Source of the DNA: Hexactinellida sp. DTS-2022
Lineage: Eukaryota > Porifera > Hexactinellida
Length of the DNA: 64,000 nucleotides
Reading direction: 5' to 3'
Assembly (NCBI GenBank): GCA_028753945.1
Contig: JAPNXP010000009.1
Span: forward strand, 4,030,001 to 4,094,000
Part shown: piece by piece, positions 1 through 64,000 of the stretch
How the letters are laid out: every line of letters starts with the position of its first letter
How positions within the stretch are numbered: the stretch's first letter is position 1
Program-made: the position numbers and the translations under genes
Notes under the pieces: generated by a model
The model's database searches: none
What the model was told of the DNA's origin: nothing
Seen by the model: only the letters and a program-made list of their open reading frames with translations

Positions 1-248
1 CCTGGACAATTTCTAAATTTTGCCCAAAAAACTGGACAATGGTCACCCTATCCATTGTGTGGTATTCTATTGACTTGTGAATAGTCCTGTACATCGTAGT
101 TCACGGTATAACTCTTTCTAGATATTCTCATAGTTTATTAAGTATGATACATTTAGAAAGAAGTTAATCGTTGAGATTATTTCTTTTAGCAATTAAATTG
201 GGAGGATCGTAAGTATAAGTCGTAAGAAATCTAGGAATATTATATAAA

Positions 249-683
249 TGTTGCAGTCCAAATGCGTTTCAACGCTAAACGCGTTTGGCGCATTTTAGTT
301 AGCCAAACGCGTTTGGCGTGTTTATATACGCCATTCGCGTTTCTAACATTATTTCTTTTTATTTGTTGTTATTTAATTAATGCTAGTTCAACAATACAAA
401 TAATTTTGAATTATTTGGAATTATATTTCCCTCTAAGGCGAGGTACATATAGTTCAAGTACATATTGTTCAATTACTTAGTTTGAACGTGAATTGTTTTT
501 AATTCACGATGGTTTTAAATATTTAGTATAAGTCGCGATGGTATTATTTTAGTACACAGATGAAAATTACAGTAAATATTGTAGAACAGATATTTGAATA
601 TTAATTAGATACTCTGTTTGTGAATAATCTAACTAGCATTAATTAAAACGCGTTTGGCGTTGAAACGCATTAGGACTGCAACA
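249..683. mobile_element. Short inverted-repeat element with TGTTGCAG ends (Ginger-like MITE)
   Basis: The left end reads TGTTGCAGTCC and the right end GGACTGCAACA. The inverted repeats run about 38 bp with few mismatches. CGCGTTTGGCG occurs several times inside. It has no convincing coding content. The flanking 4-mers are TAAA and TATA, a 3/4 match. The TG...CA ends and TGTTGCAG start match the two larger elements at 47506-50330 and 50386-54870, so I infer it is a non-autonomous relative. Confidence 0.6.
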
Positions 684-949
684 TATATATTATTGAAATT
701 TAGGAGAAATAAAAAGGTTCAAACATTTTTAACAAATCGTTTTATTTCACAACAACAAATTTTATTTGTATTATTTTGTTAATCGTAATCAGATAAGGTA
801 GTGCTGGCAATTGGCGTAATTGACACTGTGTAAAAGAATTTAGTATTTTGGCAATCCAGAGTTATAACTATAAGTAATAGGAAACAAACTTTTTAAAAAA
901 TGAAATGTTACGCTTAATTCTATTATATGGATGGGATTTAAATTGATTT

Positions 950-1130
950 TATCAAAGCGAGAAAGGGAACGGGTATAGGAGAGGAGGGCGTGAGAGGTGG
1001 ATAGATGGGCTTTTGACGAGGAGGTGCTGACCTTAAGAAGATTAATACTGGGGAGGAGTAGGAGGTGGAGGAAGAGGGAAGCGGGAAGCCAGAGGAGGAG
1101 ACATTGGATGAGGAGGGGAAGAGCATTGGG
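950..1130. other. Purine-rich tract
   Basis: The plus strand is dominated by GGAGGAAGAGG-type purine runs for about 180 bp. Reading frames across it are low-complexity and I do not treat them as genes. No function is evident. Confidence 0.5.
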
Positions 1131-1576
1131 AATTTTAATATGTAGTGTATTTGTTACACATATTAATTTATTTAGTATATTTATTATGTTTCTTTGAAAT
1201 AGTTTTTTTTGTTTTGAATTAAGTTGTGTTCCTGTAATTGTTAGTATTATAACCATATGTTGAATTGGGAAAATTATTAGATTAGGAAAACTAGTCAAAT
1301 CAGATATACATTGGAAATTGGGCTACTGGTTTAACTTGCTTTAATTATCAGAAATTTATGTTATTTTAAAAGGGATACATATTGCAGATAGAATATAAAA
1401 TATAGTGAGACGTTCAAAACTGGTAATCACTCAGAAATTGTAATATACCAGCGTCTCAAAACAATATATAATTTCACATCTATGTCTATGGTTTATCTAT
1501 ACTATCGTCTCAAGATTGTTAGAATCTTAAATTCATAATAAAAAAGTGATATTAAGTAGAAAATTACGTTTATAGT

Positions 1577-1675
1577 GTCTCAAATATCACTGTATAATTT
1601 CTAATAGCACATCCATGATTTGCTAATAGTATGTCTCAAAATCTTACGCGTCTCAAAATATCATGCAACAGGTCT
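1577..1675 (+). repeat. Dispersed repeat with recurrent GTCTCAAA
   Basis: This stretch is nearly the same as 10800-10897: both read GTCTCAAA, then CACTGTATAATTTCTAATAG, then CACATCCATG. GTCTCAAA and close variants also recur singly through 1394-1660. Element boundaries and class are unknown. Confidence 0.6.
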
Positions 1676-1679
1676 AATA

Positions 1680-2044
1680 CAGAGATGCAGCGGTCTGGAC
1701 TAGACTACGGTCCAGACCGGGTCCGGTCCGCTGATTTTCAAGTGCGGTCTGCACCGATCCAAACTAGCGATTTGAAGGTCTTGATCGGTCATCATTCTGG
1801 ACTCATCCTAGATTGCACAAACGATCAGTCTCCAATCCGTTATTGCCCATTGTTTACAAGCACATAAGTAATGTCTTATAAACACATGTTGATCAAATTA
1901 GCCACTCTACAATGCGGTCTGGAATGGTCCACATAAGGGATACACAATATCTTGATTACACGGTCTGAAACGATCTGGATCGTCCAGCAAAAATAAATGT
2001 CTGTCCGGTCAGGTCCATAAAATTTCCATACCGCTGAATCTCTG
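1680..2044. mobile_element. hAT-type MITE (CAGAGATGCAGCGG family)
   Basis: The left end is CAGAGATGCAGCGGTCTGG and the right end reads CCGCTGAATCTCTG, its complement with one change. The flanking 8-mers GTCTAATA and GTCTTACA match at 6 of 8. The interior is full of GGTCTGGACCG-like units. A longer copy lies at 29938-30428. Non-coding; the hAT assignment rests on the CAG ends and the 8-bp duplication. Confidence 0.8.
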
Positions 2045-2280
2045 GTCTTACAGGAAACTCCCCCTAAGGGCCGTTACCTTACGAATCACAACAGCTTTAC
2101 AGCGGCGACATGACGAAAAATATCTAAAATTTTAGCTGTACCAAAAGCATTTTCTTTTGGAGGCATTGTCAATTAACCAACCACCAAAATATATTGCCTC
2201 CAAAGGGACTTGCTATCGGCAGCGTTGTGAATTAAATTTTTTAGTTTTGTTCTTAAACTCTTAGTTTATCAATTTTGCAT
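2045..2280. other. Upstream flank of the TRIM-like gene
   Basis: No coding sequence or known repeat was recognised here. It presumably holds the promoter of the gene at 2281, but I see no motif strong enough to name. Confidence 0.3.
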
Positions 2281-4239
2281 ATGTCTATTTTGACGTTAAT
2301 ACAAGGACAATCTATCTCGTTTGAAGAAGACATTTTCCAAGCACTTCAGAATATTTGTATTTGTACTTTTTGTGGTCAACTTGTATTCGAATCTTTACTA
2401 TTGAGATGTATACATTCGATATGTATTCAATGCACCAGGTTTATTTCGCAGATGAACCCAGATAACCATGAAAAAAATACACTCATTTGCCCTCGTTGTT
2501 CAGTAACAACCTCAATTAGTGATAATTATCAGCTACATCTGCCTCCTAACACAATAGCTAACGAATTTACTTTTTGGAGATCAATTGGCAAAAAGTTTGA
2601 AATGCGTGTGGATTGTTCTAATTCCTCCCATCCACTCTCTACTGCTTTATACTACTGTTTAACTTGTACTCTCTTTATGTGTAAAATGGACATGACTGTA
2701 CATAATACATCTTTTCAAAGTAATTTGCATCAAGTGTTATCTATATACAAATTTAACCATAGTCTTAGCAGCGAAAATGTTATCCCTGAAAGATTCCAAA
2801 TACTTTATTGTAAGTACCATTTCTCTGACTGTATTGTTTTCTATAATGAGAAAAATAACGAATTACTTTGCCCAAAATGTATAGACATTAACTGTCTTAA
2901 TGAGGAACAGTTACCAATTCAAGTTATATTAAATTCAAAGTTGGATGAATTAAATCACATGGATATACTTGCTTATCATAAAATAACTGAGAATGAGAAA
3001 ATAAATCTAAAACTTGAAGAGAAAATGGTTTCCTTGAAGGAAAATAAACTTAACTTCTTAGAGCGAATTTCCTTATCTTTCAAAAAAGTACGAGCTAAAC
3101 TGGATGAGAGAGAGTTTTTTTTGACTGATTTAGTCGTTTGTAATTTTTCCAAACAAATACGTTTCTTAGAAAATATTATTCGTATTTCACATTCAAAAAC
3201 AATCTGTCTGAAGTATTGTAGAGATTTCTGTAAGTTAATGTATAAGTTTACATCGTCTCCAAACTTTTTATTAACTGATAAATCTATTACACAACGTGTT
3301 CAGAGATTAACATCTGCTATCAATGAACCCTCTTTATCAGACTTTTACAAATATTCATTATGTATATATGAGTCAGATTTATGCTATCAAATTGAAAAGT
3401 ATGGTACCTTCCAAAGACTACCTGATTATACTTCTAGACATTTTAATTCCTTATCGATACCTCATTTGAAAAAAGCTTCTTCAATAACGTTTGATGCACA
3501 AGATAATTTTTTAATAGCAGATTGTGAAGTCATCTATATTTTGAAAACAAGAACTGAATTGAATTTTGGCTGCTCATACAAGACGGTTCCTCTGTTATCA
3601 AATTTAAAGAAAACTAGCTCAAATGAATTAAATCATATTGCGATTTGTCTTAAATCAAACAAGTTAATTACCGTGTATTCACAAGATAATTCGGTGGATA
3701 TATATGATATTGAGTTAAAAAATGCTGACGAAACTTTAAGTATAATACTCTTAGGTTCTATAAAGTTCAAAAATCCGCAAGGTTTGTGTACATATCGCAC
3801 TTCACTATATATTTGTGATTGCATTAATAATTTGGTTCGGGTATATAACTTAGCAGATAATAAATTTCTAATTGAAAATCGATTTGGGAATAGCGTTATT
3901 AACTCTCCTATCGATATTTCCATTTCTATGGATGCATTGTTGCATATTTTGGAGAAACAACCGTTTATCCAAGTTTTTACTTTAGAAGGTGTTCACATCA
4001 AGAAAATAGAGATTTTTAATTATGGCCTCCAGAATTCTTATAAGTTGATTCATTGTGACAAATTCAACAACATCCTCTTATCTAACATTCGAAAAAACTC
4101 GATAGATTTATTTTCGGCGAATGGAGTTGAGTTATGGAATACAAGATCTTTAATTAGTTTATCAGATAATTTTTCGTTTGTACTTAATTTATCAGACAAT
4201 CTTGTTATTTGTGAGCCTGACAAAATCCATTTCCTTTAA
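2281..4239 (+). CDS. TRIM-like protein: RING, B-box, coiled coil, NHL-like propeller
   Basis: An intronless reading frame of 652 codons. A TTG two codons upstream is in frame, but I place the start at ATG 2281. A complete C3HC4 RING is visible at residues 28-73 (C28, C31, C43, H45, C48, C51, C70, C73). A B-box-like set follows at 112-150 (C112, H117, C126, C129, C134, D137, H141, H150). A second Cys/His cluster lies near 178-210 and a charged helical stretch near 215-290 suits a coiled coil. The C-terminal third repeats NHL-like units such as NPQGLCTYRTSLYICD. Proteins of this plan are usually RING E3 ubiquitin ligases, and NHL propellers often bind RNA or protein. The substrate cannot be inferred. 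This is the only long undamaged gene in the window. A retrogene origin is possible because introns are absent. Confidence 0.85.
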   Translation: MSILTLIQGQSISFEEDIFQALQNICICTFCGQLVFESLLLRCIHSICIQCTRFISQMNPDNHEKNTLICPRCSVTTSISDNYQLHLPPNTIANEFTFWRSIGKKFEMRVDCSNSSHPLSTALYYCLTCTLFMCKMDMTVHNTSFQSNLHQVLSIYKFNHSLSSENVIPERFQILYCKYHFSDCIVFYNEKNNELLCPKCIDINCLNEEQLPIQVILNSKLDELNHMDILAYHKITENEKINLKLEEKMVSLKENKLNFLERISLSFKKVRAKLDEREFFLTDLVVCNFSKQIRFLENIIRISHSKTICLKYCRDFCKLMYKFTSSPNFLLTDKSITQRVQRLTSAINEPSLSDFYKYSLCIYESDLCYQIEKYGTFQRLPDYTSRHFNSLSIPHLKKASSITFDAQDNFLIADCEVIYILKTRTELNFGCSYKTVPLLSNLKKTSSNELNHIAICLKSNKLITVYSQDNSVDIYDIELKNADETLSIILLGSIKFKNPQGLCTYRTSLYICDCINNLVRVYNLADNKFLIENRFGNSVINSPIDISISMDALLHILEKQPFIQVFTLEGVHIKKIEIFNYGLQNSYKLIHCDKFNNILLSNIRKNSIDLFSANGVELWNTRSLISLSDNFSFVLNLSDNLVICEPDKIHFL

Positions 4240-4656
4240 GTTTTAATCTCTTTGCTAAGTTATGTAATTGTAAAATTACCAGTACTATAATACCAAATAC
4301 CTTAGTCTTCTTAGAGGTCTACAAGTTTGAAAGAGTTAATGGCTCAACCCAAACATCTCTTTTGAAAGTAATTAATATAATTCATAGCGTGGAATCAGGA
4401 GGTAATAGCTAAAATTTTGACAAGGTAAATACTAAACAGAATGCGTTTATTTGATTCTGCAATATTGAGAACCAATAAAAATGCTATTGAAGTTGTGTGG
4501 TCAAATAAATAAAGCATACACAGAGTCTCAAAAGTTAAATAATTCTGAAAATTGAATGCCTAAAGAATCACAAAATCTTTACGTTGCTATACTCATTACC
4601 CTTGATTTTTAATTATTTAATATAATGTAACCGTCTGATACTTTCAGATAAACTTA
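4240..4656. other. Downstream flank of the TRIM-like gene
   Basis: AT-rich sequence without a gene. AATAAA occurs near 4504 and could serve as a polyadenylation signal, but this is weak in such AT-rich DNA. Confidence 0.3.
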
Positions 4657-4658
4657 TA

Positions 4659-4843
4659 TAGTCGACTCCGCTTAATAGAGCCAACGGTTAATCGGTTGCT
4701 CCGCTTAATCGGGTCAAAATTTCACAGGATTTATAGGTCAGAATTATAGTTTAGCTTACAACAATTTCGGTTAATCGGTTTCTCCGCTTAATCGTGACAA
4801 ACCAACCTGGTCCCGAAGTGGCTCTATTAAGCTGAGTTGACTG
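4659..4843. mobile_element. pogo/Tigger-like MITE (CAGTCGACTCCGCTTAAT ends)
   Basis: The left end is (C to T)AGTCGACTCCGCTTAATAG and the right end is its complement with small changes, ending in CTG. TA flanks both sides, as expected for Tc1/mariner/pogo transposition. The interior repeats CCGCTTAATCG. A relative lies at 30448-30616 and a fragment near 55110-55173. Non-coding. Confidence 0.75.
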
Positions 4844-4942
4844 TACACTATTTGTAAAATTTTAGGGGTGCCCAATTGGTTACAACTAACGATGTTTGGT
4901 TTTTTGAAAAATTAATTCATTTATTACAGTGGTGCTGATTCT

Positions 4943-5354
4943 GCTGTTAACAGTCATTTTGGCTGTTTGCTGTTAACAGCTAACTATTTGCTGTTAACAG
5001 CTAAGAATTTGTCCCAATTGGCATTAAACCTTAACTGCATTTAAGTCGCCTTTAATTTGTTAATTTACGCCAATTTAGCTGTTAACAGCCCATTTTGAGC
5101 TGTTAACGGTCAATTCTAGCTGTTAACAGCCAATTCAAGCTGTTCAAATTCAATAATTGTATCAGTAAAAATTATGGGAAAGGAAAAGGGACAAGCAAAG
5201 AAAATTATTCTCAAAAATGTTTAAATTCGAATTGTATATCGTATTTACATAACAGTGAAATTTGAAACTAAATAATTATATAATTATATTTCAATGATTG
5301 CATTGGTCAGCATCTAGCTGTTAACAGCTTCGATTTTCATTTGCTGTTAACAGC
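4943..5354. repeat. Cluster of GCTGTTAACAGC palindromes
   Basis: Six perfect copies of the 12-bp palindrome GCTGTTAACAGC start at 4969, 4990, 5078, 5119, 5317 and 5343, with imperfect ones at 4943 and 5099. Spacing is irregular. The same word recurs at 49156, 49510 and 49531 inside a hAT-like MITE, so the cluster is probably part of a related element whose ends I could not fix. Confidence 0.7.
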
Positions 5355-5515
5355 TTGGCTGTTTCCATCCGTTTATTGACCCTTTTTACAAAATATTTAT
5401 TATCTGAAAACACAAAAATACAAGTGATTTTGACAAACTTAGACTTTTTGACATGCATAAAATGTACAAAATGACCGAATACTGGTAGGAAAAATAATAA
5501 ATGACTACAAATGAC

Positions 5516-6440
5516 TTAACCTTTCGATTGGTGTCTTCATCAAAGGGGACAAATAAGTTATATTATGATGGAAACGTGCAAGAGAAACTCACGATAATCC
5601 ACATATAGCTATTGGAGAAGAAACGAGTTCTCTATCAGAGGCCGCAAAATCTCTATTACCATCACAACATGCACTAAAGCTGATGTAAAGAGACAACGTA
5701 CTGCGCACCAATGCCACGTTCCGTTGAAGATCTAGAATTAAACGCGATTGATATAAAAACACTATCGAATAAGAACTTCCTATTTTATGATTCCGGACCG
5801 GAACCAGAGTGAATAGTAATGTTTGCTACAAGAGAAAATGTAGATTTCCTAGCAATGTCAAGTATCTGGCTGGCTGGCTGATGGGACGGTTAAAACAGTG
5901 CCTACTCTATTTACCCAGCTCTACACTGTTCATTGTCTTGCTGGAGGTCCGAATCCCTTTGCTAATGGAAACTTACTTCCTTGTATTTACGCATTACTTC
6001 CCAATAAGAAAGCCACTACCAACACTAAAATGTGTAAAGTTATGAACGAAGCTAGTCCAAATTCTCAACAAACTTTCTCTGTAGATTTTGAACAGGCGGT
6101 TATTAATTATTTTCAATTAATTTGACCACTAACCCAAGTAATAGCGTGCTTCTTTCACCTGTCCCAGGCTGTATTTCGAAAGATACAGTCCTTACAATGC
6201 CAAAACAATCCGGAATTTGCCGTAACGATGAGAATATTACCAGCACTCGCGTTTGTACCACCTGAACTTGTTGGATAGTCGTTTGATCATCTTGTGACGA
6301 TATTTCCCGAAAATGCTTATCCCCTTTGTAATTATTTCGAGGAAACATACATAGGGTCATGGCCTACTAAATATACGGCTAGATATGTCGCAGAGAAGGC
6401 CATAAAACAAAGAGGCCAGTTTCTAATTTTCATTCTAGGA
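5516..6440 (+). pseudogene. MULE transposase relic with N-terminal FLYWCH-like region
   Basis: Translations in shifting frames give a recognisable Mutator-like transposase: KLYYDG and a following Trp/Cys/His stretch (FLYWCH-like), then NFLFYDSG, IVMFATRENVDFLAMSS, LADGTVKTVPTLF, QLYTVHCLAGG, YALLPNK, CFFHLSQAVFRKIQ, LPALAFVP and NYFEETYIG. The GTVKTVP and HLSQAVFRK blocks are typical of the MULE core, and the Asp of LADGT is the expected first catalytic acid. A GGCT tandem duplication near 5869-5880 breaks the frame just before that motif, and several stops follow. The right part runs into the fold-back arm that starts at about 6370. Not functional. Confidence 0.75.
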
Positions 6441-7098
6441 TAAACTATGCCTCCTGTTGTTGTTATTTGGGTTGTATATGGGGTAATCAACCATTGCGAG
6501 TCCATTAGAACCACTTTTGAGAATCTCAGATTTGTGGTTAAGCTATTTAGGCGCCATTTAATGATGACAGCACAGATATACAAAAATTTACAATTCAAGT
6601 CTAAAAAACTACAAGAAAATGAAAATAATTTCCTAATATACCTACTTAGAATACATTTTCCGAATATATATAAACCAGCAATTATATACGTTTTATGGAC
6701 GAAAATAGTAAGTTGTAATTCGGATACTACTTGTATTTTAGCATGTGGTTGCTTTTTAATTTTAAAAAATTAGAATGTCGCCATTTTGTGATTTAGTAGC
6801 CTTTGGGGTATAAAATATATCCCTATTTTAGTATTCCTAATATAAAATTGTTAGAAAGTATGAAGTAACTGAAATTTAGGATATTTGTAATTTTTTCATT
6901 TTATCACTAAATGGCGCCTAAACAGCTTAACCACAAATCTGAGATTCTCAAAAGTGGTTCTAATCGACTCGAAATGGCCGATTACCCCATATACAACCCA
7001 AATAACAACTATAGGAGGCATAGTTTATCCTAGAATTAAAATAATAAACTGGCCGCTTTGTTTTATGGCCTTTCGGCGACATATATAGCCGTATATTA
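6370..7098. mobile_element. Fold-back element with about 195-bp arms
   Basis: Arms at 6370-6568 and 6899-7098 are inverted copies. For example GGCGCCATTTA at 6551 pairs with TAAATGGCGCC at 6907. They enclose about 330 bp without a gene. The left arm overlaps the end of the MULE relic, so it may carry transposase-derived sequence. No target duplication was identified. Confidence 0.75.
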
Positions 7099-7134
7099 AG
7101 TTTCTTAAATAGTTAATTTGATAATAGTATAGGG

Positions 7135-9779
7135 CATAGCCTACTCTATATATGGCCTGACAGTAACCTAAAAATGTGGACCAAGGATGAAGGAGAAGAT
7201 GGTAATATTTATCCAACCACAATATTTAATTTCAAAAATAATAATCATAATCAACCACATTGATTAGAAATATTCTTGAAATATATACAATTATTGATCA
7301 GATTTTATCCAAACTCTTCTATTGACGTAAATCTCATCCTTTTAATTTCGCTTTGGTATTTTATTGATATTAGATTATATTCATGCCTAACTCATGTTCT
7401 GTCCCCGGATGCAAGAGCAACTACAACCCAGATGACCATGTTCCTGTGTTCAAGATGCCTCAAAATCCACCAACCCTGAATCATGCCTGGACATGCGCTC
7501 TTCGTCGCAAGGATATCGGTGACCTGAAGGTGGTCTATGTATGTATCGACCATTTTCAGAAATAAGACATAGACTACACTTTCCAAGTCCCAAGAGGAGA
7601 TAGTACTTTTACTGAAGTACCGCGGGCGATGCCAAAGCTGAAGGAAGGCGCTGTACCAAGTTTACTAACTCGCTGCCCAGCATAGTACTCATCGAAACCT
7701 AACAAACGGAATCGCTTCTCATACGATGCAAAAGAGGAAGAATTGATGAACCAAACACTACAACTCAGCTTGAGATCCGAGAGTCAAGAGAAAGAAAAGT
7801 TTGTGGTAACTCTCCACAGGACTTGAAAGATAAGTTAACCTTGATTTATTTACCTAATAGTTGGTTGGTGTGGTTTCGTTAATGAAAGCAACATAACGTT
7901 TGTTCTCGCTAAAATGGCTGAAAAAAATATCTCAGTAGATTTGTACCTTGAAATCAATGCTTATTTATCCACCTCAGCCTATTTTTAATGGACAGAGTAT
8001 ATCCGTTTCCATTGCTGCAATTAGTGACATCCGAGAAATTGAATCTGTTTTGCAGGAACTTGCTCTAAAATACAACTCTAGGTCTTATTGTGATTATCCC
8101 CTTAAGTTCGGTTGTGCATCCTTTGAAGATGTATGTCAATTATATAATTCAGAAAGAACAAGTTTATCCAAATTAGCTCCTCATTTGACTATGGAGTGAT
8201 GTTTTCCGTCAAGCAATGAGCGTCAAAATGTAAAACTGGTTTTGAAAGTAGTTAACGAATTAACAATATCTACGCTAACTATTCAGAACGAATTGCGTTA
8301 TCCAGAATATAGAAAGAATACTCCTGAGTTTGTTGATACCCTTCTTACTGTTTGGAAATTATTCAACGTTAACACACCATTTAAAGGAATACGTTTGAAC
8401 GATAATTTCTCTAGACCTTTGACTTTTAATGACGAGCGATTTCTATTTTTGACTCGTGTAGTTTTGGTTAGATGCTTGGCAAACTTTACCAGAAAAATTT
8501 TGCAAACTGAGTAAACAAACATACACCAGTTTTAGACATGCTTGTCTTGCCTTACCACAAATTACCAATCATTTGATTCAATCTTGTGGATTTACATAGT
8601 ATGTGTTGTCCTCCTTTCTACAGACGGATCCCTTGGAACACCATTTCGGTCTATACCGTATGATGCCGGGTTCTAATTATCACATCTCCTATCTTCAAAT
8701 CCTTGAACCGAGCGTCGACTTAAACTTTCTAGCATAATCAAACATATTTACTGACCAACAAGACACTTCCTTTCGATCTATTCAGTCATTTATTAAGTCA
8801 TTTTCTTCTCCGTATAGCGTATTCCACTACTGATGGTGAGTTCAATTTGGAGCCATTTCTTGATGAGATTAATGATCTATCAACAATTGATTGTGGTTCA
8901 CAGCTGCTTCAACATTAGCCTTTATTGCAGGCTATACTGTCCATCAGTACCTGAAACAAACAAACTCGTGTCATATCTGTCTGCATATGCTAACAGTTGA
9001 TAAAGAATTTCTCCTTGATTTAGACCTGGACTCTCAGTATAAACTTCTGCAGCTAACGGACCGTGGCGGACTTAAATATCCATCTGAGCAGTTTTATATT
9101 CCATATTTGTTATATGGAAGACCTTTAGTGCCATCGAAAACAATAAAGAGCTGATGGCGAAGCTTGTAAGTGGACCTTCTAGAAAAATCTTATTTGAACT
9201 CGCGTTGTTGTATTTGGAAGATAGTGATAATTATGATCCAAGTATTTGGAGTGTACTTGTATTAGCTGTGGTGTGTTTAGTTGGAACATCTTATCGAAGC
9301 TAGTTTTACCGCAGCGAATTGCTTTCTTGCAAATAAATCAAGGCTCGCTGGTTCTTTCAAAAAGTATAGAAAGCGTAAATTGAAGAAATTCTCTTAATTA
9401 TGTGTCTACTTATTAGTATTTACCATAATTTTTTTTACTCTGTTTATTCTTATTTCTATTATGTAGTTAAGTGTGTCGTGTGTACTGCTAGAGCCAGAGA
9501 GGAAAGATAGCAAATAATTGTGTATTATTTACTGTATATTAATATTAGAAATTGTACTGTTTGTGTTTATTATTACTATTAAATTATGAAAATCCAATCA
9601 CACTTCTCATTACAGCTAATACTAATCACGGGCTAGCAGGGCTGAGTTTACGACCTAGAGACGTATAAAGAACTTAGTAGTTGTAGTTCAATATAGAAAA
9701 CATTAAAAAATTAAAATTTCACATCTTCTTGTGCATCCCTGGTATAAATACTGTGAGGCCATATATAGAGTAGGCTATG
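7135..9779 (+). mobile_element. P element, copy 1 (2.6 kb)
   Basis: Both ends carry an inverted repeat beginning CATAGCCTACTCTATATA (about 31 bp). The flanks are a perfect 7-bp duplication, TATAGGG at 7128-7134 and 9780-9786; including one end base as shared makes it 8 bp. It is closely related to copy 3 at 56935-59298 and shares its large internal deletion. Confidence 0.9.
7383..9400 (+). pseudogene. P-element transposase relic with THAP domain
   Basis: It starts at ATG 7383 with a THAP zinc finger: C-x4-C in SCSVPGCKSNYNPDDHVPVF and a later C-x2-H in YVCIDHF. A stop directly follows HFQK, where copy 3 has GAA; further stops and frameshifts follow. Later blocks match P-element/THAP9-type transposases: ISDIREIESVLQELALK, LYNSERTSLSKLAPHLT, FLQTDPLEHHFGLYRMM and SCHICLHMLTVDKEFLLD. 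Compared with copy 2, the segment holding the catalytic-core block (FDFVHILKSIRNN in copy 2) is deleted, so the ancestor was already non-autonomous. Confidence 0.85.
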
Positions 9780-9830
9780 TATAGGGATTATCTATGTATA
9801 TTATGATCTCAAAATCATAGTATTCTTAAA

Positions 9831-10760
9831 TCTATACTATTAAAACACAAGCCTGGGTGTATATGTGTATATGTGTGTGTGTATATTTGTTTGTATGCTA
9901 CGAGTTGATTGAAGAAAGTGGACGGTTCCCAAATGGGATTTTTGGCATATAGGGGTAACTTTTGGCAACCGCCAACAAGTTGAGTTTTCCACTCAAAATT
10001 TCTCACACCTCGACAAGTTATGACGTCATTGTCACATTTAGAGAACCCTGAAAATTCACATAATCGCACATAATTCGCGCCCTCTAAGAGATAAAAATCT
10101 GAAAATTTAATCGAACATGTACATTAATGATGCGGACACGTGGGTCACACCAGATCACCAATATGCTTACTCATTATCGCATGATGACCAGAGGGTCCGA
10201 AATGATCGGAAGACGTATCCATATCCGCTTCATAATCCATCACATCTAGAAATAAAATTTCAAACCGTTCCATATCCGTAAATAACGGATTTTCAATCCG
10301 TCAATCCGTAATTCACATGGACCCTCTATCCATAGCTGATTATTAAATTCGATAAAATCTATACAGATTTCCAAATCCATACGAACTTCCAAATCCATAT
10401 GGATCCATTATACCATATTACGATGAGTTTTTTATAGATTTAAGAATGAATTCCAAATTCATTAAAATATCCGATATTAACGGATTTGGAATGGATTTGA
10501 GAATTATTCTAAATCCGTACCAAAATCCGCAAATTACGGATTTGACGGATTCCAAATCCTTAAATCCGTAAATCCGTGATCCATACGGATCCTCTGATGA
10601 TGACGTAATCACTAAATTTCGCATTGTTAAATTCTACTATTTAGGCCTATTTACGCTTTATAATCAATATTAGGAGTAAATAAACCACACACCAACCGCA
10701 AAGCGGCTGGTGTGTGGTTGTGTTCTGCCGCGAAGCGACCTAGCAAGCGAAGCGCGCTAG
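9831..10760 (+). mobile_element. Non-autonomous Helitron, copy H1
   Basis: The 5' end is TCTATACTATTAAAACAC and the 3' end is AGCGCGCTAG, lying between a 5' A and a 3' T, as Helitrons do. Near the 3' end is a long hairpin (ACCAACCGCAAAGCGGCTGGT), then two GCGAAGC units. There is no Rep/helicase coding. It is interrupted by a hAT MITE at 10198-10596. Relatives are at 19683, 26838, 27471, 27735 and 61064. Confidence 0.88.
10198..10596. mobile_element. hAT-type MITE nested in Helitron H1
   Basis: The ends are CAGAGGGTCC and GGATCCTCTG. A perfect 8-bp duplication ATGATGAC sits at 10190-10197 and 10597-10604. Removing the element and one duplication restores the Helitron sequence seen in other copies. 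The interior repeats AAATCCGT and CCATATGGATCC motifs. Non-coding. Confidence 0.92.
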
Positions 10761-10799
10761 TTCATAATAAAAAGTAAAATAAGCCAAAAATTCCTTTTA

Positions 10800-10897
10800 T
10801 AGTCTCAAAATATCACTGTATAATTTCTAATAGCACATCCATGGTTTGCTAGTATTAATGTCTCAAAATCTCACGCATCACAAAACATCATGCAACA
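10800..10897 (+). repeat. Second copy of the GTCTCAAA dispersed repeat
   Basis: Nearly identical to 1577-1675, with which it shares the CACTGTATAATTTCTAATAG core. It lies just downstream of Helitron H1. Confidence 0.6.
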
Positions 10898-11119
10898 GAC
10901 CTCAATTTCAGAGCTATTATAGTTTGAAAATAAAATTGTAGGTGATGTGGGCCTCGGATCCCATGGAACGATAATTCAAAATATATTAGTTTGCATTCTA
11001 GATCATTTCAAGATAACGTACTGGTCAGGTAAACACGTAATTTTCGATTTACAATCATTTTTAGGTGATGATTAGACACCATTTTTTGTCATTTCCCAAA
11101 ATTTCAAATCATTAACGGC

Positions 11120-11700
11120 ATCCCTACTAGAGCACTGCGCTGGCGGGTTAATAAATGAGGTTCCAAGGAAGAATATTTGCGGGCGGGTCACGGATTCGTC
11201 CTGCGGGGCGGTTGCAGTCAGAGATTAATACTGCGGGTTGATGCGGATCAGCACAGGTTTGCGCAAGTGTTCTCGCTAAGGCTTATTTGGGGGCGCAATG
11301 CCCACTAATTGTAACAATGTACCCCTCTATAGTTCTTAAACATAATTAATGATCAATATAATCTTAAGATGGTAGAAGTTTTGCAATCGAACGAATTATA
11401 CGGTGAATTATTTCGTAATCCCGAATAATAAACTCTTCAAATTTCCGCCCAAAACATATTGCCGACTTATTTATTCCTCAAGGATGTAAATATTTTTGTG
11501 CCCGCATTGTGCGGCGAGTGTTTACACCCTATTAGAAAATCCTGGCGAGAATACTGGTCAGCGAGGGTGGTGCGGGTTGTTGCTATTTGGGCGCGGGTTC
11601 ATTTGTTTATAAAGTCGGATTTGCGGGGCAGGGTGGGGCTATCATCCTATTTAGGGTACATTTTATTGTCTGCTTTGATACTTAGACACCCGCACACCTA
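11120..11700. other. GC-richer block with TGCGGG units, unidentified
   Basis: The stretch is rich in GCGGGT/TGCGGG motifs at its two sides, unlike the AT-rich surroundings, which resembles the subterminal repeats of some DNA transposons. I could not find matching ends or a duplication. I do not credit the 80-codon frame here as a gene. Confidence 0.3.
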
Positions 11701-12441
11701 GAATTAAAAAGTACTAGCGAAAAATGCTCGCAATAGACGACTTCCTATGCGTCGATAATACATTTTGTAACCCCAACTTGCACCGTTTTCGAGATGACCA
11801 TATATGGGCATATAAATGTGCCACTTTTGATGACTTAGCAAATTTCAATCTCCTCAACCATAAACTGTAGGCTCTAATCGTCTTGTCACTTCTTTGAATC
11901 AATAGGAATTCATTGGAATATAAAATGAGACGCTTAATCAGATGATTAGCATCCTATAAATTTCATGCCCATATTTGGAAGTATCATTTGACCATGCACC
12001 CATAAATAAAAATATTGCAAGAGCTTAGCTCTAACTTTCTAACAACATCAGTGGCTCATTTCAATGTGCTATGACAACTTAAATTACTTAATTTTGATCC
12101 TATATTACATATTTTCACACACTATCTTCATTTGGTTGTTATCAGAATATTAGGGCGAGGCATAGCCTACTCTATATAAGGCCTAACAGTAGATGTACCA
12201 TGGATGCGGTAATAGATGGACTTTAGGAATAGAATAATCTTATGGGAGTGAACATAAAAGCACTTAAGTGCATATCAAGTCAAATATTTCCCAACCAAGT
12301 ATATCCTGTGAATAAACCCATACATTTATTTGGAATTAATATATTTTAATTAATGATAATAAGTAAACCTACATACAAAATACAAACATATAAACTACTG
12401 TAATACACAACACATATACGAAACACAACATGTCTTGGAAC

Positions 12442-12483
12442 TCCTCTCTCTCTCTCTCTCTCTCTGTCTCTCCCTCTCTCTCA
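12442..12483. repeat. (CT)n microsatellite
   Basis: About 40 bp of TC dinucleotide repeats with a few interruptions, inside P element copy 2 near its 3' end. Confidence 0.9.
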
Positions 12484-12540
12484 AACTTGACAATTGTGTA
12501 TACTTGATAGCGCGAAATCTAAGATACAAATATAAAGAAA

Positions 12541-15440
12541 TTAAGTGCTAACAACAATAAATATTCTGTAATGGTAAATAATAATTCTTGAGAATTTTTT
12601 CAATTTACGTTTATCGATACCTATTTGAAGCACAGAGAAGTTGTAGTTTTTAATTTTATTGGCAAGAAAACAATTAGCAGCAGTAATGATTAACTTGCTC
12701 AAAATACTCCAACTGTACACATCGCATTTAATACAATTTGATTTCCAGATAGCAATATCATCATCATTTTCCATGTATATCAAGGTGAGTTCTACTAATA
12801 ACCTTCTAGAGGGACCGTCTACAAGCAAAGTCAACAGCTGATTATTATTTTCTATTGCAATCATTATCTTCCATAAAGTTATAACTGAAGTAAGAACAGG
12901 CTCGGACGGATACTTAAGTCCGCCACGATCTGTTAATTGTAAGAGCTTAAACTCCGTATGTGATTCAACATCAAAAACAAATTATTTATCATAAGTTAAA
13001 GTATCAGTGCACACATGGCATTCCGGAGATCTTTTTAAGAACTTATGGACCGTATAGCCTGCGATAAAGCTAACCACTGAAGGATTTGTTGAGAGCATTC
13101 AATGGATGATAGATCGCCAATTTCATCAAGAAAAGGCATTACAGCTATTCCATCATCACTAGATGTATCAGAGGGGGTAGAAAAAGACTTTACAAATGTC
13201 TGAATCGTTTGGAAAGCATCTTGTTGGTCTGCAAACATGTTTAATATACTAGAAAGTTTAAGACGAAGCTCAATTTCAAGAATCTGAAGGTAAGAAATAT
13301 GGTAATTCGAACCCGACATCATACGGTAGAGTCCAAAATGGTGTTCCAACGGGTCAGTTTGTAAAAAGGATGATAATACATAAGAAAAGCCACAGTTTTC
13401 AGTTAGATGGTTAGTTAAAAGTGGTAAGGCAGTACAGGCGTGTCTAAAACTAGTATACGTTTGCTTACTCAATTTACCCGTTTTGTCAGGTAAATCCTGC
13501 CAAGCATCTAGCCAAAATACTATACGTGTCAAAAATAAAAATCGTTCATCGTTTAAGATCAACGGTCTTGATAGGCTATCATTTAAACGGGTCCCTTTGA
13601 ACGGCGTATTGATATTGAATATTTTCCAAAGAGTAAGAAGGATACCTACGAAACTAGATGCATTATTACGATACTCCGGACTACGACTTTCATTTTGGAT
13701 TTCAAGAGCAGATAGTGTAAGTTCGCTAACAACCTTCAAAACCAATTTGACATTTTGCCTTTCTAAACTAGATGGAAAACAAGCTTATACAGTCAAGTGA
13801 GGGGCTAGTTTTGCTAAACTGTATCGTTCAGAATTGTAGAGAAGGCGTACATCTTGAAAGGAAGCAGAATGGACACTGAGGGGGTAGCTGCATTTATCAA
13901 TGTCAATATGTTCAAAATTTGGAAAACGAAATGTTTTATCAAAAAATTTCTGATTTAACCAATTATTGCGTATACTTTTCAATATATGGACAAAATCAAA
14001 TGTAAGGAAGAGAGGTCTATTTTCATCAAAAGGGTGGGGTACTCTAGTTTTCAGCTTTCCACTAAGGGAAAACAATTTAAACAAGTTTACATTCAATGGG
14101 TAGTTATCGGTAGAAATCATTTGGACCTTTAAACCACAATGCTCAATATCGATTATACAAGATTTGATAGTGGGAAAGATTTTTTAGCTGAGATAGTTGT
14201 ACATGGTAACAAACGGGTAATACAAGACCATTTCCTATGCAAACTAGTCACCATAATCGCGAATACAGTTTTCGTCGGATCCTCAGGGAAAAATTTGGTG
14301 CAAATATTTTCCCGCCTTATAAGCAATATCAGATTTAATATGGATTTCATCCATTTGAATGATTACATTTTTTCCTCGGAACTAAAGCAAGATGTAGCCT
14401 GGGTGAGATAAGTGCCAAAATCATTTTCAAGACCGAAGGAAGAATACAACTTGTCTAATGTATGGACATGTGGTAGAGTAATACATTCTAAACTCTGAAG
14501 ATAGATATAACAAGCTGGAGAAATGAGATGAGTCTTAATGGACATAATTTGTGTTATTATATTGTATCTTCGCCTGTTTTTAGGAATAAATGTATTATCT
14601 AATTGACAGAGGATAAATTGAAGCTTAGCTAAATCTGAAGAATTGTATGTAGATCCGTCGATACGAGCTAAATCATCAATAACATTATTTATATGTTTTT
14701 TGGCAAGAGGAATATTGTATGAATGTGAGTTACAACTAGAATCAGAGACAGATTTTAAGGAGATTTCATGCAGTATAGATTCAATTTGTCGAATATCATT
14801 AATTGCATTTATCGAAAGGGGAATAATTTGTCCATGGAACCAGGCGGATACAGATAAAAAATTATTTACTTCCAGATATAAATCGACAGAAACAGTCCTA
14901 TCAACCATATTGGGTTGAATGAACCTAGTATTATGATTATCAGGATGCCATACTAACCAATTATCAGGTAATGCAATCAAGATTAACTTAGCTTTTAGAT
15001 CCTGTAAATTTCTGATGACGTACTTATGTTTCCCTCACTCTCAGATAGTAAGCTAAGCTGTAGTGTCTGATTCATCAATTCTTCTTCTTTTGCGTCATAC
15101 GACAAGCGAGTCCGTTTGGTTGTTGTGGTTGAAGAGTAGTAGGATGGACAACCAGGAAGTAAGCAGAACTGCGCCGTCTCTCAACTTGGGCTTTGCACGA
15201 GGTATTTCAGTGAAAGTTCCGTCTCCATTGGGAACCTTGTGAGAAACTTCGACATCTTCTTCTCGAAAGTGCTTCACGCATACATTGACTACCTTCAGGT
15301 CATCAATATCCTCTCGGTGAAGAGCCCGTATCCAAGCTTGTCTGATTTCTGGTGGATGTTCAGGCATCCTGAATATAGGAACTCTCTCATCTGGGCTGTA
15401 GTTACTTCTGCATCCGGGGGCTGGGCATAATGTAAATGAA
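12541..15440 (-). pseudogene. P-element transposase relic, longest copy
   Basis: Read on the minus strand. The THAP region (CPAPGCRSNYSPDERVPIF, MPEHPPEIRQAW, NVCVKHF) is near 15430-15280, but the ATG is out of frame with it. A 205-codon frame at 14980-14363 follows, then a frameshift just before the IIQMDEIH motif that likely holds a catalytic Asp. The core block RPLFLTFDFVHILKSIRNN lies at 14120-13785. The block at 13745-13035 includes FLQTDPLEHHFGLYRMM and the insertion-domain-like stretch. The C-terminus is at 12864-12541. Families of this type are THAP9/P-element transposases of about 750-900 residues. Several frame breaks make it inactive. Confidence 0.85.
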
Positions 15441-15954
15441 TCAAATAGTTAGAAGTGAATAGGAACAGTAAGTGGACAAGAAAATGACAAAATAAATAAA
15501 AAGAGAAGCTAATAATCAATAAAAATTTAAACTTACTATTTAGTGGGGTAGTTGTAACAAAAAAATGTCGTTCATTATAAATAGAAATATCAGTTAATAT
15601 ATTGTGGTTGGTTAAATATTACCATCTATTAGTGCATCCCTAGTCAATAATTTCAAGGTTACTGTTAGGCCTTATATAGAGTAGGCTATGGGCGAGGGTA
15701 TTTTGCCATACTAAAAGCTTAGTTTTGATGAAATGAGAAGAGTAATCGTGAAAAACTCAACTTCTTTGGCTTCAATATAGTAAGTATATCTTTAAAAAAT
15801 AGGAATCATAATTTGTAATTTGCTGTTTGTGTTTCAATGATTGACCAAATTCTTTGAAATTTCCGTATTAATTGAAGAAAATTGGATTTTCGTCAGAATT
15901 TGTAAAAAGATGTGAATTTTTTAAGTGGGAACACGACAGCAACTGTCCAAGCTC

Positions 15955-17015
15955 CCTCGGGACCTCAGTGTGCTCTTAGATGGGGAGATAGTTCTACGCA
16001 ACCGATCATGACTGTTCTAGGGGTAATAATCGATGAATCCCTCTAATTTACCTCGCACATGGAGTCAGCCTGTAGCAGAGCTTCGGATCGCCTCCGCCTC
16101 ATTCATACGGCCACAGACTTCCCTCTAGGCACAGATCCTCCCTGGCCCACGCCCCGGTCTACTCGACGTTAATTTACAGCGATGCGGCTATGTGCAACAT
16201 CAACCAACGCTGGCAGAAGCGGCTTGACGAAATCCTGCGCTGTGCCGCTAGGTTCATAGTGTATGATCCCCTACGCGCCCCTCAGACAACGTTGTACCAT
16301 ATCAGGCAAATCATACTGCTATAAAATTTGCTGCAACGGCGGTGAACGTATCGCTCAGCTCCGGTGGGTTACTCTATCGGAGAAGCGGCACATGCACTTA
16401 CTTGACAGGCAGGGTATGGTCATAATCAGGGGCGAACCGTGCGGGGGGGTGTGGGGGGGTGTGACACCCCCCACTTTTTCTTATTTGGTCGGTAATTCCT
16501 GTGTCGTCGGTAAAACCGATCGATTAAAATCAATTTTTCAGATTATTATATTTACACATGTATAATTATAATTTATTAGTGTCGTCGATGCAGTCAACGT
16601 TAGTAACGCTAGAAGTTGCAGCACTGCAGGGTCAGGGAAATTGTGAAATATTTTATCTATCTACCTCCACGATAGGAAGAATGCATGTTGGTCGGTAAAC
16701 CAAGAATTTACACCCCCCCACTCAAAATGGTCACGGCACGCCCCTGGTCATAATGCCACGACCCACTTTGGCCGCAGACGATGCAACTGCCAGAACAGCG
16801 GAGAGGCTCAATACATACTCGGGCCGCACCTTGGAACAACCCTCGTGGTGCAAGACATCCTTTGGGCAGAAGGCATTTAGCGTTCAGGGACCCTCAGAGT
16901 GGAACAGTCCCTCGCCCAACTACCGAAAAGCACAAATACTAAAAGGGTTCCGAGGAGAATACAAGAACAGCTGGGAGGCCATCCAAAAAACAAGACAGAG
17001 GAAGTTGAACTTTTA
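15955..17015 (+). pseudogene. Non-LTR retrotransposon ORF2, 3' fragment
   Basis: Translations in mixed frames resemble the end of a LINE reverse transcriptase and its tail: HMESACSRASDRLRLIH, then a stretch with TLSEKRHMHLLDRQGM, then KAFSVQGPSEWNSP near 16876-16912. The fragment has stops and frameshifts, lacks the catalytic palm and is split by a hAT MITE at 16427-16746. The clade cannot be fixed from this tail. Confidence 0.6.
16427..16746. mobile_element. hAT-type MITE inside the LINE fragment
   Basis: The ends are CAGGGGCGAACCGTG and CACGGCACGCCCCTG. A perfect 8-bp duplication GTCATAAT lies at 16419-16426 and 16747-16754. Runs of G and C near both ends are typical of this group. Non-coding. 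Confidence 0.92.
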
Positions 17016-17354
17016 AAATATCGCCCTCTTATTCTCTTTAATCACTTTTTAGTTTTTGTTTTTCTGTCCTGTTTCTGCAATTTAGATGTACGTGTACTTC
17101 TTGACGCTATCCATGGTCAGGGTACGAGAGGCTTACGCTACCTGTACCATAAATGGCCCCCGTCTACAATTAAACTTCAATTCTACACCAACCGATTCGC
17201 GGTTGGTGTGTGGTTGTATTCTGCTGCGAAGCCAGTGATGGATCTAGACTTTTTTAACGAAGTCCAATTGAAGTGAAGGGGGGGGTTAACGAAGTCCATT
17301 TGAAGTCAGGGGGAGGGGGTAATTTACATTTCGCTATAGTTAATTAAACCGTCA

Positions 17355-17833
17355 CATTGCCGGCGCCTCGTGTTATGAGGTGTGGGTGTAGTGCGTGTCC
17401 ACTGTATGGTCTAGTGCAGGGGTTCTTAACCTTTTTAATTTCATTTCCCCTTTTGGCCTGTTCACTCTACCCGATTTCCCCCATCATTTGTATAAGGAAA
17501 AAAGTAGCCTCAAACATACAATTTATAAGCTTTCTGCTGGTTGAAAATTTAGCAAACAATAGTGCACAACATCGATATGATTGGTGATCAGTACTTTTGT
17601 TATGACCTATATAGATAAAATATATGGTTTGTATTATTTTATTTAAGTTTTAATATTATTATTAATGTTGTCGAAATTGATTTCCCCCTTATATTCCCGA
17701 AATTTCCCCCCAGGGGGAAATTTCCCCCCGGTTAAGAACCACTGGTCTAGTGGGTGTCATCGCTTCATTTCCTTGAGGCAGTGGGTCTGTGGGTGTCCGG
17801 AGACCCAGGATACCCCCGGTGGCGCCGGCCCTG
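17355..17833. mobile_element. MITE with CAGGGCCGGCGCC-type ends, middle level
   Basis: The right end is GGCGCCGGCCCTG and the left end is the diverged CATTGCCGGCGCC. A near-identical shorter copy in reverse lies at 36415-36549, which defines the ends. Flanking 5-mers CGTCA and AGTCA match at 4 of 5; the other copy has ACAAT on both sides. The superfamily is uncertain because hAT would give 8 bp. Confidence 0.7.
17417..17744. mobile_element. hAT-type MITE, innermost level
   Basis: The ends are CAGGGGTTCTTAACC and GGTTAAGAACCACTG, a widespread hAT terminus. A perfect 8-bp duplication GTCTAGTG lies at 17409-17416 and 17745-17752. The related copy at 36415 lacks this insertion, which confirms the empty site. 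Non-coding. Confidence 0.93.
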
Positions 17834-18157
17834 AGTCAGAAATAAATCTCAGGGGGTCCTTTTTCTAAAAAATAAATTTCAGGGGGTATAGATGAAACCC
17901 TGTGCGAAGCGACCTAGCAAGCGAAGCGCTAGTTAAAGACAGAATTTGAAATACTTAATTGATTTCCATGGTAGCTGATACTCCCCAATTTATGTGTCCG
18001 CTTTCTTTTGGAACATCCTTTGTGGAAATATTTTAGATGTTGAGTTGAAATAGCATTGTTGTCAATGAATATACTATCTTCACAGGGCTCGTTACAGTAA
18101 CTTTAAACTAAATTTAATACAACTAAGGTCGAAATCTCTTTTATTAAATCTCGAATG

Positions 18158-18478
18158 TTGTGTATTTGTTTGTCCAGATTGTATTAAAGTGTTGGAGGAA
18201 TAGAAACCGCATTTTTATATGAGATAGAAACTAACTTTCAAACGATACAATAGGTAAACAAGTATGCTGATTTCGAATTTCGCATTTATAAATTTTATAA
18301 TATGAATATTTATTGTTGTGATTACAAAATAGGTAACAAATTATTTAAAATTTAAAATCATATTGTCCCTTTCTACCATTTTCCATTGAGGAAAGGGTGA
18401 GGAGTAGCGCACAGCGACCGGTAATTTGAGGTACGTACCACCGATCCGTCGCAAAGCGACCGAGACCGAAGGGCTCGT
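18158..18478 (+). repeat. Dispersed repeat ending CGAAGGGCTCGT (family R)
   Basis: It starts with TTTGTTTGTCCAGATTGTAT and ends with GCGACCGAGACCGAAGGGCT followed by CGT. Aligned copies are at 47971-48282 (plus) and 55645-56017 (minus); related 3' ends are at 26195 and 26837. It is non-coding. The hairpin-rich 3' end recalls Helitrons, but the CTRR terminus is missing, so the class is undetermined. Confidence 0.65.
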
Positions 18479-18813
18479 ATATTATATAGCCAATCATCAG
18501 TTGATAATAAAATAAGAATAGAAAAAGATAGGCAGATCAGGGATTCGAACCCACGATCAACTGCTTGTAGTCCAAATATGCAGGAGGCTTATGTAATATG
18601 TTCTATAGTATTCAGTATACTATAGAGTAATTACAATTTGGAGAAGATGCTGATTTACTTAAAATACGTTAATAAAACGTAGAAATGATCAGCGACCTAA
18701 TAATTTTAATTGATATATAGAAAGAACATCCTTAGGAGAATACAACCTCTATATTTTCAATAACTAATTCAAGTTATCAAAGAGTCACTAGACCAGAACA
18801 CAAATTTCGATAT

Positions 18814-19240
18814 CAGTAGAACTCGCTTAAGACATACCACCTTGGGAGACAAGAAAAAGTACGTACTAACCGAGGTACGTCTTATCCGTATGCATAATCC
18901 ACAAGTCGAAATAATGACTTGTTCAATGATGTGAATCGATGTATGGTATACAAGTATATGACATACTTAACGATATGATTAAAGTATTTTAGTTGTCACC
19001 TACTCACTTAAACCAAATAATATCTGAGTTCTGCTGATAGTTTTCTAGAGTACGTACTAACCGAATTAAAATAAATACATTTTATTTAATTGGGATATAA
19101 ATTGGTACGTCTTATCCGAGTACGTATTAACCGAATCATTTATAATGGAACAGATAGGAAGAAAAATCGGTTATTAGAGAAGAGTACTTGATATCCGAGA
19201 GTACGCCTTAAGCCGAGTACGTACTAAGCGAGTTCCACTG
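18814..19240. mobile_element. pogo-like MITE (CAGTAGAACTCGCTTAAG ends)
   Basis: The left end is CAGTAGAACTCGCTTAAG; the right end complement is CAGTGGAACTCGCTTAGTAC. TA follows the right end; the left flank is TAT. The interior repeats GTACGTACTAACCGA. Related but distinct elements are at 55226-55414 and 59500-59735. Non-coding. Confidence 0.7.
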
Positions 19241-19682
19241 TAACTGACGAACAAAAGCGAAATTGAGAAATCGGGCTTCGAGGTGATCATCTCCAGGAAA
19301 TTATATATCTACTGTCCAAATTTTAAATCTTTATCACCAATGGTTTAGTCAGGCCATCGGGTACGGCCGGAAGGCCGGAAGTCCTACAGAGGTAAACTCA
19401 ATAGTGTGCACTTATACTGTAGTATTAAACTATAGTAGGACCCTACTATAACGTTTTTTACTAGAAGAAGCACACTAAAAATTTGTTAACAAACCTAAAG
19501 TATAATTTATGACATAATTAACATGAATTGTCCAGAACTACGTTTAGGAGACTACGTACATCATTTTTGATAATGTCATTCAGTTTGCAGGCACCGATAA
19601 CCTATATGTCAATAATACTTTATTAGAGTTTATCTAGCATAGTTTTCCAATTTCCACTTAAACCCCTGAAAATTCCCACTGT

Positions 19683-20091
19683 GGAAAGTGGACGGTTTCT
19701 AAATGGGATCTTTGGCATATAAGGGTAAGTTTTGGCACCCTCCAATAAGTTGAGGTTTGCACTCAAAATTTCTCACACCTCGACAAGTTATGACGTCATT
19801 GTCACATTTCTAGAAGCATGAAAATTAAATTAATCGCACATAATTCGCGCCCTTAAAGAGAGAAAAATCTGAAAATTTAATAGAACATGGACATTAATGA
19901 TGCGGACACGTTGGTCACACCAGATTGCCAATATGCTTACTCATTATCGTATGATGACGTAATCGCTAAATTTTCACATTTTTAATTCGACTATTTTGGC
20001 CTATTTACTCTTTATAATCAATATTATATAAACCACACAGGAACCGCGAAGCGGTTGGTGTGTGTTTGTATTTTGCCGCGAAGGGCGCTAG
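19683..20091 (+). mobile_element. Helitron copy H2, 5' truncated
   Basis: It aligns with H1 from GTGGACGGTTTCTAAATGGG to the 3' hairpin (ACCGCGAAGCGGTTGG) and ends GGCGCTAG before T. The 5' TCTATACTATTAAAA terminus is absent. It lacks the hAT insertion of H1, so it shows the intact local sequence TATGATGACGTAATC. Confidence 0.82.
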
Positions 20092-20170
20092 TGTTATGGA
20101 AATCTCCAATATATATATATTCATTTTGGAACATATCACAACTAATAAAGCTAAACGAGTATAACCATAC

Positions 20171-20281
20171 TATCATTGTCTAGCTTAGATTTGAAGAAGA
20201 ATTGTAAAATATGACGATCTCCGCGAAGCGGGGTGAAGTAGAATTAAGATTCTTCTTCAAATCGTAGCTAGGCAATGATAA
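20171..20281. repeat. Hairpin with GCGAAGC at the loop
   Basis: Arms of about 31 bp at 20172-20202 and 20249-20279 (TCATTGTCTAGCTTAGATTT against its near complement). The apex has CTCCGCGAAGCGGGG. It is non-coding and possibly the end of a degraded Helitron-like repeat. Confidence 0.65.
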
Positions 20282-20780
20282 TTCACCCACCCAATACCTC
20301 TACCCCTTGAGTTTGCAATTGGCACACTGTAACTGGGGAACTATAGTACTACCGAGAATATATACCAACTAGTCATATTATTTGACTACAGCAGCGTTAA
20401 CAACTAAAGCGATAATTGTTACCGCTACTTTTATGGACTTCACCCCGGTTCGCCGGGCTCGTCGAATTTTAATATTATTTTACCTCTCTAGTCGATCATT
20501 ACCGCATAGGCACTATCGTTACAATATACTTTTTTGTTTAGTTTTTAATATTCACCCTTGTTCACTCTTAAAGTTGATATTTCATTATCCTCTATTTCTA
20601 TATTCTCTACTGTTTATCCTAGTTGGGACATAACTTTTATTCTAGGTGTTCGGGTGTGTTATAATCATAATTGAAAACGTACCCTCGAATGAGATCATAT
20701 GCCATAATGTTTCAAATTTTCTCTTTTTAAATATTTCTTTGATCAATTGTTGATTATTTCCGTCAGAGAATACTTGGATA

Positions 20781-20922
20781 CAGGCTTTCATCCTGGCAAA
20801 ATTTCCCAAGCGCCTAGATTAAGTTTGAGCTCGCTCACACGCGCCTAAATGCTCAATTTGTATTACGTCTATGGGAGCATCTCTCGATTTTCGCGCGCCG
20901 CATGCGCCTAGATGAAACCCTG
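20781..20922. mobile_element. Short hAT-type MITE (142 bp)
   Basis: The ends are CAGGCTTTCATCCTGG and CTAGATGAAACCCTG. A perfect 8-bp duplication CTTGGATA lies at 20773-20780 and 20923-20930. The interior repeats GCGCCTA. Non-coding. Confidence 0.92.
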
Positions 20923-21864
20923 CTTGGATAGAGTAATGTTAACACCAATCTAACCAATGTTTAGGAATACAGCACTGAGAATCGTTCGAAGCTGTGAAAC
21001 TAATTGTCCGCTCTACAAATTAGCTTATATCTTTGAAAATAATAGATGAAAAGACTGAAAACTAAGTCACAACCATAAATATGATTCCTCTGCAGTGTTT
21101 ATTTAAAAAAAATTGGGGATAAATCTGATCTTAGGAAAATTTCTGCCTATTTTTAACTAAGGGAATACCCTTAAAACGAAAATTTCTGAACTAAATCTTT
21201 GATTACATCCCTGCATATTTTGACTATCATAAGTTTCATATTCTGGCTTCTTGAACTGAGAAATACAGTATAGTAAGTATTGAATAGGCATTGTTTTCTC
21301 GTTTCCTTTAATTTTCACCAGTGATATTTATGGCTATTGTGATTTCAAAAATTTGCTTTAGATGATCAATGAACGGTACTAGGTAGTACACAATTGTTTC
21401 AAAATTTCAAAGATTATATACATTCGGACCTTTAGCCCCCTGGCTTATTAGTAACGAAACTTATAGTGCAGCGTCGTGCCGTTTTTATTGTCATATATTT
21501 TTAAAGTAGTCACCCGAATATCTCTAAGTTAAAACTGTATCCAGCCCCGCACAACCCGGCACAGTCACTCATTTTGGGATTACACGAGGAGACCTGGAGT
21601 TTACCGTTTCATTAACATTTTTATAATTCAATTATATTAGTATATCGGTATTCATTAAAATGAATAATAAGGAAGCATGGGATTACCTGCAATCTAATGA
21701 GTCAGAACGAGCTGCTGCCTTGTCATTTGTACTCGACTTTCAGTTGGATGAAGGAGAATTAAGCAATCTTGATATAAATTCTCTAATCTCAAATCTAGTC
21801 GAAGTATGCAAGAAAAAAACAGACCTTCCAATGTGGGAAGACTTGCTATTTTATTCCTTCTTAC

Positions 21865-22435
21865 CAGGGGCGGATGAAGGGGTGCAGAGGGGGGCAATTC
21901 CCCCCTCTGCTGCCCCCCCCCCATACGGGGGCAGGAGGGAAGCGGCAGGCTAGGGGGTAGGAGGTTTATTACTATTACTATATACAACAATAACCCGTGT
22001 GTGTCAAACACCGAAAAACTATGAGAAAGTATTAATAATAGTTACAAAGTGTATAAGACACAAGTTAACTATCAGATAGTTTAGGTAGGAATTTTTATTT
22101 ACAATCTCTCCAAACTAAACAAAAGTAATGTTGTTGTCCAAAATTAGTAAACGAATATCCGTTTCAATCTAATTTTCGTCCAAACGAATATTCGTTTAGA
22201 GACTAATATTAGTTCGGAAACGAACGAATATTCGTTCAATGATTTCGAACGAATAATCGAATATTCGGTATATTCGTTTCAGCCCTAAAAAAACTCATAC
22301 AAGTACTCATCTTATCCATCAATGGAAGACGAATCTATAATCTATAGTCAATGAACTTACGGACAGTTTTGGGCATATTGGATTTTTTTGTTTTGTTGTT
22401 GCCCCACCCCTGCGGAAATCGTTCATACGCCCCTG
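21865..22435. mobile_element. hAT-type MITE inserted in the RAG1-like gene
   Basis: The ends are CAGGGGCGGATGAAGG and GTTCATACGCCCCTG. A perfect 8-bp duplication CTTCTTAC lies at 21857-21864 and 22436-22443. The interior holds repeated AACGAATATTCGTT palindromes, which may mark yet another hAT relic. Removing it rejoins the RAG1-like frame at FYSFLP-TSPHKKR. Confidence 0.92.
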
Positions 22436-22966
22436 CTTCTTACCCACTAGTCCACATAAGAAACGCTTAACAGAGGGGAAAATCATAATCGAATCTGATC
22501 TATCGTTAGAACCAAGGGAACCTCTTTCCCAACTAACCTTAGACTAAGTCCCCTTCTAATTCTTATTGGAACAATTGCTGATAAAGAAGGAGTTGACACC
22601 AAAACGATATCCGCTTATGCATTAATGCTTATTTCTAATGATTCCAGAGATAGAGAAACTGCTGACTATTGCAAGGAAATAATCAAAGGAGGAAATTTTG
22701 CCGGTTATTCACAAAGTATGCAGATTGACAAATCAACTTTTTTGCTTGACATGCTTGAAATTGGTAGGCGTAAATACACAACTTTCGACGTCTATGTAAA
22801 TCTGAACATATAACATTTCCGCATATTCCAAGCTTGCTCAATATCGCAATAATATGATTTTGGAAAATGAATTGGAATATATTCATAATGCCTCTCATAC
22901 TACTATAGGAATAGCTATCTCTTACAAAAGGATATTACAGCAGAGCATTTTACGGATTTTCGAAAC

Positions 22967-23210
22967 CAGTGGCGGACACTTGACGAAATATTGGGGGGTC
23001 AAAATTAATTGGGACTCATCACACTTTAACTTTCAGTCGCTATATATTTATGCTATTTTTGTATTGTTGTTTCTATTACAATTTGTACGCACTCCTTCCA
23101 CTTTTATAGTAAAGATTCATTGTGTTTCCACTTTTTGACTCAAATTTCTTTAAACTTTATTCTTTCGAAATTATTGGGGGGGCGACCGCCCCCCTTCGTG
23201 TCCGCCACTG
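22967..23210. mobile_element. Second hAT-type MITE inserted in the RAG1-like gene
   Basis: The ends are CAGTGGCGGACACTTGACG and TTCGTGTCCGCCACTG. A perfect 8-bp duplication TTCGAAAC lies at 22959-22966 and 23211-23218. Removing it rejoins ILRIFET with ITPLTDSQFPLTMKIADG. Non-coding. Confidence 0.93.
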
Positions 23211-24175
23211 TTCGAAACTATTACTCCTCTAACTGATTCCCAATTTCCTTTAACTATGAAAATTGCAGATGGGATTCATGGTTCTGGATGTCATCAAATT
23301 TATAATTAATATGAATTAAATCCCACTCCTAGCACAAAAAACTTTTTGTTGTTTGCATTCAAAATCTTGTCAATCCATGATTCAACCAGGTCACAGGTTT
23401 GGATTAATAATTCTCCCAATTCTTCCTATGGCGTAAGGCCTGTTGTTTTGCTTGCTCAGAAGGAATGTCTTGCCAACGTCCAACATATAATGGAGAATAT
23501 CATCAACCCGGATAGCAGTTGTATTGTGCAAGAGGGTTTGCAGGTTCCACAAGGTCATGTGCAAACAAATATCTATCGTAGCATGATAGATGGTAAAATG
23601 TCAGCAATCCTCAGTGGGGCTGGTCGAGCTCCTTGTCAACTGTGTACCGCGAGTAATGAAGACTTTCGCGATTTGGAACTTGTCCAATTAAGACTAAATC
23701 GTTAATACATATTAAAGAAATTAAATTTATTATTTTCTTAGATACATGCATGATTACATATCCATCAAATCAACCTTTTCACTGTGTCGACTATACTACG
23801 TATAGTATAATGGCCCAGCTCTAATCTTACTGCTTTGGTTACCGATTATTATTATTATTCTTCCGTCTCCTTTCCAAAGAACCGAGTTTTATTAACTAAG
23901 AGCTCAAATTTCATGACAAGTGTCATATGGGACAGATGTGTAGTACCTGGGGTCATGATTTTTTATTACATTTTTGGACACATTTTTTTACCTATTTAAT
24001 GCCACAACATGAAAAATACATAATATTAAATTTATATGCATTCGATAGAGAATATAATTATACACCTTTTCACAGTGCACAAATTTTCAAATTGGGTTTA
24101 GTTTGTGCCATAATTGGGGTGCCAATCTCCTATATTTCCTCACACTTAAGATTCCGTAAACTGATAAATCTAAAT

Positions 24176-24408
24176 ACAGTATATTGTTTCCACTTGTATT
24201 AATTATATTGATTTAACTTTTTAAATCTTACTGTATTGTGTCAACTTGTAATAAATATATTGTTTCCACTTGTAATAATTATATTGATTTAACTTTTTAA
24301 ATCTTACTGTATTGTGTCAACTTGTAATAAATATATTGATTTAACTTGTTTACTCTTACTCTATTGTTAAAACTTGCGAAAATTATATTGATCTAACTTG
24401 TGAATTCG
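24176..24408. repeat. AT-rich tandem repeat
   Basis: Imperfect repeats combining AATATATTGATTTAACTT, TTTAAATCTTACTGTATTG and TGTCAACTTGTAATAA, with a higher-order period of about 75 bp. Non-coding. Confidence 0.75.
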
Positions 24409-24567
24409 AGCTGCTTTCTAATTAATTGTGGTATTACTATACAATGGATTAAAGCAAATTAAAATAAATAAGGTATGTGTTGACTTAACTCAACTCACCG
24501 TGGATAACATTGCTAACATAATTAACTATTTATACAATTTACTATCTATAAAAAATGAATGAATGGC

Positions 24568-24986
24568 CAAGGCTGGATTCGGTTAACCGGCTAACCGGTT
24601 AACCGTTGCTGACATTGGTTAACGGTTAGAGATTTTATTAACCAGTTAGCCGGTCTGTTGAATATCAGCAGATTAATTGGGAAATTAATGCGTAATGTAT
24701 TAAAATCTTTGAATTTTATCAGAATATGTAGTCCTAAATCCATTTCTCATCACCACTTTATAAATTTTCTTAGACAACATTGATTTAAATTTACATAAAG
24801 CACGAAATATATCAGTTAATATACTTATGCGGTTATATTTTATACAGCTGAGTCTTATTCTGTAGTATAGTCAAATTTTTATAAAGGATTTATTCTATTG
24901 GTTAGGATGGGCGGTTAACCGGTTAACCGTGGCGAGAAATCGAATTGTAACCGTAGCCTCAGATCGGTTAACCAACCCCACCCTTG
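24568..24986. mobile_element. hAT-like MITE rich in GGTTAACCGG
   Basis: The ends are CAAGGCTGGATTCGG and CAACCCCACCCTTG, with GGTTAACCGG palindromes just inside both. GAATGGC flanks both sides perfectly (24561-24567 and 24987-24993), giving 7 bp, or 8 bp with one mismatch. Non-coding. Confidence 0.75.
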
Positions 24987-25649
24987 GAATGGCATTAAAC
25001 TCAAATAGATTATTAGATACAAACTTCAAATTTATGAATCCTTCCTCTGTCACGTAACAACTTGATAAATTGGTCTAACAACACCTTAAGGCGTTCATGA
25101 CATGGCGAAAAAAATCCAATATTGCTGCTGTGCAGACAACATTTTCCTATATAATAAATTAAACAACCACCAAATATAAATTTTTAAATTAAAATTAGTA
25201 ACATTACATCCGATAATAACGGACCCAATATAAATCTTAGCTTCCTTGCTTGACACGAGTCCATCTGCCCAAAATATGGAGCCTCATTTTTAATAATTTA
25301 AAAAAAATTCACCTGAGCCGCGAAAAGCGCGGGACCCTATGCCATGGATTATTTGGCCTATTCGGTAATCCGGCCCTGCCTCGATACAAACTTTCCATTC
25401 TCTGGGAAAGGAGTCTGCAAATAATTCAGGACAAACAAACAGAGATACAAAGAAGAATTGTGTTTCTAATTAAGTAATTTATTCATCTAGGATTTTGGTT
25501 GTGTGTATTGATGAGATTTATTATGTTCATTATTGCAATCAATTAAATTAAATAATTAACAAACCCAGCTCCTGCAAAATGAATTGTTTATGGTGAATTG
25601 TAGAAATGTTTATTACTACCATCAATTAAATCAAATATTTTGCAACCCT

Positions 25650-25745
25650 GGATTTACCTCTGCATAATAATGGTTCAATGGTGAGAATAAGACCGCGAAG
25701 CGGTCTTATTCTCATCGGTAAACCATTATTATACAGATTAAATCC
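25650..25745. repeat. Long hairpin centred on CCGCGAAGCGG
   Basis: A 96-bp near-palindrome: GGATTTA...AATAATGGTT at the left pairs with AACCATTATT...TAAATCC at the right, with GAATAAGACCGCGAAGCGGT at the apex. GCGAAGC is the loop. It could be a mobile-element end or a structured transcript; no gene. Confidence 0.75.
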
Positions 25746-26049
25746 TGAGTTAGTAATTACTTTGCAATACAAATTACTGAAATAATTAATTGCATATAAT
25801 TTACCAACCACAGGTTTCAATTTATTTGAGCTAACAAGCTAACGTTTTAATATAGCTGAACGAACTACCCTTAATAATTATTGAGCTATTAATTATAAAC
25901 GAATAATTAATAACTATTGAGCAATGAGAATAACTTACATAACATAATTTCCCAAACAAATTACAGTAACTAATCACAACCCAAAATAAACTTTAGGCAC
26001 GGGTTATTAGGTCATAGTGTGTAATTTACTACCCACAGGTGAACTCATT

Positions 26050-26195
26050 ATTAATATTTTTGCTTCGGGGAGGGAAAGGCCGCGAAGCGGCCGTTAATTG
26101 CATCGCGTAGTGCCTAACACGAACGAACAAAAGTCGCTAAGCGACTTTTGTGAGGAAGTGATCCGTCGCGAAGCGACCGAGACCGAAGGGCTCGT
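26050..26195 (+). repeat. 3' end of a family R repeat
   Basis: Three GCGAAGC/GCTAAGC hairpins in a row (GGCCGCGAAGCGGCC, AAGTCGCTAAGCGACTT, GTCGCGAAGCGAC), then GACCGAAGGGCTCGT. The 3' end matches 26837 closely. The start is not defined. Confidence 0.6.
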
Positions 26196-26212
26196 ATATT
26201 CAAAGCGGAATT

Positions 26213-26837
26213 GTTGTGTGTGTGTGTTTGTTTGTTTGTTTGTCCAGAATTAATTGGAAAGATTACGAGTCCCAGAAAGCTGAATATTTGTATACAGGGG
26301 TATTTTTGTACTGCGACAACGATCTATTGGTTTTTGAAACAAAATAACGGGCGTCTTATTTGGGAATAACTCTTTCAGTTCTTATCCGATTCGCCCACAA
26401 TTTTAGAGGGCAAGACAACATGAAATGAGACACGTATACCGATTTATGGGATTATGACGTCACGTGGGAATTAACTATTATTATTATTGCTTTAAATTCA
26501 TTGCATATATTCACATATTAAATTTACTGCACATATTGTGGTTTGCTGATTTCCTGCTGTCTCCACCTGCATGATTTCAGTTTAGTTAGTTCTCTTAGTG
26601 ATTTATTAATAGCATACAGATGCATAAGTTTAGATATTTAGATATGAATAAGTGTTTATATAAATTCCTATTTGAGCTAGATAAATATTTTCTTTATTCT
26701 GTTTTACCTCACGGTGGGTAAGGCCTCGGCGGCCGTTATTTGTAATACATAGTGTCTATCACGGACGAACAAAGGTCGCGAAGCGGCCTTTGTGAGAGAG
26801 TTATCCGTCGCGAAGCGACCGAGACCGAAGGGCTCGT
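26213..26837 (+). repeat. Family R repeat, longer version
   Basis: It begins with a TGTG run and TTTGTTTGTCCAGAATTAAT and ends in GACCGAAGGGCTCGT. The interior differs from the copy at 18158 but the two ends match. Hairpins with GGTCGCGAAGCGGCC and GTCGCGAAGCGAC precede the 3' end. Non-coding. Confidence 0.55.
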
Positions 26838-27271
26838 TTAATTAAACCACAAACCTATATGTGTATATATATATTCCGAGTTGATTGAAGAAACTGGACG
26901 GTTTCCGAATTGGATTTTTGGCATATAAAGGTAAGTTTTGGCCCCCGCCAACAAGTTGAGGTTTCCAATCAAAATTTCACACACTTCGACAAGTTATTAC
27001 GTCATTGTCACATTTCGAGAAGCTGGGAATTCACTTAATCGCACATAATTCCCGCCCTCTATGAGATAAGAACCTTAAATTTTAATAGAACATGCACATT
27101 AATGATGAAGAAACGTGTCACACCAGATTTACAATTTGCTTACTCATCGCATGATGACATAATCGCTAAAATTTACTTTGTTAAATTTGTCTATTAGGCA
27201 TATCACGCTTTATAATCATGTTAGCTAAGCGGTTGGTGTGTGTGGTTGTCTTCTGTCGCGAAGCGCGTTAG
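26838..27271 (+). mobile_element. Helitron copy H3
   Basis: It starts TTAATTAAACCACAAACC and ends GCGAAGCGCGTTAG before T. The interior follows H1 (TTGATTGAAGAAACTGGACG and onward). The 5' TC is replaced by the neighbouring family R end, so the exact start is uncertain. Confidence 0.75.
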
Positions 27272-27299
27272 TATACTTTATATACTTCTAACAGCTATA

Positions 27300-27475
27300 C
27301 AATCTGTTTTCTCTAATTATCCAGTTCTCTAATAGTCCACTTTTCTAAAAGTCCATATATTTACTTTTCCAAATCAACTATTTCTATATCTATAATAGTC
27401 CATGTTCTCTAATAGTCCACTTTGGCCCATTTGCCCACTGGTGGACTATTGGAGAGAACAGAGTGACCTATTAAA
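27300..27475. mobile_element. pogo-like MITE (TCTGTTCTCTCTAAT ends)
   Basis: The left end is CAATCTGTTTTCTCTAAT after TA; the right end complement is CACTCTGTTCTCTCCAAT. The interior repeats CTAATAGTCCACTTT. It is nearly the same as 38970-39118. Non-coding. Confidence 0.7.
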
Positions 27476-28453
27476 ACACAAACCTCCATGTGTGTATGTA
27501 TATATTAGTTTGTCTGTTCCGAGTTGATTGAAAGAAACTGGACGGTTTCAAATGTGGTTTTTGGAATTTAGGGGTAATTTTAGCACCCGACAACAAGTTG
27601 AGGTTTCCACTCAAAATTTCTCACATCTCGACAAGTTATGACGACATTGTCACATTTCGAGAAGCATGAAAATTCACTTAATCGCACATAATTCCCGCCC
27701 TCTAAGAGAACAAATCTGAAAATTTAATAGAACACTAGCGCGCTTCGCTTGCTAGGTCGCTTCGCGGCAGAACACAACCACACACCAACCGGTTCGCGGT
27801 TGGTGTGTGGTTTATATACTCCTAATATTGATTATAAAGCGTAAATATGCCTAAATAGTCAAATTTAGCAATGTGAAATTTAGTGATTACGTCATCATGC
27901 AATAATGAGTTAACATAGTGGCGATCTGGTGTGACCAACGTGTCCGCATCATTAATGTACATGTTCTATTAAATTTTCAGATTTTTCTCTCTTAAAGGGC
28001 GCGAATTATGCGCGATTAAGTGAATTTTAAGGGTTCTCGAAAGTGACAATGACGTCATAACTTGTCGAGGTGTGAGAAACTTTGAGTGGAAACCTCAATT
28101 TGTTGTCGGGTGCCAAAAGTTACCCCTATATGCCAAAAATCTCAATTGGAAACCGTCCAGTTTCTTCAATCAACTCGGAACATACAAACAAATATATATA
28201 TATATATTCACACATACAGTGTCATACACACATCCACCCTTGTGTTTTAATAGTATAGATGTACATTAATCTTGCGGACCGGTGGTCACACCAGATCACC
28301 AATGTGCTATCATTGCATCATGACGTAATCATTGAAACTACATTGTTAAATTTCACTATTTAGGCCTATTTACGCTTTATTATCGATGTTAGAAGTGTAT
28401 AAACCATTCATCAACCTGGAAGCGGTTGGTGGTGGTTGTTTTCTGCGCGCTAG
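27471..28453 (+). mobile_element. Helitron copy H4, interrupted by H5
   Basis: It begins near CCTATTAAAACACAAACC and runs to about 27734, then resumes at 28260 (TGTACATTAATCTTGCGG) and ends GCGCGCTAG at 28453 before T. The gap is filled exactly by the reverse Helitron H5. Non-coding. Confidence 0.82.
27735..28259 (-). mobile_element. Helitron copy H5, inserted in H4 in reverse
   Basis: In plus-strand reading it starts with CTAGCGCGCTTCGCTTGC (3' end) and finishes with TGTTTTAATAGTATAGA (5' end). It lies between A at 27734 and T at 28260, the typical Helitron AT target. It has complete termini and no protein coding. Confidence 0.9.
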
Positions 28454-28507
28454 TTATAGACATAATGACATTTGGATCATGAAAGCAATAATTTATTATG
28501 AGAATGC

Positions 28508-28671
28508 TTATATAGAGCTGAGCTTTGTAGAGTTCAGATTTTTTCCCATACTAAAAGCCCAGGCTTACTTTCTAAGGTCAATTATAAAACTTTTGGGAAA
28601 ACTGACCTTTCTCAGTGCCTGAATACACATACTGAAAAACTGAACTCTACTAGAGCTGAGCTCTATATAAG
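28508..28671. mobile_element. MITE with CTTATATAGAGCTGAGCT ends
   Basis: A 164-bp inverted-repeat element; the two ends are near-perfect complements over about 30 bp. A close copy is at 54261-54420 inside the Ginger-like element. TA is the likely target, but the ends are too AT-rich to prove it. Confidence 0.75.
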
Positions 28672-29159
28672 TAATTTCATTTATTATAACAAACGGAATA
28701 TCTTTTCTTAAATAATGACCATGAGGTTTTGGAGTCGACTATTGATTGAAAATATTATAAATTATCTATTTAAAGTTGATTACTTCGAAATAGCTTGATA
28801 AATAGATACGCAAGATAAAACGGCATAATATATTGTGGTTTCGCAAAAAAACATTAGTATTTTTGAATGAATGACTAATCTATAATAAATTGATTCCAAA
28901 AATGGCCAAAACCCTGGAACATTATAAAATGGAACTATAAATCATATTTTTGATTTTAAAAAAGGAGTGGCACTCATTTTGAGAGCTATATTTCAAAAAG
29001 TATTGGAAATATTCGAGAGTAATTTTGCACAAATTCATACAACATATGGAATAAACGAAATATGCAATAAAACACAAAACATATATTTAATTAATGGATT
29101 TTCTCAATCTATTGGAATCTGACCTCAAGAACATTTTTTTGAAGAACTAGTAGTTAGTT
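28672..29159. other. AT-rich stretch without recognised gene
   Basis: No repeat, RNA gene or convincing frame was seen. If the exon call at 29160-29529 is right, the proximal promoter lies at its right end. Confidence 0.3.
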
Positions 29160-29357
29160 CACAGTACAGTACATTAAATATCGCAGTAGGTTCTTATTGT
29201 ATTCACTTCTTTTAGTTTGGAGACTTCTTGATTTTTTAAGGTAAGTTAAATTTTATGGGTTATATTAAAACAGACGAATTGTCAAACACATTTCCTCCTT
29301 CCGATATGATTTTTTCATTTTAGATTTTACACGCATTTGATCTTTCTCTTACATTCG

Positions 29358-29529
29358 ATGGAATTTTGCGAATATTTTACTCCTGATGACTGTGAAACCT
29401 ATGTTTCCTATTATTCTAGCATTATATTTCCCTCCAAAAAAAAATTTGTTTCAACTTCAATTGAGTATCCATTTCCTAATTCTACATGTTTAGGACTATG
29501 TGATTCGCAAACTTTTTTGTGTTCTACAG
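29358..29529 (+). CDS. Possible first coding exon of an unidentified gene
   Basis: The layout resembles a real gene start. A presumed non-coding exon ends in AAG before GTAAGT at 29241. A short intron (29241-29323) ends TTTCATTTTAG. The second exon has ATG at 29358 and codes for about 57 residues (MEFCEYFTPDDCETYVSYYS onward, Cys-rich) until a donor GTAATG at 29530. The exon ends after the first base of a codon. The next exon with a matching phase that I can see is 62797, which would make a 33-kb intron; an unseen exon between is also possible. No family recognised. Confidence 0.4.
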
Positions 29530-29937
29530 GTAATGCTTAGGATTCCCAATTTTTATTTAGTATATTTAGAAATATTGGATGCCTTCTTTACACCATATTA
29601 TTCAATTACATTGTGTTTTGTTTTGTTTTTGACTATGATTAGTTGATCTTTTTACAGTGGTTTCCTTGAATCTACAATTTTTTGCGCATGTAAATTTATT
29701 TTTCGTTCATAATTTTCAATTTTGTTCACCATTTTGAGAAATTACTGTTTCAAATTTTAGAGCATGTTTTTCTTTTATAAGGAGCAACTTTTTATGAATT
29801 CTAGGCTGATAATATTTAAATATTAATCAACCCTTGATGAGCTGCCCAACCTGTGGTTAAAATTTCTTAATATAGTTGATATTTTATTATTTATTAACTT
29901 ATTTCGACTCAATATTATTACTACAAGAGGTATACAT

Positions 29938-30428
29938 CAGAGATGCAGCGGTCTGGACCGGACTGTGGTCCAGACCGGGTTCGGACCGACCGATCTCAGG
30001 TCAGTCCGGTCCGCTTATTTTCAAGTGCGGTCTGGACCGGTCCAAATTAACGATATAACGGCCTGGACCGTTCATCGGTCTCGACCGGTTCATCGGTCTG
30101 GACCGTTGATAGGTCTGGACTCAGTCTAGAATGGACAAACGATCAGGCTCCAATCCGTTATTTCCAATTGTTTACAAGCACATAAGTAATAAGTATCTTA
30201 TAAATACAAGTGGATATTATTAGCCACTCTACTATGCGGTCTGTAACTGTCCAAATAAGGGATATAACTGTCTGGACCAGTACATCGGTCTGGAACTGTT
30301 CATCGGTCTGGACCGGTCCAGACCGATCCAATATTTTGATCATACGGTCTGGACCGGTCCGGACCATCCAGAAAAAAATCACGACGTTCAGGTCCGGTAC
30401 ATGAAATTTCCGGACCGCTGCATCTCTG
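29938..30428. mobile_element. hAT-type MITE (CAGAGATGCAGCGG family, long copy)
   Basis: The ends are CAGAGATGCAGCGGTCTGGA and CCGGACCGCTGCATCTCTG. The flanking 8-mers GTATACAT and GTATACGT match at 7 of 8. The interior is packed with CGGTCTGGACCG units in both orientations. Non-coding. A shorter copy is at 1680-2044. Confidence 0.9.
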
Positions 30429-30447
30429 GTATACGTGAGAAAAGATA

Positions 30448-30616
30448 CAGCGTATACTCCGGTTAATGGCTTTCTCCGCTTAATCGGGTCAAAATTTCAC
30501 AGGATATGGGACGGAATTACATTCTGGCTTAAAATATTTTCGGTTAACTTATTTCTCCACTTAATCGGGACAAAGCGACCTTGTCCCGAGGTTACTCTAT
30601 TAAGCGGAGTCGACTG
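30448..30616. mobile_element. pogo/Tigger-like MITE
   Basis: The left end is CAGCGTATACTCCGGTTAAT and the right end ATTAAGCGGAGTCGACTG, with TA on both sides. The interior matches 4659-4843 (CTCCGCTTAATCGGGTCAAA and onward). Non-coding. Confidence 0.75.
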
Positions 30617-30887
30617 TACCTGAAGGTTGATTCAATTATAGGATTCGAGTAATCTTGATTCCAATATAAACTGCTGCCATTTCGCTCTGAGGTGTTCAAA
30701 CCAATTCGCAAAAATGCTTTTTCGATATCTGATACCAGTGCAATTTTGTGAAAATAGAATCTAACTATCAGCCTGGACAGCTCATCAATAACACTGGCTC
30801 ACGTAATAATTACTCGTTTAGACTTTTGTCTCCATTCTTTAATACAACAGCGTCATGGATGCATTGGTTCGAATTTTACATTGTCAT

Positions 30888-31080
30888 TAGTTCGAATTTG
30901 TTGAACTGTCGTTAGTTCGAATCGATTTTCAAGACTACTGTCGTTAGTTCGAATCAATAACAAGACTACTGTCGTTAGTTCGAATCAATTTTCAAGACTA
31001 CTGTCGTTAGTTTGAATCAATTTTCAAGACTACTGTCGTTAGTTTGAATCAATATTCAAGACTACTCTAGTTATTCCGAA
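30888..31080. repeat. Minisatellite, about 32-bp unit
   Basis: Five to six copies of a unit containing TACTGTCGTTAGTTCGAATC and ATTTTCAAGAC, with small changes between copies (TTCGAA/TTTGAA). It lies next to the 3' end of the reverse LINE. Confidence 0.85.
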
Positions 31081-31173
31081 TCGTCTTTTAATTATTTTCG
31101 ATACTTTGAGCATAGAAATATGAATAATAATAATAATATTCATTTAAAAAGCAAAATTCCATATTGGATATGT

Positions 31174-33300
31174 TCAAATGCGCTGTACAGAGATAGTGTG
31201 TGAGAATGTATGTGTGTGTTTGTGTAGCCATGTCATGTAATCACGGTTTGAATTCCTCAATATAGAGGTGATTTTCAGTTTTTTCTTGAAGATAGATTGT
31301 GACGACAAGTTTTGGATGTTTTGGGAGTCGATGCCATTCGGTGGGAGCCGAAATTGAGGGATATTTGATGATTTGGTGTTGCGGTGTTCAAGAATGTAAA
31401 TGTACCTGATCTGAGCGCACGATTTGGATATTGCTTTACCTTTACGAGTTCTTCGATGACGAAGGAGCGAGAGAGTGGATGGCTTTGAAGGCAATCAAGA
31501 TGATTTTATATATGCATTGATAATTGAACCCAGCCAGTGAAGTTCTTGTAGGAGGGAGGGGATATGATGGAGAGAACCGAGGGGAATGTTAGATGAGCAT
31601 GGCACCACTGTCTTGAACACGCTGGAGACGAGCAAAGAGTCTGTGAGGATGCCCATAAAGAAGGCTGCTGCAGTAGTCGAAACGAGATGTACTAGTGCGT
31701 TGGTAAGTGTCTCACATACATCTCGAGAAAGATATTTCCTTATGCGGCGGATGTTATAGATGAAGTAAAAACAGCAAGATGAAACTCTGTTTGCATGTGC
31801 TGACATTAAATTATGTTTCTCAAACCAGGTTCCAAGGTTCCTGACCTCATGTATTGCCGAGATGTAGGAGTTTCCAACAGAGATCCCCTAAATTTGGGTT
31901 TTGGTTAGTTGTCATGTTCCAATGACCTGAAAATCTGTATTTTTATCATTTATTAGAAGCCAATTGGTGAGAAAACAGGTGCGGACATCAGAGACAAGTG
32001 CCTCAATGGCGGAAAGAGCTGATCTTTCAGATGTTAATGAGTCTGATTTAAAGGAAAGATAAAGCTGAGTGTCATCTTCATTGCAGTGGATATAGGCAGA
32101 TGTGATTTGATGAGTTTGAAGAGAGGACTTGTGTATAGAGAAAAGAGAATATGCCCAAGACAGGACCCTTGAATGTCGTTTGCCGAGACGAATTGTTTTC
32201 TACCAGAGAGATAAGATTCAAACCAGGTTAGAACAGTGCCAGAGATCCCGAAGCACGTGTTAAGACGTTTGAGTAGTATTGTGTGATCGACTGTGTCAAA
32301 TGCTGCATTTAGATCGAGTAGAACGAGGAGTGTAACCTGTTGACGGTTCATGTTCGGCAGGATGTCATTTTTCACCCTTAGTATTGCCGTCTCTATGCTA
32401 TAATGTTGGCGGTAAGCAGACTGCATCTTGGGAGGAGATCGTGGACATTGAGATGGTCAACTAATTGTAAAGCGGCCGCTTTCACGGAAAGTTTAGACAC
32501 GAAAGGAAGTTTTGAAATAAGACGATAGTTGAGCAGAACGGGATCCAAGTGTTGTTTTTCAAGCTTAGGATGGATTATTGCGTGTTTCAATGATGAACAA
32601 AAGTAGTTTTGAGACAGGTGTTGATTTGTTTCTTCAGGACAGGCATAAGGATCTGTATTGAAGATTTACTATCCAGGATTGAATAGTGTCAGTATCACAC
32701 GTCTTATTCGAGTATTTAACCAGTCTGGTGATGTCTTGATCAGACAGCTCACGGAATTCTGTGAAAGATACGTGTTGGGTGTTGATGGATCCAAAAGAGC
32801 TGAGTGAGGTGGCGGATTTGAAATGGCCATGATGTTACCTATCTTCAGAGTGAAATTATCTGCGAATTTTTGAGTTGAGATTACATCATCAGAGAGCGAA
32901 ATAATTTGAAATAATTTGCGTTTGTCATGGCAATTCTGTTTACCCAGTCAGAGTAAATCTCGCGACGGCTGAGATTCATTAAGTAGGTGCTAAGATTTTT
33001 CTTTTTGTGGTAATCAACCAGATCATCAGCCAGACGCGAGAGGCGCCATCTCCTTTCTGCTTTCCTTTTCACCTGTTTAGACTTCTTGGTGGCTTCGTTA
33101 AACCATGGGACTCCACGGCGTTTGATGATGTACTTCTTTCGAGAAGGAGCATGGTGTTCGTATAAGCCAGATAGTCTATTATTTTAACAATCCAGGAGAG
33201 CAGGTGGATCCTGACAAAGCTCAGTTGAAGCGAGATCTTTCGGGAAGAGATGCATATCAATGGTCTTGGAACGGATGGTGACCTCCTTTGACTCAAGGTG
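31174..33300 (-). pseudogene. CR1/L2-like LINE reverse transcriptase relic
   Basis: Minus-strand frames in order: linker blocks (RRGVPWFNEATKKSK, VKRKAERRWRLSRLADDL) near 33110-32950, then HPKLEKQHLDPVLLN and SKLPFVSKL near 32570-32490. The RT palm is at 32426-32034, with SAYRQHYSIETAILRVKND, TLLVLLDLNAAFDTVDH and WFESYLSGRKQFV. The usual YADD is altered to NEDDTQLYL near 32075. The tail has SCCFYFIYNIRRIRKYLSRD and LLQELHWL (31806-31495) and a C-terminal block with NIQNLSSQSIFKKKLK. The order and motifs match Jockey-group LINEs (CR1/L2). The endonuclease is absent and frames are broken. Confidence 0.82.
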
Positions 33301-34620
33301 GGGTTTCGGGAGAGACAATGAGCATGAAATAGAGAAATAGTCCGAGAAGAGTTAGTCAGCAGCAGGATCAGAAGAAAGTAATTTCTTTTTATTAATCTTA
33401 TCTCATATTACCATTATTCGAATAGTATATCAAAAGTGTTATAAATTGTTCTTTACATTAGTATTATATTTTTCGAACATTTATGCAACTATTGTAAATT
33501 GCTTTAACACAATGAGTAATATCAATTGGTTTATTCTCTAGTATGAATTACTATTGGATTTTATTCATTGCTTTTATAAGCGTCTCTAATATATTTATAT
33601 GTTAAGCATGTCTGCATGTGTAGGTTTCTACCATTCCCGAAATGGTTACTTTTTGATTTTAACACTGGGTATTTTTAGAATCTAGTAATGCATCAGCATT
33701 GACTTTCTGTAAGTTATACTCATATTTCTGAGACTATATTTATTCTCCTATTTAGTCTATTCCTCTAATATTCCAATCTATGATAACTCTGCCCTCAGCG
33801 ACATTTCTTATTGCATTGATTTCCTTCGTTTTTCATCGATCAATGGCAAAAGTAGTTAATTGTTGTGATTTTGTATTACTTTTTATACTTTCAATTTCAG
33901 TTTTTTTCATATTAAGAAATCTTAATTAGGCAAACTTCAGCTCTAGTATCCATCTGTAAATATCCCTTTGTTTCATTCGCATATTGCACTGTGTAGCACT
34001 ATTGCTCAATGCACGTTTTGTCTCGGTTTCTGGACAAAATTTATAATCTTGAGCACGAACCATTTAAGATTGTTTGAAATAATCACAAAAGCAGTATAGT
34101 TTCACTTCAAATCGATTCCATTTCTACTCCCCCTACTTACGGGCCGTTCAACCATTGGATAAGTTCCCGCCTAATTGTATTCCCCCTTACTGCTTCATGC
34201 TTTCTAGACCGGTTTGCAATACAAAATGATCTTTCTATCTCACATTGTTTAGATCACCGTTCCACCTTTGAAAGCGTTACGTTATCGCCCTTCCACCTTT
34301 GGAAGCGTTACTTTGGTTGAACGGGTAGAGTATTCATGGAAATGGTGGGGGGACATAACCCCGGAAGTATTTTTGGACGATTGCGGGTTTTGATAAATCT
34401 GCAGGTTCAAAAATAAAACAGTCCGGCATCAAACATACTTGTGCTCCCCGATTTTACAATCCTGAGTACTCTCCTCTGGTAATTAGTATTTATCTCAATT
34501 GACTCTAGCCCCTCAAAGTGGCTAATTTTCATTTGTACTTCATTATGAGATTATCTATTTTGCTCTATCATATCTTCTTAGTTTACAAGCATTACAAAAA
34601 TAGAATTCTGGTACAAATTT
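33301..34620. other. Gene-free AT-rich stretch
   Basis: I find no coding region. A short direct repeat, TTCCACCTTTGAAAGCGTTA and a close copy, lies at about 34260-34310. The rest is unclassified. Confidence 0.35.
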
Positions 34621-34622
34621 CT

Positions 34623-35450
34623 TTAACTTGATACCAACAGAAGACCAGTGGTGCCAAGAATCACAATTCTCTCGCCCAATCCAGTATTCCTGTCTCTGTA
34701 CTGCGGGAGAGAGCTAGTTTGTTCAAGACAAGTGTGGCATTTAGTATTCGGAGTCGACCTGGATTTTGGATCCGAATTTTTCCGAAGCGTATACAAGTTA
34801 CTTATCTCGATGCTTGCGTGACGATTATGCAATATTGGTGTATTGGGGTGTTGCAGAGCGATGTTTCTCAAGCTGTTGCATCGTGCTGCCATCCCAGTTT
34901 TCCGCGAGCCTAAATCGGCTGCCAGTTCCAGGTGTGAAAAGAACCTGTCGCAATAGATAACATGGCCCTTGTCGAGGTAGCCTCGGCTAGATGTATCACT
35001 AATTGGCGACTACCCACAGACTCAACACTGATGCCGAGGTGGATTTCCAGAGTTAGGGAGTAGCCGCAACAGAAAAACATACTATTACCCAAAGCTTCAC
35101 GTCATATTTATTCGGCTTTGCTGGAATATTTTGACACAGGACACCTCTTCCATAGAACTTGACCATAATTTCATCTACAGACAAGGATCTAGCTGATAAG
35201 AGCAGTTTAGTTGAGTTGTTATTGACAGCAGTGAGCTGATTGCACAGCTTAGCTTCAACCCGTCTGGCTGTATTCATTTCCAGTGGAAGTTTCTGATTGT
35301 CCGCGAAGTGTAACAAGTTGAGCAAACTTTTTGAAACGATTACGCGTAAAGTGTACCTTGAGATGTGTCAGATGGAAGTTCTCAGAGTCAGCGAAGTTGG
35401 TAATTTCACTAAGCAAGTCCACAGGAGGAGTCCAATGAAGCAATTAATCT
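34623..35450 (-). pseudogene. piggyBac-type transposase relic
   Basis: Minus-strand blocks in order: PVDLLSEITNFADSENFHLT, FTRNRFKKFAQLVTL, LNLLHFADNQKLPLE, SLSVDEIMVKFYGRG with QNIPAKPNKYDVKLWVI, a CGYSLTLEIHLG block, then VIYCDRFFSHLELAADLG and KTGMAARCNSL. SVDE-x-MV-x-F-x-GR and the later D-x-FF are hallmark piggyBac catalytic regions. Several frameshifts separate the blocks, so it is inactive. I did not find TTAA-flanked ends. Confidence 0.78.
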
Positions 35451-35459
35451 CTTGATAGA

Positions 35460-36410
35460 CATGCTCCGCCCATTTATGCAAGTTATTTTGTACTCGATAT
35501 AGCTTAGATTGTTTGAGAATACCATTCATTTCGCACCGGCCGTAGATGGCCTCAAAAAATTTATCTGCTCTTCACAGTCCATGTGGTACATTCCTTGCTA
35601 AGAAGTGTTGTTGAGGTGGTGGAATATGGGTGTAGTGGATTTAGAGGCTCTTCAATGGCTTCTGGTACCTTCTAAAATTTATTAGCTGGTGTTCTAATCA
35701 CAGATAAAGCGTTTTCATACCGCTCCTTATAGAAAGGTAGAGCTTCCAGGAGTTGTATGTATATAACTGGATTCTTTATGAGTGTTGCATGTTCCGCGTC
35801 CCGGAGCTCTGGATAGAATCTTTCAATGGGGGTTTTCGGAACCGTTTCGCCAATTTCTGTAATTAGATACTTTGATATTCCGGAATGGTACCGTTCCATA
35901 CCGTTCCGTTTCGGAAATTAGGTATGTTCACTTGCTTATTGATTTATGTCGAAATTTTGAATCTTCAATTTTGTATTCGGTCAGGTAATAGATTCCATTT
36001 GTAATTTTACCCAGTTTGTATTATTATATTTTCTTACTACCCTACTTCTTATAGAAACAAAGTGAATTATTCAAAGGAAGATATATTATTATTCACTGAA
36101 AACAATAACATAATTTCCTTTACGTACATATAAAAATATAATTATATACAGATATGAACATTTACTGAAGGTTCTATTCATTAGTTTGGGATTCTAGCTG
36201 CCGGATTTGTAACACCAGCTCCAAACTTTCTTCCATCCGTTGTTCTTTCAAATTGGCAACCTAAAAACGCTATTAACAGAAGTATTTGACTGCCCGTATA
36301 CACACATAGGGTTCTTTTTCCGAGAAGGGACACAAAAAAGCTATGAATTTGGAATACAAATTATACAATAGGAATTTAACATACAGTATGTAGTATGGAT
36401 AATTAATATA
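35460..36410. other. Unclassified stretch next to the piggyBac relic
   Basis: A 75-codon minus-strand frame at 35899-35672 (MERYHSGISKYLITEIGETV onward) is not recognised and may be the N-terminal part of the piggyBac relic or chance. The rest is AT-rich and empty. Confidence 0.3.
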
Positions 36411-36414
36411 CAAT

Positions 36415-36549
36415 CAGGGCCGGCGCCACTGGGGGTGTCCTGGGTATCCGGACACCCACTGCCTCAAGGAAATGAAGCGGTGACACCCACTAGACTATAC
36501 AGTGGACACCCACTACACCCACACCTCATAACACGTGGGGCCGGCAACG
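36415..36549. mobile_element. MITE with CAGGGCCGGCGCC end, reverse copy
   Basis: Near-identical reverse complement of the outer parts of 17355-17833, without the hAT insertion. The ends are CAGGGCCGGCGCCACTG and GTGGGGCCGGCAACG. ACAAT lies directly on both sides (36410-36414 and 36550-36554), suggesting a 5-bp duplication. Non-coding. Confidence 0.78.
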
Positions 36550-36880
36550 ACAATACACCATCAGTCCTACATTGAAACTAAAATGGGATATTCTTTATGG
36601 AATAGGTTTGACCAAATTTGAATTCCAAAGCTAATACTTTCAAATCATGTGAACCGAGTACAGTGACTTCGAATATCCAAACTCATTGCAACTGGTCAAA
36701 AGCATTAGGATACTCTACTATCCGGATAATCGAGGCCCCTATATACTGTATAGTCTTATTTGGTCAAGTTTTGAAACCATTGATTACTTATTTGTTTAGG
36801 GGGTTGCATCGATTCTAAGAGAATTTGTAGGTCATCACTTTTTGACAAAATTATTTAAGAAAGTTTTCCAAAGATAGTAG

Positions 36881-37962
36881 CATGATCCGTGACCTTCGAT
36901 ATATAAGGCCTGAGTGCTGGTTTGAACCATGGATTACTTAAAGTGCATTGAAAAATGGAGAATTGATCTTTATTCCAATAATTAGCAATGATAGAGCTGA
37001 AAAGTGTATTATAACTATATAGGAATATGGTACCCAGGTATACATAGCACTCTCCAGAATTGTGATATGTCATCATCTGATGACGTAATGGTAATTTTGG
37101 TTGCGAATTATCTTGTTTTTCTAGCATACTTTTAACATAGTTAAACGCGTTATAAATGTTCAAAATTGGAACATGGTTATACCCATAACTAGTTGAAAAA
37201 AATATATCGAAATTATAAATGGAATGTTGACACATTCCTCGGTTGCCATGGAAATGTATATTTCCTAAAATGTGTCATAACTCAAAAACTATGAATGTTA
37301 TGTAAACTAGGCTGGTACTGATCTGTCCGGAATAGGTAACTTCCTATTCATTGATAATACATTTTATATGCCTAACTTCAATCATCTTTGAGATAGTGAG
37401 TCATTACCTAATAATGAATTAAGTGTTAATTATGTCATGATCTCAAAGATGATTGAAGTTAGGCATATAAAATGTATTATCAATGAATAGGAAGTTACCT
37501 ATTCCGGACAGATCAGTACCAGCCTAGTTTACATAACATTCATAGTTTTTGAGTTATGACACATTTTAGGAAATATACATTTCCATGGCAACCGAGGAAT
37601 GTGTCAACATTCCATTTATAATTTCGATATATTTTTTTCAACTAGTTATGGGTATAACCATGTTCCAATTTTGAACATTTATAACGCGTTTAACTATGTT
37701 AAAAGTATGCTAGAAAAACAAGATAATTCGCAACCAAAATTACCATTACGTCATCAGATGATGACATATCACAATTCTGGAGAGTGCTATGTATACCTGG
37801 GTACCATATTCCTATATAGTTATAATACACTTTTCAGCTCTATCATTGCTAATTATTGGGATAAAGAACAATTCTCCATTTTTCAATGCACTTTAAGTAA
37901 TCCATGGTACACAAATTTTCGCTTAGCACTCAGGCCTTATATATCGAAGGTCACGCATGATC
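36881..37962. mobile_element. Near-perfect fold-back element with 0.5-kb arms
   Basis: Arms at 36881-37393 and about 37439-37962 are almost identical inverted copies separated by 45 bp. Each arm encodes the same 120-odd codon frame (MCQHSIYNFDIFFSTSYGYN onward) in opposite directions; I regard that as repeat sequence, not a gene. GTGACCTTCGATATATAAGG marks both outer ends. The few differences include a short length change at the outer end. High arm identity implies recent origin or gene conversion. Confidence 0.9.
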
Positions 37963-38784
37963 ATATATTATAATGCACTCTTTGGATTCAAATTACTAGG
38001 TTCTAAATATTAAATACAAAGAAATGCTGTGTTTTATATATTCCTGAAAATCATTCAGGCAGTCTACGGTTATTTAAATACATTACTTTTCAGAAATTTA
38101 AATTTTTTAACACATTCGATCTCAATGATGAGTCAGCAGTTTAGAATTTTAGTATTTTTGAATTTCTCAAATTCACATGACTATATTTGATATATTTATT
38201 CGCGGCATTGTAACACTAACCTAATCATTGTGTAATATGACTAGTCTAATTCGTTACAGGCTTACAGCATTGAATTGTAATTTCGAAATCGCTCATCGCT
38301 GTCGAATGTAAATAAATAAGCTATAGGACATTTATATTGATAAAGATATAAAGTTACTCTTACTAAACATCTTTTGATTACTACTATTGATAAACGATGT
38401 TATTGGAATAGTAGTGTTTCTTCTGATTCTTACTAATTTGTTCTATAGTGAATGGATACGTGTACTATGGATATTCTGCTACTTCTTAATTCGAATAACA
38501 ATTATTTGAGTAGTCAAGTATCCTAAATGTTCTGATCCATGGTGCTGAAAGTACAATATTTTCTATTACAAGGTACAGGGTACGCAATTTATTCGAATCC
38601 AAGCAGACCTATTCTCCTACGCTGTGACATCGTAATCTTTCATAATTTTTTGCATTAGCTGATATGTATCCCATCCTAGGTTCGAAATGGGACCAAGGGG
38701 TTTCACCGTACCTTACATTGGAGAATTTTGGCATCCATGCGAGTCTAAGTCACAAATAGAAGCAGTCGATTATCCAAATATATC
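37963..38784. other. AT-rich stretch without recognised gene
   Basis: No coding region or element ends seen. GGCAGTCTACGGTTA at about 38059 recurs at about 40511 but is too short to classify. Confidence 0.3.
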
Positions 38785-38789
38785 CCTTG

Positions 38790-40080
38790 CATCAATATTA
38801 TGAATTCATATATTCAAGCTTCTAGCAGCATAATAACATTAGTACAGTCTGTTCTCTATAATTATCCTCTTTTCTAATATTCCACCTTTCGAATAGTCCA
38901 CTTTTCGAATAGTCCACTTATTAGCAAGTGAAGCGCGATAGTATACTTTATATACTTCTAACATCTATACAATCTGTTCTCTCTAATTATTCACTTCTCT
39001 AATAGTCCACTTTTCTAAAAGTCCATTTATTTACTTTTCCAAATCAACTATTTCTATATCTGTAATAGTCCACTTTGGACCATTTTCCGACTGGTGGACT
39101 ATTAGAGAGAACAGAATGTAGATGCTTCAAAATGATATGTTGAGTATAATAACATGACAAAATATTTGAATTTAAATTTTTATGGAGGTGTTAAACTCAT
39201 TAAATATATAATTATCTAACTAAATATATAATTTCTGATGATTATGAGGCAATTACTATGCAAATTCTTATTTCAGATTTGAATACTACATTGTCCAATT
39301 GCTCTATATGTTAATTTCTAATCATTACGATCATTTTCCACTGAGATACATCACATTCCGATTTGTGCCACTTATGCCACAAGTTGCAAGTGGCCTTATG
39401 CCGCCGCTTCATGATTATTGTATAAAATTGACCTAATTACCAATGTTATGATGTTTATAATTATAGCTATATATTTATAGTTATTTTAGAGTAGTTTAAC
39501 AACCGTCAAACTATTAGAAGCATGTTGTGTCTTGAATATAATTCCTGTCTTTCAAAGCCGAAAGTATTTGAACAATAGGAATTTTAATGCAGACACAATA
39601 TTTCTCCTGGACTAATTAACGGCTGTTTAAACTACTCTGAAATGACTATAAATATCTTACTATAGCTATAAATTCAAAAGTATTGTGATTTCAAGTCATT
39701 TTAGCCAATATCCATGAAGTAGCATAAGTCTCTGCCACGTGCCACTTGTGGCACAAGTGGCATACATGGGAATGTGGCTGTATCTCAGTAAAAATAGTCC
39801 TATTTATTTGAAATTATGCACTTAGAGCAATTCGACCATGTGGAATTCAAATCTGAAATCAAAACTTGTATATTCTAATCGCATCTTAATAATCAGAAAT
39901 TTTATATTTAATTAGCTAATTATATAGTTAATGATTTTATCAACTCCATAAAAATGTCAATCAAAATTTTTCAATTTTATTACACTTCACATTTCCTTTT
40001 ATCTATATAGCCATGTTGAAACATCTAATGTTATTATGCTGCTATAAACTTTAATTTATGAATGCAAATTATTGCTGTTC
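38790..40080. mobile_element. Older fold-back element with pogo-like insertion
   Basis: Diverged inverted arms. AGCAGCATAATAACATTAG at 38825 pairs with CTAATGTTATTATGCTGCT near 40036. Inner pairs include TTAGAGTAGTTTAACAACCG near 39485 against CGGCTGTTTAAACTACTCTG near 39630. The left arm is interrupted at 38845-39118 by pogo-like sequence. No gene inside. Confidence 0.7.
38845..39118. mobile_element. Composite pogo-like MITE
   Basis: The outer left end is CAGTCTGTTCTCTATAAT after TA; the right end is ATTAGAGAGAACAGAATG before TA. A second, complete left end (CAATCTGTTCTCTCTAAT after TA) lies at 38970, so 38970-39118 is a full copy like 27300-27475. Between them is a Helitron-like 3' scrap, GCAAGTGAAGCGCGATAG. 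Confidence 0.7.
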
Positions 40081-40650
40081 AAATAATTTTGGCCGGTTAG
40101 TGTATTGTTAGTTCTTAGAAATAAAAATATTTTAAAAATTATGTCCCAGAAAACTAGAGTCACGTCATTTTCAAAAAATATACAAATCTTTGTTTCTTGA
40201 ACCATGGATGACGAAAAAATACCAATACTTTAGTTATATCTATCACAACTCGATATTATTAGCCTTACCAAATATCCAAAAGAAGATATTATTATGTGTA
40301 ATACCTTCTTGTGTGTATTTCCACGGTGAAATTTTACATTTCCAATATAAAAAAATAGTGGCAAGCAGTTGGCACATATCATTATCACAAATAATGGAAA
40401 ATTTCATTTTTGTATGAAATCGAGGGACAATACAAAATAATGTCTAAATTCCAGTTTTCACTAAATTTAAATTATTTAACGACCGAATATCGACCTATTA
40501 CAACTTGTAACAGTTCGGCAGTCTACGGTTAACAGCAAATAATGTGAATATCATCTAATTATACTTTCAGTTAGTAGATATGGCCAGTTATATCATGCTT
40601 TAAGCACAACCACCTTCTATAGACGATCGTCGCAAATGGTCAGTTCTGGG
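40081..40650. other. Unclassified stretch
   Basis: A 75-codon frame at 40190-40417 has no recognisable features. I see no element ends. Confidence 0.3.
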
Positions 40651-43600
40651 TTAATTAAACGAGTGTTATCTTATCGGCGGATTCATCAGCTGATTAGCCG
40701 ATCTCAAATTTATGCTAATATCGCAAATTTTTTTTCGCTGTACGTGAAACATTATCACATCAGCGGATAGATGAAAGTTGTGACAGCCCTAAATGCCAAA
40801 ATTCCTGAAGATGACAATAACACATAATTGCATACTTATCCAATATCGATAGTGTTGAATATATTGCAAACTCTTTTCTATCAACAGATACTAATTTATT
40901 ATGTTCTATGTTTATAATTCAATGAGTTCTCACTATATATGATACACTCCCTTTCTTCAACTTGATTTCCTTCAAATTTATTCATATCTCAAACATACAT
41001 TTTAACAGGTTTTTTTCAAACACATTATTTAATTTCAAATTTTCAAACATATTTTTGACTTTACAGCATATTTCGCTTCTCCTTTTCTTCGCATTTCATT
41101 TTCTGCTCTCTTCTTTATTTCTCCAAGTCGATTCTTCCAATTCTCGTGAGTTTATTCATTTTATTTCCCTTATCTACTTTTTATTTATTAATTAATAATA
41201 CCAGGGCAGGACATGGCCAGACCGATATTTTACCACTACATTTTGAAGGATCATATCTCAAAATTTAATCTGCATAACGTGGACCTCAAAGTTTGAATGC
41301 CCAAGTCCGGCGGAAGTACATTACTCCGGCCTAGAATATTAATATAATTATATAATATTACTATATACAGTTGATACCATCGGACGATAATAAAAATTTC
41401 TCTTTATCCGGAGTTCTTATTAACCGTAGTAATACCCATTCCAGGGTTTTTTTCAGGTTTATCTTGGTGTAAATTTTGTCACAAGATTTTGGGAGTACAC
41501 TACGATTCGAGTCGGCCGCGGCCACTGCAGTGTTCAGTTGCACCAATTCTTTTGCAGAGTTACGCCAAGGGCTCAACCTTAAAGAAAACCATACCCATTC
41601 TATCGTCATTGTAGGGACCTTATTTTGTTGAAAAAACAATGCTACTAAGCTCGCGATTCTCGAAAAGCAAATGATCAGTACGCGTAAGTCTATGATTCCC
41701 ATTGATGTATCCCAATTGGCAGTAGAGCATATCAGTACTCAGTTAATATATACTAGCTCTTATCCTGACACTCTAGAGCTAGTTAAGATTAGTTTGAATG
41801 AGTTCGATTTCAGTTTTCCTAGTTTACAGCGAGACGTAACGAATAACAGTTTGCTAGCTTTATTGGCATCTGGTTGCGATGACTGCCAACTTTACGGTCT
41901 GATATCTAAGATAGCTTCTTCTCCCCATACAGGGAGGACTGATAGGCATTTTTGGTCATTCATAAACTGTAATAATAGCCTTTGGTTATAAAACTTAGAT
42001 ACAATAAAAATTTCAGCTTATAGTGTCCGCTTGTTAGTGGTGAGTTCATGCTTGTGGATGACAAACTCCACGACCAGTCGAAAAAGTTTATTTGCTGTCT
42101 AATGGAGTCAATGCAATGGATTCGACTAATCAGGCGAAATTGTTACTAGTGGAAGCTGGATTTTAGTTGAAAACATTAGTTGTAGGATATTAGAGCTATT
42201 CGGGAATTCATATATATAGCTGCCACAGTACAACAACTAGATTTATTCACTAGCTTTATTCTATCTTGTCGAGAAAGTTCAGATACTTTAAGCTCATTAC
42301 CTGAATCTCTGTCCCTAAATTGCATCATACCTCTTCTTCTTCAGATCAACAAGTCCCTGTGTTGTCATCTACTGATGACCCGAAACCTGAAATTGATATT
42401 ACTTCCAAATTGCTAGTGCCATCATAGATGACAGTACCTGGGTACTTAAGTCATAGTTGAACAATCCGTGTTTGGTGAGGAAAAATCTTTGGTGAATTTT
42501 TGTAGTAGAATGGAATGGAAAAGTATTACACAAATTCATGGAGACTCTGTAGTATTTTCTAAACACTGGACCAATTTATTTAGTTAAAAAATCGAGGGAA
42601 ATTTGTGGTGTTCGTTTCAATACAAAAAGGTTAATAAACTTAATCATAGAAAACAAAATAGCTGTTTTTTTAGAGCTAAAGCAGTGTGTAAGTTTAAGGA
42701 TTATTTTGAATTTACATTTGTAATAAAGAAAGAGCCGTAGAGTGTAAAATTGGTGATAATATTATTGTGGAGTATTTAGCTTATGGAACCTTATCTGAAC
42801 AGCATTTCGATAATACAACTGTGCACTCACTAAATTTATCACATTTGCATAGTTTAGAAGTAGTTAGAGGGGTACAGATACATCTGTAAATGCTTATTTC
42901 TATGATGAATTTGATTCTGTAGAGAACACAAACTTAGCACTTAATAATGGTAACCTAAGTAAAGTAAGGTTAAAAGTTCTGTAGTCCTTCGAAAAGCTAA
43001 ATTTTATTTGTCTAGTTTACTGAGGTTTTCATATGATAACTGGGCTGAGTTATTTAGCTTACAACAGTATTATAGAAATTGTGTTATTGGTCTTCATGTT
43101 AGAGGTTACATACAGTGATAAAGTAATAATCCTTTTATTGTACATATGTACACTGTAGATCAAATCAAAATATTGAAATTGTTTAAAGATACAAGAATTG
43201 TTCATCACTTAGATGCCACAGGATAATTTGTTTGGAAAATAGAACCCTCACTAAAGAAAGTATTATATTACGCTCTTACAGTAATACTTCCTACTTACTC
43301 CACTAGTCCAGTTCCACTTGTAGAACTGATTAGTTCAGGACACACCAGTGCTGAAATAAGTTATTTTTTGCACAAATGGCCCCTTGATGCAAAGAAAATA
43401 CTGGGCGATCTGAACATTTCACAAGTTGAAATAGATTTCAGCTGGGGTTTGATTCACAGTTCTTGTAGTATTTTCTCATGTGTGATATAGATGTTTATCT
43501 CCATAAGTGTTGGAATATGGTAGATGTAATTATGCAGTTAATGAAACGAACTTTAAAGTATTCTTCACTTATGTTCAGCTCATTTAATACTCAGCATAGG

Positions 43601-46600
43601 ATTTGATATAAATAACAAATTTGAACTAAAAAAGATGTGAGAAAACTGTTTTTAGATTGTATCGGATTTATAGTATGCGCTGTTAAAATTACAAGTAAGT
43701 ATATCAATAATTTATTCCAATGTTTGTGCTTTGTTTTTACGAGTACGGTAGTTCTTTAATGGCAATAGTAAAGACACGTACTCATTTGCTAGAAATATAC
43801 ATTAGTGATGAATCCGTAAACTCCATAGAGACTAATGAATATCTGGTGGAAGAACATATGGATGATAATAATATTGCTAGTGATAACAAGGATAATAAAA
43901 CATTCTGAGAATAATCCCCTTTCGGCAAACATTTTGTAAATATTGCAAAAAATTGCAAATCTTGGATCAACAATAATCCTGGAAAAAATGCAAATCCAAA
44001 ATCCTGCGCTTATAGAATACTTGTTAACATTCTACCTACCTATATTACCTTTGTGGAGTGGAATAATCTTAGGACCTATTACTATAGCGGATAAGAACAA
44101 GAATAGCATTTTTAGCAACGCTATTGATGAGAATTGGATGCGTATTGTTAATTTAAATATTTTGGATTCCAAAACTAATTTGAGGCCTGGAGATTTGATA
44201 CAATCGCTATATCCTGATATAGTAAGTAGGTTATCAGCGTTTCAATTTTGCCTTTCACCCGCGAGCGAATAAGGTATTTAAAGGTCATAAAAGAGTAAGA
44301 AATAGTTTGGAAGAGGAAAGTGTTGAATAATTGTCACGAGAATAGAAAGTGTATTGCGGTTTTTTACAACCTAAATCATTTGAATTTAAACATTTAAGAA
44401 GAAAAATGTTGAGAATAAGAACAAAATATGTAAAATTAAGCGTAAATTTGTCCCACGAAATTTGAAAAGTTATCTAGTTTACGTAAGCAAACTGCATCAA
44501 GGTAATGCGAGTGGCCTCTATAATTACAGATGAGGAAATAGTTGAGACTGGGATGATACGATATGTACTACCTAGCTTTCGTCTCCCACATACAGACTGG
44601 CAGATTTCTACGTGTAAAAGTGGAAGTTTCAATTTCGCGAGGAGTTACCCTACTCTTATAATATTTTGGATAATAGGAAAGTTTATTTAATTATTCGCGA
44701 ACTTGACTCAATTTATAATTGACGATGGAAATTGCTATTTCTCGACAATTTCTTACCTCATCACTTGTAGTCAAGATTTCCATGCTGAGTTTAGGTTGCT
44801 AATAATTAATAATATGCTAGGAGACTCAAAGTGATATATGGCCAGTTTCTATTGTATGTCTCTACAAAGTTATTCAGAACACTCCAATTTTTGTATGGAT
44901 TTGACTGGAAATCCATAAAAAGTCATTCAGAATTTACTCTGGAAGATTCTATGTTATATTCTTGTAAGGCTAGATCAAAACGTCGTAAATCCAACCCCTG
45001 CAAGGGAAACATAGGTCATCATCTATAAGTTCGCCAAATTCAATCACATTCCTTAGCAAATTTGGATTTAGACATATTAGAATGGCTCTAAACAGTTGAC
45101 ACTCGAAAATTCGAAATTCTGCAAATGTCAATTTTATTTGACCATATATGGTCAAATAAATATACGCCACTTTTGATGACGGAGCAATTAATTATCTCAC
45201 GAATGTGAAGTCGTGGCGACTAGCTCTAACCATGTAACGATGTTTATTTATCAAGACAAATTCACTGGACAAAAACTGGGACTACATACCTGAAGCTTTA
45301 AATTCTATGATTTTGTATACCATATATGGAAGTGTCTTGTGGCTCAATTTGATGACTTAAGCAAAAGTAAAATCTTCCTTAGAGCTTAGTTTTAACTTCC
45401 GGACACTAACAGTTGCTGATTTTATACGGCTTTACCAGGATTACTAGTATATAACAAATGTATTTATACCCGTTACAAATTATCGGTGCCACGTGGTTTA
45501 GTGTCCTTTGGTCCAAATTTCATACGGATTTTGGGACGTTTTGACCTTTCCTGACAAGAATATACCATAGAATCTCCTAGAAATTTTTTTAATGCCTTTT
45601 ATAAAGAATTTGGAGCGTTCTGAATAACTTTGTAGAGACATCCAATAGAAACTTGCTATATATTACTTTTGAGTCTCCCTAAGTATGAGTTGCAATAAAT
45701 ATTTATGCACAAAATATGTTTAAACACAGGGTAATTATCGAAATGTGCAAGACTGAGTTAACTAAACAGGAATGAGGAAGAGTGGAAAATGGACTACAGA
45801 TCTAGAGGTGTTTGCAACTGCTTTGTTATTTAATATACATATCTGGGTATTCTTGGGTCCATTAGGAACACTTTGGATTGGATTTTCAGGGAATTGATCA
45901 ACTTTTGAAGTGTTAATGAAGGCACCAACCCCAAATGGATCTATATACGAAATATTGGGAATCATTATGAACCTATTATTTCTGTTAAATTCGAAAATAA
46001 TAGTTAATTAATTTTTTATTGAACAAGGCAGAGTTTTACCACAATTTGTTGATATACATCCTGTTATATTTAATGGCGTTCTTTTAAAATCGTATCAGTG
46101 AAAGGAATTCATGCATATCAAGATTAATGTGTTAAATCCAAAACCAATAAACTAGTTCTCTCTATGTTTCCATGTTTCTACTAAATAGTTCTCTACCTTT
46201 TTTCGAATAACTTTGGTTATCTCTATCTTTAATATCTCATATAGCATTACTAAATTGTCACTATTTGAATATCATGCACTCGTTGGTAAAACATATTCTG
46301 AGATAATATGTTGCTTTACATTTATATGAGATTCACCCTCTTTAAAAGGCAAATACATATAGTATTTGGAGAGAAGTGATATCGGCACAAGTAAGATCAT
46401 TCGCAAGCATTAGTCAGATACAAGTTACGCAGATTATGCAAATGAAAAAACCTGGATTTGCTTAAAATAGCCAACATTGTTGTATTAACCATAATATTGT
46501 TTATATGTTTGCTTCTATTCTCTTTAAATCGTTTGTATTATTATGTAAGGTAAGTGCGAATATTGCAATCATGTTTACAGAAAGTAATCACTAATACTGA

Positions 46601-47114
46601 TATAAGTAGGAAGTGCAGTCATGAATTATTCCTCCGAAGTACCAAAAACTTTTTAGTTCCATTGAATGTGACGTAAATCAAATAAATTCTTATCAATAGT
46701 ATTATTGGAGTTGACAACATATTTTACAGTATGTATATTGGATAAGTATGCAAATCATCATTGTAAGCCGATTTAATGAAATTTAGATTAATTAATTTTT
46801 TTATATTTTTTTATATTTTGTTTTGAAATTTACATGATAGGTTGTCATATGTGAGGTGACATATATATATGTGATTAAAAGGAAATTTGATATATTGATT
46901 AATTATGAGTTATTATAGAAAAACGAGGGCTTTATTTGAACGAAAATTGTAAAGTCATCTTCAGGTATTTTGGCATTTGGGATGATATATGGGTTGTCAC
47001 AACTTTCATCTTTCCGCTGATGTGATAATTTTTCACGTACACCGTAAACTTTTTCCGTTATTAGCATAAACGTGAGATATGCGAATCCCCCGATAGGATA
47101 ACACTCGTGTTAAT
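40651..47114 (+). mobile_element. 6.5-kb inverted-repeat transposon with OTU-type gene
   Basis: Terminal inverted repeats of about 165 bp: TTAATTAAACGAGTGTTATC and onward at the left, complement of ATTAACACGAGTGTTATC at the right. Shared inner landmarks are ATTATCACATCAGCGGA and GATGAAAGTTGTGACA. It encloses a broken transposase-like gene with a downstream OTU domain (see 41671-44833). No flanking duplication is clear. Superfamily unresolved: MULE-like by long repeats and RNase H-like motifs. Confidence 0.65.
41671..44833 (+). pseudogene. RNase H-like transposase relic followed by an OTU protease domain
   Basis: Blocks in order: an N-terminal frame at 41671-41991 (LLALLASGCDDCQLYGL); a Cys region near 42600-42730 (CSFQYK, FRAKAVCKFKDYFEF); RIVHHLDATG near 43195-43223 and VLYYALTVILPTYS; VELISSGHTSAEISYFLHKW; VEIDFSWGLIHS near 43430-43455; YLHKCWNMVD; then LPLWSGIILGP, NAIDENWMRIV and NLRPGDLIQSLYP (44040-44215). 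Finally IIDDGNCYFSTISYL and FHAEFRLLIINNM (44715-44815) match an OTU cysteine protease, with DGNC carrying the catalytic Asp and Cys. The Asp residues of LDATG and DFSW are candidate DDE-type acids. Many stops break the gene. I know similar transposon-borne proteins with protease tails, but cannot name this family for certain. Confidence 0.6.
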
Positions 47115-47135
47115 CATAGGCAAAATGTAGTCCTA

Positions 47136-47505
47136 GTGGGGCAGCATAACAGCCATATTGGAGTGAATAGTTCAATTTTTGATACAAGCAAGAAAATTGG
47201 CACAGACATGGATAAAAATATTATAAAAGATATGGATATGGATCACGAAATTGTAATATTTTCAAGATGGACAAAAGCCCGCTTTCGCGAATACGTGTTA
47301 AATGACCTCGTAGATTGTTTATATGCGCTTCGTTATTCTCAAATTACTGTGCGGTGAAGAAAGAGGGCTCACTTGACAGGGTAGAAACAATATTTGAGAA
47401 CGGAATGTATCACATTCCAGTGTTGTCAAGGAATGTAATCCCTCCCCAACATAGTCATGTGACCCCTATAATGACTGGAAATCTTATGCTGATTACGAAT
47501 ATCAG
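47136..47505. other. Remnant interrupted by the Ginger-like insertions
   Basis: The right part (from about 47470, AATGACTGGAAATCTTATGC) is the left shoulder of a repeat whose unbroken relative lies in reverse at 59500-59735. The 73-codon frame at 47136 is not recognised. Confidence 0.5.
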
Positions 47506-47970
47506 TGTTGCAGTGTATTAGAAACTTCTGTGTGTTCACGAACACACATGTGTATTCGCGAACACACAATATTTACTGTGTGTTCGCGAACACACAGTTT
47601 TCAAACTTTCAGTGTTCGCAAATACACAATGTTATTGTGTTAGTATGAGTTTTTATTGATTATGGGCGCACAAAAAAAATTATATTCAATAGTTTATGCA
47701 ATGTATACTGTATAAGCGTGGACTAGGAGCGGGGATTGGTAGGGCCTTTGTGACTCAGACTTAGGTTTGGTTGACCCACTTTTATTTGAAATAACGGAAG
47801 ATAACTATTGTTAGGGCCATTGGCTCATGACCCTGCCAACCATCCCGGATCAAACGCTTATGTTATACGTATAGGTTTGGTGCTTATTTCGTTTCTATCC
47901 CGTTATATATGATAAATTTGAAAGGCTACGTACGTTCAAATTATTTACAAGTTACATTAAATATTTACTC

Positions 47971-48282
47971 ATGTATGTTTGTCCGGATTGTATTAAAGTG
48001 ATAGGGAAATAGAAACCGCACTTATAATTGAGATAGAGGTTAGCTTCCAAATGTTATAAAAGGTAAACAAGTATGCAAAATCTGAATTTCTCATTTAGAA
48101 TTTTCTAATATAAATATTTATTGTTGTTGTTGACAAAAAAGGATAATATATAATTGGTTACAATCCAAAATCATGAACTTATATAATGAATGGTTTGGGG
48201 AAGCTTAAGGCCGCATAGCGGCGTATAACTTGAGGTGCATAGCATCAAACTGTCGCAAAGCGACCGAAACCGAAGGGCTCGT
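47971..48282 (+). repeat. Family R repeat copy
   Basis: It aligns with 18158-18478: GTTTGTCCGGATTGTATTAA at the start, GGTAAACAAGTATGC in the middle and CGACCGAAACCGAAGGGCTC at the end. Lies inside the Ginger-like element at 47506. Non-coding. Confidence 0.65.
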
Positions 48283-48790
48283 TGCTTTATAAAGTAGGAA
48301 TATGATAGAAACTGGTTATCAAAATTTCTTTTATCAGTCTTGGCAAAGATGATTTGGGGCTCAAACATTTTTATTTGAAATACTCATGATAAATTTTATG
48401 TGAATGAGTGCAAAACATTGAACTGTGAGGCTCTCAAAATTATCGGATAAAATTTGACAGATAAATTATGTCATTTGAATCTTCTAACTCAATTTCATAT
48501 CGAAAACTGATTTTACCAAATTATTTTAATGCTGCAACAACAACATAATTTAAGGCACAAAAGGACAATTAGCCAAAAATAACGATACAAGCGGAGAAAC
48601 ATTAATGAACTAAGGAATTTGGATGTCGAATTTACCACTTCGATACTAGCAGGTATTTCGTTATGTCCTTTATTATATCCTATGGTAAATATTTAATGAC
48701 ATGCTGTTAATTTTTACCCCTCTTCTGTTTGTGGACAACCGTGAAGAACGTATATACTAGATATGCACTTTAGTGAATGAATAAACCTTA

Positions 48791-49105
48791 TTATAGGAAG
48801 TTAATGCTCCATGAAATTAACGCGAATTTCTCCAAATCGCGTTAATTTCTTTCGGGTTAATTTCCTGCAAATTCATTGTATTTAGCAAATATATATACAA
48901 TCGATGGGTAAACTTCTAAGCTACATTTCTCCAACTATGTTGAGAGGATATACCATGCCTATCAAGTAGATTATAATCCTATTCTGGGACAAGAAATAGT
49001 ATTTAATCAGGAGATTAACTATCTTGAAGATTTTTCTAAAATGTATTCAAGTTAATTTCATGTATTTGAGAATGGTTTGCTCCAAATCGCGTTAATTTCC
49101 TATAA
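48791..49105. mobile_element. MITE with TTATAGGAA ends
   Basis: The left end is TTATAGGAAGTTAATG and the right end complement TTATAGGAAATTAACGCG. CTCCAAATCGCGTTAATTTC occurs near both ends. TA flanks both sides, which suits Tc1/mariner-type elements, but the ends are AT-rich. Non-coding. Confidence 0.6.
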
Positions 49106-49109
49106 TAAG

Positions 49110-49558
49110 CAGGGGTAGAAACAGCTATGTTGTTAACAGCTAACAGCAAATTTGAGCTGTTAACAGCTAGCTGTTATTGAACTGTTAAATGCGTTCTTAA
49201 AATCATATTAATTAAGGACCTGATATTAGCAATTATCTCCTTGGATATCTCATAGGAGAAATATTCTATTATAATTGGAATCGACATTCACTGTGAAAGA
49301 ACGATTTGCTTTAAACGACCCCTCTTAAGAGTGAATGGTTTGTTTTTTCTAGAAACCGAAAAAGATGCTAAATACTAATTTGCTTTACTTGGCATAAATA
49401 TACTGATGATAGTAAAGTGTGCTTTTCTAGAAGTGGCTCAGATATTTTATACTATATAAATATACTTAAAATAGGCCTGATATTCAACAAAACGACTTTT
49501 AAAAACTGAGCTGTTAACAGCAAGAGAGATGCTGTTAACAGCATTTCTACCAGCCCTG
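49110..49558. mobile_element. hAT-like MITE with GCTGTTAACAGC units
   Basis: The ends are CAGGGGTAGAAACAGC and GCATTTCTACCAGCCCTG. The flanking 8-mers ATAATAAG and ATTGTAAG match at 6 of 8. Copies of GCTGTTAACAGC lie just inside both ends (49156, 49510, 49531). Non-coding. Confidence 0.75.
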
Positions 49559-50892
49559 ATTGTAAGGTAATGCATAGTTTCCCAAATAATATCGATCAAT
49601 GAATTTGGAGGATACAATTTAATGTTACAAGTAAATCAGATATTCATAAGGAACAGATATATATATTTAACAGGACCCTAATTTCATTGTAGCTAATAAT
49701 ATTAGGATATTTTCAAAGGTTTTCCCCTGTATCCAATGGGATTTCTCCATTAGTCAGTATCACAGTTCCAAACTGGATTTGTAGTAAGAGAAGGGGGTTT
49801 AAATTATGTAAATCTAAAAGCAAAATGGCTTGACAAATTGGAAATAGATATTGTTAACTTAGAAATCATCTAAGAACCCCTTTTTAAATCAAGAATAAAT
49901 AATTTGAACGTATGTAGCCTTAGAATAGGAATAGAATATTATTCAAATTTATCATATGTAACGGGATAGAAACGAAATAAGCACCAAACCTATACGTATA
50001 ACATAAGCATTTGATCCGGGATGGTTGGCAGGGTCATGAGCCAATGGCCCTAACAATAGTTATCTTCCGTTATTTCAAATAAAAGTGGGCCAACCAAACC
50101 TAAGTCTGAGTCACAAAGGCCCTACCAATCCCCGCTCCTAGTCCACGCTTATGCAGTATACATTGCATAAACTATTGAATATAATTTTTTTTGTGCGCCC
50201 ATAATCAATAAAAACTCATACTAACACAATAACATTGTGTATTTGCGAACACTCAAAGTTTGAAAACTGTGTGTTCGCGAATACACATGTGTGTTCGTGA
50301 ACACACAGAAGTTTCTAATACACTGCAACATCAGCATTAAACATTTCTTAAAATTCAATTTACGGAGTTATTTTGCTTTTGTATATGTTGCAGCATTTTG
50401 CTTTGATTAAAGCATGTTTAGATAGTTTTGTAACATTAATTTAAATGCTTCAGTAATTATAAGAATACAAGAGCCCTTCGGTCTCTCACAACAATTGAGT
50501 TTTATTAATAATCTACAGATTAACGTTTATCCTTTTCCTCACCATTTTTAATTAAAATAAATTCATATTTATAATTATATAAGTTATAAATCCCCTCCAA
50601 TACATTATAATGCTATTCTAAAATATTAAAATACGTTATATGTTTGATGTTAGTATAGCTAGATGTTTGATTGTAATATCTTTTGATTGTATACCTTTGA
50701 TCTACATTGTGTGCAATAAAACATATTCAAAATAGAAATTTCATTCTCAAAGCAGGAAATAATTTACGTTCTTAAACAATTAAAGTGTTGCTCATTTGTA
50801 TTGTTACAAGTGCCTTTGATTTTAGATGAAGTCAATATTCGGGAATGGTATATAAATGTGAGACTAGATTTCCTATTTATTCAATCATATAA

Positions 50893-53026
50893 TTGACACA
50901 TTGCCCAATTCTTGTACTAAAATGCAGTCATGAATTGCAATTTACAAATCTTGTAAATGCCCACAACAACATAAACAGCGTTCTCCTATCGCGAGAACAG
51001 ATCTCGGAGATCGTTAATATCTTCTCTGCGCCATGTCCCACTACTTCTGCAGCAGCTAGACAGCGTTTCTACAGGATACAGAAAAAGTACACCGTCAAAC
51101 ATACCCAATCCTGTCAGATATTATACCAAAGTAGTTCTGATACCTCTACGCTGCTTCGAGTTCTAGCGAAGGAAGAGCTTTTTGACGTTTTTTCCCGCGT
51201 ACACTGTGAAGATGGGAAGCATCTAGGGAGAGATCGAATGGTTATCGAACTTAAAAGTGATATTGTGGATACTCGAAGTCAGTAGTACAAGATTATGTCA
51301 ACCTCTGTCAAGAGTGTCAACTTAAGAAGGGCAAAAAGTATCTTAAAGGCACCACTGTTAAACCGATACACAGTCCAGACTATGCATCGAGAGGTCAAGT
51401 TGATTTACTAGATTTTCAGAACAGAGATCAAGCTAACAGACCTTATAATTTTCTTTTGGTGTACCAAGATCACAATACTAAGTTCGTAATACCCCGCCGC
51501 TAATTCATAAATCTGCTGAAGAAGTATCTGTATCCCGTACCCTCTTTGAGATATTCTGTCTCATCGGTTCTCCTCACATTCTCCAAAGTGATAATGGTAG
51601 AGAGTTTAAGAACATCAATCTAGCTACTATGATAAGAAACTTGTGGCCGGAGTGCAAAATTATTCACGGAAACCTAGGCATCCCCAGTCACAAGGGTCCG
51701 TGGAGAGAGTGAACCAAGAAATTAAACGCGTAATCGGTTCCCTAGTGAGACAAGCGAATGATGACTGCTGGGTTAAGTACATTCCAATTGTACAGCACTC
51801 AATCAACACTAGCCCTCATTCAACCTTACAAGGCAATAGCCCTTATCGAATTTTATTTGGAAGGGAACCTGTGAAAGGCATGGGAGATTTCGGAATTCCC
51901 GATGGAATGGCAGGTGCCGTTACTACGGAGGAAGGAATGATAACGTAAATATACTATACAACTTAGATATACTGTATTTAAATATTTATAAATTACCTAT
52001 GTCATTAGATTAATTCAACACGCAGATGAAATGGAGAATCAGGCTATCAATTCTCCGTACGAGTTTGAAGAACCTACACAGACAGATAATGAAAGTCCAG
52101 TTTCTTCACCATATTCTGCCAACTATTCAGGTGTTCATGACTCACCACGAGAGTTGCACGATTCTCCGGACTCCTACTTGAGGGACATCAGTAAAATGTG
52201 TTTAATGCACAACAGTCTGAGCTGGGCGCTGTTAATTATGACATACCTTTACCTTGTTCTTCAGAATACACTCAAAACAGCGAGTATAACCCTTTCCAAT
52301 ACATTTCATCCATTCTACCAGAAACTCCATATACCAGCCCGCTGTTCTCTAATCCACCACCTATGAGTTTCAAATCAATACCAAACTACATGTGTCCACC
52401 TACTACATCTGAGTTTACTCCTACATTAGAAGCGTCTACGTACTTACCATTCGAACCTCTCTCTCTCCCAGAAGAATCCAGTCTGGTCACATTAGACCCA
52501 CGCTGTGCTATTTGCAACGAAGTTTGCAGCACGCTCATGCCTGTCCTGACTGCAGCAAGCCAGTTCATGTCATCTGCGGACATGCAGTTGACGGTGTCGA
52601 GGGGTATGGATCTCCAGTGTCTGCAATTATTGCTGGCTACAAAAGAGGGAAATAGTTATCCATAAGAGTAGAGAAAGCTCCAAGCGTGGGCAATCTAAAC
52701 AGATTGATCGTATGGGTAAACAGTCGCGAAAAAAGGTCCATACTTTCGATGTCGGGGATAAAATTGTATTAAATATACCCGAAGTCGACAAGAGATCACC
52801 TTTCGACCCACCAAATATTCTTGGTGTTTTCATTACTCGTTCACAAGAGGGGGTTTATCGCATCGGTACAAAGTCAGGAAGAATCAATCGACTTTACATT
52901 GGAATGGAATTCGATCTGACACACGGTCACTTTCTTTCGTCAGATGATATACCTGACATAGATGTCTCGTTTAAGTCTGCGGTATTTCGTAAATCGTTGA
53001 GTAATCGCAGGCAATTTTGCAACTGA
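50893..53026 (+). pseudogene. Ginger2/KRBA2-type integrase (transposase) relic
   Basis: An N-terminal HHCC zinc region (VHCEDGKHLGRDRMV, then VNLCQECQLKKGKK after a frame break at about 51287). Core: GQVDLLDFQNRDQ, LLVYQDHNTKFVIP, a frameshift near 51503, then LFEIFCLIGSPH, LQSDNGREF, LWPECKIIHG, PRHPQSQGSVERVNQE. These give D, D and E with suitable spacing. A likely 80-bp intron (GTAAAT at 51946 to CGCAG at 52025) follows. Then come a Ser/Pro-rich linker, a C-x2-C/His zinc region with a frameshift near 52545 (CAICNEVC, HACPDCSKPVHVICGHAV), and a C-terminal block VGDKIVLNIPEVDK, NILGVFITRS, YRIGTKSGRINRLYI. The order matches KRBA2/Ginger2-type integrases. Frame breaks make it inactive as it stands. 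Confidence 0.82.
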
Positions 53027-53146
53027 ACTAGTAGCTGCCGTGCCAATCGGTGCAGATGCAAAAGTGCTAATATTAAGTGCAACTATAAATGTCATAAGCA
53101 GTTAGCATGCCAAAATGAATAGTTACAAACCTTATTTATATTTCCT

Positions 53147-53555
53147 CAGGGGCGTCCTGGCCAGGGGGGGGGGCCATCGGGGAACTTCAGTGGCGTAGCC
53201 AGGATTATCGTGAGGGGGGTGCTTTGGAGCGAGCGATGGTAAGGGGGGTCTTGGGGGCTAGCCCCCCAGAAATTTTTTGAATATTAGACGCGCAAACTTC
53301 GATGTACAAGCTATTCTTGTCACATAGTAGGAGGAGTGTAAAATTGTGCAGTTGTACCAAGTTATAAATAACAACATATCCCTTTTGGAAACCAGTTATG
53401 AGGGGGGTGTTTGAACACCCAAATCCTCCCCCCCCCTGGATACGCCACTGAACTTTCAGTGCTTTTGCCCTTATCAAATAGTAGCCCAAATTATGAACCC
53501 TCAAGGGGGGCCCAGCGGGGATTCCCCGCTGGCTTGTATGACCAGGACGCCCCTG
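53147..53555. mobile_element. hAT-type MITE with a second element inside
   Basis: The ends are CAGGGGCGTCCTGG and CCAGGACGCCCCTG. A perfect 8-bp duplication TATTTCCT lies at 53139-53146 and 53556-53563. It is inserted in the 3' part of the Ginger2-like element and contains the element at 53188-53450. Non-coding. Confidence 0.93.
53188..53450. mobile_element. Nested MITE with CAGTGGCGTAGCCAGG end
   Basis: The ends are CAGTGGCGTAGCCAGGAT and CCTGGATACGCCACTG. AACTT lies on both sides (53183-53187 and 53451-53455), which suggests a 5-bp duplication. Superfamily not settled. Non-coding; the frame across it is low complexity. Confidence 0.8.
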
Positions 53556-54260
53556 TATTTCCTTCTTTCAGGAAACTATGAATCTTGAATCTAGTTATAT
53601 TCAACAGACGGTTTAAACTGCGGGAATTTCGGAGTGATATTAATTAAATGGACAGTTCGTTACAGCACTGTTTGGTACTACTTAATCTTACCAATAACTG
53701 TAGTAGATTTCAATTTATTGATAAAAACCACCTGGCTTCTTTGAAAATACTAGTAAACTTATCATGTCCATATACCATGTAACGAGGGCCACTGCATAAG
53801 GGATAAATATGAAGTCCGTTATTTACAACAGGTAAGAAGGATTTGTCTGGGGTCTTTGTAAAGTTTTTATAAATTTTTTGTTATATATAAGTAAAATATT
53901 TTGGAAAATGGTAATAAACATAACGCGACGCTTTTGAAATTAGTAGTTTACAGTCAATATATGCATCACGTGCTTACAGATTGAAAGTTTAAAAGGCTAA
54001 AAGCATGTAGTAATTATAGACTTACTATAATACAGTTCCCGACTTTCTGTTAATGAATTAGAATTATTTGTATTCAAATCTACAAATCAATTAATTAAAT
54101 GTGCTCAATATACAAATCAAATACTGGAACAATAATATAGTTGTACCCAAATACTTACTGTTTGATGCTGAGAAAATCCACATAACTAACTGCGAAGAAT
54201 ATTAAGATCAAAACTATCAAACAAATATTAGTATAGGATGGTTATATACAAAGAGAATCA

Positions 54261-54420
54261 TTATATAGAGCTGAGCTCTAGTAGAGTTCAGATTTTTCCC
54301 ATACTAAAAGCCCAGGCTTACTTTCTAAAGGTCAATTTCAAACTCTGGGAAAACTGACCTTTCTCAGTGCCTGAATACACTTACTGAAAAACAACTCTAC
54401 CTGAGCTGAGCTCTATATAA
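54261..54420. mobile_element. MITE with TTATATAGAGCTGAGCT ends, second copy
   Basis: Nearly the same as 28508-28671 in ends and interior (CCCATACTAAAAGCCCAGGC). Inserted inside the Ginger2-like element, to the left of its right inverted repeat. Non-coding. Confidence 0.78.
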
Positions 54421-55225
54421 GTTATTTGTTATTATTCAAAACACTGCCATTAGAAAAGGGTAATTATGCATACGTCCTGTTTGAAGGTAACCATGACAAT
54501 ATAAATGTATATTTCGTTGACTAAGTTGGGTTCTTACAAAATAGTGAATCAAGATATACTACAACAAACATATAATGTATTTTAATATTTTAGAATATCA
54601 TTATAATGTATTGGAGGGGATTTATAACTTATATAATTATAATTATTAATTTATTTTAATTAAAAATGGTGAGAAAATGGATAAACGTTAATCTGTAGAT
54701 TATCAATAAAACTCAATTGTTGTGAGAGACCGAATGGCTCTTATATTCTTATAACTACTGAAGCTATTAAAATAATGTTACATAACTATCTAAACATGCT
54801 TTAATTATAATTTCAAAGTAAACGCACTTTAACTAAAAATTTCAGTCAAAAACGCACTTTGACTGCAACATATACATATATGTACTACATTATAACTCGG
54901 TTTGTGCGTAACTGGGTTAGTACGTACTTCGGCTTAGTAGGTACTAATTTTTTTAACCATTTAGTAAATTTATATGTACTATCTCAATATATGTAAAGTC
55001 AGTTAGTAAGTACACTTGGATAATGTGCACAAATTTTCTCTCCCGAGGGGTTGTATGCTAACCGTGTTCTATTTTAAGTAAAAATGTCATTCCGTCCTAA
55101 AATCCTGTGAAACTATTACTCGATTAAGCGGAGAAATCTATTAACTGTTAGCTCTATAAAGCGGAGTCGACTGCGTTTAATCGACACCAATACCTATCTT
55201 ATATTCAGCGGATATTTCCATATTA

Positions 55226-55414
55226 CAGTAGAATCTCGTTAGTACGAACACGGTTAATACGAATTTCCGGATAAGACGACAAACAGTTCCACATAATCAG
55301 GTAACTACAAGCTACAATGGCTATTCATTGGGTATTACTCCGGTTAATATGAACTCCGGATAAAGCTTACTAATGTTATCTTCCGTTGGTTCTCGTATTA
55401 ACGAGGTTCCACTG
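55226..55414. mobile_element. pogo-like MITE (CAGTAGAATCTCGTTAGTAC ends)
   Basis: The left end is CAGTAGAATCTCGTTAGTAC; the right end complement is CAGTGGAACCTCGTTAATAC. TA flanks both sides. The interior has CCGGTTAATATGAACTCCGG. Fragments are at 41345-41437 and 59330-59455. Non-coding. Confidence 0.78.
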
Positions 55415-55644
55415 TATATAGGCATACATGTGAAGATCTTATCCATATTTTAATAGAAATCAATATTATGTATTCGATTTCCTGAATATAGTGGCTCTTA
55501 TACAATAAGAAAAGTCTGCGCCGATTGAGGACTGCATCATCCAGGTAAATGGCTTGATACGCCCCTGCCATTCGAGTTACCCACTGATCATCGTTTATTA
55601 ATAGTTGCAGTTATAAACTCTTCACAGTCGTTATTTATTAAATA

Positions 55645-56017
55645 GGAGCATTCGGTATCGGTCGCTTTGCGACGGAACGGTGCTACACACCTCTAGTTTA
55701 CTGCCGCTATGCGGCCTTACTCCTCACTAAATAATTGATGATAGAGTTAGTAAAACATCTCTTCCTACCATTTCCATACTTTTAACTTGTTTACTATAAT
55801 ACCAGTTGAAAGCAAACTTCTAAGGTGATTTTGAATTTACATTAATTTCTTACCTATTTTGTAAACAACAAAAATAATTTTCATATTAAAATTACAAAAA
55901 AATGCGAAATTTGAAATCAGCATACTTGTTTACCTATTGAAACATCTGGAAGTTAGTCTCTATCTGGTATATAAATGCAGTTTCTATTCCCCCATCACTT
56001 TGTACAACCTGGGCAAA
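55645..56017 (-). repeat. Family R repeat copy, reverse
   Basis: In reverse it matches 18158-18478, including GGTAAACAAGTATGC and the end with TCGGTCGCTTTGCGAC on the plus strand. Non-coding. Confidence 0.62.
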
Positions 56018-56037
56018 CACACACCCACACCCACACC

Positions 56038-56698
56038 CATAGGCGCCGAAACTCTCGAGAGCCAGGGGGGTGTAACTCTTACATTAAGATGTGAAAGGTA
56101 AAAAAACGATGCCTATGGTGCATGGGCGCAAAGTTTTACAAGTATGAGGTTAAAGTTGGGGAGGGCTTGGAGCGAGTGTGGCGAGCGACCTTTTGGGGGT
56201 TCTGGGGGCAAGCCCCCCACAAAAAAATGGACTGCGAGATACCCAGATATTGATTTGTTTTGAATGAATCATACGTATATTTTACTATCCCAAATTATAT
56301 TGAACATTGTATTTTTTATCCAGAGGGCACGGTAACTCCCACCAATAATGTTGCCCCCCCCCTTCCATTTTACGGGGGGGGGCGCACGTCCCCCAGCGCA
56401 CCCCCCTGTTTACGCCACTGCTATGGTGGCTAAAAATCATTATGTTGAACGGGCATAATTGTATACTACATATAAAAATCATCCAATGTTATTTAGAAAA
56501 ACTCCTTATGGAAATATAATTTTTCAATGCGTCTATGTTCTATACGTGTAACATTAAAGAATATGTCTAATATACCCTCCCTGACCAGGAGGGGTATATC
56601 CTCCCTCACTATTTCCTCATCCAGGGGTGGTGAAACCCTCCCTGACAAAAACCAGGGAGGGTGAAACCCCCCTGACCCCCCCACTTTCGGCGCCTATG
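56038..56698. mobile_element. Element with CATAGGCGCCGAAA ends in the hexamer array
   Basis: A perfect 14-bp inverted terminus, CATAGGCGCCGAAA at the left and TTTCGGCGCCTATG at the right. CCCACACC flanks both sides, but this word also belongs to the array, so the duplication is not proof. It holds a nested hAT MITE. Non-coding. Confidence 0.75.
56121..56420. mobile_element. hAT-type MITE, nested
   Basis: The ends are CATGGGCGCAAAG and TTTACGCCACTG. A perfect 8-bp duplication CTATGGTG lies at 56113-56120 and 56421-56428. G- and C-runs inside. Non-coding. Confidence 0.88.
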
Positions 56699-56934
56699 CC
56701 CACACCCACACCCATACTCACACCCACACCCACACCCACACCCACACCCACACCCACACCCACACCCACACCCACACCCACACCCACACCCACACCCACA
56801 CCCACACCCACACGCCAAACAAACAAGAGTCGAGTTTTAATAATATCGATTCATCATAGTTTCTTAAAATCCTTAGCCCTGAATGTTCTCTCCAAAAATA
56901 TTTTTGAGCCCTTAAACTGTAATTAATCCTAATT

Positions 56935-59298
56935 CATAGCCTACTCTATATATGGCCTGACAGTAGATGTACCAGGGATGCACAAGAAGATGGGAAATTT
57001 TAATTTTTTAATGTTTTCTATATTGAACTACTAAGTTCTTTATGGGTCTCTAGGTCGTAAACATAACTCAGCAGTGCTAGCCCGTGATTAATATTAGCTG
57101 TAATGAGAACGGTGATTGGATTTTCATAATTTAATAGTAATAATAAACACAAACAGTACAATTTCTAATATTAATATACAGTAAATAATACACAATTATT
57201 TGCTTTCTTTCCTCACTCCTCTTTCTCTCTCTGGCTCTAGCAGTGACACACGACACACTTAACTACATAATAGAAATAAGAATAACAGAGTAATACAAAT
57301 AAGTAGACACATAATTAAGAGAATTTCTTAAATTTACGCTTTCTATACTTTTTGAAAGAACCAGCAAGTTATAATTCTTAACTTTGTTTGTAAGAAGCAA
57401 TTCGCTGCAGTAAAGACGAGCTTCGATAAGATGTTCCAACTAAACACACCACAGCTAATACAAGTAGACTTCCAAATACTGGGATCACGATTATCGCTAT
57501 CTTCCAAATACATCAACGTGAGTTCAACTAGTATTTTTCTAGAAGGTCCACTTACAAGCTTCGCCATCAGCTCTTTATTGTTTTCGATGGCACTAAAGGT
57601 CTTCCATATAACAAATATGGAATTTAAAACTGGCTCAGATGGATATTTAAGTCAGCCACGGTCCGTTAGCTGCAGAAGTTTATACTGAGAGTCCAGGTCT
57701 AAATCAAGGAGAAATTCTTTATCAACTGTTAGCATATGTAGACAGACATGACACGGTTTTGTTTGTTTCAGGTACTGATGGACAGTATAGCCTGCAATAA
57801 AGGCTAATGATTGAAGCAACTGTGAACCACAATCAATTGTTGATAAATCATTAATCGCATCAAGAAATGGCTCCAAATTGAACTCACCATCAGTAGTGGA
57901 ATACGCTATACGGAGCATGTCTAAAACTGGTGTATGTTTGTTTACTCAGTTTGCCAATTTTTTCTGGTAAAGTTTGCCAAGCATCTAACCAAAAACTACA
58001 CGAGTCAAAAATAGAAATCGCTCGTCATTAAAAGTCAAAGGTCTAGAGAAATTATCGTTCAAACGTATTCCTTTAAAATGGTGTGTTAACGTTGAATAAT
58101 TACCAAACAGTAAGAAGGGTATCAACGAACTCCGGAGTATTATTTCTATATTCTGGATAGTTAGCGCAGATATTGTTAATTCGTTAACGACTTTCAAAAC
58201 CAGTTTGACATTTTGACGCTCATTGCAAGACGGAAAACATTACTCCATAGTCAAATGAGGAGCTAACTTGGCTAAACTTGTTCCTTCTGAATTATATAAT
58301 TGACGTACATCTTCAAAGGATGCACAACCGAATTTAGGTGGATAATCACAATAAGAACTAGAGTTGTATTTTAAAGCAAGTTCCTGGAAAACAGATTCAA
58401 TCTCTCGGATGTCACTAAGCAATTGGAACGGATATACTCTGTCCATTAAAATAGGCTGAGGTGGATAAATAAGCATTGATTTCAAGGTACAAATCTACTG
58501 AGATATTTTTTTCAGCCATTTTAGCGAGAACAAACGTTATGTTGCTTTCATTACGGAACCACACCAACCAACCATTAGGTAAATAAATCAAGGTTAACTT
58601 ATCTTTCAAGTCCTGTGGAGAGTTACCACAAACTTCTCTTTCTCTTGACTCTCGGATCTCAAGCTGAGTTGTAGTGTTTGGTTCATCAATTCTTCCTCTT
58701 TTGCATCGTATGAGAAGCGATTCCGTTTGTTAGGTTTGGATGAGTAATATGCTGGGCAGCGAGTTAGTAAACTTGGTACAGCGCCTTTCTTCAACTTTGG
58801 CTTTGCCCGCGGATCGCGGTACTTCAGTAAAAGTACTATCTCCTCTTGGGACTTGGAAAGTGTAGTCTATGTCTTCTTTCTGAAAATGGTTGATACATAC
58901 ATAGACCACCTTCAGGTCACCGATATCCTCGCGACGAAGAGCGTATGTCCAGGCATGATTCAGGGTTTGTGGGTTTTGAACACAAGGAACATGGTCATCC
59001 GGGTTGTAATTGCTCTTGCATCCGGGGACAGAAGATGAGTTACCCATGAATAGAAGCTAATATGAATAAAATATCAAAGCGAAATTAAAAGGATGAGATT
59101 TTACGTCAATAGAAGAGTTTGGAATAAAATCTGATCAATAATTGTATATATTTCAAGAATATTTCTAATTAATGTGGTTGATTATGATTATTATTTTTGA
59201 AATTAAATATTGTGGTTGGATAAATATTACCATCTTCTCCTTCATCCTTGGTCCACATTTTCTAGGTTACTGTCAGGCCATATATAGAGTAGGCTATG
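56935..59298 (-). mobile_element. P element, copy 3 (2.4 kb, reverse)
   Basis: The inverted ends begin CATAGCCTACTCTATATA. A perfect 7-bp duplication CCTAATT lies at 56928-56934 and 59299-59305. It is close to copy 1 throughout, including the terminal 90 bp, and has a further internal deletion. Confidence 0.9.
57343..59047 (-). pseudogene. P-element transposase relic with THAP domain, copy 3
   Basis: The THAP part starts at 59047 (SSVPGCKSNYNPDDHVP, VVYVCINHFQKEDIDYTF). Here GAA replaces the stop found in copy 1, but a small insertion near 58805 shifts the frame and the first zinc Cys appears as Ser (MGNSSSVPGC). Downstream blocks are LPNGWLVWFRNESNITFVLA, LAPHLTME, FSRPLTFNDERFLFLTRVV, PCHVCLHMLTVDKEFLLD and GPSRKILVELTLMYLE. 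It shares with copy 1 the deletion of the catalytic core and also lacks the DPLEHHFGLYRMM segment. Confidence 0.85.
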
Positions 59299-59499
59299 CC
59301 TAATTAAATTCAAAATTTGAAATATACAGTATACCCTCATTAGTACGAACACGAATAATGCGAACTTTCGGTTACTATGAACACAATTTTTGGACCCTTC
59401 AAAGAATCTCAATTCGAATAACACCGGTTGATACCAATTTGTTATCATGAACGTGCAAATAGACTAGGGAAAAATAGCCGAAATAGAAACTAAATGTGA

Positions 59500-59735
59500 T
59501 TATTTGAATTATACAGTAATAACTGACTTTACATTATATTGAGAAATATAATTAATTTACTAAATGGTTACAAAAATTAGTATCTACTAAGCCGAAGTAC
59601 GTGCTAACCGAGTTATAATGTAGTACATATATGTATACAAAAGCAAATTAACTCTGTCAATTGATTTTTAATAAATGTTTAATTAATGCTGATATTCGTA
59701 ATCAGCATAAGATTTCCAGTCATTATATCATTATA
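59500..59735 (-). repeat. Unoccupied relative of the 47470-55010 locus
   Basis: In reverse it reads ATGACTGGAAATCTTATGCT, ATTCGTAATCAGC-type sequence, GCTTTTGTATACATATATG, then ACTACATTATAACTCGGTTA. These are the flanks of the two Ginger-like elements at 47506 and 50386 without the elements. It contains one CTGA/TCAG (59689) and one TATA (59634). It belongs to a pogo-like repeat with GTACGT and CTAACCGAG motifs. Confidence 0.8.
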
Positions 59736-60731
59736 CTATTATAAGCTATTAATAATAATTTGATGAGTTTATTAGTAATTTTGAAAATATTCAAATTATT
59801 AGACGTAGGGGTCACTAATAATAGCATCTGACACAACTACACACTAATTAAGACAGTATAGTGGAGATCAAAGGTTATTTACCAAAAATCATTTAAAATC
59901 AAAGGGGAGGTTCCAGCCCCCCAACCCCTTCCCCTGGATCCACGACTGCTAAGCTTTATTGTTAGTGCCTGGCGACCGAGTTAAGAATTTCTCTCCGTAT
60001 TGGGCAATATTAAAAAAACAAAAACTCTCCTTTATAAGTGTTCTCTTTCAATGCATTCAGAGGAGGGCGGGACTGGGGTCGATATTACTGCAGAGTATGA
60101 TTGAGTTGACCCTTTTAATGAAAACAGCACATGGCCCACTACTTTTTTTATGTTATGTATATAATACACGTTAAAATGGGAATTTTCATAGTTTTCTTTC
60201 CACAAAGTTTAATTGAGTGGTTAATTCGAATATGTTAAAGGCATATATGCTTCAGCTTATAATGCACCTGAAGGGTAGTTTACAGGAAGATTAAACATTA
60301 TGATTATGACTCTGATACTGTATTAAATTGATGAAGTTTATATAAGATTCCCACTAGGTATATATATATATATATATATCCCTAAGAAGATTGTTCTCTA
60401 AGAATTTGTGCATCATCATTTTTGCTATGGATACCTACATGTGATAATGTGTTTCAATCAGTTCCATCTGAGTCTGTCAGAATGACCTTACCTTAATTGC
60501 GTTTTTATTTACAATGTGAATTAAAAATTCGCATTTTTTCTGTTTCATTTTTAATTTCTTCCACATAGTACTCTTATTCTATCTGGTGATTCAGAAAATA
60601 TCCAATTTGGAACCCATCATTAGAGCTGCACTGGATACACTTTCATTGGACTCAGATTCATTTGAACGGATTACATATACTATATACAGTTTGCACCAAT
60701 TAATATATAGTATATAGTTACGCATTACAAT
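59736..60731. other. AT-rich stretch with small repeat scraps
   Basis: A hAT-like right end (CCTGGATCCACGACTG) lies at about 59934-59949 without a visible left partner. A (TA)n run is at 60358-60380. The 71-codon frame at 59959 is not recognised. Confidence 0.35.
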
Positions 60732-60925
60732 CAGAGTATTATACAGGAGTAGAATTGAACACTCCTAACTGTCCTAAGATCACTTAGAATATGAATTTAG
60801 TACGCCTAAAAGGTTAGTTTTGTATTACTCTATGGGGACTTTCGGCAGTTTTCGCGCTTCTAAACGCAAACCTATCCCAATTTATACGCCTCTAGGCGTG
60901 TGGCGCGCTCCTGGATAAACCCCTG
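60732..60925. mobile_element. hAT-type MITE (194 bp)
   Basis: The ends are CAGAGTATTATACAGGAG and CTCCTGGATAAACCCCTG. A perfect 8-bp duplication ATTACAAT lies at 60724-60731 and 60926-60933. The right half has GCGCC-type motifs like the element at 20781. Non-coding. Confidence 0.88.
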
Positions 60926-61063
60926 ATTACAATGTATGTTTTTTCTGCATACAGAATGACAATATAACTTGAGATTAAGTTTCTATCTTTATCTGAAACT
61001 GGCTCTCAGAGTTCATTAATTCATCTTAAATGGAATTTTTTGTGTATCAAAATATTATTTATA

Positions 61064-61562
61064 CTAGCGCGCTTCGCTTGCTAGGTCGCTTCGCGACAGA
61101 ACTCAACCACACACCAACCGCTTCATGGTTGGTGTGTAGTTTATACACTTCTAACATTGATTATAAAGCGTAGAATGGGCTAAATAGTAAAATTTAACAA
61201 TGTAAATTTATTGTTTACGTGATCATGTGGTAATGAGTAAGCATATTGTCAATCTGGTGTGACCTACGTGTTCGGATCATTAATGTACATGTTCTATTAA
61301 ATTTTCAGATTTTTATCTCTTATAGGGCGCCAATTATGTGCGATGAAGTTAATTTTCATACCTCTCAAATTGTGACAATGACGTCATAACTTGTCGAGGT
61401 GTGAGAAATTTTGAGTGGAAACATCAACTTGTTGGCGGGCACCAAAGGTTACCCTATATGCCAAATTCACCTTTGGAAACCGTCCAGTTTCTTCAATCAA
61501 CTTGGAGCATACAAACAAATATATATATATATATATACATCGACCCACCCTTGCTATAATCG
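61064..61562 (-). mobile_element. Helitron copy H6, reverse
   Basis: The plus strand starts CTAGCGCGCTTCGCTTGC after A, has the ACCAACCGCTTCATGGTTGG hairpin, then the shared interior to an AT-rich run and a degraded 5' end near CACCCTTGCTATAATCGA. Non-coding. Confidence 0.82.
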
Positions 61563-61697
61563 ACATGTGGGAAGAGCTGATTTTGATTTATTAGTGTGTT
61601 TAACAATTTCCGGATGTCCATTTTACATTTCATTTCTCAGTGAGTAAGCACTGTATGCTTTGAGATTCGTCCCACTTGAGATATTGGCATCACATTT

Positions 61698-61890
61698 AAT
61701 CGAGTGACCCCTCGTTGAACTCCACTGGTATAATTATACACATAACGACCCTCTAAAATGTGATTTGACGAGATTATTCGAGATTTACCTTAAAATTGAA
61801 GATTTTCATAATAATCTTGTCGAATCACATTTTAGAGGGTCGTTATGTGTATAATTATACCAGTGGAGTTGAACAAGGGGTCACTCGATT
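61698..61890. repeat. Near-perfect hairpin with about 85-bp arms
   Basis: Arms such as GGTATAATTATACACATAAC and CGACCCTCTAAAATGTG at the left have almost exact complements at 61800-61890, enclosing about 30 bp. Outer blocks TCGAGTGACCCCT and AGGGGTCACTCGA also pair. It may be a small fold-back element or a source of hairpin RNA. Confidence 0.8.
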
Positions 61891-62796
61891 GGATAGGCAC
61901 ACATTTTGAGAATGGACTGTTGGCACATTGCTAACACATTCCCGATGCATTTCAGCGTTGCTAGGGAAAAGTTCATCTAAATATGGTCATTATAAGTTGA
62001 TTAGATTTGATTTGAGAAAGTTAGTTACGGAAATATTGGTGATTACTATGAATTGGCCGACACTGCCACCCGCATAAATTTTTTTCCCCCATAGCGAATT
62101 TTAGCGGATTTTGGATTAGTTATTCTACTAAAAATTGCGCTTCTAGTGATACTAAAATACCCTTTGTATGATTTTTTCTGGTTATGACCTATTTTGGGAT
62201 TCAGCGACCAGATTATAAGTTGACTAATTCATTGAATAATTTCCAAGAAATGAATAATTTTGGATTATTGCTAATTTGATGATCAGTGAATCTTAAATCA
62301 AATTACTCATATAGTACGTACTTTACGTATTTGTGATTATGTTAGTAATGTTACAGAATATCTTACATTATTTATCAAGAATCACAAATTGGAAATATAT
62401 TTTAACGTTACAAGTTATTTATATAATTCAATGAATAAGTCAACTAAGAAGTCAACCCATAATTTGATCATGTAGCTGCTCTCAAATTGGGTTCCTAATG
62501 GTCGTTATTATATAATAGCATGCATGGGCGTAGGGAGGGAGGGGTTGCCCCCCCCCCCCCCCCTAGCTCAGCCATTTTCAGAACCAGACCTCCTTTAATG
62601 AAGATATCTAGGTAATTTCTGAAAAGACCATATAATTCCAAGTTTATAATTATAATTATGTAAAATTTCGGCTATCGCAGGCTGGTGGAATAATTGAATC
62701 TTTTATAATATAATACCCAACTGTCTTGATTAATGTTTGGAATTTCATATAATTGTGCACTTTTGAACAGTATTATTTATTTCATTTTATTTCTAG
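61891..62796. other. Putative intron end with transposon scraps
   Basis: A hAT-like left end (CATGGGCGTAGGGAGGG) followed by a long C run lies near 62525-62570 with no partner seen. The stretch ends in a pyrimidine-rich acceptor, TTTCATTTTATTTCTAG, at 62780-62796. Confidence 0.45.
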
Positions 62797-64000
62797 CATT
62801 CAATTTTGAGAGCTTCACAACTGATCAGAATTGCGATTCTTATGCAAAATTCCAACTTAAACATCCTCTATCTAAAGAAGATTGTTTTCCAAGACAATTA
62901 GCCCTTAGTCTACACAATTTAGGTTTACTTTCTCAATTGACTCTCTTTCTCTATCGAAAATTTAAAATTGAGCAGGGATACAATTTTGAACTTAACAGAA
63001 AATTTATTTCATTACGGAAGTTTTTTTCTGTTTTAATTAAATTCCTTGATAAAATATTTAGTGAAAAGAAGCATTTGTTTGAACTATGTAAGGAAATGTA
63101 TGTTGTTTTACATTATCATATTTTAGAACTATCTGAAGAAAAGTTTAAAAGTCTAAAAAGAGTTCAATTAGATTATTCCATTCATCATCATTTTATTAAA
63201 GAAATGACTATTAAAGGTTTGGAGCCACAGGTTGAGAAGTTAATTATTCAACATGGCGAACAAATCAATAATTTGAAATCGATGCAGGAGTTAGAATTAA
63301 TGGACGTAAATGTAAAATTAAGAAATACCTTTGATGAGCAAACTATAGCATTGAGAGACAAATATCAGGCTGAGTTGTCGAATTCAAGAGAGAAAATAAA
63401 AGCTGAAACAATGTCATGTTTGCAAAAACAGGTTAAGATAAGAGAAAATGTCCTCAATCAACGTCGTTGCAGTTTTTTTATCTTATTTAAACAAGGAACC
63501 ATTTCAATTATTGATGAATTACATCTACTAAATTCTAAAATAATTGCTATGAAAAAAACCTGTTTGAGAGAAAATAGCGATTTTATTTGCAAACTGGAGG
63601 AATTATGTAGGAAACTTTTACAAGAAATTCATAAAAATAGAGCTAAAGAAATTATGAAATCAAATGAACATTTGCAAAGAGAGATGAATACTGTTAAAAT
63701 ACACTTTGAAGAATTATATATTAGTGATTTTGAAAAGAAGGAACATACTATTGTAGAAAAGTGTAAAAAGAAACATGATGAGAATATCGAAATCTTGATC
63801 ACTAATTTAGAAGGCAAGTTTTACGAAACGAGATGTAGTGAATCCCTTCAGCAAAATGAAAATATTTACTTGCTTAAGAATAATTACGAGCGAAAATTAT
63901 CTGAACTACAACATAAGAACAAGAGAATTGAGACAGAATACGCTGATCTATGTGCAAAATATGAAAAGTTGGAAAAAGAATACGCATTGGTTAAGAATGA
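62797..64000 (+). CDS. Long coiled-coil protein, internal exon running off the edge
   Basis: An open frame of about 400 codons without a stop follows a good splice acceptor (TTTCTAG at 62790-62796). Two bases complete a codon, then the frame starts at 62799 (FNFESFTTDQNCDSYAKFQL onward). From about residue 110 on it is Lys/Glu/Leu-rich with heptad-like spacing, typical of long coiled coils (for example EEKFKSLKRVQLDY, NYERKLSELQHKNKRIETEY). There is no in-frame ATG at the exon start, so an upstream exon is needed; the exon at 29358-29529 has the right phase. Codon use is as AT-rich as the TRIM-like gene. Family not recognised; a cytoskeletal, centrosomal or scaffold role is possible but unproven. 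Confidence 0.72.

Follow-up and report, generated by a model that had tools for sequence, protein, structure and literature searches.

The locus described here is almost certainly a dead copy of a DNA transposon of the Transib superfamily in the genome of a glass sponge, with relatives in the same genome that are mobile and leave 5-bp target duplications. In the window, the whole 64-kb stretch of DNA that was analysed, positions 21175-23684 of the (+) strand hold what is left of a transposase gene, truncated and with frameshifts, that belongs to the Transib (RAG1-core) superfamily and is preserved in three pieces (Table 1). The relic is an ordinary dead transposon and of little importance by itself; what is notable is the family, for its ends and its copy number.

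A tblastn comparison of 11 transposases from the same genome with the whole window was used to delimit the relic. Matches were confined to 21651-23732 (E<=1e-4), the best being with the transposase of locus L036 (E 2e-70, 67% over 177 aa), and the reversed window, used as a control in the same search, gave 0 matches at E<=0.01. The closest copy elsewhere in the genome was L038 (contig C1), with 91-96% identity across the three pieces (95.3% over 21175-21865, 91.5% over 22441-22966 and 96.0% over 23211-23684). Piece 1 corresponds to L038 2358-3051 and is 93.5% identical to a further copy, L054. Piece 2 corresponds to L038 3048-3589 and was matched by tblastn to aa 75-263 of the relatives with frame changes, and piece 3 corresponds to L038 3582-4054 and to aa 247-422 of L036 (67%), its breakpoint at 23684 being seen directly. 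The element tip and the first 118 bp (L038 2240-2357) are absent from the relic. A preliminary description of this DNA had placed the feature at 21660..23705; the homology to L038 actually runs from 21175 to 23684, and 21660 is the position of the ATG. The amino-acid blocks which that description quoted in RAG1-core order are all present, in the order stated.

While L038 is 91-96% identical to the relic throughout, L054 is 93.5% identical over the first 695 bp and 71-74% thereafter, a mosaic pattern that suggests recombination between subfamilies. On the 3' side of the relic, window positions 24252-24567 carry an AT-rich repeat that is 82-85% similar to stretches near L036, L038, L041 and L048.

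Table 1. Features of the transposase relic and its inserts (positions in the 64-kb window)
Feature	Position	Strand	Description
Relic piece 1	21175..21864	+	5' untranslated part of the element, then the transposase gene from its ATG (21660)
hAT-type non-autonomous insert 1	21865..22435		571 bp; inverted ends CAGGGGCG
Relic piece 2	22436..22966	+	RAG1-NBD-like region up to just short of the catalytic domain; more than one reading frame
hAT-type non-autonomous insert 2	22967..23210		244 bp; inverted ends CAGTGGCGGACAC
Relic piece 3	23211..23684	+	Initial portion of the catalytic domain (RNase H-like), with the zinc-binding CxxC
First catalytic Asp site	23277..23279	+	Reads His; DGLDGSG in relatives, DGIHGSG in relic
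In-frame stop in relic coding region	23307..23309	+	From translation
Second catalytic Asp (MIDGK), kept	23589..23591	+	From translation and alignment

The defining features of hAT elements are short inverted repeats and an 8-bp target duplication, and both inserts possess them. Insert 1 is flanked by the perfect 8-bp duplication CTTCTTAC (21857-21864 and 22436-22443) and insert 2 by TTCGAAAC (22959-22966 and 23211-23218), which is likewise perfect; judged by inverted repeats and duplication length alone, both are probably of hAT type. Together with its duplication, each adds a multiple of three (579 bp for insert 1 and 252 bp for insert 2). Both insert sites are empty in L038 (22/24 bases each), and in L054 the site of insert 1 is empty (24/24 bases) and that of insert 2 aligns more weakly (17/24). 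Further copies of both inserts occur elsewhere in the genome, the next full-length copy being 87% identical to insert 1, of which there are partial copies besides, and 93% identical to insert 2. The duplications and empty sites bear out the earlier claim that two hAT insertions split the gene. The claim that these are datable is not supported, and dating of the relic by its inserts, with next copies at 87% and 93%, was rejected for want of a substitution rate.

Of the catalytic triad, the relic keeps just the second Asp. The first catalytic Asp, kept in 35/35 aligned rows, is the second Asp of the DGLDGSG block, which aligns with an Asp of HzTransib (FDG) and RAG1 (CDG) that we take to be catalytic. 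The corresponding block of the relic had been described as conserved and is not intact, its catalytic Asp having been replaced by His. The loss of the C-terminal catalytic Glu had been recognised correctly: because homology stops at 23684, the relic is without the third catalytic residue, the C-terminus and the 3' end of the element. The reading frames also differ between its pieces (tblastn pieces start at 21660, 22541, 22818 and 23208). To judge from its sequence, the relic can neither move by itself nor make an active enzyme.

Several other features were observed in the window. Near-identical frames of 137-139 aa run in opposite directions at 36855-37274 (-) and 37560-37973 (+) and form a large inverted repeat; one of these frames gave no Pfam match at 0.001. 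Broken frames at 12541-15034 (-) look similar, on visual inspection, to a 544-aa frame of L053 (L053:2-1633), which is presumably P-element or THAP9-like by its motifs, and three frames of this region had no Pfam match at 0.001. A reverse transcriptase fragment lies at 32037-32456 (-) (Pfam RVT_1, E 1.8e-9), and a 660-aa open frame at 2257-4239 (+) appears by eye to be of RING/B-box-NHL (TRIM-like) type and matched no Pfam family at 0.001.

The relatives of the relic are numerous in the assembly (112 Mb, 18 contigs). A 131-aa relic piece found at least 150 matches in the genome, the relic included, and this figure is a lower bound because 150 of 355 candidates were scored. The Pfam RAG1 family gave 33 matches, 15 of them over the cut-off, and none in the control genomes (0/14). 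Fifteen matches lie in frames of at least 690 aa, two of which contain a stop, so that 13 are unbroken single frames, apparently intact copies of the kind for which the preliminary description had proposed a search; the C-terminus of one of these, L049, departs from that of its family. Copies of the same family at different sites are 98.4-99.8% identical, which suggests recent movement.

The locus L051 / L056 (G000 C2:3227715-3229808, + strand) carries an unbroken Transib-like frame of 698 aa, for which no second copy above 39% identity was found among the 64 matches scored of 542 candidates. Its match to lancelet RAG1L (E 1.6e-21) is better than that of L036, the other protein searched singly. 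CAC ends with a target duplication were sought at this locus and not found, and L051 is possibly domesticated.

Element ends were analysed by scanning 20 loci for CAC tips flanking the gene, with an exact 5-bp duplication and no more than four mismatches between the ends over 14 bp. Complete elements of 2975-3735 bp with perfect 5-bp target duplications were recovered at 12/20 loci, 10 of them with an unbroken transposase frame (the exceptions being L039 and L055), and the scan found no complete element at the other eight. All 24 ends of the 12 elements start with CACAGTGG, which contains CACAGTG, the RSS heptamer consensus (PMC8289069). A second block is present at both ends and lies 9-10 bp further in at the 3' end in 7/9 lineages, starting at positions 15-19 versus 24-28; in L036, for example, the block GGAAGTAGG is found at positions 19 and 28. 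Shuffled ends showed such an offset in 0.47 lineages on average and in 3 at most. No offset was seen in L048 and L050. In several single elements the block taken by itself does not differ significantly from what shuffled ends give, so that the case for unequal spacers is made by the recurring offset.

The link from the relic to Transib and RAG1 runs through these better preserved copies, because the relic pieces alone match weakly. Searched apart, the pieces gave no Pfam RAG1 match (0/5), one piece gave no RAG1 or Transib match in NCBIfam, and the best piece alone, which matched no Pfam family, reached HzTransib only at E 0.0061. The 712-aa protein of L036, in contrast, matched the solved structure of HzTransib (6pqn), which we take to be the Helicoverpa zea transposase, at E 2.8e-25, lancelet RAG1L (6b40) at 1.3e-7 and vertebrate RAG1 at 3e-6. 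An 11-copy profile matched 6pqn at 1.1e-54, lancelet RAG1L at 8.7e-29 and RAG1 at about 1e-16 to 1e-18. With 28.8 bits against a Pfam threshold of 25, L036 also qualifies as a RAG1 match, as do all six genome proteins searched. The triad D, D, E is kept in 11/11 of our own sequences compared, and their core identity is 18-23% to RAG1L/RAG1 and 24-29% to the HzTransib-like protein P0065. A core identity to RAG1/RAG1L under 22% has been used as a criterion for Transib (PMC7204232); in one comparison L036, L042, L049 and L051 stood at 22% and L050 at 23%, and 3/12 HzTransib-like rows also stood at 22%.

By their features, the relatives appear to fit the RAG1-proximal Subgroup I Transibs. The zinc-binding region has a Cys-to-His stretch of 65-69 residues in 20/21 glass-sponge-type rows (the remaining row is broken), compared with 60-64 in two RAG rows and 30 in 12/12 HzTransib-like rows, of which the 7 with a named organism are all from insects. 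An N-terminal profile built from ten copies had as its top match RAG1 3gna (E 5e-5), which we take to be the nonamer-binding domain, and the best 16 of 20 matches were to RAG1. By length and alignment, the sponge zinc-domain segment would correspond to alpha11-alpha12 of RAG1, the RAG2-binding region, whose equivalent is described as retained by Transibs of Subgroup I and lost from those of Subgroup II (PMC9435367). In a tree of 35 rows the two RAG rows stand apart (100/100), 20/21 sponge-type rows group together (100/99) with L051 apart, and the 12 HzTransib-like rows form a separate group (100/99). The tree consists of these three long-branched groups and has no outgroup, bacterial and viral relatives having been sought for that role and none confirmed, and it gives no placement of the sponge group relative to RAG1L and HzTransib.

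The CTT1 tail has been given as Cx2Cx3GHx4C (PMC7204232). A relaxed C-terminal knuckle (GHx3-6C) is present in 5/11 of our own sequences and 13/30 testable relatives and is missing from other lineages; in the 13 relatives it always lies 42 aa after ExxNK, with the exact x4 spacing just in P0020 and P0025. The motif is a common zinc knuckle, differs for the most part in its last spacing and, on the 35-row tree, is restricted to a single sponge clade; convergence is therefore possible, and the knuckle is not claimed as proof of RAG1L kinship. None of the 84 HzTransib-like proteins testable among 120 listed of 1039 matches has the knuckle.

As far as protein searches that scored at most 7995 candidates can show, it is very unlikely that an ordinary Transib of the HzTransib-like kind (Subgroup II), acquired by the sponge through horizontal transfer, gave rise to the family. 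Massive horizontal transfer has been inferred for Transibs, and Subgroup II, too, is reported to have asymmetric ends and an NBD (PMC9435367). However, the HzTransib-like proteins share just 24-29% core identity with the sponge sequences, fall into a separate, strongly supported group of their own, and have neither the RAG1-type segment (30 vs 65-69 residues) nor the knuckle (0 of 84 testable).

The preliminary description had proposed a fossil of a RAG-like or Transib element, and the Transib part of this stands, L036 being closest to HzTransib. That the relic derives from a true RAG-like transposon carrying both RAG1L and RAG2L is most unlikely, despite a zinc Cys-His spacing close to that of RAG1L and RAG1, the presence in some copies of a C-terminal zinc knuckle that resembles the RAG1L tail, and an N-terminal region that is RAG1-NBD-like. 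L036 is nearer to HzTransib than to lancelet RAG1L or RAG1, the core identity of our 11 sequences to RAG1L/RAG1 is below that to HzTransib-like protein, and in 12/12 complete elements no frame besides the transposase and its pieces exceeds 123 aa, a measure that an intron-split RAG2L would escape. Because all 12 complete elements are without room for a RAG2-like gene, the family is assigned to Transib and not to the RAG1L-RAG2L transposons, and the RAG2-like partner for which a search had been suggested was found in none of them. The RAG2 families PF03089 and PF13341 had no match in the genome, but the positive controls were equally silent, so that only the element anatomy counts.

That the relic is instead a decayed host gene, a domesticated transposase, is extremely unlikely: L051 may be a single-copy intact Transib-like gene (no close second copy and no ends found), but L038 has CACAGTGG tips and a near-perfect 5-bp duplication (CGGTA/CGGCA), perfect 5-bp duplications are present at L036, L037 and L039, and the homology between the relic and L038 includes sequence 5' of the ATG.

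That the relic inserted as a Transib is deduced from L038, since the relic no longer has ends or a target duplication of its own. The family would move by cut and paste, leaving a 5-bp duplication at the target. A DDE transposase of about 700 aa and of the RAG1 core type would bind both element ends, which start with the conserved tip and in most lineages carry the second block at a distance from the tip that is greater by about one helical turn on the 3' side, and would excise the element and insert it elsewhere. From HzTransib and RAG we infer that nick-hairpin chemistry is employed and that the unequal spacers are put to use. The history of the relic would comprise one insertion, followed by two hAT-type hits and then by decay, in which both ends and the C-terminal half were lost, the first catalytic Asp was replaced and frameshifts and a stop arose.

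Among the 64 protein relatives listed, all 13 that carried an organism name came from a glass sponge, Oopsacas minuta, so that the transposon relatives point to a glass-sponge (Hexactinellida) host. These 13 belong to the same family, with 37-61% identity to L036, and are labelled V(D)J recombination-activating protein 1 or DNA-mediated transposase, which are UniRef/NCBI source labels only. In the main text of the Oopsacas and Aphrocallistes genome papers neither Transib nor RAG1 is mentioned, and the word "sponge" is absent from the main text of the RAG/Transib papers checked for it. Literature searches brought up no report that we recognised of Transib in glass sponges. Hundreds of Transibs are reported from other metazoans, which may include sponges (PMC9435367). 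Thus the extension of host range that had been anticipated holds modestly, and for Transib: the family belongs to a type already known, and for its apparent host group no report was found. Autonomous Transibs are described as typically numbering no more than one to a few per animal genome (PMC4411706), whereas the sponge family is present in many copies, with unbroken long frames in 13 or more of them.

A wider reading, which we offer tentatively and consider doubtful, is that glass sponges harbour a large, still-mobile radiation of RAG1-proximal Transibs that combines an exact RSS heptamer, spacers differing by about one helical turn and a RAG1-type zinc region with no RAG2, and of which L051 is maybe a domesticated member. 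If true, an early animal lineage without RAG2 would have both the segment of RAG1 that binds RAG2 and the recognition of a heptamer together with unequal spacers. As RSS-heptamer ends with unequal spacers are here combined with a RAG1-type protein and no RAG2, 12/23-type end-pairing asymmetry in the absence of RAG2 would be testable on apparently living elements.

The sponge elements can be compared with several known systems. With HzTransib, the best solved-structure match of the relatives, they have in common the order of the DDE core, the catalytic triad and the zinc-binding Cys/His pairs; the HzTransib-like proteins differ in lacking the RAG1-length segment and the knuckle. Like ProtoRAG and the other RAG1L-RAG2L transposons (PMC7204232), they have CAC tips, 5-bp duplications and a RAG1-type core, and some copies match in part the CCGHC-like tail. 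They differ from these in the lack of a RAG2L frame, in a core identity of 18-23% and in the lack of a RING family in Pfam searches of six genome proteins. With Subgroup I Transibs (PMC9435367) they share a segment of alpha11-alpha12 length, asymmetrically spaced ends and an NBD-like region. The CTT1-like knuckle of that subgroup is present in some sponge copies and absent from several lineages, and where present its last spacing is mostly longer than GHx4C. The second block of the sponge ends is unlike the RSS nonamer ACAAAAACC. Unequal spacers of 4/13 bp are reported for AanRAGL (PMC9435367), and among Transibs some ends are identical to the canonical RSS and some show 12/23 asymmetry, 12/23-like ends being described for Drosophila Transib5 and Anopheles Transibs (PMC8355894). 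In the sponge elements the second block lies closer to the tip than in these insect Transibs, which they otherwise resemble in heptamer-like tips, unequal spacers and a single gene.
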